Shown piece after piece: positions 1-64,000 of a DNA stretch of 64,000 nt. The position numbers and the translations under genes are program-made. The stretch covers positions 682,001-746,000 of the forward strand of contig NZ_CP040818.1 of assembly GCF_005887635.2 (NCBI RefSeq), written 5' to 3'. The stretch's first letter is position 1, and the number at the start of each line of letters is the position of its first letter. The notes beneath the pieces are model-generated. The model made no database searches. It was given only the letters and a program-made list of their open reading frames with translations, and was not told where the DNA came from. This stretch comes from Paroceanicella profunda. Its GTDB lineage: Bacteria; Pseudomonadota; Alphaproteobacteria; Rhodobacterales; Rhodobacteraceae.

Positions 1-196
1 CCGGACAGGCTCCGCCGCCGGACGCCGGCCCGATCGGCCTGGCTTCACGACCTCAACCAGCCGTTAACCGTCAGGCTGCGACACCGTGTATCTGCGACAA
101 ATCAAGGCGCGGCAAAGGGTGCACCGGAAAGCTATATGTGCAATATTGCTTTGGCGGCAAGACCCGATAGACTCCCGGCCAACCAAGGAGGTCACC

Positions 197-1579
197 ATGT
201 TCGGGCTTGACGCCATCGATCTCGCCAGGGCGCAGTTCGCCTTTACCGTATCCTTCCACATCATCTTTCCCGCCTTCTCCATCGGGCTCGCGAGCTATCT
301 CGCCGTGCTGCAGGGCATGGCGCTGTGGACCGGGCAGGCCGTCTACCAGCGGCTGTTCGACTACTGGAAGACCATCTTCGCCGTGGGCTTCGGCATGGGC
401 GTGGTCTCGGGCATCGTGATGTCCTACCAGTTCGGCACCAACTGGTCGGTGTTCTCCGACAAGGCCGGGCCGGTGATCGGGCCGCTGATGGGCTACGAGG
501 TGCTCTCGGCCTTCTTCCTGGAGGCCGGTTTCCTCGGCGTGATGCTGTTCGGGCGCCAGCGCGTGGGCGCGCGGCTGCACATGTTCGCCACCGCCATGGT
601 GGCCGTGGGCACGCTGTTCTCCGCCTTCTGGATCCTCTCGGTGAACAGCTGGATGCAGACCCCGCAGGGCTATGGCGTGAACGAGCAGGGACAGTTCATC
701 CCGCTCGACTGGTTCGCCGTGGTGTTCAACCCCTCCTTCCCCTACCGCCTGGTGCACATGGTGCTGGCGGCCTATCTCACCACCGCGCTGGTGGTGGGCG
801 CCGTGGGCGGCTGGCACCTGGTGCGCAACCACATGGACGAGGGCGCGCGCACCATGTTCTCCATGGCGATGTGGATGCTGCTGGTGACCGCGCCGCTGCA
901 GATCCTCGCCGGAGACCAGCACGGCCTGAACACGCTGGAGCACCAGCCCGCCAAGGTGGCCGCCATGGAGGGCCATTTCGAGAATGACGGCCCCGTGCCG
1001 CTGCTGCTCTTCGGCATCCCGGACGACGAGGCGGAGGTGACCCGCTACGCGGTGGAGATCCCGCACCTGGGCTCGCTCATCCTCACCCACAGCTGGACCG
1101 GCGAGATCCGGGGCCTGAAGGACTTCCCCAAGGAGGACCGCCCGCCGGCGGCGATCATCTTCTGGAGCTTCCGCATCATGGTGGCGCTGGGGTTCTGCAT
1201 GCTGGGCCTCGCGCTGTGGTCGGCCTTCGCGCGCTGGCGCGGACGGCTCTATCACATGCCGCTGCTGCACCGGGCCGCCACGCTCATGGGCCCGGCGGGC
1301 TTCGTCGCGGTGATCGCCGGCTGGGTGACCACCGAGGTGGGCCGCCAGCCCTTCACCGTCTACGGGCTCCTGCGCACCGCCGAAAGCCATTCCCCGCTGG
1401 AGGCGCCGGCCGTGGCCACCTCGCTCATCGCCTTCATCGTGGTGTATTTCTCGGTGTTCGGAACCGGCGTGTTCTACATGTTCCGGCTGTTCGCGAAATC
1501 GCCGGACCACGGGCTGGACGTGGAGGACATCGGTCCCACGCGCACCGCAAGCCGTGAACCCGTCGAAAACGCAGGTTGA
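197..1579 (+). CDS. cydA: Cytochrome bd-type quinol oxidase subunit I (CioA-like)
   Basis: Heme-bearing large subunit of an inner-membrane bd-type oxidase that reduces oxygen to water with quinol electrons and does not pump protons. The ATG at 197 follows a strong AAGGAGG (185-191); an in-frame start 111 bases upstream has no comparable site. The 460-residue product shows SFHIIFP near the N terminus (His21 is the expected heme ligand), many hydrophobic helices and the quinol-site motif GWVTTEVGRQP at about residues 375-385, followed by VYGLLRT. The modest length and VYGLLRT fit the short-Q-loop, cyanide-insensitive branch rather than the E. coli CydA branch (family knowledge). cydB starts 12 bases downstream. 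Upstream only a right FNR half-site (ATCAA, 101-105) is visible, so oxygen control is not shown. Confidence 0.96.
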   Translation: MFGLDAIDLARAQFAFTVSFHIIFPAFSIGLASYLAVLQGMALWTGQAVYQRLFDYWKTIFAVGFGMGVVSGIVMSYQFGTNWSVFSDKAGPVIGPLMGYEVLSAFFLEAGFLGVMLFGRQRVGARLHMFATAMVAVGTLFSAFWILSVNSWMQTPQGYGVNEQGQFIPLDWFAVVFNPSFPYRLVHMVLAAYLTTALVVGAVGGWHLVRNHMDEGARTMFSMAMWMLLVTAPLQILAGDQHGLNTLEHQPAKVAAMEGHFENDGPVPLLLFGIPDDEAEVTRYAVEIPHLGSLILTHSWTGEIRGLKDFPKEDRPPAAIIFWSFRIMVALGFCMLGLALWSAFARWRGRLYHMPLLHRAATLMGPAGFVAVIAGWVTTEVGRQPFTVYGLLRTAESHSPLEAPAVATSLIAFIVVYFSVFGTGVFYMFRLFAKSPDHGLDVEDIGPTRTASREPVENAG

Positions 1580-1591
1580 GGAGAGACCGAC

Positions 1592-2596
1592 ATGTTCCTG
1601 GAACTTTCCTTCATCTGGGCCGGGCTCATCGCCTTCGCGGTGCTGGCCTATGTCATCCTTGACGGGTTCGACCTCGGGGTCGGCATCCTGTTTCCCTTCG
1701 TGAAGGGCGAGCGGCAACGCGACCTCATGATGAACACCGTCGCCCCCGTGTGGGACGGCAACGAGACCTGGCTGGTGCTGGGCGGCGGCGGGCTGTTCGC
1801 CGTCTTCCCGCTGGCCTATGCCACGATAATGCCGGCGCTCTATGCGCCGATCATCGCCATGCTGCTGGGGCTGATCTTCCGCGGCGTGGCCTTCGAGTTC
1901 CGCTGGCGCACGAAGCGCGGCAAGTTCCTGTGGGACTGGGCCTTCGCCGGCGGCTCGATGATCGCCACCTTCGCGCAGGGCGTGGCCCTGGGCGCGCTGG
2001 TGCAGGGCATCCACATCGAGAACCGCGCCTATGCCGGCGGCTGGTGGGACTGGCTGACGCCCTTCTCCATCCTCACCGGCCTCGCGCTGCTGGTGGGCTA
2101 TGCCCTGCTGGGCGCCACATGGCTGGTGATGAAGACCGAGGGCGAGGTGCATGACCGCGCGCGGGGCTTCGCCTGGCTCACCGGGGTGGGCACCCTGGTG
2201 CTGATCGGCGCGGTGAGCCTCTGGACCCCGTTCCAGCACGAGGTGTACCTGCACCGCTGGTTCGCCATGCCCACCGCGGCATTCTCCATCCTGGTGCCGC
2301 TGCTGGTGGCGCTCTGCGCCTGGAACCTGTTCACCGGGCTGAAGGCGGGGCATGACCGGCGGCCCTTCCTCTCGGCGCTGGCCATCTTCGTGCTGTGCTT
2401 CGTGGGCATCGGGGTGAGCTTCTATCCCTGGATGGTGCCGCCCTCGCTCACCATCGCCGACGCCGCCGCGCCGGACGCGAGCCTGAGCTTCCTGCTGGTC
2501 GGGTCCGTGGTGCTGATCCCGATCATCCTGGCCTACACCGCCTATGCCTACTGGGTGTTCCGCGGGAAGGTCCGCGAGGGCGAGGGTTACCACTGA
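1592..2596 (+). CDS. cydB: Cytochrome bd-type quinol oxidase subunit II
   Basis: Membrane partner of CydA that completes the two-subunit quinol oxidase. The 334-residue product is almost wholly hydrophobic helices and has the family landmarks ILDGFDLGVG at about residues 22-31, VWDGNETWLV at 53-62 and RGVAFEFRWR near residue 96. Length is normal for the CioB/CydB family. The gene follows cydA by 12 bases, and its stop codon overlaps the next small gene in an ATGA junction, so all three are probably translated as one unit. Confidence 0.96.
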   Translation: MFLELSFIWAGLIAFAVLAYVILDGFDLGVGILFPFVKGERQRDLMMNTVAPVWDGNETWLVLGGGGLFAVFPLAYATIMPALYAPIIAMLLGLIFRGVAFEFRWRTKRGKFLWDWAFAGGSMIATFAQGVALGALVQGIHIENRAYAGGWWDWLTPFSILTGLALLVGYALLGATWLVMKTEGEVHDRARGFAWLTGVGTLVLIGAVSLWTPFQHEVYLHRWFAMPTAAFSILVPLLVALCAWNLFTGLKAGHDRRPFLSALAIFVLCFVGIGVSFYPWMVPPSLTIADAAAPDASLSFLLVGSVVLIPIILAYTAYAYWVFRGKVREGEGYH

Positions 2597-2700
2597 TGAG
2601 CCCCTGTCTGCGCAAGAGCCTGTGGTTCCTCGGCCTCTGGGCCGGGGGCGTGCTGACACTGGGCGTCATCGGCCTCGCCATCCGGGCCGTCCTGTTCTGA
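2596..2700 (+). CDS. Small membrane protein of the bd oxidase operon (DUF2474/CydX-like)
   Basis: A 34-residue protein made of one hydrophobic helix (about residues 8-32: WFLGLWAGGVLTLGVIGLAI) after a short basic start MSPCLRKS. Its ATG overlaps the cydB stop (ATGA at 2596), which implies translational coupling. Tiny single-helix proteins encoded after cydAB, such as CydX or DUF2474 in cyanide-insensitive oxidase operons, stabilise the oxidase or belong to it; the size, position and start fit this class. Assignment to DUF2474 rather than CydX is from memory and less certain than the existence of the gene. Confidence 0.8.
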   Translation: MSPCLRKSLWFLGLWAGGVLTLGVIGLAIRAVLF

Positions 2701-2822
2701 GCGGCGCCCTGCCCCGGGCCCGTGAAACCGGGCCGCCGGACCCGGCCTGCCCGGGCCGCGGCGCCCCGGGGGGCCTGCCCCGCGCGCGCGCCCGGCGGAA
2801 TGCGCGGAAGAGTGCACGGGGG

Positions 2823-2834
2823 AGTGCTTGCACT
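2823..2834. promoter_or_regulatory. Palindrome AGTGC-TT-GCACT, possible operator
   Basis: A perfect 5+2+5 inverted repeat, with three further outer pairs after one mismatch, lies about 70 bases before the ureohydrolase start, in the only upstream region of the catabolic island. It could be a regulator binding site or a small hairpin; nothing in the sequence decides which. Confidence 0.25.
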
Positions 2835-2901
2835 TCCCTCCCGCGTGGGGTTGACTGGCGCCCGAGCCGCCCACCCTCCCTGCCCTGACCCCGAGAGAAC
2901 C

Positions 2902-3945
2902 ATGACCTGGGACGCCGACAAACTCGCCGCCATCCGTGCGAAATATGAACAGGCGGAGGTCGGCGCGATGCATGACCCCCGCTTCGCCCGCGTGGCGGAG
3001 AAGATCTTCTCCGGCGGCACGCGGACCACGCCGTGGTCCGGCATCCCCACCCTGCTCGACGCCCCCGCCCTCGCTCCCGGCGCGGAAGGATACGAGGCGC
3101 TGCAGGTGGCCCTTGTCGGCGTGCCGATGGACCTCGGCATCACGAACCGCAACGGCGCGCGCTTCGGCCCCCGCGCCCTGCGCGGGCTGGAGCGCATCGG
3201 GCCCTACAACCACGTGCTGGACGTCGCACCGGTGCAGGAACTGCGCGTCGCGGACACCGGCGACATCCGCTTCCGCTCGCGCTACCAGCTCGAGGAAAGC
3301 CATCAGGACATCGAGGCGCACATCGCCACCCTCGTGGCCAACGGCACCCTGCCGCTCAGCGTGGGCGGCGACCATTCCATCTCCGGCCCGATCCTGAAGG
3401 CGGTGGGCGCGACGGCGCCCGTGGGCCTCATCCACATCGACGCGCATTGCGACACCTCGGGCCCCTTCGACGGCACCAAGTTCCACCACGGCGGCCCGTT
3501 CCGCAACGCGGTGCTCGACGGCGCGCTGGACCCGACGCGGACCATCCAGATCGGCATCCGCGGCTCCTCCGAATACCTGTGGGAGTTCTCCTACGACACC
3601 GGCATGACCGTGATCCACGCCGAGGAGGTGACCGGCCTCGGCCTTCCCGCCATCATCGCGCGGGCGCGGGAGATCGTCGGCGACGGCCCCACCTATGTCT
3701 CCTTCGACATCGACAGCCTGGACCCCTCCTTCGCCCCGGGCACCGGCACGCCGGAGGTGGGCGGCCTCACCACCCGCGAGGTGCTGGAGCTGATCCGCGG
3801 CCTGAAGGGCATCAACATCGTCGGCGGTGACGTGGTGGAGGTGGCCCCGCAATACGATGCCACCACCAACACCGCGCATGCCGGCGCGCAGGTGCTGTTC
3901 GAGATCCTCAGCCTGATGGCCTTCAGCCCGGCACTGAAGCCCTGA
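2902..3945 (+). CDS. Ureohydrolase (agmatinase / guanidinobutyrase / guanidinopropionase type)
   Basis: Binuclear-manganese hydrolase that would cut a guanidino compound into urea and an amine. The 347-residue product has the family metal motifs in order: GGDHS at 155-159, HIDAHCD at 178-184 and FDIDSLDP at 268-275. ATG at 2902 is preferred over a 60-codon longer frame, whose extra segment is proline/arginine-rich and does not look like protein. The HIDAHCD motif and the about 60-residue N-terminal extension differ from the second ureohydrolase in the window (59428-60381), so the substrate is probably not simple agmatine; guanidinobutyrate or guanidinopropionate are candidates. It opens the same-strand catabolic island. 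Confidence 0.88.
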   Translation: MTWDADKLAAIRAKYEQAEVGAMHDPRFARVAEKIFSGGTRTTPWSGIPTLLDAPALAPGAEGYEALQVALVGVPMDLGITNRNGARFGPRALRGLERIGPYNHVLDVAPVQELRVADTGDIRFRSRYQLEESHQDIEAHIATLVANGTLPLSVGGDHSISGPILKAVGATAPVGLIHIDAHCDTSGPFDGTKFHHGGPFRNAVLDGALDPTRTIQIGIRGSSEYLWEFSYDTGMTVIHAEEVTGLGLPAIIARAREIVGDGPTYVSFDIDSLDPSFAPGTGTPEVGGLTTREVLELIRGLKGINIVGGDVVEVAPQYDATTNTAHAGAQVLFEILSLMAFSPALKP

Positions 3946-4057
3946 TCCGCCCGCCCCGGGCGCGCGCCCCTCACCGGGCCGCACCCCGGCCCGCGGCGGC
4001 ACCTGCCCCCTCCCCCGGCCGGGGCCCGGCTCCCGGCCTCCCAGACGGAGACCCGCG

Positions 4058-4828
4058 ATGCGACTGTCCCTCCGCCAGACCCTGCCGGACACCGGCAACG
4101 TCTCCGCGAACCTCGGCCTGATCTCCCGCGCGGCGAAGGCCGCTGCGCGGGGCGGGGCGGAGCTGCTCCTGCTCCCCGAGCTGGTGACCACCGGCTACGG
4201 CGCCGGCATCGAGGCGCTCTCCCGCCTCGCCGAACCGGCAGACGGCCCCACGGTGGCCGCGCTGGCGCGCATCGCGGCGGAAACCGGCGTGGCCCTGATC
4301 GCCGGCTTTCCGGAGCGCGCGGGAGAGCGGGTCTACAATTCCGCCGTCTTCACCAACGGGGCGGATGCGCCTTCCGTCTACCGCAAGTCGCATGTCTACG
4401 GGGATTACGAGCGCGCGGTCTTCACCGCCGGCGAGCCCGCGACCTGCCTGGTCAAGCACGCCGGCATCACCCTCGGCCTGCTGATCTGCTACGATGTTGA
4501 GTTCCCGGAGAACACCCGCCGGCTGGCCCTGGCGGGGGCGGAGCTGATCTGCGTGCCCACCGCCCTGCCGGACCTGCCGGGCTGCCATTTCGTCGCCCGC
4601 CAGATGATCCCGGTGCGCGCCTTCGAGAACCAGGTCTTCGTGGCCTATGCCGACCATGCCGGCGCGGAGGGGGACTTCCACTATCCCGGCCTGTCCTGCG
4701 TCGCGGCGCCGGATGGCGGCATTCTCGCCCGTGCCGGCTCCCGCCCGGCCAGCCTCTCCGCCGAGATCGAACCCGCGGCCTATGCCGCCTCGCGCGCCGA
4801 GAACACCTACCTGCGCGACACCCGCTGA
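4058..4828 (+). CDS. Nitrilase-superfamily carbon-nitrogen hydrolase (amidase)
   Basis: Cytosolic hydrolase of amides or carbamoyl compounds. The Glu-Lys-Cys triad is visible: Glu41 in LLLLPELVTTGYG, Lys110 in VYRKSHVYGDYE and Cys144 in LLICYDVEFPEN. At 256 residues it is a stand-alone CN-hydrolase domain. Downstream of a ureohydrolase, an N-carbamoylputrescine amidase or omega-amidase type role in amine breakdown is plausible, but the substrate cannot be read from the sequence. It starts 112 bases after the ureohydrolase. Confidence 0.88.
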   Translation: MRLSLRQTLPDTGNVSANLGLISRAAKAAARGGAELLLLPELVTTGYGAGIEALSRLAEPADGPTVAALARIAAETGVALIAGFPERAGERVYNSAVFTNGADAPSVYRKSHVYGDYERAVFTAGEPATCLVKHAGITLGLLICYDVEFPENTRRLALAGAELICVPTALPDLPGCHFVARQMIPVRAFENQVFVAYADHAGAEGDFHYPGLSCVAAPDGGILARAGSRPASLSAEIEPAAYAASRAENTYLRDTR

Positions 4829-4909
4829 CCGGCGCTCCGCTGCTCCCGCCCTGCGCCGGGCCACCGGCCGGCAGGCCCCGGAACGGGGCCCGGGGAAAGT
4901 CAGCGCCCA

Positions 4910-4932
4910 TGGCTTAGCCAGAGCCTAAGCCA
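4910..4932. promoter_or_regulatory. LysR-type operator candidate before the monooxygenase gene
   Basis: Perfect inverted repeat TGGCTTAG-N7-CTAAGCCA. Its core TTAG-N7-CTAA fits the T-N11-A pattern of LysR-type regulators. It lies in a 194-base gap and its centre is about 100 bases before the start of the HpaB-like gene, a usual distance for an activator site. The A/T content of the repeat stands out from its GC-rich surroundings. The LysR gene at 10307 is the obvious candidate regulator. Confidence 0.5.
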
Positions 4933-5022
4933 ATCGACGGAAACATCTGCTTTACCGAAGCCCGGACGCGGCGCAGGATCGGGGTCAGCACAGCCTGACA
5001 GCCAGCCCAGAGGGGACCCGCC

Positions 5023-6552
5023 ATGATCCGCACCGGCGCCGAATACCGCGACTCGATCCGCGGCACCCGCGACATCTACATCGACGGCGAGAAGGTCTCC
5101 GACGTCACCGCCCACCCCTCGTTCCGGCCCATCGTGGACATCCGCGCCCGCATCTACGACATGCAGCACGAGGCCGCCTTCCGCGACGTGATGACCTGCG
5201 AGGAGAACGGCGAGCGCAACGCCGTGGGCAACAAGCTGCCCCGCACCCAGCAGGACTGGTGGGACAAGCGCCGCGCCACCGACACGGTGCTGAACGAAGT
5301 CTCCGGCGTCGTCACCCGCGTGGGCGACGAGACCGTGGGCGAGATGTGGTCGCTCTACGACGGGCAGGACGTGCTGGCCGAGATCGACCCCGCCTTCGCC
5401 CGCAACATCGAGACGCATATCCACAAGGTGCTGCGCGAGGACCCGTTCCACGTCTCCGCGAACACGGACCCGAAGGGCGACCGCTCCAAGGCCCCGCAGG
5501 ACCAGGACCCCGACATGCTCCTGCACGTGGTGAAGGAGACCGATGCGGGCATCGTGGTGCGCGGCGCGAAATACGAGACCGCCGCCGCCTACGCGAACCA
5601 GGCCTTCACCAAGCCCACCATCGCCAACTGGGGCAATGCCGCGCTGTCGGACTATGCCGTGGGCTTCATCTGCGACCTGAATTCGCCGGGGCTGAAGTTC
5701 ATCTGCCGCTCGGGCTTTGCCGGAAAGGCCCCGGCGGATTACCCGCTCGCCACGCGGTTCGACGAGGTCGACACGCTGGTGATCTTCGACAACGTGCTGA
5801 TCCCGTGGGAGAACGTGCTCTTCTACCGGCACACGAAGGCCGCCACCTTCATCCGCGCCACGCTGCACCGCTACTCGGCCTTCGCCTTCGTGCAGCGCAA
5901 CCTCAAGGTGGCGGACATGATGATCGGCGCGGCCCTGTTCAACGCCCGCCAGACCGGGCTCGACAAGCAGCAGGCGGTGCAGGAGAAGCTCGCCGAGCTG
6001 GCCTGCTACCGCGAGATGATCAACGCGCACCTCACCGCCGCCATCACCCTGGCCGAACCTTCGCCCTCCGGGCTGCTGATGCCCAACCAGTCGCTGCTCT
6101 ACACCGGGCGCTACCTGGCCTGCTCGCAGCTCCACCAGATGATGCACATCGCGCGCGAGCTCTGCGGCGGGCAGATCTGCGTCACGCCCAACGCCGCCAC
6201 CTTCGAGCACCCGGAGACGAAAGCCTTCCTGGAGAAATACTACTCGATCAACGACACCTGGGTGGCCGATGACCGGCGCCGGCTGCTGGCCTTCGCGCGC
6301 GACCTGCTGAACTCGGATTACGCGGGCCACCGGCTCACCTTCCAGCTCTTCGCCCAGTCGCCGCCGTTCAACCACCTCGCCGCCGTCTACCGCAATTTCG
6401 ACTGGGACGGGCCGCTCGCCTTCGTGAAGGAGAGCGCCGGCCTCTCCGACCGGGTGAACGGCGGCGCTGCCGGCACCCCGGCCGACAGCGCGGTGCGCCA
6501 GTATTTCTCCGGCCGCGACGCGGATGACGCGGCCCGCCGGGCGGCGGAGTGA
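5023..6552 (+). CDS. HpaB-type FADH2-dependent monooxygenase, oxygenase component
   Basis: 509-residue member of the 4-hydroxyphenylacetate 3-hydroxylase family, which uses reduced flavin supplied by a separate reductase to hydroxylate (usually phenolic) substrates. Family features are the opening RTGAEYRDSIRGTRDIYIDGEKV, the central FDNVLIPWENVLFYRH and the C-terminal region with CGGQICVTPN and EKYYSIND. The length is typical. The stop overlaps the start of the Rieske gene, and the flavin reductase fusion lies two genes on, giving a complete two-component system. An HpaB assignment proper is not justified because the ring substrate is unknown. The LysR-type palindrome at 4910-4932 probably controls it. 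Confidence 0.9.
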   Translation: MIRTGAEYRDSIRGTRDIYIDGEKVSDVTAHPSFRPIVDIRARIYDMQHEAAFRDVMTCEENGERNAVGNKLPRTQQDWWDKRRATDTVLNEVSGVVTRVGDETVGEMWSLYDGQDVLAEIDPAFARNIETHIHKVLREDPFHVSANTDPKGDRSKAPQDQDPDMLLHVVKETDAGIVVRGAKYETAAAYANQAFTKPTIANWGNAALSDYAVGFICDLNSPGLKFICRSGFAGKAPADYPLATRFDEVDTLVIFDNVLIPWENVLFYRHTKAATFIRATLHRYSAFAFVQRNLKVADMMIGAALFNARQTGLDKQQAVQEKLAELACYREMINAHLTAAITLAEPSPSGLLMPNQSLLYTGRYLACSQLHQMMHIARELCGGQICVTPNAATFEHPETKAFLEKYYSINDTWVADDRRRLLAFARDLLNSDYAGHRLTFQLFAQSPPFNHLAAVYRNFDWDGPLAFVKESAGLSDRVNGGAAGTPADSAVRQYFSGRDADDAARRAAE

Positions 6553-7721
6553 GCACGATGGGCCTCGACCTGCCCGCCCCCGCGCCTGCGTCCGACGACC
6601 CGTTCGAGGGGCTGCGCGCCGTCGCCGCCCTGCCCTTCGAGCGCGCGCGCTCCATGCCGCCCGCGGTCTACACCTCCCCCGCGTTCCACGCAGCGGAACA
6701 GCGCGGGATCTTCGCGCAGGACTGGATCTGTGTCGGCCGCGCCGGGCAGCTGGCGCGCCCCGGGGATTACCTCACCGCCGAGATAGCCGGCCAGCCGGTG
6801 ATCGTGCTGCGTGACGGCGAGGGCGCCATCCGCGCGCTGTCCAACGTCTGCCTGCACCGCATGTCGGTGCTGCTGGAGGGGGCGGGCAACACCCGCTCCA
6901 TCGTCTGCCCCTACCATGCCTGGACCTACAACCTCGACGGCAGCCTGCGCGGCGCGCCCATCATGTCCGACAACCTGGACTTCTGCCGTGATCAGCGCCT
7001 GCCGCAGCTGCGCGCCGAAGTCTGGCAGGGCTGGATCATGGTGACGCTGAACCCCGATGCCCCGCCGGTGGCCGAGCGCCTCGCCCGGCTGGAGCCGATG
7101 ATCGCGCCCTTCGGCCTTGCGGATTACACCGAGCTCTTCCACGAGACCCACCGCTGGGACACCAACTGGAAGGTGCTGTGCGAGAACTTCATGGAGAGCT
7201 ACCACCTGCCGGCCTGCCACGCCGGCACCATCGGCGGCGTGACGGAGATCGACGGGCATTTCTTCACCGAGGACGAGGAGGCCTTCAACCTCCACTACCT
7301 CACCAAGGACCCCTCCTTCGTGCTGGGCAACGCCCATCCCGACAACACCCGCCTCACCGGGGAGTGGCGCGGGCGCACGGCGATCGTGGCGGTCTACCCC
7401 TCGCTGCTGATCACCGCCACGCCGGGGTATTTCTGGTATCTCTCGCTGCTGCCGCACGGCACGGGCCAGGTGGACATCACCTTCGGCGGCGGACTGGCGC
7501 CCGAATTCGTCGGCGCGCCGGAGGCCAGGGAGAGTTTCGCGAAGCTCCACGCCCTGCTCACCGAGGTGAACAGGGAGGACCGGGGCTGCACCGAGCGGGT
7601 GTTCCGCGGGCTGAACGCGCCGCTGGCGAAGGCCGGGCACCTGAGCCGGCTCGAGCGGCCGCTCTACGATTTCGCGCAGTTCCTCGCCGCCCGGCTCGCG
7701 CCCGGGCCGGCGCGGGGCTGA
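6549..7721 (+). CDS. Rieske non-heme iron oxygenase, alpha subunit
   Basis: Oxygenase that hydroxylates or N-demethylates a small molecule using a Rieske 2Fe-2S centre and a mononuclear iron. The 2Fe-2S ligands are Cys101, His103, Cys120 and His123. The iron site reads CENFMESYHLPACH with His219 and His224; the bridging residue is Glu216 rather than the usual Asp, as in carnitine and glycine-betaine oxygenases (family knowledge). The GTG start overlaps the previous stop (GTGA); an ATG three codons later is possible. No ferredoxin or Rieske reductase gene lies nearby, so its electron donor is missing from the window. Confidence 0.92.
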   Translation: MSTMGLDLPAPAPASDDPFEGLRAVAALPFERARSMPPAVYTSPAFHAAEQRGIFAQDWICVGRAGQLARPGDYLTAEIAGQPVIVLRDGEGAIRALSNVCLHRMSVLLEGAGNTRSIVCPYHAWTYNLDGSLRGAPIMSDNLDFCRDQRLPQLRAEVWQGWIMVTLNPDAPPVAERLARLEPMIAPFGLADYTELFHETHRWDTNWKVLCENFMESYHLPACHAGTIGGVTEIDGHFFTEDEEAFNLHYLTKDPSFVLGNAHPDNTRLTGEWRGRTAIVAVYPSLLITATPGYFWYLSLLPHGTGQVDITFGGGLAPEFVGAPEARESFAKLHALLTEVNREDRGCTERVFRGLNAPLAKAGHLSRLERPLYDFAQFLAARLAPGPARG

Positions 7722-7888
7722 GGGCGGGGCGCGCGCGGCAACCGGCCATCCGCGGGGGTTGCGCCGCCCCCGGCCGGCGGACATGGTGTGCCGGCCCCGA
7801 GGGGGCACCCCGACGCCCCCGTTTCCGTCCGATCCGGACCGCGCTCCGCCTCCCGCCGGCCCGGCCCGAGCCCCATGCAGGTAAGACC

Positions 7889-9046
7889 ATGACAGCAGCA
7901 GCCCTCCGCGAACAGTTCATCAACGGCATGAGCCGCGCCGCCTGCACCGTGAACGTGGTGACCACGGACGGGCCGGCGGGGCGCGGCGGCGTCACCGTCT
8001 CGGCCATGTCCTCGGTCTCCGCCGACACGCCCCGGCCCACGCTGCTGGTGTGCGTGAACCGCACCGCCTCGGCCGCCGCCGCCATCCTGGAGAACGGCGT
8101 GTTCTGCGTGAACGTGCTGCGCGACGACCAGTCCTACATCTCCGACACGTTCGCGGGCCGCTTCCGCGACCGGCACCCGGACAAGTTCTCCTGCGCCGAA
8201 TGGGTGACGATGGCCTCCGGCGCGCCGCGGGTGCGCGACCCGCTGGTGGCTTTCGACTGCAAGGTGATCTCGTCGGAGCTGGTGGGCACCCACCACGTGC
8301 TGTTCGGCGAGGTGGGAGACCTTTTCGTGGCCGAGAGCGGCTCGCCGCTGCTCTATGCCGGCCGGTCCTACGGCGCGGCCTCGCGCATCGACAGCATCGA
8401 GCGCGCCGGGCTGGAGGCGAAGACGCAGCTCTCCGTCGCCTGTTTCCACTCCTTCGGCCCGCATGTGCTGCCGCAGCTCATCGCGAAGCTCACCCGCGCG
8501 CCGGAGCCGGTGCATGTGAACATCATCGAGGGCGACCAGCGCCGCATCCGCGAGGCGCTGATCTCCGGGGAAGCGGAGATCGGCCTCACCTATGCCGATG
8601 ACATCGCCGAGGATCTTGCCTGGGAGCCGCTCACCGAGCTTGCCCCCTACGTGCTGCTGCCCGAGGGCCACCTGCTCACCGAGAAGCGCGAGATCACCCC
8701 GCAGGACCTCGCCTCCGAGCCGATGGTGCTGCTCGACGGCACCCCGAGCCGGGACTACTTCCCCGACATCCTGCGCGCCGCCGGCGTGGAGCCGCGCATC
8801 GGCTGGCGATCCGCCAGTTTCGAGACGGTGCGCGGGCTGGTCGGCCAGGGGCTGGGCTATGCCTTGCTCGCCACCAGGCCGGCGGCGCCGGTCTCCTATG
8901 ACGGCAGCCGGCTGGCGATCCGGCCGCTGGCCTGCGACGCCCCGCCCTCGCGCATCGTCTTCGCCACCCGCCGCGGCGCCCGCCTCTCTCCGGCCGCGGA
9001 GGAATTCGCCTGGATGGCGCGCGACGCCTTCACCCTCGACGTCTGA
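7889..9046 (+). CDS. Flavin reductase fused to a LysR-type substrate-binding domain
   Basis: 385-residue two-domain protein. Residues 1-165 are an HpaC/flavin-reductase-like FMN-binding domain (GGVTVSAMSSVSADTP then LLVCVN at 34-56; SPLLYAGRSYGA at 152-163), expected to supply reduced flavin to the monooxygenase encoded at 5023. Residues about 179-385 are a LysR-family effector-binding domain with no helix-turn-helix. This domain aligns by eye with the sensor of the LysR regulator at 10307: both have LAPY, LP-GH, DLA, VLLD, SRDYF and PRI in the same order and spacing. The reading frame is continuous, so this is a true fusion. The start is set by GTAAGACC-ATG. By analogy with the effector-gated C1 reductase of Acinetobacter, which has a MarR-like tail, a ligand-gated reductase is inferred. 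Confidence 0.88.
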   Translation: MTAAALREQFINGMSRAACTVNVVTTDGPAGRGGVTVSAMSSVSADTPRPTLLVCVNRTASAAAAILENGVFCVNVLRDDQSYISDTFAGRFRDRHPDKFSCAEWVTMASGAPRVRDPLVAFDCKVISSELVGTHHVLFGEVGDLFVAESGSPLLYAGRSYGAASRIDSIERAGLEAKTQLSVACFHSFGPHVLPQLIAKLTRAPEPVHVNIIEGDQRRIREALISGEAEIGLTYADDIAEDLAWEPLTELAPYVLLPEGHLLTEKREITPQDLASEPMVLLDGTPSRDYFPDILRAAGVEPRIGWRSASFETVRGLVGQGLGYALLATRPAAPVSYDGSRLAIRPLACDAPPSRIVFATRRGARLSPAAEEFAWMARDAFTLDV

Positions 9047-9066
9047 ACCCCGAAGGACCCCCGATC

Positions 9067-9480
9067 TTGGCCCATACCCGCATCCGCCCCTTCAACACGA
9101 AGGACACCTACCCCGAGCAGCGCCTCGACAACGACCTCAGCCACGCGGTCATCGCCCGCGGCACCACGGTGTTCCTGCGCGGCCAGTGCCCGCAGGACCT
9201 CGACACCGGCGAGAACATCGCCTCGATGGACCCGGGCGAGCAGGCCCACAAGGTGATGCAGAACATCGGCCAGCTGCTGGGCGAGTGCGGCGCGGACTGG
9301 GGCCATGTGACCAAGCTGGTGGTCTACCTCACCGACGTGCGCCACCGCGAGGCCGTCTACCGCACGATGGGGGATTACATCCGCGGCGTGCACCCGGTGT
9401 GCACCGGGCTCGTGGTCGTCGCCCTCGCCCGGCCCGAATGGCTGGTGGAGATCGACGCGACCGCCGTCATTCCCGACTGA
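9067..9480 (+). CDS. RidA/YjgF-family enamine-imine deaminase-like protein
   Basis: 137-residue RidA-fold protein; the family hydrolyses reactive enamine/imine intermediates and often accompanies amine or amino-acid oxidation genes. Typical elements are FLRGQCPQDLDTGENI at about residues 36-51, QNIGQLLGECGADWGHVTKLVVYLTD in the middle and HPVCTGLVVVALARPEWLVEIDATAV at the C terminus, with the conserved Arg107-like position replaced in a divergent stretch. The start is TTG at 9067, 20 bases after the reductase fusion; no in-frame ATG fits better. A role in cleaning up imines made by the amine-oxidising enzymes of this island is inferred. Confidence 0.85.
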   Translation: MAHTRIRPFNTKDTYPEQRLDNDLSHAVIARGTTVFLRGQCPQDLDTGENIASMDPGEQAHKVMQNIGQLLGECGADWGHVTKLVVYLTDVRHREAVYRTMGDYIRGVHPVCTGLVVVALARPEWLVEIDATAVIPD

Positions 9481-9565
9481 GGCGCCCCGCCCGCCCCCTC
9501 CCGGACCGGACCCGGGCCGGGACACCGGCCCGCCTGCCCCCGCCATCTTCCCACGGAGCGCCGAC

Positions 9566-10240
9566 ATGACCTTCTCCATCACCGCCCGTTGCGCCGAAAC
9601 CGGCATGTTCGGCACCGCCGTCAGCTCCTCCTCCCCCGCCGTGGCGGCGCGCTGCGCCTATGCCCGGGCCGGGGTGGGCGCGGTGGCGAGCCAGAACGTG
9701 ACGGACCCCACCCTGGGCCCCCGCGCGCTGGACCTGCTGGCCGCCGGCGCCACGGCGGCGGAGACGGTCGCCATCCTCGCGCGCAGCGCCGCCTTCCCGG
9801 AGTATCGCCAGCTTCTGGTGGTGGACGCGGCCGGCGGTTCGGCCATCCACTCCGGCCCGCAGGCGCTCGGCACCTGGGCCGAGGCGCGGGGCGACAACGT
9901 GGCCTGCGGCGGCAACCTGCTCGCCGACCCGGGCGTGCCCGCGGCGATGGTCGCGGCCTTCACCGCCTCCTCCGGGCCGCTGGGCGACCGCCTGCTCACC
10001 GCCATGCGCGCCGCCCTGACCGCGGGAGGCGAGGCAGGTCCGGTGCATTCCGCCGGGCTCCTCCTGGTGCGCGACGTGCCCTGGCCCGTGGCGGACCTGC
10101 GCGTGGACTGGAGCGAGGCGTGCCCCGTCACCGGGCTGGAACGGCTCTGGGAGATCTACCGCCCGCAGCTCGACGCCTATGTCACCCGCGCGCTGGACCC
10201 CCGGGCCGCGCCGAGCTACGGCGTGCCCGGCGACGAATGA
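9566..10240 (+). CDS. DUF1028 family protein (Ntn-hydrolase-like)
   Basis: 224-residue protein of the DUF1028 family, recognised from TFSITARCAETGMFGTAVSSSSPAVAARC at the start and the central GNLLADPGVPAAMVAAF. The family is thought to adopt an Ntn-hydrolase-like fold and is often encoded with amidases, RidA proteins and peptidases, but its reaction is not established. It lies 85 bases after ridA on the same strand and is presumably an amidohydrolase of the same pathway. Confidence 0.85.
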   Translation: MTFSITARCAETGMFGTAVSSSSPAVAARCAYARAGVGAVASQNVTDPTLGPRALDLLAAGATAAETVAILARSAAFPEYRQLLVVDAAGGSAIHSGPQALGTWAEARGDNVACGGNLLADPGVPAAMVAAFTASSGPLGDRLLTAMRAALTAGGEAGPVHSAGLLLVRDVPWPVADLRVDWSEACPVTGLERLWEIYRPQLDAYVTRALDPRAAPSYGVPGDE

Positions 10241-10273
10241 CAGACGTCCTGCGCCGCCGGGCAGAGCATGATT

Positions 10274-10294
10274 GCACCGGCGCCGGCCCGGTGC
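10274..10294. promoter_or_regulatory. Inverted repeat GCACCGG-N7-CCGGTGC before the LysR gene
   Basis: A perfect 7+7+7 inverted repeat ends 12 bases before the LysR gene start. It has the same 7-base spacing as the palindrome at 4910-4932 but a different sequence. It could serve autoregulation or be a leader hairpin covering the start region. Confidence 0.3.
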
Positions 10295-10306
10295 GAACAT
10301 CCGCCG

Positions 10307-11233
10307 ATGGCAACGCGATTCACCCTGCGGCAACTCGAATATCTGGTGGCCGTCGGCGAGGCGGGGAGCATCGCGCGCGCCTCGGCGCGCATCCATGTCT
10401 CGCCGCCCTCCATCTCCACCGCCATCGCGCAGCTGGAAGCGGAGTTCGGCCTGCAGCTCTTCATCCGCCGGCACAGCCACGGGCTGGCGCTCACGCCCGG
10501 GGGGCGGCGCTTCTTCCTCGCCGCGCGCCAGCTTCTGGCGGAGGCGGAGGGGCTGCACGCCCTGGCCGGCGACATCTCCGAGCAGGTGCGCGGGCCCCTG
10601 GGCCTGGGCTGCCTGCTCACCGTGGCCGAGACCGTGCTGCCCGACCTGCGCCGCGGCTTCGAGGCCGCCTGGCCCGGGGTGCGCATCTCCCAGCACATCG
10701 ACAACCAGCAGCGGCTGATCGACCTCATGCTGTGTGGCGAGATCGACGCCGCGCTCACCTACGACATGGACATCCCGCCGGAGATCGGCTTCGACCCGGT
10801 CGCGACCCTGGCGCCCTACGCGGTGCTGCCGGCCGGGCACCGGCTGGCGGAGCGCAGGACCGTCCGTCTGGAGGACCTTGCCACCGCGAAGCTGGTGCTG
10901 CTCGACCTGCCCTTCAGCCGGGACTATTTCCTCGGCCTGTTCTCCGCCTGCGGGCTGGCGCCGCGCATCGCCGAGCGGGCCGGCGATATGGCGATGATGC
11001 GCGCCATGGTGGCCAACGGCTTCGGCTATTCGCTGGCCAACGTGCCGCCGCGCTCCGCCCTCTCGCCCGACGGAAAGCCGCTCGCGCATGTGGCGCTGGA
11101 GGGCCGGCACCGGCCGCTGGCCCTCGGCCTCGCCCGCCCGGTGAGCGGCCGGCAGAGCCGCGCCCTCGCCGCCTTCGCCGCCCATTGCCACGCCACCCTG
11201 CCGCACAGCCTGTCCGGCGCGGCGCTCACCTGA
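10307..11233 (+). CDS. LysR family transcriptional regulator
   Basis: 308-residue DNA-binding regulator. The winged helix-turn-helix is residues about 4-62 (FTLRQLEYLVAVGEAGSIARASARIHVSPPSISTAIAQLE), followed by a linker helix and a substrate-binding domain from about residue 90. ATG at 10307 is preferred because the helix-turn-helix begins immediately after it; the in-frame start 13 codons upstream adds an unrelated tail. The sensor domain is closely related to the C-terminal half of the flavin reductase fusion at 7889. It probably controls the island through sites such as 4910-4932. Confidence 0.93.
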   Translation: MATRFTLRQLEYLVAVGEAGSIARASARIHVSPPSISTAIAQLEAEFGLQLFIRRHSHGLALTPGGRRFFLAARQLLAEAEGLHALAGDISEQVRGPLGLGCLLTVAETVLPDLRRGFEAAWPGVRISQHIDNQQRLIDLMLCGEIDAALTYDMDIPPEIGFDPVATLAPYAVLPAGHRLAERRTVRLEDLATAKLVLLDLPFSRDYFLGLFSACGLAPRIAERAGDMAMMRAMVANGFGYSLANVPPRSALSPDGKPLAHVALEGRHRPLALGLARPVSGRQSRALAAFAAHCHATLPHSLSGAALT

Positions 11234-11258
11234 CGCCACCCATCCATCGGGGAGCCTG

Positions 11259-12293
11259 ATGAAGACCGTTCATACCGAAAAGCACCGCCTGCGCGCCTCG
11301 AAGACCGAGCTCAACGGCGGCCAGCTCGTGCCGCCCTTCGAATGCCCCGAGCGGGTGGAGCACATCCTGGCCGAACTCGCCGCGCGCCGCCACGGCGAGA
11401 TCGTCGCGCCCGATGCCTTCGGCCTCGCCCCCGTGCGCCGCATCCATGACGGCGCCTATCTCGACTTCCTCTCCACCTGCTGGGAGGAGTGGCAGGCCGC
11501 GGGCTATGCCGGCGAGGCGATCGCCACCACCTGGCCCTCGCGCCGCATGCCGCTGTCGCGCCCGCCGCGCGAGATCGACGGGCGCATCGGCTACTACTGC
11601 CTCGCGGCGGAAACCTCGATCTCCGGCGGCACCTGGGAGGCGGCACAGGCCGCGGCCGACGTGGCGCTCACCGGCCAGGCGCTGGTGGCGGGCGGCGCAC
11701 GCGCCGCCTTCGCCCTGTGCCGCCCGCCCGGCCACCACGCGGCGCAGGACATGTTCGGCGGCTACTGCTTCCTCAACAACGCCGCCATCGCCGCCCAGGC
11801 CTTCCGCGACCAGGGCGCGGCGCGCGTGGCGGTGCTCGACGTGGACTTCCACCACGGCAACGGCACCCAGGCGATCTTCTATGACCGCCCGGACGTGCTG
11901 TTCCTCTCGCTCCACGGCGACCCGGACGAGGCCTTCCCCTATTTCCTCGGTGCCGCCGACGAAACCGGCACCGGCGCGGGCGAGGGCTTCAACGTGAACT
12001 ACCCGCTCGCCCCCGGCACCGCCTACCCCGCCTGGGCCGAGGCGCTGGAGAACGCGCTCGCCCGCATCCGCGCCTATGGGGCGGAGGCGGTGGTGGTCTC
12101 GCTCGGCCTCGACACGTTCAAGGAGGACCCGATCAGCTTCTTCAAACTCGAGAGCGCCGATTTCACCGATTACGGCCGCCGCATCGCGCGGCTCGGCCTG
12201 CCCACGCTCTTCGTGCTGGAGGGCGGCTATGCCGTGGCCGAGGTGGGCATCAACACCGTGAACGTGCTCACCGGCTTCGAGGAGGAGGCATGA
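11259..12293 (+). CDS. Histone-deacetylase-fold amidohydrolase (acetylpolyamine amidohydrolase-like)
   Basis: 344-residue zinc hydrolase of the arginase/deacetylase superfamily that removes acetyl (or other acyl) groups from amines. Motifs in order: RPPGHHA at about residues 155-161 (the His-His pair), GGYCFLNNAAIAA at 167-179, VDFHHGNGTQAIFY at 195-208 with the Asp-His zinc ligands, SLGLDTFKEDP with the third metal ligand, and EGGYAV with the catalytic Tyr. The MKTVHTEKHRLRASKTELNGG opening is typical of bacterial acetylpolyamine amidohydrolases. It overlaps the next gene by four bases (ATGA), so the two are coupled. Confidence 0.9.
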   Translation: MKTVHTEKHRLRASKTELNGGQLVPPFECPERVEHILAELAARRHGEIVAPDAFGLAPVRRIHDGAYLDFLSTCWEEWQAAGYAGEAIATTWPSRRMPLSRPPREIDGRIGYYCLAAETSISGGTWEAAQAAADVALTGQALVAGGARAAFALCRPPGHHAAQDMFGGYCFLNNAAIAAQAFRDQGAARVAVLDVDFHHGNGTQAIFYDRPDVLFLSLHGDPDEAFPYFLGAADETGTGAGEGFNVNYPLAPGTAYPAWAEALENALARIRAYGAEAVVVSLGLDTFKEDPISFFKLESADFTDYGRRIARLGLPTLFVLEGGYAVAEVGINTVNVLTGFEEEA

Positions 12294-14365
12294 GCCGGCC
12301 CGCCGCCCACGACATCCTGTTCGAGCCGGTGCAGATCGGCCCGGTGACGGCGAAGAACCGCTTCTTCCAGGTGCCGCATTGCAACGGTGGCGGCTACCGC
12401 GACCCCTCGGCCGTGGCCGAGATGCGCCGGGTGAAGGCCGAAGGCGGCTGGGGCGTGATCTTCACCGAGCAGGTCGAGATCCACCACAGCGCCGAGATCA
12501 CCCCCTGGATCGAGCTGCGCCTGTGGGAGGAGGGCGACATGCCCGCCCTCGCCCGCATGGCCGAGGCGATGAAATCCCACGGTGCGCTGGCCGGTATCGA
12601 GCTGGTGCACCCGGGGGTGAACGCGCCCAACCTCTACTCCCGCGCCGTGCCGCTCGCCCCCACCGCCCTGCCGATCCGCACCTTCACCAACGACCCCGTG
12701 CAGGCCCGCGCCATGGACCGCGAGGACATCCGCGACCTGCGCCGCTGGCACCGTACCGCCGTCCGCCGCGCGAAGGCCTGCGGCTTCGACCTCGTCTGCC
12801 TCTACGGCGCGCACGGGTTCGGCATCATCCAGCACTTCCTCTCCCGCGCCACCAACCAGCGCGGCGACGCGTACGGCGGCAGCCTGGAGAACCGCTCCCG
12901 CCTGCTGCGCGAGCTGGTGGAGGACGCCCGGGAGGAGATCGGCGACACCTGCGGCATCTCCCTGCGCCTGTCGCTGGACGAGGTGGTGGGGGATCTGGGC
13001 TTCTCCAACGCCGAGCTGCGCGACCTCATCGAGATGCACGCCGAGCTGCCGGACCTCTGGGACCTCGCGCACGGCTCCTGGGAGGAGTGCTCAGGCCCCT
13101 CGCGCTTCACGGGCGAGGCGGCGCAGGAGGGGCTGGTGACCGGCATCCGCGCCCTCACCCCGAAGCCCGTGGTGGGCGTGGGCCGCTTCACCTCACCGGA
13201 CGAAATGGCCCGGCAGGTGCGCGCCGGCATCCTCGATTTCATCGGCTGCGCCCGCCCCTCCATCGCCGACCCGTTCCTGCCGAAGAAGGTGGAGGAGGGC
13301 CGGTCCGACGAGATCCGCGAGTGCATCGGCTGCAACATCTGCGTGACGGGCGACATGACCGCCTCGCTGTCGCGCTGCACGCAAAACCCCGCCTTCATGG
13401 AGGAATGGCGCCGCGGCTGGCACCCGGAGCGCGCGCCGGCGCGCGGGGCCTCGCGAAACGTGCTGGTGGTGGGCGCGGGCCCGGCCGGGCTGGAGGCCGC
13501 CCGGGTTCTGGGCCTGCGCGGCTACGAGGTGGCGCTGGCGGAGGCCGGCACCGCGCTCGGCGGCCGGGTGGCGCGCGAATGCCGCCTGCCCGGCCTCGCC
13601 GCCTGGGGGCGCGTGCGCGACTACCGCGCCGCCGCCATCGGCCGGATGCCGAACGTCTCGGTCTATTTCGACAGCGCGCTCACCGCCGATGACGTGCTGG
13701 AGTTCGGCTTCGAGCATGTCTGCATCGCCACCGGCGCGGTGTGGCGGGCCGATGGCGTGGCGCGTCAGCACGTGGTGCCGATGCCCGTGGACCCCGCGAT
13801 GCCGGTCTTCACCCCGGATGACGCGATGGCCGGGCGCCTGCCCTCCGGCCGGGTGGTGGTCTATGACGATGACCACTACTACATGGGCGGCGTGATGGCC
13901 GAGCTGCTGGTGCAGGCGGGCTGCACGGTCACGCTGGTCACCCCGGCCGCCCGGGTGTCGGACTGGACCTGGAACACGCTGGAGCAGGCGGGCGTCCACC
14001 GCCGGCTTGCCGGGCTGGGGGTGGAGATCGTGCTCAACCGCGGCGTGGCGCGCATCCGCGCCGACCATGTGGTGACCAGTTGCACCTATACCGGTGCCGA
14101 GGCCGCGCTGCCGGCCGATGCGGTGATGATGGTCGGCTCGCGCAGCCCGGCCGGCACGCTCTGGCCGGAGCTGAAGGCGCGGCAGGCGGAGTGGGCGGCG
14201 GCCGGCATCCGCTCGCTGCGCGCCATCGCGGATGCCGAGGCCCCCGGCCCGATCGCCTGGGCGACCTGGGCCGGGCAGAACTACGCCCGGGCCCTGGATG
14301 GGGAGGCCCCGGGCGACGCCCCGCCCTTCCGCCGCGAAATCGCCGCCCTCGCCCCGCCCGCCTGA
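12290..14365 (+). CDS. Trimethylamine dehydrogenase-like iron-sulfur flavoprotein
   Basis: 691-residue enzyme with an N-terminal old-yellow-enzyme barrel, a 4Fe-4S site and C-terminal nucleotide-binding domains (VLVVGAGPAGLEAARVLG at about 384-401). It resembles trimethylamine and dimethylamine dehydrogenases and DgcA-type proteins. Cys31 in QVPHCNGGG matches the residue that carries covalent 6-S-cysteinyl FMN, and Cys345, 348, 351 and 363 (CIGCNIC plus CTQN) match the cluster ligands. Of the three aromatic cage residues remembered for trimethylamine dehydrogenase (Tyr60, Trp264, Trp355), only the Trp264 equivalent is evident; position 61 is Gln and the region around 355 lacks Trp. An oxidative demethylation or deamination of a different amine is inferred. 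Confidence 0.88.
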   Translation: MSRPAAHDILFEPVQIGPVTAKNRFFQVPHCNGGGYRDPSAVAEMRRVKAEGGWGVIFTEQVEIHHSAEITPWIELRLWEEGDMPALARMAEAMKSHGALAGIELVHPGVNAPNLYSRAVPLAPTALPIRTFTNDPVQARAMDREDIRDLRRWHRTAVRRAKACGFDLVCLYGAHGFGIIQHFLSRATNQRGDAYGGSLENRSRLLRELVEDAREEIGDTCGISLRLSLDEVVGDLGFSNAELRDLIEMHAELPDLWDLAHGSWEECSGPSRFTGEAAQEGLVTGIRALTPKPVVGVGRFTSPDEMARQVRAGILDFIGCARPSIADPFLPKKVEEGRSDEIRECIGCNICVTGDMTASLSRCTQNPAFMEEWRRGWHPERAPARGASRNVLVVGAGPAGLEAARVLGLRGYEVALAEAGTALGGRVARECRLPGLAAWGRVRDYRAAAIGRMPNVSVYFDSALTADDVLEFGFEHVCIATGAVWRADGVARQHVVPMPVDPAMPVFTPDDAMAGRLPSGRVVVYDDDHYYMGGVMAELLVQAGCTVTLVTPAARVSDWTWNTLEQAGVHRRLAGLGVEIVLNRGVARIRADHVVTSCTYTGAEAALPADAVMMVGSRSPAGTLWPELKARQAEWAAAGIRSLRAIADAEAPGPIAWATWAGQNYARALDGEAPGDAPPFRREIAALAPPA

Positions 14366-14570
14366 CCCCTCCGGCCGGAGCCGCCCGGCCGGACCCGGCG
14401 CGGAGTGCACGCCCGGGCACGATGCTCCGGCGCCCCCGCCCGGGACGCCGCGGGGACGTCCGCATTCCCCCCCCCTGCGCCCCGAGCGTCAGACTTCCCG
14501 GCCCCGGCACGCCTGTGATACCCGTGAAGGGGCCACCCCCGAGCCCCGCGACACCGACAAGGACCCGCCC

Positions 14571-15746
14571 ATGGCAGACCGCATGACCCCCCGTGAGATG
14601 CTGGAGCGTCTCGTCGCCTTCCCCACCGTCTCGCGTGACAGCAATCTCGACCTCATCCACTGGGTGCGCGACTACCTCGCCGGCCACGGTGTGGAGGCCA
14701 CGCTGGTCCCCAGCCCGGACGGGCAGAAGGCCAATCTCTACACCCAGATCGGCCCGGACGTGGCCGGCGGCGTGGTGCTCTCCGGCCATACCGACGTGGT
14801 GCCGGTGGACGGGCAGGACTGGTCTACCGACCCCTGGGTGGTGACCGAGCGCGACGGGCTGCTCTACGGTCGCGGCACCTGCGACATGAAGGGCTTCGTG
14901 GCCATCGCGCTCGCCCTGGTGCCGGAGATGCTGGAGGCCGGGCTGAAGACGCCGGTGCAGCTCGCGCTCTCCTATGACGAGGAGGTCGGCCACCTGGGCG
15001 TGCCCTTCCTGATCACCGAGATGCAGGCCGCCCTGCCGCCCGCCGCCTGCGTGCTGGTCGGCGAGCCGACGATGATGCAGGTGGTGAGCCAGCACAAGGG
15101 CGGGGTGGCGATCACCACCCATGTCCACGGCTACGAGGTGCATTCCTCCCGCGTGCATGAGGGGGTCTCGGCCATCACCTGGGCCGCGAAGCTGATCAAC
15201 TGGCACGCCGAGCAGATGGAGGCGAACCGGCTGGAGGCCGAGCGGCTGGGCGCCGACGGCCTCGGCGCCGATTTCGACCCGCCCTACACCACCCTGCACA
15301 ACGGGCTCATCCAGGGCGGCACGGCCGGAAACATCACCGCGAAGGACTGCATCTTCTCCACCGACATCCGGGTGCTGCCGCTGGAGAGCGCGCAGGACTG
15401 GCTGCAGCGCTACCAGAGCCATTGCGCCGAGCTCACCCGCCAGATGCAGGCCATCCATCCCGATGCCTGGATCGAGGTGCAGGTGCGTGTGGTCAACGAG
15501 GGCTGCCGCAAGGAGCCGGAGGGCACGGCGGAGAGCTTCGCCCGGGCGCTGACGGGCGACAACGCCGAGCACGCGGTCTCCTACGGCACCGAGGCGAGCA
15601 ACTTCCAGCGCGAGGGCTTCTCCGTCTGCGTGATCGGACCGGGCGACATCGCCCAGGCCCACAAGCCGGACGAGTTCCTCTCCCTCGAACAGCTCGAAGC
15701 CGGCACGGACTTCATGCGCCGCCTGATCGCCCGCCTCTCCGCCTGA
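14571..15746 (+). CDS. argE: M20-family deacetylase (acetylornithine deacetylase, ArgE-like)
   Basis: 391-residue zinc aminoacylase. Metal and catalytic motifs are SGHTDVVPVDG near residue 71 onward, GRGTCDMKG near 101, and YDEEVGHLG near 138, where Glu is the catalytic base. ATG at 14571 is set by good alignment of the N terminus (MTPREMLERLVAFPTVSRDSN), not by the longer upstream frame. It is called acetylornithine deacetylase by overall likeness, but it lies 205 bases after an amine-catabolic cluster and could deacylate a pathway intermediate instead. Confidence 0.85.
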   Translation: MADRMTPREMLERLVAFPTVSRDSNLDLIHWVRDYLAGHGVEATLVPSPDGQKANLYTQIGPDVAGGVVLSGHTDVVPVDGQDWSTDPWVVTERDGLLYGRGTCDMKGFVAIALALVPEMLEAGLKTPVQLALSYDEEVGHLGVPFLITEMQAALPPAACVLVGEPTMMQVVSQHKGGVAITTHVHGYEVHSSRVHEGVSAITWAAKLINWHAEQMEANRLEAERLGADGLGADFDPPYTTLHNGLIQGGTAGNITAKDCIFSTDIRVLPLESAQDWLQRYQSHCAELTRQMQAIHPDAWIEVQVRVVNEGCRKEPEGTAESFARALTGDNAEHAVSYGTEASNFQREGFSVCVIGPGDIAQAHKPDEFLSLEQLEAGTDFMRRLIARLSA

Positions 15747-16340
15747 AGTTGCGGCGCCGGGCCGCACGAGCCGGCCGGCCCCGGGCCGGTGATGCCCCGC
15801 GCTGACCGCTAGGCCCCCGCCCCCCCGCGCGGAGCCTCCCCGTGCCGGGGGCGCTGGCCCCTGCGGGGCCTGCGCGACGCGCGCCGGGCTGCGGGGGCCG
15901 CAAGGCCCCCTCGGCAAGGCGCGCGTTTCTCCCGGCAGGCTCGATGCGCCCCGCCTGCCGCCCCTCGGGCCGGGTTCAGCGCAGTGGGCCGGCCCCGTTC
16001 CGAACGGGCCCGCTCCGGGCACGCCCGCATCTGCCAGCCCGGTCAGGGCTTCGAGCCGGAGTCCCTCCTCCCGGCTCACCCTGGCGTTCGGAACATCCGA
16101 TCGACGGGTTACAGCCCCTGTCGCGTGCGCTCCGGTGGCGCGGCCATGGCGGCCCTCATGCCACAGGGCGGTCCGAGGTGGGTCCCGGACGGTCCGGGCT
16201 GCCACGGATCATGGCCGGACAGCCGGATCGCACAACCGCCCCCTCGCAGCCCCCCCGGGCCGGCGCCCGTGCCACGCGCGCCGAGGGGCGGGCGCTGCGA
16301 TGCCGGCCCGCCCGGTTCCCGGTCGGGGCCGTGCCCCGCG
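15747..16340. other. Gene-free 594-base spacer between convergent units
   Basis: No convincing coding frame on either strand. It contains one copy of the dispersed palindromic element (15884-15938). Some frames stay open by GC bias alone but resemble nothing and have no ribosome-binding site. Confidence 0.6.
15884..15938 (+). repeat. Dispersed palindromic element, copy 1
   Basis: About 55 bases with a GGGGGCC-GCAA-GGCCCCC hairpin preceded by GGGCTGC and followed by TCGGCAAGGCG and a TTTCTCCC tract. Two related copies occur at 57191-57240 (reverse) and 57994-58049, all in intergenic DNA. Confidence 0.65.
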
Positions 16341-16973
<633 letters not shown>

Positions 16974-17115
16974 GGGAACCTCGTTCTGGATGGAAGCGCG
17001 GGAGCCGGACGGGGCGCAGCGCCTCGGGGGGCATCGAGCCCCCGCTCGGCGCTGGCCGCAGGCGCGGCCGGACGCGCGGGGCGGCCGGCGGCGCGCCGGG
17101 GGGCGGGCCCGCCGG

Positions 17116-17814
17116 TCATGAGCGGAACAGCCGGCTGTACTGGGTTTCGTGGCGCATCGCGGCGATGTCGGCAAGCAGGGTGCAGCCGCCGATCTCCTCC
17201 TCGCCCGCGCTCAGCGCCCGCTCCGCGAGCTCCTCGCAGAGCGGCAGCAGTGCCGCCAGGATGCGCTGGCCATCGGTCTGCCCCAGCGGCACGAGGCGCA
17301 CGGCGGCGGAGACCAGATTGGCCGCGAAGCCGTGCAGGAAGAACCCGAGCACCAGGCGCGGCGGCAGGCCCCGCGCCGCGGCGGCGCGCGCCACGGCCAG
17401 GGGATAGGCCAGCGGAGCACTCCCCGCCTCGGGCCAGACGGCGCCGGTCACCCGCGCGAAGGCCGCCCCCTGCGCCATGGTCTCCAGATGCCGTTCCCGC
17501 GCCGGGGCCAGCGCCTCGGCCAGCGCGGCCAGCCCGTCGAACGGGGCGTCATCGCCCGCCTGCGCCGCGTCCATGCCCCGGGCGAGCAGCACGGCATCGG
17601 TCCAGCCCGCGCCCTGCGCGAGGCAGCCGCGCACCCAGGTCTCGGCCGTGGCCCTGCCGGTGACCGCCCCGCTCTCCACCGCCCATTCCAGCCCGTGCGA
17701 GTAGCTGTAGGCCCCGACCGGATAGGAGGGCGAGAACCAGGTGGCGAGAACCAGGGCCGCCTCCGCCCCGCCTGCCGCCCCCGGGGCCCCGGCCGCGATC
17801 TTCGGGTCAGTCAT
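17116..17814 (-). CDS. ureF: Urease accessory protein UreF
   Basis: 232-residue all-helical accessory factor that binds UreD and UreG during urease activation. Typical features are [27 protein letters not shown] near residues 20-46 and the C-terminal stretch ending in [12 protein letters not shown], both conserved in UreF. The ATG lies inside the last codons of ureE (8-base overlap), indicating coupling. Confidence 0.94.
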
Positions 17815-18562
17815 GGCGGCGCGCGCGGGGCCGGCCATCGGCGGCCTGCGCATGGGCTTCGCCCTGTGCATGGGCGTGGCCGCCCGCTGCCTGCGCGTGG
17901 GTCTGCGGATGCGCATGGCCATCCAGGGCGTGGGTCTGAGCCTCGCCATGGGTGTGGGCATGGTCGGCGTGGGCGTGCGCGTGGGCCTGCGGATGCGCGC
18001 GGTCATCCGCGGCGTGCGCCTGAGCCTCGTCGTGGGCGTGGGACGGGGGTGCGCCGTGCGGGGAGGGCGCGGGCTCCGCCGCTCCGGACCCGTGGGAATG
18101 GCCGTGATCATGCCCCATCACCCGGCCAGTGCCGTAGGCGCCGCCCTCGGGCGTGAACGGGGCGCGGAGCGGCTCCAGCGTGGCGCCGAGGCGGCGGAGC
18201 ATGTCCTCCATCACGTGATCGGCGCGGATGTGGAGCGTGCCGGGACCGACCTCGCAAGGGGTGTGGCGGTTGCCGATGTGCCAGGCGAGCCGGGCCAGTG
18301 CCCCGTCCGGCGCGCGCACGACCAGCAGGTCCTCCTCCGCTGGCACGATCTCGATGAACCGGCCATCCGCCAGGCGGAAGGCGTCGCCCGCGTCGAGCGA
18401 CAGGGTCTCGGCGAGATCGACCAGAACGGAGCCGCCACCGGCCGTCAGCAGCCGGCGGCGCCGCAACAGCCTGTCGCCGTAGTCGAGCACCACGTGATCG
18501 GCCGCCACGGCCTGCCACGTGCCGGCCCGGGCCACGTCATGTGCTGTGCCAAAGTCGTTCAT
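17807..18562 (-). CDS. ureE: Urease accessory nickel metallochaperone UreE with long histidine-rich tail
   Basis: 251-residue nickel chaperone. Residues about 1-150 are the UreE core (LLTAGGGSVLVDLAETLSLDAGDAF; AWHIGNRHTPCEV; ADHVMEDMLRRLGA). The last about 100 residues are a very His-rich tail with roughly 23 histidines in motifs such as GHDHGHSHG and HAHAHADHAHTHG. Such tails bind several nickel ions in some bacteria; this one is long for the family. The DNA of the tail is internally repetitive. The stop overlaps the ureF start. Confidence 0.94.
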   Translation of the reverse strand: MNDFGTAHDVARAGTWQAVAADHVVLDYGDRLLRRRRLLTAGGGSVLVDLAETLSLDAGDAFRLADGRFIEIVPAEEDLLVVRAPDGALARLAWHIGNRHTPCEVGPGTLHIRADHVMEDMLRRLGATLEPLRAPFTPEGGAYGTGRVMGHDHGHSHGSGAAEPAPSPHGAPPSHAHDEAQAHAADDRAHPQAHAHAHADHAHTHGEAQTHALDGHAHPQTHAQAAGGHAHAQGEAHAQAADGRPRARRHD

Positions 18563-18593
18563 CCCGCTCTCCCGGCCATTGCGCGCGCCCCGT

Positions 18594-19202
18594 TCAGGCC
18601 GCATCGGCGAGCCGGGACAGGACACGCCCCCACGCCGGACGTTCGGCCAACCGGGTGAAATACGCCCCGACCGGCCCGCCCGGCAGCTCGAACTTTGCAA
18701 GCTTCGCCCATGCGGCGCAATGGCCGAAGAGAATGTCCGGCACCGAGAACCGCTCCCCCATCGCCCAGGGCCCGGCGCCGAGCAGCCCGGCAAGCGTGTC
18801 CAGCGCGACGGCGAACTCGTGCCGGCAGACCGCCTTCACCGCCGGCACCCGCAGCCCGACGGGGTGGATGATGCTGTTCTTCGCGGCCGTCCAGAGCGCG
18901 CCCTCGATCTCGTCCACGCAGAACTGGGTGAGCGCGTCCTGCCGGGCCCGCTCCAGCGTGCCGGCCGGCGCGGTCAGCGCGCCGTGGCTGTCGGCAAGGT
19001 ATTGCACGATGGCAACCGAATCGCGCAGCGGCGTGCCGTCGACCACCAGCACCGGCACCTTGCCCAGCGGGCTGATGCGGCGCATCTCCCCGGACCGGGG
19101 CAGCACCGGACGCCAGTCGAACTCCTGGCCCAGCTCCTCGAGCATCCAGGCCACGCGCATGGCCCGGCTGCGACCGTGACCGTAGAGCGTGTACTGTGGC
19201 AT
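18594..19202 (-). CDS. Glutathione S-transferase family protein
   Basis: 202-residue protein with an N-terminal thioredoxin-fold domain (PQYTLYGHGRSRAMRVAWMLEELG; later GKVPVLVVDGTPLRDSVAIVQYLAD) and a helical C-terminal domain, the usual GST layout. Substrate is unknown. ATG at 19202 is chosen over the adjacent GTG. It lies 55 bases after ureD and 31 bases before ureE, exactly where ureABC normally sit in a ureDABCEFG operon, so it is probably co-transcribed with accessory genes to which it has no known relation. Confidence 0.88.
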   Translation of the reverse strand: MPQYTLYGHGRSRAMRVAWMLEELGQEFDWRPVLPRSGEMRRISPLGKVPVLVVDGTPLRDSVAIVQYLADSHGALTAPAGTLERARQDALTQFCVDEIEGALWTAAKNSIIHPVGLRVPAVKAVCRHEFAVALDTLAGLLGAGPWAMGERFSVPDILFGHCAAWAKLAKFELPGGPVGAYFTRLAERPAWGRVLSRLADAA

Positions 19203-19257
19203 CACCGGCCTCCCTGCCGTCCGGCCTCACGTCGGAGACCCCCGCCTGTGCCGCCAC

Positions 19258-20103
19258 TCACATGTGCCAGACGCGCGGCAGCGCCCGGCCGAGCAGCAGG
19301 CCCAGAGTGTCGAGGATGCACCGGCGCAGCGCAAGACCGTCCGGCGCGACGAGGCGCATGGAGACGAAGCCGTCGCGCGCGCTGGCGGCTCCGATCCCCT
19401 CCAGCCGCGCGCGCAGCGGCGTGAGCAGGTCCTCCGCGCCGGGGGCCACGAAGAGCATGCTGGCGAAGGCGAAGCCGCCACCCAGCGTGGCGGGGCCGGC
19501 CAGCGCCTCCAGCGCCGGCCCCTCCAGCCGCAGCGCATCGGCATAGATCAACCTACCGTCGCGGCGCACCCGCCAATGATCGCGCAAGCGGATGCTGTGC
19601 ACCCGCTCGCCCATCGCGGTGCGCCCCAGGATGATCGGCTCCAGGGCGAGGAAGGTGGCATCCGCCGCCATCTCCACGTCGAGGCTGCGGTGCAGGGCGG
19701 AGCGGTCGAAGGCGATGGTCTCCTGCGGCAGCCAGTCGATCCGCGCGCCGGGGCCGATGCTGAGCCGGGTGGAGAGCCGCCCGGGCGTCTCGTCCGGCCA
19801 GGACTTGTAGAGCCGCTCGGCGGCCTGGGTGGTGAGCACCAGCCGCGCACCGGCCTCCGCGCGGCCCTCGCAGGAGATCCGGTCCCCTCCGGTGATGCCG
19901 CCGGAGGTGTTGAGCAGCACCGCCTCCAGCGCCGGGTCCCGCGCGGTGGGGAGCAGGATCTTGGCCGAGCCCTGCTGGTAGAGCTTCGAGAGGAGCGTCC
20001 GGCCGTCCGGTCCGAGCCGCACCGCGATTCGCGATTCGCCCTGTGCGCGCGGCTGCGTCGCGCGCGCGGGCAGGGGCCCGGAGGGGGGCAGCGCCACGGT
20101 CAT
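19258..20103 (-). CDS. ureD: Urease accessory protein UreD (UreH)
   Basis: 281-residue scaffold protein of the urease activation complex. Family landmarks are LLNTSGGITGGDRISCEGRAEAG around residues 65-87, LTTQAAERLYKSW shortly after, and DWLPQETIAFDRSALHRSLDVEMAADATFLALEPIILGRTAMGE in the centre. ATG at 20103 is chosen; the longer frame adds an unrelated 21-residue tail. It heads the minus-strand accessory cluster; no ureA, ureB or ureC is present in the window. Confidence 0.95.
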   Translation of the reverse strand: MTVALPPSGPLPARATQPRAQGESRIAVRLGPDGRTLLSKLYQQGSAKILLPTARDPALEAVLLNTSGGITGGDRISCEGRAEAGARLVLTTQAAERLYKSWPDETPGRLSTRLSIGPGARIDWLPQETIAFDRSALHRSLDVEMAADATFLALEPIILGRTAMGERVHSIRLRDHWRVRRDGRLIYADALRLEGPALEALAGPATLGGGFAFASMLFVAPGAEDLLTPLRARLEGIGAASARDGFVSMRLVAPDGLALRRCILDTLGLLLGRALPRVWHM

Positions 20104-20135
20104 GCCCGCACCGGGAGGGCACAGCCCCGGGCCAC

Positions 20136-20195
20136 CCCGCCCCGGGCGCCGGGCGTCCCGCCACACCCGCCCCGGGGGCCGAGCGTCCCGCCAGG
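20136..20195. repeat. Two-copy 30-base tandem repeat
   Basis: Two adjacent 30-base units (20136-20165 and 20166-20195) starting CCCGCCCCGGG and containing GCGTCCCGCCA differ at a few positions. They lie in the 271-base spacer between ureD and holA, which shows no gene. Confidence 0.6.
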
Positions 20196-20374
20196 GCGCG
20201 AAAAGCGGCCCCGGCGGCCGGCGCGGGAGCAGGCAGCCGGAGCGGTTCCGCCCCGGGCCCTGCCCGCGGAACGGGCCGGGAGGGGCGCACGCGCGCCCGT
20301 CCGGAGGGCGGCAAGGCGCGCGCGCGCCGCCGCGCGCCGGCTTTGCCGGAGGGGTTGGGGTGGCAGGGCCGGGG

Positions 20375-21403
20375 TCATCGCGCGCCCCGCAGCATGGCGA
20401 TGCGGATGAAGGCGCGTTCGATCAGCGCCAGCGGCGGCGCGCCGGAGGAGGAGCGCAGGGTGAGATCGGTATCGGTGAGCAGCGACAGCACGCGCTCGAT
20501 GCGCCCGGGCCCCCAGCCGCGCACCTGCCGCAGCAGCGCGTCGCGGCGCGGGCCGAAGACCGGCGGGCGGGCGCGGCCGAGCGCCGCCTCGGGCCCGTCC
20601 GGGGCGGCGGCGATGGCGTGGAGCTGGCGGAAATGCCGGGTGGCGGAGATGCAGAGCGTGGTGGCGTTCACCCCCTGCCCCGCCAGCCGCGCCATCTGGC
20701 GGCCGATCGCGACCACCTCGCCCTCGGCCACGGCGCGGATCACCTCGTCCAGCCCCGCCTCGGTGGTGGCGGGGGCGCAGAGCGCCACCTCGGCGGCGGT
20801 GAGCGGCTCCGGGTCGCCGAGCTTGTAGAGCGCCACATGGGCGAGGACCTGGTTGAAGGCGCCGAGGTCGATCTCGCGCGAGAGCACCACCAGCGCCTCG
20901 ACCGCATCGGGCTGCGCGGCGGCGAGACCGGCGCGGCGCAGCGCCGTCTCCACCTCGTCGCGCCCCGGCGGGTCGGAGTAGAGCGGGCAGACCACGGCAT
21001 CGCGGCGCGCCTCGAACATCTTGCGCAGCTTCGAGCGCGCGGCCAGAACGCCGGCGGTGACGATGAGGAAGGCGTCCGCCCCCGGGCGGGTGGCATCCAG
21101 CGCCTCGGCGATGATGTCGGTAAGCCCGTCGGTCGCGTCCTCCAGCAGCACGACACGCTGGCCGGGGAAGAAGCCCTGCGCGCGCAGGGCGTCCTGCAGG
21201 CGGGCGGGGTCGGTGCGCAGGGAGGCGCCGTCGAACCGCTCCAGCCGCATCTCCGCCTCGCCCTCGGGCCCGACAAGGGCGGCCACGGCCTCGGCGCGCT
21301 TCACGTCCACGGCGATCGCGTCGGCGCCGTAGACGAGGCAGCCTGCGCGAGAGACGTCCGGCCGGGCAAGGAATGCCGCGATCTCGCGTCCCTTCAGCTT
21401 CAC
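20375..21403 (-). CDS. holA: DNA polymerase III subunit delta
   Basis: 342-residue subunit of the clamp loader that opens the beta sliding clamp during replication. Recognised from the N-terminal [39 protein letters not shown], the region FPGQRVVLLEDATDGLTDIIAEAL and the position directly after lptE, as in other Alphaproteobacteria. The start is a GTG overlapping the lptE stop by four bases (GTGA), so the genes are coupled. Confidence 0.92.
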   Translation of the reverse strand: MKLKGREIAAFLARPDVSRAGCLVYGADAIAVDVKRAEAVAALVGPEGEAEMRLERFDGASLRTDPARLQDALRAQGFFPGQRVVLLEDATDGLTDIIAEALDATRPGADAFLIVTAGVLAARSKLRKMFEARRDAVVCPLYSDPPGRDEVETALRRAGLAAAQPDAVEALVVLSREIDLGAFNQVLAHVALYKLGDPEPLTAAEVALCAPATTEAGLDEVIRAVAEGEVVAIGRQMARLAGQGVNATTLCISATRHFRQLHAIAAAPDGPEAALGRARPPVFGPRRDALLRQVRGWGPGRIERVLSLLTDTDLTLRSSSGAPPLALIERAFIRIAMLRGAR

Positions 21404-21927
21404 GTCGGCAGCGCGTCCGCCTGCGCGGCGATGCGGGTGATCACCCGCTCGGCGAGGTCCTCGGCGATGCGGCGCTCCGCGTCGCGCTGGGCGATCCGGG
21501 TGGCGTAGACCGAACCGGTGGCGGAATAGGCCGAGTAGCTGTCCACCGTGCCGGAGAACACCGGCTCGGCCGTGCCCGGAACGGTGAGGGTGAAAGTGGC
21601 GACGCCGGTGAGATTGTAGCGCGTGGTCGCGTTGTCCTCGGCGATGGCGAGGCCGGTGGAGGTGACGCGGATGCGGCTGTCCAGCCGGTAGCGCGGGGCG
21701 CCCTCCGGCGCGCCGAGGCGGCGGCGCAGGTGGTCGCGGTAGGCGTAGGTCATCCGGTCCGGCGTCTCGCCGCGGGTGACATCGCCGACGGCGATGCGCC
21801 CCTGCAACGCCCGCGCCGGCGAGCCCTCGCCATACATCGGGCGGAAGCCGCAGCCGCCCAGGGCGAGCAGGCCCAGCAGCAGGCCCCGGCGGGAGAGAGG
21901 GAGCGGGGGGCGCTCAGACCACGACAT
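21400..21927 (-). CDS. lptE: LPS-assembly lipoprotein LptE
   Basis: 175-residue outer-membrane lipoprotein that plugs the LptD barrel during lipopolysaccharide export. A short signal sequence ends in the lipobox LLALGGC (about residues 19-25), followed by GFRPMYGEG, typical of alphaproteobacterial LptE. Start chosen at [14 protein letters not shown], which overlaps the leuS end by 14 bases. The leuS-lptE-holA order is standard for the group. Confidence 0.9.
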
Positions 21928-24481
21928 TGACGATCCGCCCCGGCACCACGATGAGCTTGCGCGGCGCGGCACCTTCGAGATAGCGCCGCACCGTCTCGTC
22001 AGCCATCACCATGGCCTCGATCGCGGCGCGGTCCGCATCGGCCGGCACGGCGATGTCGCCGCGCTTCTTGCCGTTGATCTGGATGGGCAGCGTGACCGTG
22101 TCCTCCTTCAGCAGGCTCTCGTCCAGCTCCGGCCAGGGCGTGTCGGTGAGCATCCCCTCGCAGCCGAGATGGGCCCAGATCTCCTCCGCGAGATGCGGGG
22201 TCATCGGGGCCATCAGCCGGGCCATCACCTGCATCGCCTCGATGCGCGCGGCCCGCGGCGCGGAGCTCTTCGCCACGGCGTTGGTGAATTCGTAGAGCTT
22301 CGCCACCGCCTTGTTGAAGGCGAAGCCCTCGATGCCGGCGGTCACATCGGCAATGGCACGGTGCGCGGCCCGGCGCAGGGCAAGCGCCTCCTCATCCCCT
22401 CCGGCGGAGGGGAGTTCGTCGGCGCCGGCCGCCTCCGCGGCCAGCCGCCAGACCCGCTGCAGGTGGCGCCAGGCCGCCTCGGCGCCCGACGCGGTCCACT
22501 CCACGTCGCGCTCCGGCGGGCTGTCGGACATCACGAACCAGCGCGCGGTGTCCGCGCCGTACTGGTCGATGATGTCCACCGGGTCCACCACGTTCTTCTT
22601 CGACTTCGACATCTTGATCGACGGGCCGACGCTGACCGGCGCCCCGCCCTCGCGCAGGCGGGCGGTGCCGTCCTCCGCGATCTCGATCTCCTCGGGGGTG
22701 TGCCAGACGGTACGCCCGGCCTCCGAGAGGGTGGAATAGGTCTCGTGGGTGACCATGCCCTGCGTGAACAGCGCGTTGAACGGCTCGATCGCGCTCTCCG
22801 GCAGATGCCCGGTGCGCGCCATCGCCCGGGCGAAGAAGCGCGAGTAGAGCAGATGCAGGATCGCGTGCTCGATGCCGCCGATGTACTGGTCGACGTTCAT
22901 CCAGTAGGCGGCGTCCTCGGCCACGGTGGGCGTGTCGGCGCGCGGCGCGGTGAAGCGGGCGAAGTACCACGAGCTGTCCACGAAGGTGTCCATCGTGTCG
23001 GTCTCGCGCTGCGCGGGCGCGCCGCAGGCGGGACACGGCACGTCGCGCCAGGTGGGGTGGCGGTCCAGCGGATTGCCGGGCTGGTCGAAGGACGCGTCCT
23101 TCGGCAGTTCCACCGGCAGGTTCTCCTTCTTCTCCGGCACCACGCCGCAGGAGGGACAGTGCACCACCGGGATGGGGCAGCCCCAGAAGCGCTGGCGGCT
23201 CACGCCCCAGTCGCGCAGGCGGAAGTTCACCTTCAGCGCGCCCTGGCCCTGGGCGGCCATGCGGCGCGCCACCTCGGCCTTGGCGGCCTCGATGGTCATG
23301 CCGTCGAGGAAGCCGGAATTGATGATGCGGCCGGTGTCGGTGAAGGCGGTCTCGCCGATCACGAACTCGTCCACCAGCTGGTTCTCCGGGCAGACCACGG
23401 GCGTGACGGCGAGCCCATACTTGCGGGCGAAGTCGAGGTCGCGCTGGTCATGCGCCGGGCAACCGAAGATGGCGCCGGTGCCGTAATCCATCAGGATGAA
23501 ATTTGCGACAAAGACCGGCAGTTCCTTCGAGGAATCAAACGGATGCACCACGCGGATGCCGGTGTCGAAGCCGCGCTTCTCCGCGGTCTCCAGCGCCTCC
23601 TCGGAGGTGCCTATGCGCCGGCACTCGGCATTGAAGGCGGCAAGCTCCGGGTTGCCCTCCTCCAGCGCGCGGGCCAGCGGATGATCCGGCGAAATGCCGG
23701 CAAAGCTGGCGCCGAAGATCGTGTCGGGGCGGGTGGTGTAGACCTCCAGCTCGGCGAAGCCCTCCGGCGCGCCGAGCGTGGCGAAGCGGAACTGCAGGCC
23801 CTCGGAGCGGCCGATCCAGTTCGCCTGCATCAGGCGCACCTTCTCCGGCCAGCTGGCGAGCGTGCCGATCGCCTCCAGCAGTTCCTCGGAGAAATCTGAG
23901 ATGCGGAAGAACCACTGGGTGAGCTCGCGCCGCTCCACCAGCGCGCCGGAGCGCCAGCCGCGGCCGTTCTCCACCTGCTCGTTGGCGAGCACGGTCATGT
24001 CCACCGGGTCCCAGTTCACCACGGAGTTCTTCCGGTAGGCGAGGCCGGCCTCCATCATGTCGATGAACATCGCCTGCTGCTGGCCGTAATACTCCGGATC
24101 GCAGGTGGCGAGCTCACGCGCCCAGTCCAGGCTCAGGCCCAGCGGCTTGAGCTGGGCCTTCATCGTCCCGATGTTCTGGTAGGTCCAGTCCATCGGACTG
24201 ACCTTCTTCTCCATCGCGGCGTTCTCGGCCGGCAGGCCGAAGGCATCCCAGCCCATGGGGTGCAGCACATTGAAGCCGCGGGCCCGCTTGTAGCGCGCCA
24301 CCACGTCGCCCATCGTGTAGTTGCGCACGTGGCCCATGTGGATGCGCCCGGAGGGATAGGGGAACATCTCGAGGACGTAGTACTTCTCTCGCGACGGGTC
24401 GCGCTCGGCGTGGAAGGAGCCGGCCGCCTCCCAGGCGGCCTGCCACTTCGGTTCGGTCTCACGGGCATTGTAGCGGGACAT
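21914..24481 (-). CDS. leuS: Leucyl-tRNA synthetase
   Basis: 855-residue class I aminoacyl-tRNA synthetase. It shows the HIGH-type motif [18 protein letters not shown] around residue 40-57, a CP1 editing domain with TTRPDTIFG, zinc-binding Cys clusters (CPSCG, CPACG), and the KMSKS motif [13 protein letters not shown] near residue 617. ATG at 24481 begins the conserved [14 protein letters not shown]. It is followed by lptE and holA with overlaps, forming one operon. Confidence 0.98.
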
Positions 24482-24551
24482 GGCGGTCGGACCCCGGGTC
24501 GTATCTGGTCGGCGGGCCGGATCGGCCCGACTGGAACTGCGGCGTCGGGCC

Positions 24552-25100
24552 TCAGCCCTGCTGCTCGGCCTCGGCAATGCGCAACTGGCGGGCGCGGGTG
24601 AGGATCGAATCCTCGATCTGCCGCGGCACCTCCTCCTGCACCGGGGCGCTCACCCAGGTGTTGCCGTCCCGCACCTCGCGGAACACGGCCACGCGCAGCG
24701 TGTCGGTGGTCAGACGTTCGTCGGAGATGAACACGGTGACCTTGAAGCGCTCGTTGGCGGCGCCCTGGGCCGTGCCCCAGTCCGTAACGATCACGCCGGA
24801 GAACGGGTCGGTGGAGGAGAGCGGCAGGAAGGAGAGCGTCTCGAGGGCGCCCTTCCAGATGTACTTGTTCACCTTGAGGGACTGGCCGGTGTTCTCCTGG
24901 TCGCTGCCGCCGGAGAAGATGTCCCCCACGGTCGACCCGTCGGTGCCCACCGCGTCGTCACCCAGGCCACGAGCCTGCGCCTCCGAACGGCTGAGGATCC
25001 GGCTGTTGCTGCTCCCGGTCGACCCGGAATCGCCGCAGGCCGCCAGAAGGGTCATCACCCCCACACATGCAAATGCAAACTTTCCCGGCACACTGGTCAT
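24552..25100 (-). CDS. DUF3576 domain lipoprotein
   Basis: 182-residue lipoprotein: signal [25 protein letters not shown] with the lipobox LLAAC near residue 22, a Ser/Gly linker, then a compact domain ([55 protein letters not shown]). It matches DUF3576, an alphaproteobacterial envelope family of unknown role commonly encoded before leuS. Start chosen at the signal peptide; the longer frame is not credible. Confidence 0.88.
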
Positions 25101-25262
25101 CGCCACGTCGGATCTCCCACCTTTCGCGTATGGGGCCCGTCTTAATCGGTCCCCGCACGGTGAACAAGCCATTTGCCCCTGCGGGCCCCCCGCCTCCGCC
25201 GAACGTGACTGTGGCGCTGCGGTTACAGTCAGTCTGAAGATTCCGCTAACATGTGAAGGCGC

Positions 25263-25292
25263 TTGACCCAAAAGCTCATTTCCCGCGATTTT
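25263..25292 (+). promoter_or_regulatory. Putative sigma-70 type promoter of the first porin gene
   Basis: TTGACC (25263-25268), an 18-base spacer and GATTTT (25287-25292), about 60 bases before the porin ATG. The region is more A/T-rich than its surroundings. Matched by eye only. Confidence 0.4.
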
Positions 25293-25351
25293 ACGCCTGC
25301 TCCACCCGGATCGAACCGGATCGGGGACAACCTTAACCTACGAGGGACACG

Positions 25352-26359
25352 ATGAAAAAAGTTCTCTTCGCTTCGACCGCGCTGGTGGCTGCCTCCCTGG
25401 GCTCCGCTTCTTTCGCGGCCGAGCCGATCACTGGCTCTGTTGGCGGCTACATGATGATGGGTCTCGTCTACATGGACGAGCAGGGTGACGAAATTGGCGT
25501 CCTTCGTGATGGCGAAATCCATCTCGGCTGGAAGGGCACCTCGGACAACGGCCTGACCTTCGACGGCCGCATCGAGCTCGAAGCCTACACGACCGGCGAC
25601 CAGATCGACGAAAACTGGGCCCGCGTTTCGGGTACCTTCGGCTCGGTCATGATCGGTTCGGACGACTCCGCGTCCAACGCGATGGAAAAGGGCGTGTTCT
25701 ACGGCGCCGGTTCCCGCGTCGGTTACTGGGACTCGTTCTACTCGGCCATGTACACCTCCATGGGCGGCGACGTTCCGGTGATCCGCTACACCACCCCGAA
25801 CATCTCCGGCTTCTCCGCCGCGATCGACTGGGCGCCGAACTCCTCGGCTGATGGTTCGCGCGACAACAACCTCGTCTTCGGCAACTACGAAGACGGCAGC
25901 GATGCCGATGGCCAGCGCTGGTCGGTTGGTGCGAAGTACGAAGGTGAGTTCGACGGTGTCGGCTTCGGCATCGGCGCCGGCTACCTCGACGGCGACGCGG
26001 ACGTCTACGACGATGGCCGTTGGCACGTCGGTGGTGAAGTGTCCTACGTCGGCTTCTCGGTCGGTGTGCACTACGACTCCGCCGGTTGGGCATGGGTCGG
26101 GCCGGCTGGCTTCTCCGGCTACGACGACTCGCTCGCCGTCGGCATGCAGTACGAGACCGGTCCCTGGACCTTCGGTGCTGGCTGGGCCTTCGCCCTCGCC
26201 GGCCCGGACGCCAACAACTACGGCGCATGGGTCACCTACGCGATCGCTCCGGGCGTGACCGGTACCCTCGGCTACGAAGGCAACGATGTTGGCGAGTACA
26301 ACACCGTCTTCCGCGAGTCCGAGAACATGGTGACCGGCTACCTCCGCGTCGCGTTCTGA
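25352..26359 (+). CDS. Outer-membrane porin (Rhodobacterales type), copy 1
   Basis: 335-residue general diffusion porin. A clear signal peptide (MKKVLFASTALVAASLGSASFAA) is followed by EPITGSVGGYM and many alternating beta strands rich in Gly, Asp and aromatics, ending in VTGYLRVAF with the terminal Phe required for barrel assembly. Acidic loops (DGDADVYDDG, YEDGSDADGQ) fit a cation-exposed eyelet. Codon choice is less GC-extreme than neighbours, as is usual for very highly expressed genes. It ends in a strong terminator (26384-26410) before the paralogue. Confidence 0.93.
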   Translation: MKKVLFASTALVAASLGSASFAAEPITGSVGGYMMMGLVYMDEQGDEIGVLRDGEIHLGWKGTSDNGLTFDGRIELEAYTTGDQIDENWARVSGTFGSVMIGSDDSASNAMEKGVFYGAGSRVGYWDSFYSAMYTSMGGDVPVIRYTTPNISGFSAAIDWAPNSSADGSRDNNLVFGNYEDGSDADGQRWSVGAKYEGEFDGVGFGIGAGYLDGDADVYDDGRWHVGGEVSYVGFSVGVHYDSAGWAWVGPAGFSGYDDSLAVGMQYETGPWTFGAGWAFALAGPDANNYGAWVTYAIAPGVTGTLGYEGNDVGEYNTVFRESENMVTGYLRVAF

Positions 26360-26363
26360 TCTC

Positions 26364-26410
26364 AACCATCTCACGATGGTTTGAAGGCGGGCCCTCAGGG
26401 CCCGCCTTTT
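26364..26410 (+). terminator. Double hairpin terminator after porin 1
   Basis: AACCATC-TCAC-GATGGTT (26364-26381) followed by GGCGGGCCC-TCA-GGGCCCGCC (26386-26406) and TTTT. The second hairpin is a textbook intrinsic terminator. Confidence 0.9.
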
Positions 26411-26607
26411 GCGTTCATCGTGCCTGATTTTGCTGCGGCGTTAAGCAGTTGGTACAATTCAAGCCGCTAACTGCACTCCAGACTGGCCTTCACGATCCCA
26501 TGAAGGGACATCACAATAACTTGCGTTTACGCGACTATCTTGATATCGCATCCACTGCGTGTGGAGGCCATTGCCTCTCGCGCAAGTTATCCTATGGAGA
26601 GCAGACA

Positions 26608-27564
26608 ATGGTAATCAGAAGTGTCGTGGCAGCGACCATTCTGGCCGGCGGGTCGGCGACGGCGAGCTTCGCCGCCGAGCCCATCACCGGTTCGGTTGGC
26701 GGATACATGAACTTCGGGCTGGCCTACCAGTCCGACAACGGCGACGAGATCGGCGTCCTGCGGGATGGCGAGATCTGGCTCGGCTGGAAGGGCACGTCCG
26801 ACAACGGCCTGACCTTCGACGGCCGTGTGGAGCTTGAAGCCTACACCACCGAAGACCAGATCGACGAGAACTGGGCCCGCGTCTCGGGCAACTTCGGTTC
26901 GGTCATGATCGGGTCCAACGACGATGCGTCGGACGCCTTCGAGTATGGCTACTTCGAGGCGCCGAGCACCAAGATCGGCTACTTCGATTCGGACGCCAGC
27001 GTGATCTACTCGTCCAACGGCGGCGATTCTCCGGCCATCTTCTACACCACGCCGAACATCTCCGGCTTCCAGGCCATGGTCGGCTGGACCCCGGACTACC
27101 AGGCCGACGGCCTGGGCAATTCCCAGCACCAGGGCGACAACAACCTGGTGTTCGGCGACGACAGCTCGAAATGGTCCTTCGGCGCCGGCTACTCGGGTGA
27201 GTTCAACGGCGTTGAAGTCGACTTCGGCGGTGGCTACTTCACCATCGAGAACGGCCCGGACGCGGCTCAGGGCGGTATCACCGTCACCTACCAGGGCTTC
27301 GGCGTTGGCGTGACCTATGACCAGCGCGGCGCGAACGACGGCGAAGACGATGCCATCGCCGTGGGCGCCCAGTATACCACCGGCCCGTGGACCGTGGCCG
27401 GCGGCTGGTCGACCGCTCTCAGCGGCGAAGACATGAACGACTACGGCATCTGGGCAACCTATGCCGTCGCCCCGGGCGTCACCGGTACCCTCGGCTACGA
27501 GGGCAACGACACCGACGAGGTCGGCGACAACACCGTGATGGGCTACATGCGCGTCGCATTCTGA
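26608..27564 (+). CDS. Outer-membrane porin, copy 2 (paralogue of the preceding gene)
   Basis: 318-residue porin with signal peptide MVIRSVVAATILAGGSATASFAA. It shares with copy 1 the segments EPITGSVGGYM, DEIGVLRDGEI, LGWKGTSDNGLTFDGR and QIDENWARVSG, and the same YMRVAF-type C terminus, but differs in external loops. ATG at 26608, preceded by GGAG, is chosen because the signal peptide starts there; the longer frame is an AT-rich leader. The two genes are separated by a terminator and 248 bases, so they can be expressed independently. Confidence 0.92.
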   Translation: MVIRSVVAATILAGGSATASFAAEPITGSVGGYMNFGLAYQSDNGDEIGVLRDGEIWLGWKGTSDNGLTFDGRVELEAYTTEDQIDENWARVSGNFGSVMIGSNDDASDAFEYGYFEAPSTKIGYFDSDASVIYSSNGGDSPAIFYTTPNISGFQAMVGWTPDYQADGLGNSQHQGDNNLVFGDDSSKWSFGAGYSGEFNGVEVDFGGGYFTIENGPDAAQGGITVTYQGFGVGVTYDQRGANDGEDDAIAVGAQYTTGPWTVAGGWSTALSGEDMNDYGIWATYAVAPGVTGTLGYEGNDTDEVGDNTVMGYMRVAF

Positions 27565-27588
27565 TCTGCCGATCGGGCATTTCAGGGC

Positions 27589-27624
27589 AAAGGGGGAGCG
27601 GGCCGGGGCCTGCTCCCCTTTTTC
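27589..27624 (+). terminator. Intrinsic terminator after porin 2
   Basis: GGGGAGC (27593-27599), a 12-base loop and GCTCCCC (27612-27618), followed by TTTTTC. Confidence 0.8.
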
Positions 27625-27680
27625 TTTGCGCCGCGGGCCGCTAGAAACGGGGGCAACGCAGCCGCCGGAGGCCCTCCCCC

Positions 27681-28331
27681 ATGTCCCTGTCCGATATCCT
27701 CGCCCGCATCGAAACCGCCCGCCACACCGCCGGCCGCGGCCCGGTCACGCTGGTGGCCGTGTCCAAGGTCCAGCCGGATGCGCGGGTCGAGGCGGTGCTG
27801 GAACAGGGCCAGCGCGTGTTCGGCGAGAATCGGGTTCAGGAGGCGGCGGGCAAGTGGCCCGGCTTCCGGGAGCGGTTCGCGGGCATCGAGCTCCACCTGA
27901 TCGGCCCGCTGCAGACCAACAAGCTGCGCCAGGCGCTGGACCTGTTCGACGTGATCCAGTCCGTCGACCGGCCCAAGCTTGCGCGCCTGCTGGCCGAGGA
28001 GGCCCAGGCCCGCGGCACCTGCCCCGACCTGTTCATCCAGGTGAATACCGGCGAGGAACCGCAGAAGGCCGGCGTGCTGCCCGCCGAGGCGGATGCCTTC
28101 ATCGCCCAGGTGCGCGACGACTACGGCCTGCCGCTGAAGGGCCTGATGGTGATTCCCCCGGTGGACGAGGAGCCCAGCCTGCATTTCGCCCTGCTGGCAA
28201 AGATCGCGCAGCGCAACGGGCTCGAGGGGTTGTCGATGGGCATGAGCAGCGATTTCGAGAGCGCCATCGCCCTCGGCGCCACGCATGTCCGGGTGGGATC
28301 GGCGCTGTTCGGAGACCGCGTTACCGGATGA
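27681..28331 (+). CDS. PLP homeostasis protein, YggS/PROSC family
   Basis: 216-residue single-domain alanine-racemase-fold protein that binds pyridoxal phosphate and buffers its level. The PLP lysine is expected at Lys29 in VTLVAVSKVQPD; other family segments are FGENRVQEAAGKW, HLIGPLQTNKLRQAL, QVNTGEEPQKAGV and LSMGMSSDFESAIALGATHVRVGSALFG. It overlaps the convergent L,D-transpeptidase gene by 11 bases. Confidence 0.94.
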   Translation: MSLSDILARIETARHTAGRGPVTLVAVSKVQPDARVEAVLEQGQRVFGENRVQEAAGKWPGFRERFAGIELHLIGPLQTNKLRQALDLFDVIQSVDRPKLARLLAEEAQARGTCPDLFIQVNTGEEPQKAGVLPAEADAFIAQVRDDYGLPLKGLMVIPPVDEEPSLHFALLAKIAQRNGLEGLSMGMSSDFESAIALGATHVRVGSALFGDRVTG

Positions 28332-28818
28332 TCACCCGGCTGCGCGGGCTCCAGCGCGACAGGATCCAGCCGAGATCCGCGCGCCGGAAGGCGACGCAGC
28401 CCGCCGTGGGCTTGCGCGGCCCGCGCCAGACATGCAGGAAGATGGCGCTGCCCGCCCCCGCCACGGCCACCGGCCAGTTGTAATCCAGCACCGCCACGAG
28501 GTCGTAGAGCCCGTCCGGCCGGCGCAGCGCCTCATGAGACTGCGGGTGCGGGGCGCGGACGGCGGAATTGTAGGCCGGGTCCGCCGGGTCATCGGACCAG
28601 AGGTCCCGCGGGCCGATGGGCCGGGCACCGGGCGGAACGCCGCCCCGGTCCGGCCGGGCCATCACCGCGCCGACATGCCAGAGCCCACGCGGGGTGATGC
28701 CGTCGCCCTCGCCGCGCTTCTCGCCGATGCCGCCACGCCCCAGCGCGCAGGGAAAGGTCCGGCCGAGGAAGCGCGCGCCCCAGCGTCCCACCACCAGGTC
28801 CGTCACGCGCGGGGTCAC
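28321..28818 (-). CDS. L,D-transpeptidase (YkuD-type catalytic domain) family protein
   Basis: 165-residue protein whose C-terminal part reads SAIFLHVWRGPRKPTAGCVAFRR, giving the His129 and Cys141 pair of YkuD-type transpeptidases that crosslink or modify peptidoglycan. No signal peptide is evident from the chosen start, which is unusual for a periplasmic enzyme; the N terminus MTPRVTDLVVGRWGARFLGRTFPCALGRGG fits the short stand-alone subfamily. It follows ribA with a four-base overlap and is probably co-transcribed with it. Confidence 0.82.
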   Translation of the reverse strand: MTPRVTDLVVGRWGARFLGRTFPCALGRGGIGEKRGEGDGITPRGLWHVGAVMARPDRGGVPPGARPIGPRDLWSDDPADPAYNSAVRAPHPQSHEALRRPDGLYDLVAVLDYNWPVAVAGAGSAIFLHVWRGPRKPTAGCVAFRRADLGWILSRWSPRSRVIIR

Positions 28819-29909
28819 AGCAGGTGGCCGCTCTTTGCCGCCTTCACCGCGAGGTACCCACGGTTGTGCGGGTTCTCGCCCACGCGCAGCGGCACGCGCT
28901 CGGCCACCGCCACGCCGGCGCCTTCCATCATCGACACCTTGCGCGGGTTGTTCGTCATCAGCCGCACCGCGGAGAACCCCATGCGCTTGAGGATCTCCGC
29001 GCCGATGCGGAAATCGCGCTCGTCATCCTCGAAGCCGATGCGATGGTTGGCCTCCACCGTGTCGAACCCCTGGTCCTGCAGGGAGTAGGCGCGCATCTTG
29101 TTGGCAAGGCCGATGCCCCTGCCCTCCTGGTTGAGGTAGAGCAGGACGCCGGCGCCCTCGGCGCCGATCTGGGCCAGCGCGGCGCGCAGCTGCGGCCCGC
29201 AATCGCACTTCAGCGAGCCGATGAGATCGCCGGTGAAACAGGCCGAATGCAGGCGCGAGAGCACCGGCTGGCGGCGGTCCGGCGTGCCGATCTCCACCGC
29301 GTAATGCTCCTCGCCGCCGTTGCGCGGCCGGAAGACATGCACGCGCCCGGCTTCCGACACCTCCAGCGGCACGCGCGCGTCGGCCACCGGCTCCAGCGCC
29401 ATAGCCTCGGGCTGGGCCCGGGCCACGTCGGCGACCGAGAGCTGGCACAGCCCCGCCTCCAGCGCGCGCGCCTCCAGCCCCGCCCCGCCGACGAGGGTCA
29501 CCGCCGCCGGCAACAGGTGCGCCTGCTTGGCCAGGTGCACCGCCACGCGCGCGAGCGCGGCATCGCCGCCGCGCCGGGTGGCATAGGGGCCCTTCATCGG
29601 CATCTTCAGGTCGGAGGCCGGGTCGGCCGTGGCGCGCAGCCAGGCCGCGGCCACGTCCGCCGGCACCGCGATGCGGGCAATGTCGCCGTCATAGGCCCGG
29701 GCCCGCAGTGTCTCGGCCCGGCGCGCGGTCACCACCACGTCGATCTCCCCGCCCAGAGAGCGCAGCTCGGCCAGCCGGTCCGCCGTCAGGGTCTCGGCGG
29801 CAAGCGCCAGCAGACGGGCCTCGCCGGCGCGCAGCAGCACGGGCAGCCCGATGCGGAAATCGGCCTGCGCCCGCGCCACGCGCTCTTCGGCGCTGAGATG
29901 AAATGTCAT
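28815..29909 (-). CDS. ribA: GTP cyclohydrolase II with N-terminal extension
   Basis: 364-residue enzyme for the first committed step of riboflavin synthesis. The C-terminal about 200 residues are the RibA domain: zinc ligands Cys224, Cys235 and Cys237 in HSACFTGDLIGSLKCDCG, QEGRGIGL at 261-268 and LMTNNPRKV. The first about 165 residues are an extra domain lacking the acidic metal motifs of DHBP synthase, perhaps a degenerate RibB-like part. ATG at 29909 is chosen; an ATG five codons upstream is possible. Confidence 0.9.
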   Translation of the reverse strand: MTFHLSAEERVARAQADFRIGLPVLLRAGEARLLALAAETLTADRLAELRSLGGEIDVVVTARRAETLRARAYDGDIARIAVPADVAAAWLRATADPASDLKMPMKGPYATRRGGDAALARVAVHLAKQAHLLPAAVTLVGGAGLEARALEAGLCQLSVADVARAQPEAMALEPVADARVPLEVSEAGRVHVFRPRNGGEEHYAVEIGTPDRRQPVLSRLHSACFTGDLIGSLKCDCGPQLRAALAQIGAEGAGVLLYLNQEGRGIGLANKMRAYSLQDQGFDTVEANHRIGFEDDERDFRIGAEILKRMGFSAVRLMTNNPRKVSMMEGAGVAVAERVPLRVGENPHNRGYLAVKAAKSGHLL

Positions 29910-30098
29910 GAGCGGACCCCGCATCCGAACCAGCGTGCACCACCAGCACCGGACCGATATAGGCGCTTGCCCGGGAAAGTGAAACAATTGCACGGGTGGC
30001 AACACGCTTGCGTGACATTCATGTACATACCCTTGCTCAGGCCGTCCGGCGACAGATGTGATCACCATGACGAAACGCTTCCGTGACTGGGGAATGAC

Positions 30099-30785
30099 AT
30101 GAGCACGCTGCGCAAGATCCTGCTGGTTGACGACGAGGCCGACCTCCGGGAGGCCCTCGCCGACCAACTCGTTCTCACCGATGATTTCGACGTGTTCGAG
30201 GCCGGAAACGGCGCCGAGGCACTGGAGAAGGTCAAGGAGCAGACCTATGACCTCGTGGTTCTCGACGTCGGCCTGCCCGATCTCGACGGCCGCGAGCTGT
30301 GCCGGCTCATGCGCAAGAACGGGGTGAAATGCCCGATCCTGATGCTCACCGGCCACGCGTCGGATTCCGACACCATCCTGGGGCTGGACGCCGGCGCGAA
30401 CGATTACGTCGCCAAGCCTTTCCGCTTCCCGGTGCTGCTGGCGCGCATCCGCGCGCAGCTGCGCCAGCACGAGCAGTCGGAGGACGCGGTCTTCGCCATC
30501 GGGCCCTACTCCTTCCGCCCCTCCACCAAGATGCTGATGGACGAGCGCGACCAGAAGATCCGCCTCACCGAGAAGGAAACCTCCATCCTCAAGTATCTCT
30601 ATCGCGCCGATGACCGCGTGGTCAGCCGCGACACGCTGCTTCACGAGGTCTGGGGCTACAATGCCGGGGTCACCACCCACACGCTGGAGACGCACATCTA
30701 CCGCCTGCGGCAGAAGATCGAGCCGGACCCGGCCAATGCACGCATCCTGGTCACCGAGTCCGGCGGCTACCGCCTGGTGCCGTGA
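30099..30785 (+). CDS. cenR: OmpR-family response regulator, CenR-like
   Basis: 228-residue regulator with a receiver domain (Asp11, Asp12 acidic pocket; Asp56 phosphorylation site in LVVLDVGLPD; YVAKPF lysine) and a C-terminal winged helix (VVSRDTLLHEVWGYNAGVTTHTLETHIYRLRQKIEPDP). The sequence closely fits the alphaproteobacterial orphan regulator CenR, which governs envelope and division genes, especially NDYVAKPFRFPVLLARIRAQLRQHEQSEDAVF. No sensor kinase lies next to it. The symbol rests on remembered sequence likeness. Confidence 0.88.
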   Translation: MSTLRKILLVDDEADLREALADQLVLTDDFDVFEAGNGAEALEKVKEQTYDLVVLDVGLPDLDGRELCRLMRKNGVKCPILMLTGHASDSDTILGLDAGANDYVAKPFRFPVLLARIRAQLRQHEQSEDAVFAIGPYSFRPSTKMLMDERDQKIRLTEKETSILKYLYRADDRVVSRDTLLHEVWGYNAGVTTHTLETHIYRLRQKIEPDPANARILVTESGGYRLVP

Positions 30786-30964
30786 GGCACGGCCAGCCCT
30801 CAGAAACCCATACCGCCTGACAGAAAAGCCGCTGCGGGACCGCGGCGGGGCTTGACCGCCCAGGCGCCCGGACGCACGATATGCATGCACCCGACGATCC
30901 CCAGGTTCGCGGTGCAGTCTTCGGCCCACCCCCTCACCGGGCCGGAAACCCCTCGCAGGGTGGA

Positions 30965-30996
30965 CGCCCGACGGCCCCAGACCGTCGGGCGCTTTC
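30965..30996 (+). terminator. Intrinsic terminator between the response regulator and xth
   Basis: CGCCCGACGG (30965-30974), loop CCCCAGA and CCGTCGGGCG (30982-30991), followed by CTTTCC. Perfect 10-bp stem. Confidence 0.75.
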
Positions 30997-31054
30997 CGTC
31001 TTGAGGCCGGGGCCTTACCGGGCCATTATCCGCGCCCAACAGCCGGAGACCCCC

Positions 31055-31843
31055 ATGACCGTCACGATCTGCACCTGGAACATCAATTCCGTTCGCCTGC
31101 GCGAGCCCATCGTGCGCCGTCTGCTCGAAGAGGAGGCGCCGGACATCCTGTGCCTGCAGGAAACCAAGTCCCCGGTGGAGAAGCTGCCGCTGGAGGGATT
31201 CGCGTCCCTGGGCTACACCCATGCCATCGCCCGCGGCCAGAAGGGCTACAACGGCGTGGCCATCCTCTCGCGCCTGCCGATGGAGGACGCCGGCCAGCGC
31301 GACTTCTGCGCCAAGGGCGACGCGCGCCATGTCGCCGGGCGGCTGGCCGACGGCACGCTGATCCACAATTACTACATCCCCGCCGGCGGCGACGAGCCGG
31401 ACCCGGCGGTGAATGCGAAGTTCGAGCACAAGCTCGCCTTCCTCACCGAGATGCGGGACTGGTTCAGCGCCGAGCCGCCGGTGCGCTCGGTGCTGGTGGG
31501 CGACCTCAACATCGCCCCGCGCGAGGATGACGTCTGGTCGCACAAGGCGCTGCTGAAGGTGGTCTCGCACACGCCGGTGGAGGTGGAGCACCTGGCGGCG
31601 GCGCAGGCGGCCGGGAACTGGGTGGACATCACCCGGCAGCACATCCCCGAGGGGCTGCTCTACTCCTGGTGGTCCTACCGCGCGAAGGACTGGGACGCGG
31701 CGGACAAGGGCCGCCGGCTGGACCATGTCTGGGCCACGCCCGACATCGCGCCCCTCGCCTCCGGCAGCCGGATCCTGCGCGACGCGCGCGGCTGGACCCA
31801 GCCCTCCGACCATGCCCCGGTCTTCGCGACCTTCGACATCTGA
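31055..31843 (+). CDS. xth: Exodeoxyribonuclease III (AP endonuclease)
   Basis: 262-residue exonuclease III-family enzyme for base-excision repair. Motifs include TWNINSVRLR at the start, LCLQETKSP with the metal-binding Glu, VLVGDLNIAPREDDVW, and DHVWATPDI plus WTQPSDHAPVFATFDI with the catalytic Asp-His at the C terminus. ATG at 31055 begins the conserved fold; the longer frame covers the terminator hairpin. The next gene starts 9 bases later. Confidence 0.95.
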   Translation: MTVTICTWNINSVRLREPIVRRLLEEEAPDILCLQETKSPVEKLPLEGFASLGYTHAIARGQKGYNGVAILSRLPMEDAGQRDFCAKGDARHVAGRLADGTLIHNYYIPAGGDEPDPAVNAKFEHKLAFLTEMRDWFSAEPPVRSVLVGDLNIAPREDDVWSHKALLKVVSHTPVEVEHLAAAQAAGNWVDITRQHIPEGLLYSWWSYRAKDWDAADKGRRLDHVWATPDIAPLASGSRILRDARGWTQPSDHAPVFATFDI

Positions 31844-31852
31844 GGAGCCGCC

Positions 31853-32596
31853 ATGATCGAGAGTGTCGTCGAGGGCCCGGTCGCCCGCATCACCCTCGCC
31901 CGCCCCGAGCGCCACAACGCGCTCGACCGCGAGGCGATGGCGGCGCTGACGGCCGAGCTGGACCGGCTCGCCGCCCTGCCGGAGCTGCGCGCGCTGGTGC
32001 TCACCGGCACCGGGCGCAGCTTCTGTTCCGGCGCGGCGCTGGACGGGCTGGCCGCGGACTGGACACGCAACCCCCTCACCGCGCTGTGCGACCGGCTGGA
32101 AGCCTTCCCGCGCCCCACCGTCTGCGCCCTGAACGGCGGGGCCTACGGCGGCGGCGTGGAACTGGCCCTCGCCTGCGATTTCCGCATCGGCGTGGAAGGG
32201 ATGCGCCTGTTCGTGCCGCCCGCGAAACTGGGCATCCACTACGAGCCGGCCGGCATCTCGCGCGCGCTGCGCGTGATGGGCCAGCAGGCCACCCGGCGGC
32301 TGTTCCTGCTGGCAGAGACCTTCGGCGACACGGCGCTGCGCGACCTCGGCTTCCTCGACCACCTGGTGGCCCCGGAGGCGCTGGGGCCGCGCGTGGAGGC
32401 GCTGGTGGAGGAGATCGCGGCGCTCGCGCCCCTCGCCGTCTCCGGAATGAAGCGCACCATCACCGAGCTTGCCACCGGCACGCTGGACGCGGAGGCCGCG
32501 CGCGGGCGCATCGCCGCCTGCTTCGCCTCCGCCGATCATGCCGAGGGGCTGGCCGCGATGCGCGACAAGCGCACGCCGCGGTTCACCGGCGCCTGA
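31853..32596 (+). CDS. Enoyl-CoA hydratase/isomerase family protein
   Basis: 247-residue crotonase-fold protein acting on acyl-CoA thioesters. Oxyanion-hole segments are visible: GTGRSFCSGAALDGLA and ALNGGAYGGGVELALACDFRIG. The position of the second catalytic Glu in hydratases seems not conserved (PPAKLGIHYEPAGISRAL), so it may be an isomerase or other crotonase reaction rather than a hydratase. It sits 9 bases behind xth without functional link. Confidence 0.87.
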   Translation: MIESVVEGPVARITLARPERHNALDREAMAALTAELDRLAALPELRALVLTGTGRSFCSGAALDGLAADWTRNPLTALCDRLEAFPRPTVCALNGGAYGGGVELALACDFRIGVEGMRLFVPPAKLGIHYEPAGISRALRVMGQQATRRLFLLAETFGDTALRDLGFLDHLVAPEALGPRVEALVEEIAALAPLAVSGMKRTITELATGTLDAEAARGRIAACFASADHAEGLAAMRDKRTPRFTGA

Positions 32597-32710
32597 CCCA
32601 TCGCCGCCGCCTGCCGGGGTGTTCCGACCCCTGCAATCGGCCCCGATCAACCCCACGCCGCCCGGCGTGAAAATACCAGACAGGACTCGCGACTGATTCC
32701 GCCCCCACTG

Positions 32711-32742
32711 CTTGCAGGCCGCAGTTGCGCCGCCTATATCGG
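32711..32742 (+). promoter_or_regulatory. Heat-shock (RpoH) promoter of dnaK
   Basis: CTTG (32711-32714), 18 bases, then CCTATATCGG (32733-32742), an exact fit to the alphaproteobacterial sigma-32 pattern CTTG-N17/18-CYTATNTNNG. It lies 113 bases before the dnaK ATG. No CIRCE element was seen. Confidence 0.75.
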
Positions 32743-32854
32743 CGTTGACTCCGATGCTCCTCACAACCATGTGAGGGGCCCTCAGGGATGGGGCCGGGGG
32801 GCCGTAACGGACCCGGGCTCCGGAATCGCCGCGTAAAGGAAAGGATGCAGATTC

Positions 32855-34771
<1,917 letters not shown>

Positions 34772-34780
34772 GGCCAGTCG

Positions 34781-34808
34781 GGCGGCACCCGTGAGACCGG
34801 GTGCCGCC
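34781..34808 (+). terminator. Hairpin after dnaK without U-tract
   Basis: GGCGGCACCC-N8-GGGTGCCGCC, a perfect 10-bp stem, followed by C-rich DNA. It may attenuate read-through or protect the dnaK mRNA 3' end rather than fully terminate. Confidence 0.55.
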
Positions 34809-34825
34809 CCCGCAAGGGGCCTTTG

Positions 34826-35710
34826 ATGGACCGCATTCCGACCACAGACCAGATGCCTTTCGGAGACCATGCCCTGCCCGGCGTGGTCGATTCGCTTCGG
34901 CGGATGGCCGATCACATGCCCGACGGCAGGCTGGGCCTCTGGGGCGTGTCGCTGCTGCGCAAGCTCTGCCTGGCCGGGCGGGAGGCGCCGTTCGACGTGA
35001 CGGTGTTCGGCAGCCAGAAGGTGCGCCTGCACCCGGGCGACAACCGCTGCGAGAAGCGCGCCTTCGCCGGCATCCACCTGTGGGACGCGGAGGAACGCGA
35101 CTTCCTCGACACCCTGGTGGCGCGGGCGGAGGGCGATTTCTGCTTCGTCGACGCCGGTGCGAACGTGGGGCTCTACACCCTCTCCGTGCGCGCCGCCTGC
35201 CAGGCCCGCGGCGTGGCGCTGAAGGCGGTGGCGGTGGAGCCGGACCCGGTGAATGCCGGGCGGCTGCGCTTCAACCTCGCCGCCTCCGGTGCATCGGACG
35301 TGGTGCATGCCCCGGTGGCCCTTGGCGCGGAGGCCGGCAGCGTGCGCTTCGCCTCCGGCGGCCTGTCGAACCGCGGCGAGGCGCGGGTGGCGGAGAGCGG
35401 TGACTTCGAGGTGCCGATGCGCCCGCTGCTCGACGTGGTGCGCGATGCGGGGCTGCCCCGGATCGACGCGATGAAAATGGATATCGAAGGGGTGGAGCTG
35501 CCGGTTCTCACCGCCTTCCTCGCCCATGCCCCCGTGGCGCTCTGGCCCGGGCATGTGGTTCTCGAAACCGGCCGAGGGCCCGAGAGCGAGCCGGTCCGCC
35601 TGCTCGTGTCCCGTGGCTACGCTCCCGTGCTGCGCACCGGGATCAACACCATTCTCAGCCTGCAGGCCCGGCCTGCACGGCAGCAGGAGCCGACCGATGT
35701 CGAAACGTGA
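34826..35710 (+). CDS. FkbM family methyltransferase
   Basis: 294-residue S-adenosylmethionine-dependent methyltransferase of the FkbM family. The SAM motif [13 protein letters not shown] is at 108-120, a second glycine-free acidic motif [19 protein letters not shown] follows, and [17 protein letters not shown] is the diagnostic FkbM C-terminal segment. Such enzymes O-methylate sugars, natural products or surface polymers; the substrate here is unknown. ATG at 34826 is 54 bases after dnaK (a TTG just before is less likely). Its last 14 bases overlap dnaJ, so dnaJ translation is coupled to it. Confidence 0.88.
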
Positions 35711-36839
35711 TCTGTACGAAATTCTCGGCGTGTCGAAGGGCGCGTCCGAAGCCGAGCTGAAGAAGGCCTACAAGAAGAAGGTCATGGAGTTTCACCCCGA
35801 CCGGAACCGCGACAACCCTGACGCGGAGACGAAGTTCAAGGAGGTGAACGAGGCCTACGACATCCTCAAGGACAGCCAGAAGAAGGCGGCCTACGACCAG
35901 TTCGGCCACGCGGCCTTCGAGGGCGGCATGGGCGGCCCGCGCGGCGGCGGCAACGCGGATTTCTCCTCCGCCTTCTCCGACGTGTTCGACGACCTGTTCG
36001 GCGATTTCATGGGCGGCGGCGGTGGCCGGCGGCGCGGCGGCAACCCGCGCGCCACCCGCGGCTCGGACCTGCGCTACAACCTCTCCATCTCGCTGGAAGA
36101 GGCGATGTCGGGCAAGCAGGCCAGCCTGCAGGTGCCCGGTTCCACCGCCTGCGACGCCTGCTCGGGAACGGGAGCTGCCGGCGGCAGCGAGCCCTCCACC
36201 TGCCCCACCTGCTCGGGCATGGGCAAGGTGCGCGCGCAGCAGGGCTTCTTCACCATCGAGCGCACCTGCCCCACCTGTGCGGGCCAGGGCCAGATCATCA
36301 AGAACAAGTGCACCGAATGCGGCGGCTCCGGCCGGCAGGAGCGCGTGCGCTCGCTGAATGTGAACATCCCCGCGGGTGTGGAGACCGGCACGCGGATCCG
36401 GCTCGCCGGCGAGGGCGAGGCGGGCCTGCGCGGCGGGCCGTCGGGCGATCTCTACATCTTCATCCAGGTGGCCGAGCATCCGATCTTCGAGCGCGACGCG
36501 CAGAACCTGCATTGCCGGGTGCCGCTGTCGATGGTCACCGCCTCGCTGGGAGGCGAGATCGAGGTGCCCACGCTGGACGGCGGACGCACCAAGGTGAAGG
36601 TGCCCGAGGGCGTGCAGTCCGGCAAGTTGCTGCGCCTGCGCGGCAAGGGCATGCCGGCGCTGCGCGGCGGCCCGGCGGGCGATCTCTATCTGGAGCTTGC
36701 GGTGGAAACGCCGGTCAACCTCTCCGCGCGCCAGAAGGAACTCATGCGCGAGTTCGAGAAGGCCGGGCGGGACAACAATCCCGAGGCCACCGACTTCCTC
36801 TCGAAGGTCAAGCGCTTCTGGGACGGCATGACCAACTGA
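35697..36839 (+). CDS. dnaJ: Hsp40 co-chaperone DnaJ
   Basis: 380-residue co-chaperone of DnaK. J-domain at the N terminus with the HPD motif ([10 protein letters not shown]), then a Gly-rich linker, four CxxCxGxG zinc repeats ([32 protein letters not shown]) and the beta-rich C-terminal domains. Full length. The start lies inside the FkbM gene. A GC-rich hairpin follows the stop. Confidence 0.98.
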
Positions 36840-36845
36840 TCCGCC

Positions 36846-36866
36846 GCCCCCTCCACCGGAGGGGGC
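36846..36866 (+). terminator. Hairpin after dnaJ
   Basis: GCCCCCTCC-ACC-GGAGGGGGC, a perfect 9-bp stem seven bases after the stop. No U-tract. Confidence 0.55.
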
Positions 36867-36915
36867 AGACCGGCACACGGCCCCGGCCCCCCGGGTGTCC
36901 AGACGGCCGACCGCT

Positions 36916-36979
36916 GATACACTGGTCGGATACGGGTCGGAATTGTCAGATACGGTTACTGGTCCGCTACGGGTCGGAC
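36916..36979. repeat. Small degenerate repeat cluster with GATAC/GGTCGG motifs
   Basis: Four spaced near-repeats containing (G)ATAC or CTAC followed by GGTCGG or GGTCC occur within 64 bases of the spacer downstream of dnaJ. No gene is seen between 36840 and 37101. Confidence 0.35.
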
Positions 36980-37101
36980 CTGCGCCGGACAGGGCCCTGC
37001 ATCTCGCGAAGCTGTCCGGCGGATGCGGTGTATCTCCCGGGGCTTACCGGGCAACCGCAACGGCGTGTCATTCTCCGCGCCCGGGGGGCACGGGGCAGGT
37101 G

Positions 37102-37407
37102 TCAGCGGCGCAGACGCTGCGCGTTGGACCGGGTCTTGTTGCCGAACGGCACGAGCGCGGCGCGCATCATGCCCGCCGGGCTGCCGCCACCGAGGGCCAC
37201 GCCCGCGGCCGCGTTCACCGACTTCACGAAAGTCTCGTGCTTTTCCATCACCATACGGGTCATCTCCGTGTTGGTCATGGTGCCGTTGGCCATCAGCATG
37301 TTGCGCCGCAGGATCACTTCGCTGGCTGAGACAGCGATGGCGACGTTGAGTTGGGAAATCTCGAGGACATCCCGGTAGAGGGACATGCTGTCAACGAAAG
37401 AGAACAT
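37102..37407 (-). CDS. Small conserved helical protein (phasin/antifreeze-annotated Rhodobacterales family)
   Basis: 101-residue protein, mostly amphipathic helix: YRDVLEISQLNVAIAVSASEVILRRNMLMANG, then MTRMVMEKHETFVKSVNAAAGVALG and a basic tail FGNKTRSNAQRLRR. It resembles small Rhodobacterales proteins variously labelled antifreeze or phasin-like, possibly binding polyhydroxyalkanoate granules, but the function is not established. ATG at 37407 is chosen; the longer frame is not protein-like. Upstream, TGCACTGCA (37427-37435) could be a regulator site. It is transcribed divergently from rimP. Confidence 0.7.
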   Translation of the reverse strand: MFSFVDSMSLYRDVLEISQLNVAIAVSASEVILRRNMLMANGTMTNTEMTRMVMEKHETFVKSVNAAAGVALGGGSPAGMMRAALVPFGNKTRSNAQRLRR

Positions 37408-37584
37408 CTTGGTGCTCCGGTTATTGTGCACTGCACTATATGTGCCGATATGCGAATAATCCAGTAACGTGCACGCAGATCGCCTCTGCCGGGATTCGGG
37501 CTTGCATCGCCCGGGGCACAGGCGTATAGACATTTTTCAACAGCGGCGGGAGGCCTCCGGGGCCTTCCACCACCGGGAAGACGA

Positions 37585-37607
37585 ACGGGCCGCGAGCCCG
37601 TTTTTTT
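37585..37607 (+). terminator. Attenuator-type terminator in the rimP leader
   Basis: ACGGGC-CGCGA-GCCCGT followed by a run of seven T in total (37601-37607), ending 20 bases before the rimP start. As no plus-strand gene precedes it after dnaJ, it probably acts on the rimP-nusA-infB leader itself. A palindrome GGAGGCCTCC and a CTTCC/GGAAG pair just upstream could form alternative structures. Confidence 0.7.
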
Positions 37608-37627
37608 GTTTTCGGAGAAGGACGCCC

Positions 37628-38215
37628 GTGACGGATCTTGTTGCCAAGGCTGCATTCGACCGCAAGCTTGCCGAATTGCTGCGCCCCACGATCGAGGGCA
37701 TGGGCTTCGGCCTCGTGCGCCTGCGGTTGATGTCGGGAAAGAAGACCACCCTGCAGGTGATGGCCGAACGCCCGGACGGCTCGATGGAAGTCGAGGATTG
37801 CGCGACGCTCTCGCGCGCCCTGTCCGCCGTGCTTGACGTGGAAGACCCCATCCAGGGGGAATATGCGCTCGAAGTGTCCTCGCCGGGGATCGACCGGCCG
37901 CTCACCCGCCTGTCGGATTTCGACCGCTGGCAGGGCTGGGAGGCGAAGCTTGAGACTTCCGAGCTCATCGAGGGCCGCAAGCGCTTCAAGGGCATTCTCG
38001 CCGGGATCGAGGGCACCGAGGTGCTGATCGAGATCGACGAGGGCACGATCGGGCTGGAGTTCGAGTGGCTCTCCGATGCCCGGCTGGTGCTGACGGATGA
38101 CCTGATCGCGGAATCCCTCAAGGGCCGCAAGGGCTTCGACGAAGACGAATTCGACGAGGTCGTGGAGACCGACGATGATGAACCAGACGAACCCGAACGG
38201 CGGGAGGATGCATAG
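37628..38215 (+). CDS. rimP: Ribosome maturation factor RimP
   Basis: 195-residue factor for 30S subunit assembly. Typical segments are [56 protein letters not shown] and the C-terminal acidic tail [20 protein letters not shown]. The start is a GTG at 37628 behind GGAGAAGG; the longer frame runs through the terminator hairpin and is rejected. nusA starts immediately after the stop. Confidence 0.93.
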
Positions 38216-39844
38216 ATGAGCTCGACTGTCAGCGCCAACAGGCTTGAACTGCTCCAGATCGCCGAAGCGGTCGCACGCGAGAAGCTGATCGAACCGGAAC
38301 TCGTCATCGAGGCGATGGAAGACAGCCTCGGCAAGGCCGCGCGCTCGCGTTACGGCGCCGAGTACGACATCCGCGCCCATATCGACCGCCGCTCCGGCGA
38401 ACTGTCGATGTCGCGGGTTCGCGAAGTGGTCGAGGAGGTGGAGAATCACTTCACCGAGATGACCCTCGAGGAAGCCCGGGCGAAGAACCCCGAGGCCGAG
38501 ATCGGCGCGATCATCGCCGACCCCCTGCCCACGCTGGACCTGGGCCGCATCGCGGCGCAGTCGGCCAAGCAGGTCATCGTGCAGAAGGTCCGCGAGGCCG
38601 AGCGCGAGCGCCAGTACGACGAATTCAAGGACCGCATCGGCACCATCATCAACGGGCTGGTCAAGCGCGTGGAATACGGCAACGTCATCGTGGACGTGGG
38701 CCGGGGCGAGGCGATCATCCGCCGCGACCAGATGATCCCGCGCGAGGCCTACCGCAACGGCGACCGCATCCGCGCCTATGTGAAGGACGTGCGCCAGGAA
38801 ACCCGTGGCCCGCAGATCTTCCTCAGCCGCACCGCGCCGGAGTTCATGGCCGCGCTGTTCAAGATGGAAGTGCCTGAAATCTATGACAATGTCATCGAGA
38901 TCAAGGCCGTGGCCCGTGACCCGGGCAGCCGCGCCAAGATCGGCGTGATCTCCTATGACCATTCGATCGACCCGGTCGGCGCCTGCGTGGGCATGCGCGG
39001 CAGCCGTGTGCAGGCCGTCGTGGCCGAGCTTCAGGGCGAGAAGATCGACATCATTCCGTGGACGGAAGACACCGCGACCTTCCTGGTGAACGCGCTGCAG
39101 CCCGCCGAGGTCTCCAAGGTGGTGATCGACGAGGACAGCGAGCGCATCGAGGTCGTGGTGCCGGACGACCAGCTCTCGCTGGCCATCGGCCGCCGCGGCC
39201 AGAACGTGCGCCTCGCCTCCCAGCTCACCGGCTGGGACATCGACATCATGACCGAGGCCGAGGAGAGCGAGCGCCGCCAGGCCGAGTTCGCCGTCCGCTC
39301 CAAGATGTTCATGGATTCGATGAACGTGGACGAGATGGTGGCGCAGCTTCTGGTGTCCGAGGGGTTCACATCGCTCGAAGAAGTCGCATATGTCGAGATG
39401 GATGACCTGCTCTCCATCGACGGCTTCGACGAGGAGACCGCCGAGGAGCTGCAGGCCCGTGCCCGCGAGAGCCTCGAAGAGCTCAACAACCAGGCCACCG
39501 AGAAGGCCAGGGAGCTTGGCGTCGAGGAGAGCCTGTTTGCATTCGAGGGCCTGACACCCCAGATGTTGGTGGCGCTCGGCACCGAGGGCATCAAGACCCT
39601 CGAGGACTTTGCCACCTGCGCGGACTGGGAGCTGGCCGGCGGGTATACCACCGTCGACGGCAAGCGCGTGAAGGATGACGGCATCCTCGAGACATTTGAC
39701 ATGTCCCTGGAAGAAGCGCAGACCCTCGTGATGTCGGCCCGCCTCGCGCTTGGCTGGGTGACCGAGGAAGACCTCGCCGCACAGGCCGAGGCAGATGCGG
39801 CGCCCGCCGCGGGCGATGACACCGAGGAGGCGGCCGGGGTCTGA
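38216..39844 (+). CDS. nusA: Transcription termination/antitermination factor NusA
   Basis: 542-residue RNA-polymerase-binding factor. N-terminal domain ([40 protein letters not shown]), an S1 domain, two KH domains ([44 protein letters not shown]) and C-terminal acidic repeats with helix-hairpin-helix-like segments ([19 protein letters not shown]). Standard in the rimP-nusA-ylxR-infB operon. Confidence 0.97.
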
Positions 39845-39861
39845 CCCGGCCGAAAGGCACG

Positions 39862-40521
39862 ATGACCCGGGGCGGTCGAACCAAGGATCGGGACGGCCCC
39901 GAACGACGCTGCATCGCGACCGGCGCTTCTGGCGACACCGGCGCGATGATCCGTTTCGTCGTGGGCCCCGAAGCCGAGATCGTTCCCGATCTCGCGGAGC
40001 GGTTGCCCGGCCGGGGCATCTGGCTCAGCGCCAGCCGCGAGGCCGTGGCGCGGGCCGTGAAGAAGAACCTGTTCTCGCGCGCTGCGCGGACCCAGGTGCG
40101 GATACCGGAGGGGCTGACCGAGACGCTCGAAGCGCTCATCGCCCGCCGGCTGATCGATCATCTGGCCCTTGCCCGCAAGGCTGGGCTGGCACTTGCCGGG
40201 CATGACAAGGTGAAGGCCCGGCTCAAATCGGGGCCCGTTGCCGCGCTCATCGAGGCGTCGGACGGATCCGAGCAAGGAAGAGCCAGATTGCGGCCCATGG
40301 CCGGCGAGGCCCCGCGCATCGCCTGTCTGACCGGGTCCGAATTGGGTTTGGCATTTGGACGCGATCATGTGATACATGCGGCGCTCGACGCCGGCGGGGT
40401 CACGGATCGGATCCTGAGAGAAGCAGCCCGGCTTTCCGGGCTCCGAGACTGTGCAGCGCCATCCGGGCCGCTGCAACATGATGATGACGGGGCCAAGGAC
40501 GGGCCCGAAGCGATAGGTTGA
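39862..40521 (+). CDS. ylxR: YlxR/DUF448 RNA-binding protein with L7Ae-like C-terminal domain
   Basis: 219-residue protein. Residues about 8-85 are a YlxR domain ([53 protein letters not shown]), followed by an L7Ae-like region with [26 protein letters not shown] and a sequence ending in [25 protein letters not shown]. Alphaproteobacteria commonly fuse these two domains. It is thought to bind structured RNA (RNase P RNA in Bacillus); the role here is inferred from operon position between nusA and infB. Confidence 0.9.
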
Positions 40522-40522
40522 C

Positions 40523-43279
40523 ATGAGCATGAGTGACACCACTGGCGGCGACAACAAGGGCGGCAAAATGGGGCCTCGGGGCTCTGGCGACCGAGTGCGC
40601 CAGAGCTTCTCCCACGGCCGCTCCAAATCCGTCGTGGTCGAGAAGAAGCGCAAGTTCGTGCTTGCGCCGAAACCGGGAGCCGCGCCTGCGGCTCCGGTGG
40701 AGGCCAAGCCGGCTGCGGCCAAACCCGCCGCGACACCCACACCGGCAACCCCGGCCCCCAGCGCCGCCGCCACGCCGGCGCCGCAGGCCCAGGCTGCACG
40801 GCCGGCGCCCGCCGGCCAGCCCTCCCCGGCGACCCGCTCCGCCCCCGGCGGCGCCCGTCCTGCCGGCGGCAGCGCGGCCAAGCCGCGTGGACGCGTGCAG
40901 GGCAAGGGCCAGATGCTGCGCACCCTCTCCGAGGAAGAATACGCCCGCCGCCTGAAGGCGCTCGAGGCCGCGAAGGCCAACGAGGCCGAGCGGCGCAAGC
41001 ACGAGGCCGAGGAAGAGAAGCGGCGCATCGAGGAGATGGAGAAGCTTCGCGAGGAGCGGGACGCCCGTGAGCGCGAGGAGCGTGAGCGCGAGATCCGCCG
41101 TGAGCGCGAGGAAGCCGCTGCCCGTGAGGTTGCCGAAGCCGAGGCGCGCCGCGTCGAGGAAGAGAAGGCCCGCACCGAGGCCCGCGCTGCCCGCACCGCG
41201 ACCACCACGCCGAAGGCCGCGGCCCCCGAGGCCGTTCCCGGCCGTGCTCCGCGTGGCACCGAGGTGCCGGGCGACGACCGTGCGCCCCGTGGCGCCACGC
41301 CGGTTGCCCCGCGCCGCGAGCGCCCGGCCGGCGAGGACCGTCCGGGTGGCAAGGCCGCCAAGACCGACAACCGCCGCAACACCGGCAAGCTGACCATCAA
41401 CCAGGCCCTCGCGGGCGGCGACGGTGCCGGGCGCCAGCGGTCCATGGCGCAGATGCGCCGCCGCCAGGAGCGCGAGAAGCGCAAGATGTTCGGCGCCAAC
41501 GAGCCGCGCGAGAAGGTGGTGCGCGACGTGCGCCTGCCCGACGCCATCACCGTGCAGGAGCTCGCCAACCGCATGGCCGAGCGGACTGCCGATGTGGTGA
41601 AGTGGCTGATGCAGAACGGCATCATGGCCACCCAGAACCAGGCGATCGACGTCGAGACTGCGACCCTCATCATCGAGGAATTCGGCCACAAGGTCATCCG
41701 GGTCTCCGACTCGGATGTGGAGGACGCCATCGAGACGACCGAAGATGCCCCCGAGGCGCTGGAGCCCCGCGCTCCTGTCGTCACGATCATGGGTCATGTC
41801 GACCACGGCAAGACCTCGCTGCTGGACGCGATCCGCAAGACCTCCGTGGTCTCCGGGGAAGCCGGCGGCATCACGCAGCACATCGGCGCCTACCAGATCA
41901 CCCTCGACTCCGGTGCGAAGATCACCTTCCTCGACACCCCGGGCCACGCCGCCTTCACCTCCATGCGGGCCCGTGGCGCGCAGGTGACGGACATCGTGGT
42001 GCTGGTGGTCGCGGCGGATGACAGCGTCATGCCGCAGACCATCGAGGCCATCGCCCATGCGAAGGCGGCCGGCGTGCCGATGATCGTCGCGATCAACAAG
42101 ATCGACAAGCACGAGGCCGACGCCCAGCGGGTGCGCGTCCAGCTGCTCCAGCACGAGGTGGTCGTGGAAGCGATGTCGGGCGACGTGCTCGATGTCGAGG
42201 TCTCCGCCCACACCGGCAAGGGGCTGGACACGCTGCTAGAGAACATCGCCCTGCAGGCCGAGCTTCTGGACCTGCGCGCCAACCCCGACCGCCCCGCCGA
42301 GGGCGCGGTGATCGAGGCCAAGCTCGACACGGGCCGCGGCCCGGTGGCCACGGTGCTCGTGCAGCGCGGCACCCTGCGTCGCGGCGATGTCTTCGTCGTC
42401 GGCGAGCAGTGGGGCAAGGTGCGCGCCCTGATGAACGACCAGGGCGACCGGGTCGACGAGGCCGGCCCCTCGGTGCCCGTGGAGGTTCTCGGCCTCAACG
42501 GCACGCCGGAAGCCGGTGATACGCTGAACGTGGTCGAGAGCGAGGCCAAGGCCCGCGAGATCGCCGATTACCGTGCCCGCCTCAACAAGGATCGCCAGGC
42601 CGCCGCCGGCGCCCGCGGGTCGCTCGAGACGCTGCTGGCCCAGGCCAAGGCGGATTCGAACGTGGCCGAGCTGCCCGTCGTGGTGAAGGGCGACGTGCAG
42701 GGCTCCGTCGAGGCCATCGTCCAGGCGATGGAGAAGGTCGGCAACGAGGAGGTCCGTGTCCGGGTGCTGCATTCCGGCGTCGGCGCGATCACCGAGTCCG
42801 ACGTGACCCTGGCCGAGGCCAGCGGCGCGCCGATCATCGGCTTCAACGTCCGTGCCAACGCCCCGGCGCGCGAGTCCGCGCACCAGAAGGGCGTCGAGAT
42901 CCGCTACTACTCGATCATCTACAACCTCGTGGATGACATCAAGGCAGCAGCCTCGGGCCTGCTCTCGCCGGAGGTGAAGGAAAGCTTCATCGGCTACGCG
43001 GCGATCAAGCAGGTGTTCAAGGTCACGGGCGTCGGCAAGGTCGCCGGTTGCGAGGTCACCGAAGGTGTCGCCCGCCGCGATGCCGGTGTCCGCCTGCTGC
43101 GCGACAACGTCGTGGTCCACGAGGGCAAGCTGAAGACCCTGAAGCGCTTCAAGGACGAAGTCCGCGAGGTCCGCGCCGGTCAGGAATGCGGCATGGCCTT
43201 CGAGAACTACGACGATATCCGCGAAGGCGACGTCATCGAGATCTTCACCACCGAGGAAATCGAGCGCACGCTCGACTGA
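40523..43279 (+). CDS. infB: Translation initiation factor IF-2
   Basis: 918-residue GTPase that delivers initiator tRNA to the 30S subunit. A long charged, Ala/Pro-rich and Arg/Glu-rich N-terminal region (about residues 1-330) precedes the IF2 N domain and the G domain with [38 protein letters not shown] and INKIDKHEA. It starts one base after ylxR. It ends in a strong terminator; rbfA and truB, which often follow, are not here. Confidence 0.98.
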
Positions 43280-43307
43280 TCCGGCCGGACGAGGATCGTC
43301 AGACACG

Positions 43308-43338
43308 AAAAGGGCGCCGTTTCACCGGCGCCCTTTTT
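43308..43338 (+). terminator. Intrinsic terminator of the infB operon
   Basis: AGGGCGCCG (43311-43319), a short loop and CGGCGCCCT (43326-43334) with flanking A and T runs. Near-ideal. Confidence 0.92.
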
Positions 43339-43551
43339 CATTGAGCGGCGCCCGCCCCTTCCCCCACAGGGCTGACCCGAGGGCCGGACCAGCACCACCT
43401 GCCGGCCGCAGACCTCCCCCTCCGCATACACACCCGACCGCGCAGCCTCCGCGCCCCCGCGCCGGGCGGCCGAAGGCTCACCGCCGCCCGTCAGCGACAA
43501 GGCCAGACACGCGTCGATCAGGCACCAGGCAACGTAAGGATCGGGGAGCAG

Positions 43552-43749
43552 GCGCCTGTTCGGAAGGAAGCGCCTGATCGGAGGGAAGCGCCTGATCGGA
43601 GGGAAGCGCCTGCTCGGAGGGAAGCGCCTGTTCGGAGGGAAGCGCCTGTTCGGAGGGAAGCGCCTGTTCGGAGGGAAGCGCCTGTTCGGAGGGAAGCGCC
43701 TGTTCGGAGGGAAGCGCCTGTTCGGAGGGAAGCGCCTGCCTCGGAGGGG
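43552..43749. repeat. 18-base tandem repeat (minisatellite), 11 units
   Basis: Units start at 43552 and recur every 18 bases up to 43732. The consensus begins GCGCCTG and continues TTCGGAGGGAA. Six consecutive units (43624-43731) are identical; the flanking units vary mainly at the eighth base (A, C or T), and the last unit is degenerate. The period is a multiple of three, so all frames stay open. Confidence 0.95.
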
Positions 43750-43887
43750 GCACGGCCCCCGCCTCGGTAGGCGCGTCGTGCCCTGCGGGCCTTCCGGCCA
43801 GCGTCACCCGCCGCGCCCGCGCCCGGCCGGAGCGGGTCGGGGCGGGCGGGTGGGAGACCCGGTCCGGGGCGGGGGCGGGCGCGCGGG

Positions 43888-45657
43888 TCAGCGCTCGGTG
43901 AACTTGAGCTCGATGCGCCGGTTGCGCGCCCGGGCTTCGGGGCTGTCGCCGGTGTCGATGGGCTGGAACTCGCCGAAGCCGTTGGCCGAGAGCCGGTTGG
44001 CCGGGATGCCCTCATCATCGATGAGGAACCGCACGACGGACAGCGCCCGGGCCTGGCTCAGCTCCCAGTTGTCGGCGTAGCGGCCGCCGCGCAGCGGGGT
44101 GTCGTCCGTGTGGCCGTCCACGCGCAGGATCCAGTCGATCCCGTCCGGGATCTGCCGGGAGACGTCGCGGATCACCTCCGCCACCCGGGCGATCTGGGTC
44201 TTGCCCGCGTCGGACAGGTCGGCGGACCCCGGCGGGAACAGGATCTCGGAGGAGAACACGAAGCGGTCGCCCACGATCTCCACGCCCGGCCGGTCCTCCA
44301 GGATTGCCCGGGTGCGGGCGAAGAATTCCGAGCGCGCCCGGCGCAGGTCCGTCGCCTCGGCCTCCAGCCGCTTGCGCTCGCGCTCCTCCAGCTCGGCGCG
44401 CTTGCGCTGCTCCTCGGCCACCTGGGCGAGGGCGGAGTTCAGCTGGGTGCCCAGCGTCTCCACCTGCACCTGCCGGTCCGAATCCCGCTGCGCGGAGGCG
44501 TCGAGCGTGGCCTGCAGGCTGGAGAGCTGGCGGCGCAGTTCCAGCGTCTGCTGGTTCAGCAGCGCGATGCGCTTCTGGTCCTCGCTGGCCGAGGCGCGCT
44601 GGCGGGCGAGCAGCTCGTTCGCCTTCGCCGCCGCGGCCTTGCTGCGGTCGATCTCGCTGCGGTCGTCGGCCCGGGCGGTCTCGAGCTGGGTGCGCGCGGC
44701 GTCGGCGGCGGCGAGCAGGGCCAGCGTCTCCTCCGCCTTCTTGCGCTGCTCCTCCAGCGCGAGGGTCATCGAGGTGAGCTCGGTCTGCGAATTCGCCAGC
44801 TTCTCGCGCAGGGCCTGCGCCGCCGCGGCCTCTGCCGCCGCAAGCTTCTCCTGATCGGTGAGCTTCGCCTCCAGGCCGGAGATTTCCTCCGCCTTCCTGT
44901 CGCTGAACTGGTCGAGCAGCGCCTTGGCCTGCGCGGCCTCGGCCACCCGGGCCTGCTGCTCGGCGGTCAGCTTGTCGTCCAGCTCGGCGATGCGCGCCGC
45001 GCTCTTCTGCGCATCGGCGCGCAGGCTCTCGACCAGTGCCTGCAGGGCCTCGCGGCGCGACGCGTCGAGCCGGGCCGCCTCGGCCTGGGCGTCGACCTCC
45101 TTGCGCAGATTGGCGAGGGCGAGCTGCACCGCCTCCTTCTGGTCGATCTCCCGGGCGTTCTCGGCCTGGAGCGTGGTGATGGTGCCCTGCGCCTCCTCCA
45201 GCGCGGCCTGCCGCTGCGCCGTCTCGTCCTGCGCGGCGGCCAACGCGGCGGAGAGGTCGCTCTTCTCGGAGAGCAGCCCGGCCACCTGCTCCTCGAAACT
45301 GGCGATCCGCGCGGCCTGGGAGTCCCGCTCCGAGGTGAGGCTGTCGATCATCAGCGCCTGCTGCCCGGCCAGGGTGCGGGTGTCGGCGAGGTCGGCGGAG
45401 AGCGAGGTCACCTGCCCCTGCAGGCTCTCGGACCGGCTGCGCGCCAGCCCCAGCGCCTGGCTGAGCTGCGCCACTTCCGAGCCAAGCTGGTCAAGCCGGC
45501 TCTCCTGCCCGGTGATGGTTTCGCGCAGGAAGAACTGCACGATCATGAACATGGAGAGCACGAACATCAGCACCAGCGTGAGCGCGGTCATCGCGTCCAC
45601 GAAGCCGGGCCAGATGTTGACCTCCGGTTTGCGTCCTGATCTGCGCGACAGGGCCAT
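43888..45657 (-). CDS. MotB/OmpA-type protein with long coiled coil
   Basis: 589-residue inner-membrane protein: one N-terminal helix (WPGFVDAMTALTLVLMFVLSMFMIVQFFL, about residues 17-45, MotB-like), a very long Ala/Glu/Gln-rich coiled coil (about 50-440) and a C-terminal OmpA-like peptidoglycan-binding domain (FPPGSADLSDAG; VDGHTDDTPLRGGRYADNWELSQARALSVVRFL; ANGFGEFQPIDTGDSPEARARNRRIELKF). It starts three bases after its MotA/TolQ-like partner. The pair should form a proton-driven or structural complex linking inner membrane to cell wall; the exact job is unknown. Confidence 0.85.
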   Translation of the reverse strand: MALSRRSGRKPEVNIWPGFVDAMTALTLVLMFVLSMFMIVQFFLRETITGQESRLDQLGSEVAQLSQALGLARSRSESLQGQVTSLSADLADTRTLAGQQALMIDSLTSERDSQAARIASFEEQVAGLLSEKSDLSAALAAAQDETAQRQAALEEAQGTITTLQAENAREIDQKEAVQLALANLRKEVDAQAEAARLDASRREALQALVESLRADAQKSAARIAELDDKLTAEQQARVAEAAQAKALLDQFSDRKAEEISGLEAKLTDQEKLAAAEAAAAQALREKLANSQTELTSMTLALEEQRKKAEETLALLAAADAARTQLETARADDRSEIDRSKAAAAKANELLARQRASASEDQKRIALLNQQTLELRRQLSSLQATLDASAQRDSDRQVQVETLGTQLNSALAQVAEEQRKRAELEERERKRLEAEATDLRRARSEFFARTRAILEDRPGVEIVGDRFVFSSEILFPPGSADLSDAGKTQIARVAEVIRDVSRQIPDGIDWILRVDGHTDDTPLRGGRYADNWELSQARALSVVRFLIDDEGIPANRLSANGFGEFQPIDTGDSPEARARNRRIELKFTER

Positions 45658-45660
45658 GGC

Positions 45661-46884
45661 TCAGCGTCCGGCCGGCCCGGAGGCGGCTTCGGCGATCGCG
45701 GCACCGATGCCGCGCGGCAGCGCCGCCAGCCCGGAGCGGATCTCGGAGAGCGATTCCTGCCGCCCGGCCGACATCTCCTCCAGCAGCCGCAGAAGCTGCA
45801 CGTCGATGTTGCGCAGGCGCATGCGGGTTTCGGCGTCCACGTGTTCGCCGTCCTCCAGCCGCTGCGCGGTCATCTCCAGCGCGCGCTCATGCGAGACGGC
45901 GATGCGTTCGAGCAGGGCGGCGCGGGCCTCCTCGGCGGCGCGCTGCTCGGCCGTGGGGGTGGAGAGGGTCTCCACCAGCCGGTCGATGGAGCCGGAGAGG
46001 CGCAGCAGCCGGTCCTCGGTGTCGAAGCGGCGCTGCTCGCCGCTCTCGACCATCTCGCGCAGGCTCTCGATCTGCATCGCCGTGCGTTCCAGGATGCCGG
46101 CGAGAACGGTGCCGTCGAAGCCGCCGGCCTCACCGTCGCCGGTCGAGAGGCCGATGCGGGTGATGGAGGAGAGCCATTCCTCCAGCTCGCGGAAGAAGCG
46201 GTTCTGGCCGTGGCCGGCGAACAGCTCCAGCAGCCCCACCACCAGCGAGCCGGCCAGGCCGAGCAGCGAGCTGGAGAAGGCCGTGCCCATGCCGCCCAGC
46301 TGGTCCTCCAGCCCCTTCATCAGCCGGTCGAACACCGCCATGCCCTCCTCGCCGTCCTGCGGCGCGAGGTGGCGGATGGTGTCGACCACTGCCGGCACGG
46401 TGTTCGACAGCCCCCAGAACGTGCCCAGCAGGCCGAGGAAGATCAGCAGGTTGATGATGTAGCGGGTGATGTCGCGCGCCTCGTCCAGCCGGGTGGCGAC
46501 GGAATCGAGGATGGACCCGGTGGAGGAGGAGGTGAGCATGGAGCGCGTGCCCTTGCCGCGCAGCAGCGCGGAGAGCGAGGCGAGCAGCCGCGGCACCTTG
46601 GTGAACTCATGCCCCGGCCGGTCCAGCGCGAACCCCTCGATCCAGCTCACCGCGCTGGTGAGCTGGAACACCTGGAAGAAGCAGGACAGCACGCCCACCA
46701 CGAACACCGCGCCGATGAAACCGTTCAGCACCGGGTTCGAGGCCAGCACCTCGGACACCGAGCCGTAGATGAACCACACGCCCGCCGCCACCAGCGCGAG
46801 GATCACCACCATCGCGAAGGTCTGGCGGATCGGCTGAGAGAATTGCGGGTCGGTGTCCCGATCCAGGATGATGCGTCGTGCCAT
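45661..46884 (-). CDS. MotA/TolQ/ExbB-family proton channel-like protein
   Basis: 407-residue membrane protein with helices around residues 22-42, 52-75, about 140-165 and 200-222, the last two in the MotA/TolQ/ExbB channel domain (RYIINLLIFLGLLGTFWGLSNTVPAVVDTI; GMGTAFSSSLLGLAGSLVVGLLELF). A C-terminal helical tail contains ERTAMQIESLREMVESGEQRR and other charged repeats. It is the first gene of a two-gene operon with the OmpA-type protein downstream. Its size and tail exclude ordinary TolQ or ExbB. Confidence 0.85.
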   Translation of the reverse strand: MARRIILDRDTDPQFSQPIRQTFAMVVILALVAAGVWFIYGSVSEVLASNPVLNGFIGAVFVVGVLSCFFQVFQLTSAVSWIEGFALDRPGHEFTKVPRLLASLSALLRGKGTRSMLTSSSTGSILDSVATRLDEARDITRYIINLLIFLGLLGTFWGLSNTVPAVVDTIRHLAPQDGEEGMAVFDRLMKGLEDQLGGMGTAFSSSLLGLAGSLVVGLLELFAGHGQNRFFRELEEWLSSITRIGLSTGDGEAGGFDGTVLAGILERTAMQIESLREMVESGEQRRFDTEDRLLRLSGSIDRLVETLSTPTAEQRAAEEARAALLERIAVSHERALEMTAQRLEDGEHVDAETRMRLRNIDVQLLRLLEEMSAGRQESLSEIRSGLAALPRGIGAAIAEAASGPAGR

Positions 46885-47173
46885 TGGCCTGCCCTGCTGC
46901 GCTCCGTCTCATGCGGATGGTACCGGTCTCGGACCTTAAAGGCCAAACCTCCGAAATCCAACAAACATATCGGGGAGCGACACTCCGCGCGGGTCTGCCC
47001 CGCACCGGCTCGCGCCCCGGTTGAGCGGCGCGGCGGCGAGGCGCGTTCCGGCAGCGCCCGGGTGCCCGCAACACCCCGGCGCGTGCCGGACGCGCCGGGG
47101 CGCGCATGGTCTTGCACCCGGGCGCGGCGCCCGCGATAGTGCGGCCATGTCACAGCATCCCCGGGGAGACACA

Positions 47174-48265
47174 ATGCCAAGATCCGCGACGCGGCCAACC
47201 CGTGGCGACCGCCGGTCCGCCCGCTTCGGCCCGGCGGCCCTCGCGGTGGCGCTGATCGCGGGGCTGGCTGCCGGCCTGCCCGCGGGCCGCGCCGCCGCGC
47301 AGGAGGCCTGCGGCCCCTACGTGGTCCAGCGCGGCGACACGCTGCGCTCCATCACCCGGCGGGTGTTCGGCCATGACCGCTACCTGGTGCTCTACGATGC
47401 CAACCGCGACGTGCTCTCCTCCCCCAACGCGCTGGAGGTGGGCCAGGTGCTGCGCCTGCCCTGCGAGGACGGCTCCATGCCGCCCGAGAGCGCGATGCAG
47501 GCCGCCCGCCGGACGCTGGATCCCCCGGGCATCCGCCCGCGCGGGCCGGCGGAGGAGGAGGTCCGCTTCGTGACAGCGGGGGGCATGCCGCCGCTGGTGG
47601 CCACCGGCCTGCCCGGCCGCGGGCTGCTGCCGGAGCTGGTGCGCCGGGTGATGGCCGCCGCGGCACCGGGCCAGAGCTTCCGCATCGACGAGGTGCGCGA
47701 CGCGGATGCCCAGCTTGCCACCCTGCTGCCGATGGGCGCCTTCGACCTGGGCTTCCCCTGGGTGCAGCCTGACTGCCCGGCCCGGCTCAGCGCCCCGCGC
47801 GAGGTGCAGCGCCTGTGCGAGGACTATGCCTTTTCCGAGCCGCTGATGACCCTCGACCTGGTGTTCTACGGCCCCGACACCCTGCCGCGAGACCTCGCGG
47901 GCGTGCGCATCTGCCTGCCGGCGGAGTATGTCGGCCCCGACCCGATCGAAACCGGGCTGCTGCCGCGCGGCGCGGACCTGGTGCGCGACGAGAGCCTGGC
48001 CGACTGCCTGCGCCCCGGGCCGGACGCCGCCCAGGCGGTGTTCACCAACCGCGAGACCCTGCCGCAGCCGCCCGAGGGCCTGCGCGAGCTGTCGCGCCAC
48101 TCGCGCAAGGCCGCGCTGGTCGCGGTCGCGGCGAAGGGCAATCCGCTGGCCATGGCCCGGCTCAACGCCTTCAGCGCCGGCGTGCGCGACGTGACCACCG
48201 AGGAGGACTGGCCCGGCATCGTGCGCGGCACCCTGTCCGACTGGCGCCGAGCCCCCGCCCGCTAG
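47174..48265 (+). CDS. LysM domain fused to periplasmic solute-binding-protein domain
   Basis: 363-residue exported protein. A signal peptide (FGPAALAVALIAGLAAGLPAGRAAAQ) is followed by a LysM module (YVVQRGDTLRSITRRVFGHDRYLVLYDANRDVLSSPNALEVGQVLRLP) and then a substrate-binding-protein-3-like domain (VRFVTAGGMPPLVATGLPGRGLLPELVRRVM; GVRICLPAEYVGPDPIETG). The LysM part would hold it on peptidoglycan. ATG at 47174 is chosen for the GGGGAG six bases before it; ATG at 47147 is an alternative. Divergent from the MotA/OmpA pair. Ligand unknown. Confidence 0.82.
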   Translation: MPRSATRPTRGDRRSARFGPAALAVALIAGLAAGLPAGRAAAQEACGPYVVQRGDTLRSITRRVFGHDRYLVLYDANRDVLSSPNALEVGQVLRLPCEDGSMPPESAMQAARRTLDPPGIRPRGPAEEEVRFVTAGGMPPLVATGLPGRGLLPELVRRVMAAAAPGQSFRIDEVRDADAQLATLLPMGAFDLGFPWVQPDCPARLSAPREVQRLCEDYAFSEPLMTLDLVFYGPDTLPRDLAGVRICLPAEYVGPDPIETGLLPRGADLVRDESLADCLRPGPDAAQAVFTNRETLPQPPEGLRELSRHSRKAALVAVAAKGNPLAMARLNAFSAGVRDVTTEEDWPGIVRGTLSDWRRAPAR

Positions 48266-48426
48266 GCCACCCGATCCGCCACCGGCGCGCGCCCCGCCGC
48301 GGCAGGGAAGGCGCCGGTGATTTGACACTGCTCCGTGCCGCCCGACATCAGGGGCGAGAGCGGGACGATCCTGCCGGCGGGCGCCACACGGGCCCCCTGC
48401 CGCTTCCGAAGAAGGAACCCGAGACG

Positions 48427-49872
48427 ATGAAACTCAAAGACCCCAGCCTGCTGGCCGAGAAATCCTACGTAGACGGCGCCTGGGTGGACGGCGACAGCGG
48501 CAAGACCTTTGCCGTGACCAACCCCTCCACCGGCGAGGTGATCGCGAACATGGCAGACCTCGGCCAGGCCGAGACCGCCCGCGCCATCGACGCGGCCTAT
48601 GCCGCGCAGAAGGACTGGGCGGCGAAGCTCGCCTCAGAGCGCTCCGCCCTGATGATGAAATGGTACGAGCTGATGGTGGAGAACGCCGACGACCTCGGCA
48701 CCATCCTCTGCGCCGAGATGGGCAAGCCCTTCGCCGAGGCGCGCGGCGAGATCCTCTACGGCGCGAGCTTCATCCAGTGGTTCGCCGAGGAGGGCAAGCG
48801 CGTCTACGGCGACACGATCCCCGGCGCGAAGGCCGGCCAGCGCATCGTGGTGCTCAAGCAGCCGGTGGGGGTGGTCGCCTCCATCACCCCGTGGAACTTC
48901 CCCAACGCGATGATCGCGCGCAAGGTGGCGCCGGCGCTCGCCGTGGGCTGCACGATGGTGGCGAAGCCCGCCAAGCTCACCCCGCTTTCGGCCACCGCCA
49001 TGGCGGTGCTGGCGGAACGTGCGGGCATCCCGAAGGGCGTGTTCTCGGTGGTCTGCGGCTCCTCCTCCTCGGCCATCGGCAACGAGATGTGCGCGAACGA
49101 GAAGGTGCGCAAGCTCACCTTCACCGGCTCCACCGAGGTGGGCCGGGAACTGCTGAAGAACTGCGCGCATGACATCAAGAAAACCTCGATGGAGCTGGGC
49201 GGCAACGCGCCCTTCATCGTGTTCGACGATGCCGATCTCGACGCCGCCGTGGTGGGGGCCATGGGCTCGAAGTTCCGCAACGCCGGCCAGACCTGCGTCT
49301 GCGCGAACCGCATCTACGTGCAGGCCGGCGTGTATGACGCCTTCACCGAGAAGCTGGTGGCGGCGGTGAAGCAGCTCAACATCGGCGACGGGTTCGCCGA
49401 GGGTGTCACCACCGGCCCGCTGATCGACGGCAACGCCGTGGACAAGGTGAAGGAGCATGTCGCCGACGCGCTGGAGAAGGGTGCCGAAGTGGCCTTCGGC
49501 GCCGAGGAGATGGGCGGCAACTTCTACCGCCCCACCGTGCTCACCGGTGTCACGAAGGACATGAAGGTGGCGCGCGAGGAAACCTTCGGCCCCGTGGCCC
49601 CGCTGTTCCGCTTCGAGACGGAGGAGGAGGTGATCGCGGCCGCGAACGACACCGAGTTCGGCCTCGCCTGCTACTTCTACAGCCGCGACGTGGGCCGGGT
49701 GTGGCGGGTGGCCGAGGCGCTGGAATATGGCATCGTGGGCGTGAATGACGGCCTGCCGTCCACCGCCGTGGCGCCCTTCGGCGGGGTGAAACAGTCCGGC
49801 CTCGGCCGCGAGGGCTCCAAGTACGGGCTCGAGGACTTCCTGGAGATCAAGTACCTCTCCATGGGCATCTGA
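48427..49872 (+). CDS. gabD: Succinate-semialdehyde dehydrogenase (GabD type)
   Basis: 481-residue aldehyde dehydrogenase that oxidises succinate semialdehyde to succinate at the end of GABA and putrescine breakdown. Nucleotide-site TPWNFPNAMIARK, catalytic Glu256 in ELGGNAP and catalytic Cys290 in GQTCVCANR; the adjacent Cys292 matches the redox pair of E. coli GabD. It could serve the polyamine/guanidino pathways encoded elsewhere in the window. ATG at 48427; the upstream extension belongs to a shadow of the preceding gene. A long GC hairpin follows. Confidence 0.93.
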   Translation: MKLKDPSLLAEKSYVDGAWVDGDSGKTFAVTNPSTGEVIANMADLGQAETARAIDAAYAAQKDWAAKLASERSALMMKWYELMVENADDLGTILCAEMGKPFAEARGEILYGASFIQWFAEEGKRVYGDTIPGAKAGQRIVVLKQPVGVVASITPWNFPNAMIARKVAPALAVGCTMVAKPAKLTPLSATAMAVLAERAGIPKGVFSVVCGSSSSAIGNEMCANEKVRKLTFTGSTEVGRELLKNCAHDIKKTSMELGGNAPFIVFDDADLDAAVVGAMGSKFRNAGQTCVCANRIYVQAGVYDAFTEKLVAAVKQLNIGDGFAEGVTTGPLIDGNAVDKVKEHVADALEKGAEVAFGAEEMGGNFYRPTVLTGVTKDMKVAREETFGPVAPLFRFETEEEVIAAANDTEFGLACYFYSRDVGRVWRVAEALEYGIVGVNDGLPSTAVAPFGGVKQSGLGREGSKYGLEDFLEIKYLSMGI

Positions 49873-49879
49873 CCCGGGG

Positions 49880-49920
49880 CCCCGGGGCGCGCACGCGCGA
49901 GACGTGATCGCGCCCCGGGG
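49880..49920 (+). terminator. Long hairpin after gabD
   Basis: CCCCGGGGCGCG (49880-49891) pairs perfectly with CGCGCCCCGGGG (49909-49920) across a 17-base loop. No U-tract. Confidence 0.55.
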
Positions 49921-49986
49921 AACAAGCACCCTTCGCCGGCGTTGTCCGGGTGCAGGAGCTGTTTCCTGCCGAAAGGAGTGCTCAGC

Positions 49987-50388
49987 ATGACAAGCATCAC
50001 CGGCATGACGCAGGACGAACTCGACCGCAACGAGACCGTCACCCTCATCGCCTCCGACAAGGTCGAAGGCACCCCCGTCTACAACGCCGAGGGTGAAAAG
50101 CTCGGCTCCGTCGACAAGCTGATGATCGACAAGCGCGGCGGGCGTGTCTCCTACGCGGTGATGGCCTTCGGCGGCTTCCTCGGCCTCGGCGAAAGCTACC
50201 ACCCGCTGCCCTGGGAAGTGCTCACCTACGACACCGAGCTGGAAGGCTATGTCGTGGCGCTGACCCGCGAACAGCTCGAAGGCGCACCGCGCTACGCCCG
50301 CGGCGACGAGCCGGTGTGGACGGACCGCGCCTACGAGCAGAGCATCCATGACTATTACGGCTCCTCGCCGCGCATGATGATGCTCTGA
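49987..50388 (+). CDS. PRC-barrel domain protein
   Basis: 133-residue soluble protein with one PRC-barrel domain (VEGTPVYNAEGEKLGSVDKLMIDKRGGRVSYAVMAFGGFLGLGESYHPLPWEVLTYD), a fold found in RimM and photosynthetic reaction centre H subunit. Stand-alone versions are common in Rhodobacterales and are often stress-linked, but the function is not established. The ATG at 49987 follows AAAGGAG. Surrounding hairpins suggest it is transcribed alone. Confidence 0.88.
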   Translation: MTSITGMTQDELDRNETVTLIASDKVEGTPVYNAEGEKLGSVDKLMIDKRGGRVSYAVMAFGGFLGLGESYHPLPWEVLTYDTELEGYVVALTREQLEGAPRYARGDEPVWTDRAYEQSIHDYYGSSPRMMML

Positions 50389-50478
50389 TGCCGCATCGAG
50401 CGGGGCGGCCCACCGCCCCGCGCCCTGCGCGCGGCCTCCTCCGCGCGGCGACGCGCCGCGCGGGCCCGCGCCCTCCCC

Positions 50479-51501
50479 CTACAGCACCAGTTGATAGCTT
50501 GCCGCGGTGAAGCGGAACCCCTCGTCCCGGGCGTCGAGATATCCCAGCGCCGGGAAGGGCATGTGGTAGCCCGCGAAGGGGATGCGCTCGGCGGCGATCA
50601 TCCCGAGGATCTTCTTGCGCGTGGCGGCGGCGGCGGCCTTGTCGGTGTCGTAGACCACGTGCCAGTCCGGCCGCTGCATGGACACCACGAAGTGGTTCAC
50701 CGTGTCGGCGGTGAGCATCAGCCGCTGGCCCGCGCTCTCGATGTGGAAGGCGAGGTGGCCGGGCGTGTGCCCGAAGGCCTCCACCGCCTCGATGCCGGAG
50801 GCGACGGCATCGCCCGGCGCGATGAAGCGCGTCTTCTCCGCCAGCGGCGTGACGGAGGCCGCCACGGCCGCGGCGCCTCGCTCCGTGGGGCCGGATTTCT
50901 GCGCGTCCGCGGTCCAGAAATCGTATTCCTTCGCGCCCATCACGTAGCGCGCGTTGGCGAAGGCCGGGGCGCCGTTTTCCATCAGCCCGCCGATATGGTC
51001 GCCGTGCATGTGGGTGATGACGACGGTGTCGATCTCGCCCGGGTCGATGCCCGCCGCGGCAAGCTGCGCGCCCAGCATTCCCATGCCGTTGCCGCGCGCG
51101 CCCGCGCCCAGCCCGGTGTCGAACAGGATGCGCTCGGAACCGGTGTTCACCACGACCGGGGTGAACCCGTTGGCGAAGCGGTCCGTGGGCAGGAAATTTT
51201 CTTCCAGCAGGGCGGCCACCGTCTCCGGCTGCTGGTCGGAGCCGAAGGTGGGATAGGGCCCCTCGCCCACACGCACCCCGTCCAGCAGGGTGGTGATCTC
51301 GAACCCGCCGAGGCGGAAGCGGTAATGGCCCGGGCGCGGGTCCGCCTGCATCGGCACGGCGGCCCGTGCCGGGCCCGATGCGGAGATGAGGCCGGCGCCG
51401 GCCATGCCGGCCGCGCCGGCCGCGGCCAGGGCGATGGCGCCGCGGCGCGAAATGTCGGAGGCTGCGGAACGGGGGTGGCGCGGGGTGATCTGGTCGGTCA
51501 T
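50479..51501 (-). CDS. Exported metallo-beta-lactamase-fold hydrolase
   Basis: 340-residue enzyme with a Tat-type signal (SRRGAIALAAAGAAGMAGAGL after Arg19-Arg20), then an MBL domain with the zinc motif HMHGDH at 164-169 and downstream FGHTPGHLAFHI and LTADT. Family members include lactonases and other hydrolases, and the substrate cannot be fixed. Start chosen at MTDQITPRHP; the longer frame adds 24 residues before it. It is divergent from the radical SAM gene and shares its intergenic region with the LexA box. Confidence 0.88.
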   Translation of the reverse strand: MTDQITPRHPRSAASDISRRGAIALAAAGAAGMAGAGLISASGPARAAVPMQADPRPGHYRFRLGGFEITTLLDGVRVGEGPYPTFGSDQQPETVAALLEENFLPTDRFANGFTPVVVNTGSERILFDTGLGAGARGNGMGMLGAQLAAAGIDPGEIDTVVITHMHGDHIGGLMENGAPAFANARYVMGAKEYDFWTADAQKSGPTERGAAAVAASVTPLAEKTRFIAPGDAVASGIEAVEAFGHTPGHLAFHIESAGQRLMLTADTVNHFVVSMQRPDWHVVYDTDKAAAAATRKKILGMIAAERIPFAGYHMPFPALGYLDARDEGFRFTAASYQLVL

Positions 51502-51612
51502 CTCTGTCTCCCTCTCTCTGGGTCGGCCTGAAGGCACAGGCGGCTGCGGAGTGTGCCACATTCCGCGCCTCACCGGAGCAACAACCTCGTGAGCGCCGCG
51601 CCCCCTGTAAAT

Positions 51613-51627
51613 GTTCGCTCAATGTTC
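51613..51627. promoter_or_regulatory. LexA (SOS) box GTTC-N7-GTTC
   Basis: GTTC (51613-51616), seven bases, GTTC (51624-51627): the exact direct-repeat operator of alphaproteobacterial LexA. It ends 37 bases before the radical SAM gene start, a position suited to repression. Confidence 0.75.
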
Positions 51628-51664
51628 TATACTGGCCCCTGCAACGGATTCGGAGGGTGACCCA

Positions 51665-52780
51665 ATGGCGGACAAGACGGCGGACGACCTGTTCGAGGCC
51701 GGCGTGGCACCGGAGCGGCGGCGCGGGCGCGGCGCGCTCTCCAACGCCTCCGGCCGCTTCGAGGCCTATCGCCAGACCGTCTTCGATGACGGCTGGGGCG
51801 GCGACGAGGAGGCGAGCCCGCGCCTGCGCACCACGGTGATGGAGGACACCACCCGGCGCATCATCACCCGCAACACCTCGCCCGACATTCCCTTCGACCG
51901 CTCGATCAACCCCTACCGGGGCTGCGAGCACGGCTGCATCTACTGTTTCGCCCGGCCCACCCACGCGCTGCTGGGCTTCTCCGCCGGGCTCGACTTCGAG
52001 ACGAAACTGCTGGCCAAGCCCGATGCCGCACGCCTGCTGGCCGAGGAGCTGCGCCGCCCGGGCTACGAGGTCGCCCCCATCGCCATCGGCACCAACACCG
52101 ACCCCTACCAGCCCATCGAGAAGGAACGCCGCATCATGCGCGCGGTGCTCGAGGTGCTCTCCGAGCATGACCACCCGGTGACCATCGTCACCAAGGGCGG
52201 CCTGGTGGCGCGGGACGCGGACATCCTGGGCGACATGGGCCGGCGCGGGCTGGCCCGGGTGGCGCTGTCCATCACCACGCTGGACAGTTCGCTGGCCCGC
52301 AAGATGGAGCCGCGCGCCGCCACGCCCACGGTGCGCCTGCGCGCCATCACCGCGCTCACGAAGGCCGGCTGCCCGACGGGCGTGATGATGGCCCCGGTGA
52401 TCCCCGGGCTCAACGACCACGAGATCGAGACCGTGCTCGCCGCGGCCGCCGGGGCCGGGGCCACCAGCGCCGGCTGGGTGGCGCTGCGCATGCCGCTGGA
52501 GGTGCAGGGCCTGTTCGCCGAATGGCTGCGCGAGGCCTACCCGGACCGGGCCGCCAAGGTGCTGGGCATGGTGCGCGAGCTGCACGGCGGGCGCGACTAT
52601 GACCCGGCCTGGGGCAAGCGCCTCACCGGCGAGGGCGTGCACGCGAAGCTGATCGCCCGGCGGATGGACGCTGCCCGCCGCCGGCTCGGCCTCTCCAACA
52701 CCCGCTGGGCGCTGCGCAACGACCTGTTCCGCCTGCCGCCGCGGGCCGGCGACCAGATGAGCTTCACCGACCTGTTCTGA
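51665..52780 (+). CDS. PA0069-family radical SAM protein (SplB-related)
   Basis: 371-residue radical S-adenosylmethionine enzyme. The 4Fe-4S motif is Cys87-x3-Cys91-x2-Cys94 in YRGCEHGCIYCFARPTH, followed by the TIM-barrel segments PIAIGTNTDPYQPIEKERRIMR and VTIVTKGGLVARDADIL. The family is related to spore photoproduct lyase and is often annotated as DNA repair photolyase-like; its reaction is unproven. The LexA box at 51613 ties it to the DNA-damage response. ATG at 51665 is the first start downstream of the box. Confidence 0.9.
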   Translation: MADKTADDLFEAGVAPERRRGRGALSNASGRFEAYRQTVFDDGWGGDEEASPRLRTTVMEDTTRRIITRNTSPDIPFDRSINPYRGCEHGCIYCFARPTHALLGFSAGLDFETKLLAKPDAARLLAEELRRPGYEVAPIAIGTNTDPYQPIEKERRIMRAVLEVLSEHDHPVTIVTKGGLVARDADILGDMGRRGLARVALSITTLDSSLARKMEPRAATPTVRLRAITALTKAGCPTGVMMAPVIPGLNDHEIETVLAAAAGAGATSAGWVALRMPLEVQGLFAEWLREAYPDRAAKVLGMVRELHGGRDYDPAWGKRLTGEGVHAKLIARRMDAARRRLGLSNTRWALRNDLFRLPPRAGDQMSFTDLF

Positions 52781-52848
52781 CCCGGCTTCGCACTGCCGGC
52801 CATCCGGTGTATGGCTCGGCGAAGCCTGACGCCTGATGGAGCCTTGCC

Positions 52849-53457
52849 GTGAAAACCCTGCCCGACCTTTCCTTCGAAACCCGCTGCGGCCCCGGTGTCA
52901 TCGGCATCGACGAAGTGGGGCGCGGGCCCTGGGCCGGGCCGGTGGTGGCCGCGGCGGTGATGCTGGAAGGCGTGCTGCCCGAGGGGGTGAACGATTCCAA
53001 GCTGCTCAGCGCCCGCCGGCGCGCGGCGCTGCATGACACGATCCGCGCCCAGGCCCTGGTCGGGGTGGGCGAGGCCACGGTGGAGGAGATCGAGCAGCTC
53101 AACATCTCGCAGGCCACGGCGCTGGCGATGCGCCGGGCGGTCGAGGCGCTGGGGGTGAAGCCGAGCTTCGCGCTGATCGATGGCAACCGCATCCCCGGCG
53201 GCCTGCCCTGCCCGGCCGAGGCCATCGTGCGCGGCGACGCGCTCTGCGCCTCCATCGCCGCCGCCTCCGTGATCGCGAAGGTGACCCGCGACCGCGCCAT
53301 GGCGGCCCTGGCCCTGGAGCACCCCGGCTACGGCTGGGAGCGCAATGTCGGGTATGGCACGGCACAGCACCGCGCCGCCCTACTAGAACTGGGGGTCACC
53401 GCTCACCATAGACGAACCTTCAAACCCATCCACAAGATGTTGTACGAAGAGCAAGCG

Positions 53458-53469
<12 letters not shown>
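52849..53469 (+). CDS. rnhB: Ribonuclease HII
   Basis: 206-residue enzyme that cuts RNA in RNA-DNA hybrids and removes single ribonucleotides. Catalytic residues are in GIDEVGRGPWAGPVVAAAV (Asp21, Glu22) with FALIDGN and ASIAAASVIAKVTRD further on. GTG start at 52849. Normal neighbour of ccrM in Alphaproteobacteria. Confidence 0.95.
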
Positions 53470-54704
<1,235 letters not shown>

Positions 54705-54707
54705 CGC

Positions 54708-55733
54708 TCAGGCGGTCTCCAGCGCGGCGAGGCCGGCCAGGTAGGCCTTGCGCATCACCGTGGGAAAGGCCCGGGCCGGCACCTGCCGGAACCCCGGCCC
54801 GCCCTCGGGAACGCCGGCCACCAGCACCGCGAGGCGCAGGTGGAAATGCGTGAACGTGTGGCGGACCTCCCCGGCCTGCCGCCAGTCCGCCGCGAGGGGC
54901 GGCGCGGGCTCCGGCGCGGCGCTCCAGTCGCTGCCGGGCAGGCCCAGCATGCCGCCGAGCAGGCCCTTCTCGGGCCGCGTCTCCACCAGCACCGCGCCGT
55001 CCCGGGCCCGCGCGAGATAGATGTAGCCCAGCCGCACCGGCTTTGCCGCCTTCGCCCGCTTGCGCGGCAGTTCGGCGGCGATGCCTTCGGCGCGCGCGCG
55101 GCAGGGCGCGCGCCAGGGGCAGATGCCGCAGGCCGGGCTGCGCGGCGAGCAGATGGTGGCGCCGAGGTCCATCACCGCCTGGGCATGGTCTCCCGGCCGT
55201 TCGGCGGGGGTGAGCAGGGCGGCATGGGCGCGCAGCGCTTCCTTGGAGTCCGGCAGCGGCTCCTCCACCGCGTGGAGCCGGGCCATCACCCGCTCCACGT
55301 TGCCGTCCAGCACGGTGGCCTGCCGGTCGAAGGCGATGGCGGCCACGGCGGCGGCGGTGTAGGGCCCGATGCCGGGCAGCGCCATGAGCCCGGCCTCCGT
55401 GTCCGGGAAGTGCCCGTCGCCGGCCGCCACGGCCCGGGCGCATTTGAGCAGGTTGCGGGCGCGGGCGTAGTAGCCGAGGCCGGCCCAGGCGCTCATCACC
55501 TCCTCGTCCGGTGCCGCGGCGAGGTCGGCCACCGTCGGCCAGGCCTCGGTGAACTGCGCGAAATAGGGGATGACGGCGGCAACGGTGGTCTGCTGCAGCA
55601 TGATCTCGGAGAGCCACACGCGGTAGGGGTCCGGCAGGATGCCGGCGCGGCGCTCCTGCGGGGGCACGCGCCAGGGCAGCCGGCGGGCGTGCACGTCATA
55701 CCAGGCCAGCAGCTCGGCGGAGAGGTCGGTCAT
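54708..55733 (-). CDS. mutY: A/G-specific adenine glycosylase
   Basis: 341-residue repair glycosylase that removes adenine opposite 8-oxoguanine. SEIMLQQTTV with catalytic Glu43, helix-hairpin-helix ALPGIGPYTAAAV, catalytic Asp143 in VLDGNVERVMARL, and the 4Fe-4S ligands Cys195-x6-Cys202-x2-Cys205-x5-Cys211. The C-terminal part is the 8-oxoG-recognition domain (HTFTHFHLRLAVLVAG). Divergent from the DUF721 gene. Confidence 0.96.
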   Translation of the reverse strand: MTDLSAELLAWYDVHARRLPWRVPPQERRAGILPDPYRVWLSEIMLQQTTVAAVIPYFAQFTEAWPTVADLAAAPDEEVMSAWAGLGYYARARNLLKCARAVAAGDGHFPDTEAGLMALPGIGPYTAAAVAAIAFDRQATVLDGNVERVMARLHAVEEPLPDSKEALRAHAALLTPAERPGDHAQAVMDLGATICSPRSPACGICPWRAPCRARAEGIAAELPRKRAKAAKPVRLGYIYLARARDGAVLVETRPEKGLLGGMLGLPGSDWSAAPEPAPPLAADWRQAGEVRHTFTHFHLRLAVLVAGVPEGGPGFRQVPARAFPTVMRKAYLAGLAALETA

Positions 55734-55832
55734 GCTTGGGCTTTCACGGCGAATTTACGCGGGCGCGCGCCGATTTGGGGCTTTTGATCGGCAGGCGCGC
55801 CGATATGATGCGGGCGAACGAAGGCGAGGGTC

Positions 55833-56429
55833 ATGGCCGGGCAGCATGGGAAATCGGGCGGGAATGGCAAGGGGCAATCCGCCTCCGGCCCGGCGCGTGC
55901 CCGGCGCGGCCGCGGCTTCACCCCGGCCGGGGGCTTTCTCGCCGCCCGGCTGCGCGAGGTTTCCGGCAAGCGCGGCATCGCCGAGACCCGGCTGCTGACC
56001 GACTGGGAGGCTGTCGTCGGCCCGGAGATCGCCACGCTCTGCCGCCCGGTGAAGGTGAACCACGCCCGCAAGGGCGGGTTGGGCGCCACGCTGATCCTGC
56101 TCACCAGTTCCGGCCGCGCGCCGGAGCTGGAGATGATGAAACCGGTGATCCGCGAGCGCGTGAATGCCTGCTACGGCTACCACGCCATCGCCGAGATCCG
56201 CCTGACGCAGACCGCCCCCACCGGCTTCGCCGAACCGGGGGGCTCCTTCCTCCACCGGCCGGCCGGCGCCGCGGCGCCACGGCCGCTGCCGGAGGCGGTG
56301 GTGTCTCGCGTTCAATCAGAAGTGCGTGATGTGGCCGACGAAGGGCTGCGCGCGGCACTGGAACGGCTTGGCAAGAACGTTGCAGTCCGTCATGCGAAGA
56401 CGACGGAGAAGAAAGGACCAACCAGATGA
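55833..56429 (+). CDS. DUF721 (DciA-like) protein
   Basis: 198-residue protein whose central part (FLAARLREVSGKRGIAETRLLTDWEAVVGPEIATLCRPVKVNHARKGGLGATLILLTSSGRAPELEMMKPVIRERVNACYGYHAIAEIRLTQ) is a DUF721 domain, shared with DciA helicase-loader proteins. The N terminus is basic and disordered. The mutY-DUF721-dsbA grouping is common in Alphaproteobacteria. A replication role is inferred only from the family. Confidence 0.85.
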   Translation: MAGQHGKSGGNGKGQSASGPARARRGRGFTPAGGFLAARLREVSGKRGIAETRLLTDWEAVVGPEIATLCRPVKVNHARKGGLGATLILLTSSGRAPELEMMKPVIRERVNACYGYHAIAEIRLTQTAPTGFAEPGGSFLHRPAGAAAPRPLPEAVVSRVQSEVRDVADEGLRAALERLGKNVAVRHAKTTEKKGPTR

Positions 56430-57079
56430 CCGATATCGCCCGCCGCCGGCTGCTTGCGCTTGCCGCGATGGCGCCCTTCGCCGGGGCGCTGCCCGCCTTC
56501 GCGCAGTCCCAGAGCACCCCGGAGGCGGAGCCGGCCGCGCCCGGAGCGCAGGACAAGCGCCTCATGGAAATGACCATGGGCAGCGCCGACGCCCCGGTGG
56601 AGATGATCGAATACGCGTCGCTCACCTGCCCGCACTGCGCGCATTTCCACGAGGAGGTGCTGCCGAAGCTGAAGGCCGATTACATCGACACCGGCAAGGT
56701 GCGTCTGGTGTTCCGCGAGGTGTATTTCGACCGGTTCGGCCTCTGGGCCACGATGGTGGCGCGCTGCGGCGGGCCGCTGCGCTACTTCGGCATCGTGGGC
56801 GAGATGTACCGCACCCAGCGCGAGTGGACCCAGGGCGCGGATGACGCGGCCATCGCCGCGAACCTGCGCAAGATCGGCAAGGTCTCCGGCCTCACCGACG
56901 AGGAGATGAACGCCTGCATGGGCGACCAGGACTTCGCCAATGCCCTGGTGGAGCGCTACCGCAAGCAGGCCTCGGAGGACGGGATCGACGCGACCCCCAC
57001 CTTCATCATCAACGGTGAGAAGGTCTCGAACCGCTCCTACGAGGAGTTCCGCAAGATCCTCGACGAGAAGCTGGGCTGA
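56426..57079 (+). CDS. DsbA-family thiol:disulfide oxidoreductase
   Basis: 217-residue periplasmic thioredoxin-fold protein. A signal peptide with Arg-Arg-Arg (IARRRLLALAAMAPFAGALPAFA) precedes the domain; the active site is Cys68-Pro-His-Cys71 in YASLTCPHCAHFH, and the cis-Pro loop reads GIDATPTFIINGEKV. It starts by ATGA overlap with the DUF721 gene. A strong hairpin follows at 57090. Confidence 0.92.
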   Translation: MTDIARRRLLALAAMAPFAGALPAFAQSQSTPEAEPAAPGAQDKRLMEMTMGSADAPVEMIEYASLTCPHCAHFHEEVLPKLKADYIDTGKVRLVFREVYFDRFGLWATMVARCGGPLRYFGIVGEMYRTQREWTQGADDAAIAANLRKIGKVSGLTDEEMNACMGDQDFANALVERYRKQASEDGIDATPTFIINGEKVSNRSYEEFRKILDEKLG

Positions 57080-57089
57080 CACGCTCCCC

Positions 57090-57120
57090 GGCCGTGCCCC
57101 CCCCCCCGGCGGGCACGGCC
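57090..57120 (+). terminator. Hairpin after the dsbA-like gene
   Basis: GGCCGTGCCC (57090-57099) pairs with GGGCACGGCC (57111-57120) across a C-rich loop, followed by CCTTCCC. Confidence 0.6.
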
Positions 57121-57190
57121 CCTTCCCGGACCCTGTCCGTCTCCCGCCCCACGGCGCGCCGCAGTTCCGCCGCCCCACCGACGCAGGATC

Positions 57191-57240
57191 GGGGAGAAAC
57201 GTCTGCCGTGCCGAGGGGGCTTTCGCCCCCGCAGCCCGGC
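57191..57240 (-). repeat. Dispersed palindromic element, copy 2 (reverse)
   Basis: Read on the minus strand: GGGCTGCGGGGGC, a short GAAA loop, GCCCCCTCGGCACGGC, then ACGTTTCTCCCC. It aligns along its whole length with the copies at 15884 and 57994. Confidence 0.65.
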
Positions 57241-57524
57241 AGCCGTGGCGAAGGGCCGATGGTCCTCCGCCAGCGCACGGAACCGTTCGGTTTCGGAGGC
57301 CGATGCCGCGCAGGCGGATGGCGCCCACGGTGCCACTGTCGCGGTGCCGACGCGCCCCCCGCGGCACCCCCTCTCCCGCTTCGCCTCAAATCACCAGAGT
57401 GCCGTTCCGACGCAGGAGACTTCCCCGGCCGCAATCCGACAGGTTCGACGCGCCAAGCCCGTGACCTGAGCCCCGTTTCTTCCTCCAGTTTGAGGCAGAG
57501 TCCGCTCCAACGAGGAGACGGACA

Positions 57525-57626
57525 ATGAAGCGATCAAGGTTCAGCGGGGAGCAGATCATCGGGGCGCTGAAGGAGCAGGAGGCCGGGATGTCGACGGCCG
57601 ACGTGTGCCGGAAGCACGGGGTCAGC
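57525..57626 (+). pseudogene. 5' fragment of IS3-family orfA (transposase helix-turn-helix protein)
   Basis: The first 34 codons read MKRSRFSGEQIIGALKEQEAG.. to CRKHGVS, the classic start of IS3-family (IS51/IS407 type) OrfA. The rest of the gene is missing; after GVS the frame continues into unrelated sequence and stops within about 20 codons. Confidence 0.75.
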
Positions 57627-57776
57627 TGCGCACCCACCTCGGCGACGACATGGCAGCCTGCAGCTTCGCTCGCCGCCTGAAGACGCTCAACGGCCTCACT
57701 CCCTACGAATACATCTGCAAAATCTGGACATCAGAACCAGACAGATTCATCGTGAACCCGATCCACCAAATGCCGA
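57626..57776 (+). pseudogene. 3' fragment of a DDE transposase gene (IS481-like)
   Basis: About 50 codons ending FARRLKTLNGLTPYEYICKIWTSEPDRFIVNPIHQMP match the C terminus of integrase-core transposases, probably IS481 type. The usual final residues and stop are lost where the 7-base repeat array begins, just after HQMP. Confidence 0.65.
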
Positions 57777-57917
57777 GAGCCGAGAGCCGAGAGCCGAGAG
57801 CCGAGAGCCGAGAGCCGAGAGCCGAGAGCCGAGAGCCGAGAGCCGAGAGCCGAGAGCCGAGAGCCGAGAGCCGAGAGCCGAGAGCCGAGAGCCGAGAGCC
57901 GAGAGCCGAGAGCCGAG
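57772..57917. repeat. Perfect 7-base tandem repeat, about 21 units
   Basis: The unit GCCGAGA is repeated without error from 57772 to 57917 (20 full units plus six bases). It is open in all frames because 7 is prime to 3; the minus-strand frames read repeated LSALGSR. It abuts the transposase fragment. Confidence 0.97.
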
Positions 57918-57993
57918 CCAGCGCATCGCCGGCCATCGGTCAACCCCCTTTCCGCGCACGACGCGGAGGCCCGGCAGGGCCTTCGCCACGCCC

Positions 57994-58049
57994 GCCGAGC
58001 TGCGGGGGCCGCAAGGCCCCCTCGGCGAGGCGGGCGTCTCCCCCCGCCG
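57994..58049 (+). repeat. Dispersed palindromic element, copy 3
   Basis: GAGCTGCGGGGGCC-GCAA-GGCCCCCTCGGCGAGGCG followed by GCGTCTCCCC; nearly identical to the copy at 15884. It lies just downstream of the glutamine-synthetase-like gene stop on the opposite strand. Confidence 0.65.
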
Positions 58050-58060
58050 GGCCAGGCGCT

Positions 58061-59431
58061 TCAGATCGCCCGCAGGTAGACGTCGTATTCCACATCCGTC
58101 ACGCGCAGGTTCAGCGAGGCCATCTCCTGCTCCTTCATCAGCGCGTAGACCCGGGCGAACTCCTTCCCCAGCGCATGGGCCATGAACCCGTCCTCCTGGA
58201 AGGACATGATCGCCCGGCCCCAGCCCAGCGGCAGGTCGGGCCCGTCATCGGGGCCGGCCTCGCGGCGCACCGGGTGGCCGGGGTCGATGTTCTCCTCCAT
58301 GCCGTCGAGGATCGCCTGCAGGATGGCGGCGAGCGCGAGATAGGGGTTCGCGTCCGCCCCCGCCAGCCGGTGCTCGATGCGTGCTGCCGCCCCGGTGGTG
58401 GCCGGCACGCGGATGGCGGAGGAGCGGTTGTCCAGCCCCCAGGCCGCGTAGGCCGGGGCGTAGGTGCCGATGCCGAAGCGGCGGTAGGAGTTCAGGTGCG
58501 GCGCGAAGCACAGCATGGAGGAGGCCATGTAGCGCTTCATGCCGCCCAGCGCCCCCATCATCGCCGCGTTCGGCACGCCCTCGGAGGTGCCGGCGAAGAT
58601 GTTCTTCCCCTCGCGGTCCAGGATCGAGATGTGGAAGTGGAAGCCCGAGCCGGCCTGGTCGCCGTAGGGCTTGGCCATGAAGCTCGCCTCCATGCCGTGC
58701 TTGTGCGCCACGTTGCGGATCGCGAGTTTCAGCAGGACCGACTGGTCCGCCGCCCAGAGCGCGCCCTCCGAGTGCATGAGGTTGATCTCGAACTGCCCGG
58801 GCCCGAACTCGGCCAGCGCCACGTCGGCGTTCACGTCCAGCGCCTTCGCCGCGGCGATCATCTCGTCGAGAATGTCGGAGAAGGGCGTGTGCACCGAGAG
58901 CCGGTAGACCTGCGGGTCATGCAGCCGCTCCCCGGTGATCGGGCAGATCGGCGGCTGGGCGCGGTCGGTGGAATTGCGATGCACGTCCATGAGGTAGAAT
59001 TCCAGCTCCGGCGCGATGACCGGCGTCAGGCCGCGCTGCTCGAAACGTTCCGCCACCCGGGCCAGCACCGCGCGGGGGTCGTAGACCGTGGGGCGGCCGT
59101 CGGGCTCGCGCATGGTCATCAGCGCCATGGCGCGGCGGCCGCCGTTCCACAGGCAGGGGCCGAAGGCGGCCACATGGCCGTAGCCGTCCGGGTCTCCGCG
59201 TTCGATTGCAAGGCCCGCCTTGGCCACGTCGGCCGACAGGATGTCGAGATTGTAGAGCGACACCGGCATCCGCACCTTGCCGAACAGCTTGTCCCACTGG
59301 TCCACCGGCAGGTGCTTGCCGCGCGCCACGCCGTTCATGTCCGGGAACACCATCTCGATGGTCTCGATCTGCGGATTGGCGTCGAGGACGGTCTTCACCT
59401 CATCCTTGGAGAGGGTTTCGAGCTTCATCAT
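58061..59431 (-). CDS. Glutamine synthetase-family ligase (gamma-glutamylpolyamine synthetase-like)
   Basis: 456-residue ATP-dependent ligase of the GlnA superfamily. The metal and ammonium-site region reads ELEFYLMD, FGPGQFEINLMHSEG and FMAKPYGDQAGSGFHFHISI; the C-terminal part has RVPATTGAAARIEHRLAGADANPYLALAAIL. It lacks the adenylylation-type tail of GlnA and resembles PuuA-type enzymes that glutamylate polyamines. ATG at 59431 is chosen for GGAG eight bases before; a GTG three codons upstream is possible. It overlaps the end of the agmatinase gene, so an agmatine-to-putrescine-to-glutamylputrescine sequence is inferred. Confidence 0.88.
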   Translation of the reverse strand: MMKLETLSKDEVKTVLDANPQIETIEMVFPDMNGVARGKHLPVDQWDKLFGKVRMPVSLYNLDILSADVAKAGLAIERGDPDGYGHVAAFGPCLWNGGRRAMALMTMREPDGRPTVYDPRAVLARVAERFEQRGLTPVIAPELEFYLMDVHRNSTDRAQPPICPITGERLHDPQVYRLSVHTPFSDILDEMIAAAKALDVNADVALAEFGPGQFEINLMHSEGALWAADQSVLLKLAIRNVAHKHGMEASFMAKPYGDQAGSGFHFHISILDREGKNIFAGTSEGVPNAAMMGALGGMKRYMASSMLCFAPHLNSYRRFGIGTYAPAYAAWGLDNRSSAIRVPATTGAAARIEHRLAGADANPYLALAAILQAILDGMEENIDPGHPVRREAGPDDGPDLPLGWGRAIMSFQEDGFMAHALGKEFARVYALMKEQEMASLNLRVTDVEYDVYLRAI

Positions 59432-60381
59432 GCCGGGCACTCCGCGTAGAGGCAGAGCATCTGCAGCGCCACCGTCGCCCCGGCCAGCGCGGTGATCTCG
59501 CCCACGTCATAGGCGGGGGAGACCTCCACCACGTCCGCGCCGCGGATGTCGAGGCCGGCGAGCCCGCGCAGCAGGGTCATCGCCTGATGGGTGGAGAGGC
59601 CGCCCACCACCGGCGTGCCGGTGCCCGGCGCGAAGGCGGGGTCGAGGCAGTCGATGTCGAAGGTGAGGTAGCAGGGCGCGTCGCCCACCCGGTTCCGGAT
59701 GGCGGCGACGGTTTCGGAGAGCGGGGTCTCGTGCACCTCGGCCGCGTCGCGGATGAGGATGCCCAGCGGGTCGTCATTCGTGGTGCGGATGCCCACCTGG
59801 ATGGAGTGCGCCGGGTCGATCAGCCCCTCGTGCACCGCGTGCCAGAACATCGTGCCATGGTCGATGCGCTTCGGCCCGTCGCCGTCCGACCAGGTGTCGG
59901 TATGGGCATCGAAATGGATCAGCGCCAGGGGGCCGTGCTTGGCGGCATGCGCCTTCAGCGCCGGGTAGGTGGTGAAGTGGTCGCCCCCGATGAGCAGCGT
60001 CTTCACCCCTTGCGCGAGCACCGCGGCAATGGCTGCCTCAATGTCGTGCGGCACCTGCTCCGGGTGGCCGTGGTCGCACCAGATGTCGCCGTAATCGACT
60101 ACCGAGAGCCGCTCGAACGGGTCGAAGGCCGAGGGCCAGGCCCGTGCCCAGGCGAGGTTGGTGGAGGCGGCGCGCACGGCGCGGGGGCCGAAGCGGGTGC
60201 CCGGCCGGTTGGTGACGGCAGTGTCGAAGGGCACGCCCATCACCGCCACGTCCGCCCCTTCCAGCGAGGTGGCATACTTGCGGCGGCAGAAGGAGAGTGC
60301 GCCGGCATACATGTATTCGTCATGGGTGGTTGCCCGGGCGTCGGGCGCGGTGAAGGCGTAGTCGCGGCGAAAATCTGACAT
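59428..60381 (-). CDS. speB: Agmatinase
   Basis: 317-residue ureohydrolase that splits agmatine into putrescine and urea. Motifs: GGDHFTTYPAL, HFDAHTDTW and TFDIDCLDPAFAPGTGTPVVGGLS. HFDAHTDTW is the usual agmatinase form, unlike the HIDAHCD of the ureohydrolase at 2902. The gene is first in a two-gene operon with the glutamine-synthetase-like ligase and divergent from a GntR regulator. Confidence 0.92.
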   Translation of the reverse strand: MSDFRRDYAFTAPDARATTHDEYMYAGALSFCRRKYATSLEGADVAVMGVPFDTAVTNRPGTRFGPRAVRAASTNLAWARAWPSAFDPFERLSVVDYGDIWCDHGHPEQVPHDIEAAIAAVLAQGVKTLLIGGDHFTTYPALKAHAAKHGPLALIHFDAHTDTWSDGDGPKRIDHGTMFWHAVHEGLIDPAHSIQVGIRTTNDDPLGILIRDAAEVHETPLSETVAAIRNRVGDAPCYLTFDIDCLDPAFAPGTGTPVVGGLSTHQAMTLLRGLAGLDIRGADVVEVSPAYDVGEITALAGATVALQMLCLYAECPA

Positions 60382-60479
60382 GGTATCCCCGATGTTGCGC
60401 CCTCAATTGACGGGAAGGCGCACAGGGCGTCAAGGTGGCGCGGATTCGCCGCGGTCCCGCGGCCAGACGGAAGGACCCC

Positions 60480-61133
60480 ATGGCAGAGCCCCGCCCCCCT
60501 GTTCCCGAGACCTCGGGCCCGGCCCATGAGCGCGTCTACCGCGTGCTGCGCAACCGGATCATGTGGGGGGAAATGGCCCCCGGCCAGCCGCTCACCCTGC
60601 GCGGCGTGGCCGAGGAACTGGGCGTGTCGATGACCCCCTCGCGTGAGGCGGTGCGACGGCTGGCGGCGGAGGGCGCGCTGTCGCTCTCCTCCTCGGGCCG
60701 GATCTCCACGCCCGAGCTTTCCAACGACCGGCTGGAGGAGCTTGCCTCCATCCGCGCGCTGCTGGAGCCGGAGCTGGCCTCGCGCGCCCTGCCGCGCGCC
60801 CACATGGCGCTGATCGACCGGCTCGACACGATCAACCACACCATCGACCAGATGATCGTGAAGAACGACGCCACCGGCTACGTGCGCAGCAATTTGGAGT
60901 TCCACCGCACGCTCTATCTGCGCGCCCAGGCCCCGGCGATGCTGGCGCTCACGGAGAGCGTCTGGCTGCAGGTGGGCCCGACCATGCGCCGCCTCTACGC
61001 CCAGCGCCAGCGGTCCGACGCCTCCGCCAACCATCTCAAGATCCTCGCCGCCCTGCGCGCGGGCGACGACCCGGGCCTGCGCCTCGCCGTCCGCGCCGAT
61101 GTGACCCGCGGCCTGCGCATGCTGGCCACCTGA
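60480..61133 (+). CDS. GntR family regulator with FCD effector domain
   Basis: 217-residue repressor-type regulator. Winged helix at about residues 15-75 (ERVYRVLRNRIMWGEMAPGQPLTLRGVAEELGVSMTPSREAVRRLAAEGAL), then an FCD-like helical domain (LASIRALLEPELASRAL; NLEFHRTLYLRAQAPAMLALTESVWLQVGPTMRRL). ATG at 60480 is set by GGAAGG. It is divergent from the agmatinase operon across a 98-base gap and is the likely regulator of it. Confidence 0.9.
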   Translation: MAEPRPPVPETSGPAHERVYRVLRNRIMWGEMAPGQPLTLRGVAEELGVSMTPSREAVRRLAAEGALSLSSSGRISTPELSNDRLEELASIRALLEPELASRALPRAHMALIDRLDTINHTIDQMIVKNDATGYVRSNLEFHRTLYLRAQAPAMLALTESVWLQVGPTMRRLYAQRQRSDASANHLKILAALRAGDDPGLRLAVRADVTRGLRMLAT

Positions 61134-61390
61134 CGGGCCGCGCAGGTCCGCCGCCGGACAGGCCCGCCACCCGCTCAGCACCCCGGGGGCCACCCCGCGC
61201 CGCCGCCCCTCGGGATCCACAACCGGCTCCGCCGCGCGGCGTCGCACTGGTCGCCGGGCCTCCGGCAGCTCACGCGCGCTGACAGCCTCGCGCTCCGCGC
61301 GCCGCCCTCAGTCTGTGCCATGTCTCACGCCGCGCCTCCGGCCTCTCGGTCTGCCCCCGCTCTCGTGCCGCACGTCCCACCCCTTCCTCT

Positions 61391-61870
61391 CCGCCCCGCG
61401 CCACGCATCCGCACGCTCGGCTTCCGCCTCGAGCCGCGCGTCCGCGCCCTGGCCTCCACCTCGCCCCGCGCGGCTACCCCCCCGGACTTCACCCCACTCC
61501 GCCCGCGCAGCACGGCCGCACCTCCTGACCTCCGTCCCACTCCTCCCGTGCAGCACGTCCGCACGCCTGGCCTGCCACCCCACCCGCGCAACACGTCCGC
61601 ACCTTCTGGCTTCCATCCCTCTCCGCCCCGCGCGGCGGGTCCACACCTCTGCCCCTCCCCGCACCTCTGGTCCCCTGACCGGCTCCCGGCGCCGCGCCAC
61701 ACGTACGGTGCCTTGGTCTGCGCCGCCCCGCACATCCGGCCCCCCTGGTCCGTGCCCGCGCAACACCCCACGTCCGGCCCACAGGCTGTGCCCTGCGCCG
61801 CGCCAGACGTCCGGTCCATGGTCTCTGCCCTGCGCCGCGCCGCACGAATACCCCTGGCCTCCGTCCCGCG
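61391..61870. repeat. Degenerate tandem repeat array, units about 40 bases
   Basis: About ten decayed units built on CCGCGC-ARCACGTCCGCAC, a CTGGCCTCC-like part and CCC-rich linkers. Clear members: CAGCACGGCCGCAC (61508), CAGCACGTCCGCAC (61551) and CAACACGTCCGCAC (61589). Unit length is irregular. Confidence 0.55.
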
Positions 61871-61909
61871 ACACAGGTTCCGCGCCGGGGGCCAAGCGGC
61901 AGCGCGGCC

Positions 61910-61946
61910 AGCGGCGGACGGGGGTTCGATGCCCCCGTCCGCCGCT
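61910..61946. repeat. Perfect 15-bp-stem palindrome
   Basis: AGCGGCGGACGGGGG (61910-61924) pairs without mismatch with 61932-61946 across the loop TTCGATG. No T-run follows. The loop and inner stem look like a tRNA T-arm, but no tRNA surrounds them. Confidence 0.8.
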
Positions 61947-62123
61947 TCCCCCCCGGCTGGCACGGCGTCGGCGTCTTGCCACGCCGGTTCCGATCGCGGC
62001 CCGGCGCAGGGCACGACGGCCCGGTGATCGCGCCCCGTGGCGCCCGGGCGGCCGAACCGCCGCTCTGGACGCCCCGTGTCCGGCCCGGCACACTGCGCGC
62101 CACCGCCTGCCAGGAGAGAGCCC

Positions 62124-63083
62124 ATGAGCTGGAACCCCGCCCTCGACCCCGACATCCCCCTCGGCGACGCCGTGGACAGCATCGAGACCGTCATCGTCCC
62201 CCGCGCGCGGGACATCGGCGATTTCGAGGTGCGCCGCGCCCTGCCCGCGCCGGCGCGGCAGATGGTCGGGCCATTCATCTTCTTCGATCAGGTGGGCCCG
62301 GTGGAGTTCCTGCGTGGCGAGGGCATGGACGTGCGCCCGCACCCGCATATCGGCCTGGGCACCGTCACCTATCTCTGGCAGGGCTCCATGTACCACCGCG
62401 ACAGCCTGGGCTCCGGCATCGAGATCACCCCCGGGGCGGTGAACTGGATGGTTGCCGGCCACGGCATCACCCATTCCGAGCGCACCACCCCCGAACAGCG
62501 CAGCCTGGACAGGCGGCCGCTCTTCGGCATCCAGACCTGGGTGGCCCTGCCCGAGGCGCAGGAGGACGCGGCCCCCCTGTTCGAACACCACGGCCGCACC
62601 GCGCTGCCCTTCCTGGAGGGCGAGGGCAAGGAGGTCCGGCTGATGCTCGGCCACGCCTGGGGCGAGCGGGCGCCCGCGCAGGTGTGGAGCGAGCTGTTCT
62701 ACGCCGATGCGAAGCTGGCCCCGCACGCCGCCATCCCGCTGCCCGATGACCACGAGGACCGCGGAGTCTATGTCGCGACCGGCAGTGTCGAGGTTGCCGG
62801 GGTGCCCCATGACGCCGGGCGCATGCTGGTGTTCCGCCCCGGCGACCGGATCTCGCTGCGCGCCGGGCCGCAGGGCGCGCGGCTGATGATGCTCGGCGGC
62901 GCCACCCTCTCCGGGCCGCGCTACATCTGGTGGAACTTCGTCGCCTCCTCGCGTGAGCGGATCACCGCGGCGAAGGAGGCCTGGCGGGCCGGAGATTGGG
63001 CCCACGGGCGCTTCCGCCTGCCCCCGGACGACGCCGAGGAATTCGTGCCCCTGCCCAAGCCGCAGCGCATCCGCCCCGGCTGA
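62124..63083 (+). CDS. Pirin family protein
   Basis: 319-residue bicupin. The metal motif is in RPHPHIGLGTVTYLWQGSMYHRDSLGS (His-x-His and later Glu/His in GHGITHSERT), followed by WVALPEAQED and the C-terminal cupin with RMLVFRPGDRISLRAGPQGARLMMLGG. Pirins are iron-binding; some act as quercetinases or redox regulators, and the function here is open. ATG at 62124 follows GGAGAG. The gene stands alone between two repeat arrays. Confidence 0.93.
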   Translation: MSWNPALDPDIPLGDAVDSIETVIVPRARDIGDFEVRRALPAPARQMVGPFIFFDQVGPVEFLRGEGMDVRPHPHIGLGTVTYLWQGSMYHRDSLGSGIEITPGAVNWMVAGHGITHSERTTPEQRSLDRRPLFGIQTWVALPEAQEDAAPLFEHHGRTALPFLEGEGKEVRLMLGHAWGERAPAQVWSELFYADAKLAPHAAIPLPDDHEDRGVYVATGSVEVAGVPHDAGRMLVFRPGDRISLRAGPQGARLMMLGGATLSGPRYIWWNFVASSRERITAAKEAWRAGDWAHGRFRLPPDDAEEFVPLPKPQRIRPG

Positions 63084-63118
63084 CGCGGCCCGCTCCCCGC
63101 CCGGGCCCAGCGCCTTCC

Positions 63119-63640
63119 CCGGGTGACACGGAGGACGCTCCCCCCCGGCCGCAAACCGTCCGCCCCGGATGAAACGCGCCGCTCGGGCGGCACCGTCCGG
63201 CACGATCGGGCCAAGCCACCCGGCGACACGGACACATCCGCACCCTGGCCCCTGCGCACTCCGTTTGTCCGGCTGAAGCGCGCCGCAACGGGAGCCCTCT
63301 TTCGGTACCGTCAGGCCGTCCCGCCGGGTGACACGGGAAGCGTGCGCACCCTGCCCCAGGGCGCACGCCCTTGCTCCGGATGAAGCGCGCCGTTCCGGCG
63401 GCCTTTTCCCGCACGGTCGGGCTGTGTCACCGGGCGATACCGCACCCTGCCCCGGCGCGCTCCGACCGCCCCGGATGAAACGCGCCGCTCGGGCGGCCCC
63501 TTTCGGCACAGTCGGGCCATCTCACCGGGGAACACCGGAGGCTTGCCCACTCTGACCTCGGCGCCTGCGATGAGACGCCCCGCTTCGTCGGCTTCTTCCG
63601 CTCCTGCCCCGCCGGGTGGCACGGAGGGCGCATGCGTCCT
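63119..63640. repeat. Tandem array of about 100-base units, roughly five copies
   Basis: Each unit has CCGGGTGACACGGA-like, then CCCTGCCCC-like, then CCGGATGAARCGCGCCG and TCGGGC parts. The segment beginning CGCCCCGGATGAAACGCGCC is shared exactly for about 29 bases at 63161 and 63467. Related copies near 63271, 63379 and 63568 are more diverged. Spacing between copies is 94-108 bases. Confidence 0.7.
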
Positions 63641-63946
63641 GCCGCTGGCCGCCACGGATCTGTCGGTGCGGATGCGTCCGGTCCGGCAACCGCGTCCGCA
63701 CCGGCGGATACGCTTCTGCCGGGCGCCGGTCGCGGCGCGCCTGTTCGGGGCGTCCGGTGCCTGGGGCACCGATCCGCAAAGGGGAACTGCCGTGCTCCCG
63801 GCCCCGCGCTGGCCCTCGTCTCAGCTCCGGGCCTTCTGCGGGGGCAGTGCGTTCCGGCAGCTCGGGCGGCCGGAGCGGAGGTGGCCGGAGCGGCGGTGGC
63901 CGGTTTCTGCCTGTCCTTGGGGCGGGCGCGGCCCGCTTTGCCTAAC

Positions 63947-63956
63947 TGGTATACAA
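63947..63956. promoter_or_regulatory. GTATAC-centred near-palindrome, possible GntR-type operator
   Basis: TGGTATACAA is one base from TTGTATACAA, a form seen in operators of FCD-type GntR regulators. A/T-rich surroundings at the window edge suggest a promoter for a gene outside. Confidence 0.25.
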
Positions 63957-64000
63957 ATGAACCTATCGGGGGATTGGCTCCGAGATAAATGTTGCAGCGC

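Follow-up and report, generated by a model that had tools for sequence, protein, structure and literature searches.

The window, a stretch of 64,000 nucleotides from Paroceanicella profunda, carries a gene cluster in the order HpaB, Rieske, fusion, RidA, DUF1028, LysR, histone-deacetylase-like, OYE-like and M20, in which a flavin reductase is joined to the effector-binding domain of a LysR-type regulator. The features are listed below by position in the window, all on the forward (+) strand.

5023..6552, +: HpaB-like oxygenase of 509 aa (PF11794 and PF03241), likely user of reduced flavin
6549..7721, +: Rieske oxygenase alpha-subunit-like protein of 390 aa (PF00355 and PF00848), possible second user
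7889..9046, +: fusion of a flavin reductase and a LysR-type effector-binding domain in one gene, 385 aa
7889..8383, +: reductase half, residues 1-165, CobR/TftC/HpaC/RutF-like (PF01613, solved relatives, dN/dS 0.18)
8384..8419, +: probable flexible linker, residues 166-177 (low pLDDT; 9 of 12 residues, or 75%, identical to Oceanicella)
8420..9043, +: HinK-like sensor half (residues 178-385), a LysR effector-binding domain lacking the helix-turn-helix
9067..9480, +: RidA-family protein (PF01042), likely counterpart of HinL (enamine deaminase), adjoining DUF1028 in hin-like clusters
9566..10240, +: DUF1028 protein (PF06267), at the position of HinH (amidase) by the order of hin-like clusters
10268..11233, +: full-length LysR (HTH_1 and LysR_substrate), HinK-like, paralogue of the sensor half
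14595..15746, +: M20/ArgE-type hydrolase, likely HinG counterpart, located by tblastn with the M20 protein of locus L028 (PF01546 and PF07687)

The frame 7889-9046 is translated on the forward strand without a stop into 385 amino acids. By Pfam search, Flavin_Reduct (PF01613) was identified at residues 14-163 with an E-value of 3.1e-32 and 112.2 bits against a cutoff of 27, covering positions 1-151 of the 153-position profile, and LysR_substrate (PF03466) at residues 178-381 with an E-value of 5.7e-40 and 137.4 bits against a cutoff of 28, covering positions 5-208 of 209. HTH_1 was not found in the fusion by the same Pfam search that detected HTH_1 in the neighboring LysR (10268-11233), and the protein thus shares PF03466 with LysR-type transcriptional regulators but is devoid of their N-terminal HTH_1. 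The initial annotation, which had described a single unbroken frame with a reductase half, a LysR half at residues 179-385 and no DNA-binding domain, and had proposed a domain search and a structure prediction as checks, is borne out on each of these points. In the AlphaFold model both folds were obtained with a mean pLDDT of 80.7 and a pTM of 0.53. Because residues 151-177, including the end of the reductase domain, have pLDDT below 50 and the pTM is 0.53, the relative placement of the two domains is undefined in the model, which, with a linker predicted to be disordered, shows no surface on which the domains could dock for allostery.

The reductase half shares its fold and 38-42% of its residues with 3cb0, 3k86 and 2r0x, the closest relatives of solved structure; these belong to the RutF/HpaC/CobR/TftC group, but their chains are single-domain proteins of 158-185 residues. 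The fusion scores below the NCBIfam equivalog cutoffs for both RutF (148.6 versus 254.75) and HpaC (107.3 versus 205.95). The reductase half is presumed to be active. Against Oceanicella sp. SM1341, in which the same fusion is 90% identical, the reductase half of the window gene (codons 1-165) has a dN/dS of 0.18 and the sensor half (codons 178-385) one of 0.23; the corresponding values are 0.15 in HpaB (first 480 codons) and 0.17 in the effector part of the neighboring LysR (190 codons). Both halves of the fusion are under purifying selection, and neither is decaying. An artefact of assembly or frame is ruled out by the conserved relatives, including that of Oceanicella, and the 385-codon frame is confirmed as a real two-domain protein.

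Among the best 120 of 1553 matches (E ≤ 1e-3), the query included, all 119 other relatives carry both Pfam domains. A total of 31 of 394 genomes of the same family gave a match at E ≤ 1e-50, consisting of 19 full-length fusions (that of the window among them), a further fusion broken by a stop codon (G559), and 11 matches to the reductase half only. At the class level, five matches were obtained at 1e-60 in 289 genomes, three of them fused including this one, and at the phylum level nine matches at 1e-50 in 398 genomes, of which four, again with this one included, are fused and all belong to the same class. Plasmid records yielded seven matches at E ≤ 1e-40, six covering 80% or more of the protein and the seventh representing the reductase alone; in three Paracoccus plasmid copies the annotated genes follow one another as 4-hydroxyphenylacetate 3-hydroxylase family protein, RidA, DUF1028, acetylornithine deacetylase, LysR and, at the end, the fusion. 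In L092 (2251-3409) the fusion is interrupted, indicating that it can be lost while the cluster remains; this gene was omitted from the tree of reductase halves, and the sensor trees include just the uninterrupted part of its sensor. The sequence of L115 was cut at its stop codon, and L060 represents the same place as L011.

Among solved structures, the nearest to the sensor half both by sequence and by fold is HinK, with 37% identity over 199 positions. On the same alignment the neighboring LysR is 31% identical to the sensor half, and the 31 compared among the 72 other LysR_substrate matches of this genome reach at most 25%. The neighboring LysR is itself closest to HinK (6m5f, E 1.9e-59; next other protein, 2ql3, E 2.7e-26), and aligns with the fusion at 34% identity over 202 positions (E 9e-31). 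In an 83-row tree of effector domains, which covers 31 out of this genome's 72 other LysR_substrate matches, one group (94/84) holds 32 fused sensors, 18 cluster LysRs, HinK, Rhodococcus 2ql3 and one other LysR of the same genome, and this HinK-containing group stands apart from 30 other LysRs of the genome. In this tree 28 fused sensors cluster with weak support (89/50), while the four from a cluster type with a glutamine-synthetase-like protein are separate.

The conserved positions of the sensor half, which we take to line the cleft from the general LysR fold as in BenM-type complexes, include 188 (T/S), 235 (Y), 287 (S), 290 (Y), 291 (F) and 315 (R), common to most of 27 fused sensors and HinK, and also to most of the 18 cluster LysRs. 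E312, G316 and T329 are present in all 27 fused sensors and HinK but in few cluster LysRs. The four fused sensors of the glutamine-synthetase cluster deviate at 235, 287, 290, 291 and 329. A cleft kept in one pathway and altered in another would be the behavior expected of a ligand-specific gate. HinK is described as a Pseudomonas LysR regulator of histamine catabolism that binds imidazole-4-acetic acid between its two lobes, with a response at micromolar concentrations in DNA-binding tests and a measured affinity for imidazoleacetate of only 1.56 mM (PMC8231116). The sensor half resembles HinK in the fold of the effector domain, in the likely cleft residues and in the presence of imidazole-type pathway genes near the fusion, but HinK is a DNA-binding activator and the fusion has no helix-turn-helix. 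Since 37% identity is too low, the ligand cannot be fixed from the kinship to HinK, and imidazoleacetate is put forward as the candidate that the sensor sequence would suggest.

The same kinship could be read differently: the LysR half might pair with the adjacent HinK-like regulator and dampen or tune transcription by reporting the state of flavin or NADH, instead of acting on the reductase. LysR effector domains normally dimerize, among the other proteins of its own genome the sensor half is matched best by the adjacent LysR (97 bits versus 61 for the next), which belongs to the same group of the tree, and E312, V314, R315 and V318 are invariant across 42 fused proteins. This explanation is nevertheless considered improbable, because a HinK-like LysR accompanies the fusion in just 14 of 31 intact fused loci (some contigs being short), none was detected near the fusions of a second subfamily (L058 and L093-L095), and the reductase half is conserved at least as well as the sensor half, for which a pure regulator would have no need.

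The identity of the pathway was approached from the DUF1028 protein, which was searched against 349 Pseudomonadota genomes; 50 places were obtained and 20 loci were read. A flavin monooxygenase (FMO) with 59-70% identity to the L028 protein at 6921-8261 was found in 17 of the 20 loci and RidA in 19; L187 carries RidA, DUF1028 and M20 but no FMO, and L186 an FMO but no RidA. In half of the loci (10 of 20; L176-L184 and L190) the genes follow the order FMO-RidA-DUF1028-M20 with no other recognized gene between them, and L179-L183 and L190 have a nearby LysR that shares 55-79% identity with the P. aeruginosa HinK effector domain. Two alphaproteobacterial clusters, L191 and L194, also contain an aldehyde dehydrogenase, as HinD would require. 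The histamine operon of P. putida is given as hinFLHG (PMC8231116), in which HinF (AWA45229) is listed as FAD-monooxygenase (EC 1.14.13.5), HinL (AWA45230) as enamine deaminase, and HinH (AWA45227) and HinG (AWA45228) each as amidase (PMC6467879, Table 3). The order and families of the DUF1028 loci agree with hinFLHG, the likeness being drawn from the listed functions and, for HinK alone, from sequence comparison; by this analogy the L028-type FMO would be HinF and the DUF1028 protein HinH.

In the window, RidA, DUF1028, the M20 hydrolase and the HinK-like LysR all lie within 9067-15746, so that the hin-type gene set is complete for these four, with RidA and DUF1028 adjacent and in the order of hin-like clusters. 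The window differs from hinFLHG, the Pseudomonas operon for converting imidazoleacetate to aspartate, in that LysR, histone-deacetylase-like and OYE-like genes intervene between DUF1028 and M20, and in that HpaB, the fused reductase and the Rieske protein stand in place of the HinF-like FMO. A HinF-like single-component FMO is absent from this genome, the sole match at E ≤ 1e-40 being 43% identical over residues 136-433 of 446. As part of the best explanation, the window cluster may be regarded as an alphaproteobacterial variant of the hin pathway. The homarine pathway, which was suggested by the combination of Rieske protein and RidA in Rhodobacteraceae, was also considered and rejected, as no usable literature support was found for it.

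The HpaB-like protein itself argues against a phenol substrate. The R-Y-H residues are described as the phenol-binding triad of HpaB (PMC10816480), and R100, Y104 and H142 of Thermus thermophilus HpaB align with R99, E103 and S145 of the protein at 5023-6552. Neither mark of an HpaB phenol 3-hydroxylase, the equivalog score together with the R-Y-H residues, was found in full, with a score of 245.6 against the HpaB-1 equivalog cutoff of 480.2 and one of the three residues kept. The loss of two of the three phenol-binding residues makes phenols unlikely as substrates of this oxygenase. On the ligand the initial annotation needs to be corrected: since the sensor is HinK-like, the cluster is similar to the hin2 operon for histamine and imidazoleacetate, and one of the three phenol-binding residues is retained in the HpaB-like protein, an imidazole carboxylate makes a better candidate than phenols.

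The link of the fusion to the HpaB-like gene, likewise proposed at the outset, is supported by gene neighborhoods. Within up to about 10 kb on each side of 31 intact fused loci, RidA and DUF1028 were each found in at least 19, the HpaB ortholog and M20 each in at least 16, the HinK-like LysR in at least 14, the Rieske protein in at least 10, the HinF-like FMO in at least five, and a pair of acyl-CoA-dehydrogenase-like and glutamine-synthetase-like proteins in at least four, all these counts being minima, since a number of contigs break off close to the fusion (for instance L032 and L038). A HinF-like FMO (at least 64% identity) is present in four of 17 cluster-bearing genomes with an HpaB ortholog versus eight of nine without (n = 26; Fisher p = 0.003, with no correction for kinship). 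Among DUF1028-anchored loci, all four with HpaB and none of the 19 without it have the reductase (p = 1e-4), where the 23 loci comprise the 20 fetched plus the window, L097 and L040, the last three known beforehand to hold a reductase; with these three removed, the HpaB-positive loci with reductase are one of one. Absence of the reductase here means that tblastn with the reductase half gave no match at E ≤ 1e-2 over about 12 kb. Taken together, the contrast between HinF and HpaB and the tracking of HpaB by the reductase make it the simplest reading that HpaB with the fused reductase does the job of HinF, and HpaB is inferred to be the main client of the reductase.

An association with HpaB is not universal, and the reductase might instead serve the Rieske protein or free flavin in general, with the sensor answering another compound of the cluster. 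Of the 25 searched genomes that carry an intact fusion, nine gave no HpaB match at E ≤ 1e-20 (one of them, G096, being 77% complete), and in three more the HpaB match is distant only. L028, L029, L030, L086 and L087 carry the HinF-like FMO, the Rieske protein and the fusion with no HpaB in locus or genome; in these five and in L031 the fusion adjoins the Rieske gene without HpaB. In three other HpaB-less genomes (L012, L036 and L088) none of the cluster genes were found nearby. HpaB-type enzymes, however, require a flavin reductase, while Rieske oxygenases normally use iron-sulfur electron carriers, and none of the HpaC-like reductases known to us serves a Rieske protein. Together with the restriction of the reductase to the HpaB-positive DUF1028 loci, and with its absence from L193, the only Rieske locus without HpaB among the 23, this leaves service to the Rieske protein or free flavin with little likelihood. 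As a separate observation, in L031 (10613-11721) the Rieske gene is apparently broken into two frames, and no RidA, DUF1028 or LysR was detected nearby; this locus may be a cluster in decay that has retained the fusion.

The sensor is not shared by all reductases of this group. Rhizobium sp. ACO-34A (L059) carries HpaB, a sensor-less reductase of 173 aa, RidA, DUF1028 and LysR, and equivalent clusters with a sensor-less reductase were also found in L097 and L188 (a frame of 213 codons). In the tree of reductase halves, four state changes (gain or loss) are needed, three of which are forced by well-supported branches. A single origin of all fused reductases was rejected on the basis of these four changes and of the AU test of one clade (p = 0.010), a test made after an earlier tree had been seen and with outgroup rows on very long branches. 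The sensor-less reductases of equivalent clusters and the four state changes indicate that the sensor is an option and not a necessity. Reduced flavin made 'only' when the substrate of HpaB is present, as initially proposed, is thus too strong a statement, given these reductases and the nine of 25 fusion genomes without HpaB.

An optional sensor is equally consistent with regulation and with a dispensable add-on. The LysR half could accordingly be a passive module that determines oligomeric state, stability or proximity to the oxygenase with no regulatory ligand, as might be suggested by the flexible appearance of the linker, by the sensor-less reductases of equivalent clusters, and by genome G372, in which the fused L037 (9432-10583) coexists with a closely related sensor-less reductase, L041 (4029-4559; 100/99 support in the reductase tree). 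Conservation of the likely cleft positions in agreement with HinK, and a dN/dS of the sensor close to that of the effector part of the neighboring LysR, speak against a passive role, which is regarded as rather unlikely, if less so than the two alternatives above.

Other arrangements of the reductase were also observed. In L040 (8168-10696) the reductase and RidA lie in one open frame with no ATG, GTG or TTG at the RidA end, apparently representing a reductase-RidA fusion in place of the sensor fusion. A second cluster type combines acyl-CoA-dehydrogenase-like and glutamine-synthetase-like proteins with a distant reductase (36-37%), which is fused in L058 (9001-10119), L093 (9059-10195), L094 (9096-10223) and L095 (8697-9824) and stands without the sensor in L103 (8534-9007) of the same glutamine-synthetase cluster type. 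The acyl-CoA-dehydrogenase-like protein of this type scores higher with acyl-CoA dehydrogenase than with monooxygenase models.

Based on these observations, the protein is best read as the reductase of a two-component HpaB-type monooxygenase in a variant of the hin pathway, in which the LysR half would gate flavin reduction in response to a pathway acid, a reading to which we assign a probability of about one in two. The HpaC/CobR-like half would reduce flavin with NAD(P)H, and the LysR-derived half would take up the pathway acid in its interlobe cleft, the likeliest ligand being imidazole-4-acetate or a compound closely analogous to it. Binding of the ligand may then change the rate of flavin reduction or release, so that reduced flavin, and the peroxide that is formed from it without substrate, would be made mainly when the oxygenase has work. 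The neighboring HinK-like LysR would read the same or a related metabolite for control of transcription, and one sensor fold could thereby exert two levels of control, on the genes and on the reductase. The fusion thus probably works mainly in the presence of an imidazole compound, a breakdown product of histamine. Wasteful flavin reduction and peroxide formation are a known weakness of two-component monooxygenases.

That ligand binding gates the reductase is proposed by analogy to C1 (AbHpaC), the reductase of Acinetobacter baumannii p-hydroxyphenylacetate 3-hydroxylase, and this comparison, drawn already in the initial annotation, is supported by the description of that system: C1 carries a MarR domain and its flavin reduction is stimulated by the substrate, a property called uncommon apart from AbHpaC (PMC10816480). 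In both proteins a flavin reductase is followed by a C-terminal sensing domain from a transcription-factor family, with a flavin-dependent oxygenase as partner. They differ in that the sensor of C1 is MarR and its ligand a phenol, while that of the fusion is a LysR effector-binding domain, with an HpaB-like protein as likely partner and gating that is predicted. The C1-type model NF045919 (NCBIfam) gave a score of 48.1 for the fusion against a cutoff of 340, over residues 13-172 only, and no MarR match was found in the fusion among Pfam and NCBIfam profiles, the C-terminal half being LysR_substrate. The fusion may function as C1 does, but because of its other sensor family and a score below the NF045919 cutoff, it is not a member of the C1 family.

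A gated reductase would in itself be of a type already known from C1, and the variant with a LysR sensor would be what is new here. No description of a fusion between flavin reductase and LysR effector domain was found in the open-licence literature as judged by titles and the beginnings of abstracts, and a search for the word 'LysR' in the review PMC10816480 and in another review gave no occurrence. If the gating holds true, a second, LysR-based solution exists and the gating of reductases has evolved independently, with the LysR sensor as an exchangeable part, the full-length fusion being carried by 19 of 394 genomes of the family. The cluster points furthermore to an HpaB-type enzyme as a likely alternative imidazoleacetate oxygenase of Alphaproteobacteria, and it hints at a part of the DUF1028 protein in the pathway. 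The wider proposal, that a LysR effector domain has left transcription to become the allosteric gate of an enzyme, that one imidazole metabolite switches both genes and electron supply, that HpaB replaces HinF, and that the sensor is a swappable module which otherwise equivalent reductases may have or lack and whose cleft residues differ in another pathway, is offered more tentatively, as somewhat less probable than the reading given above.

The cluster in the window is flanked, at 2722-4828 and 11259-14365, by agmatinase-like, carbon-nitrogen hydrolase, histone-deacetylase-like and OYE-like genes; as a guess, the flanking arginase-family enzyme could act on formimino-aspartate. Further upstream, at 71-2659, an antisense frame of 862 codons faces two long frames that were taken by eye for cydA and cydB; it is probably an effect of the high G+C content and not a gene.
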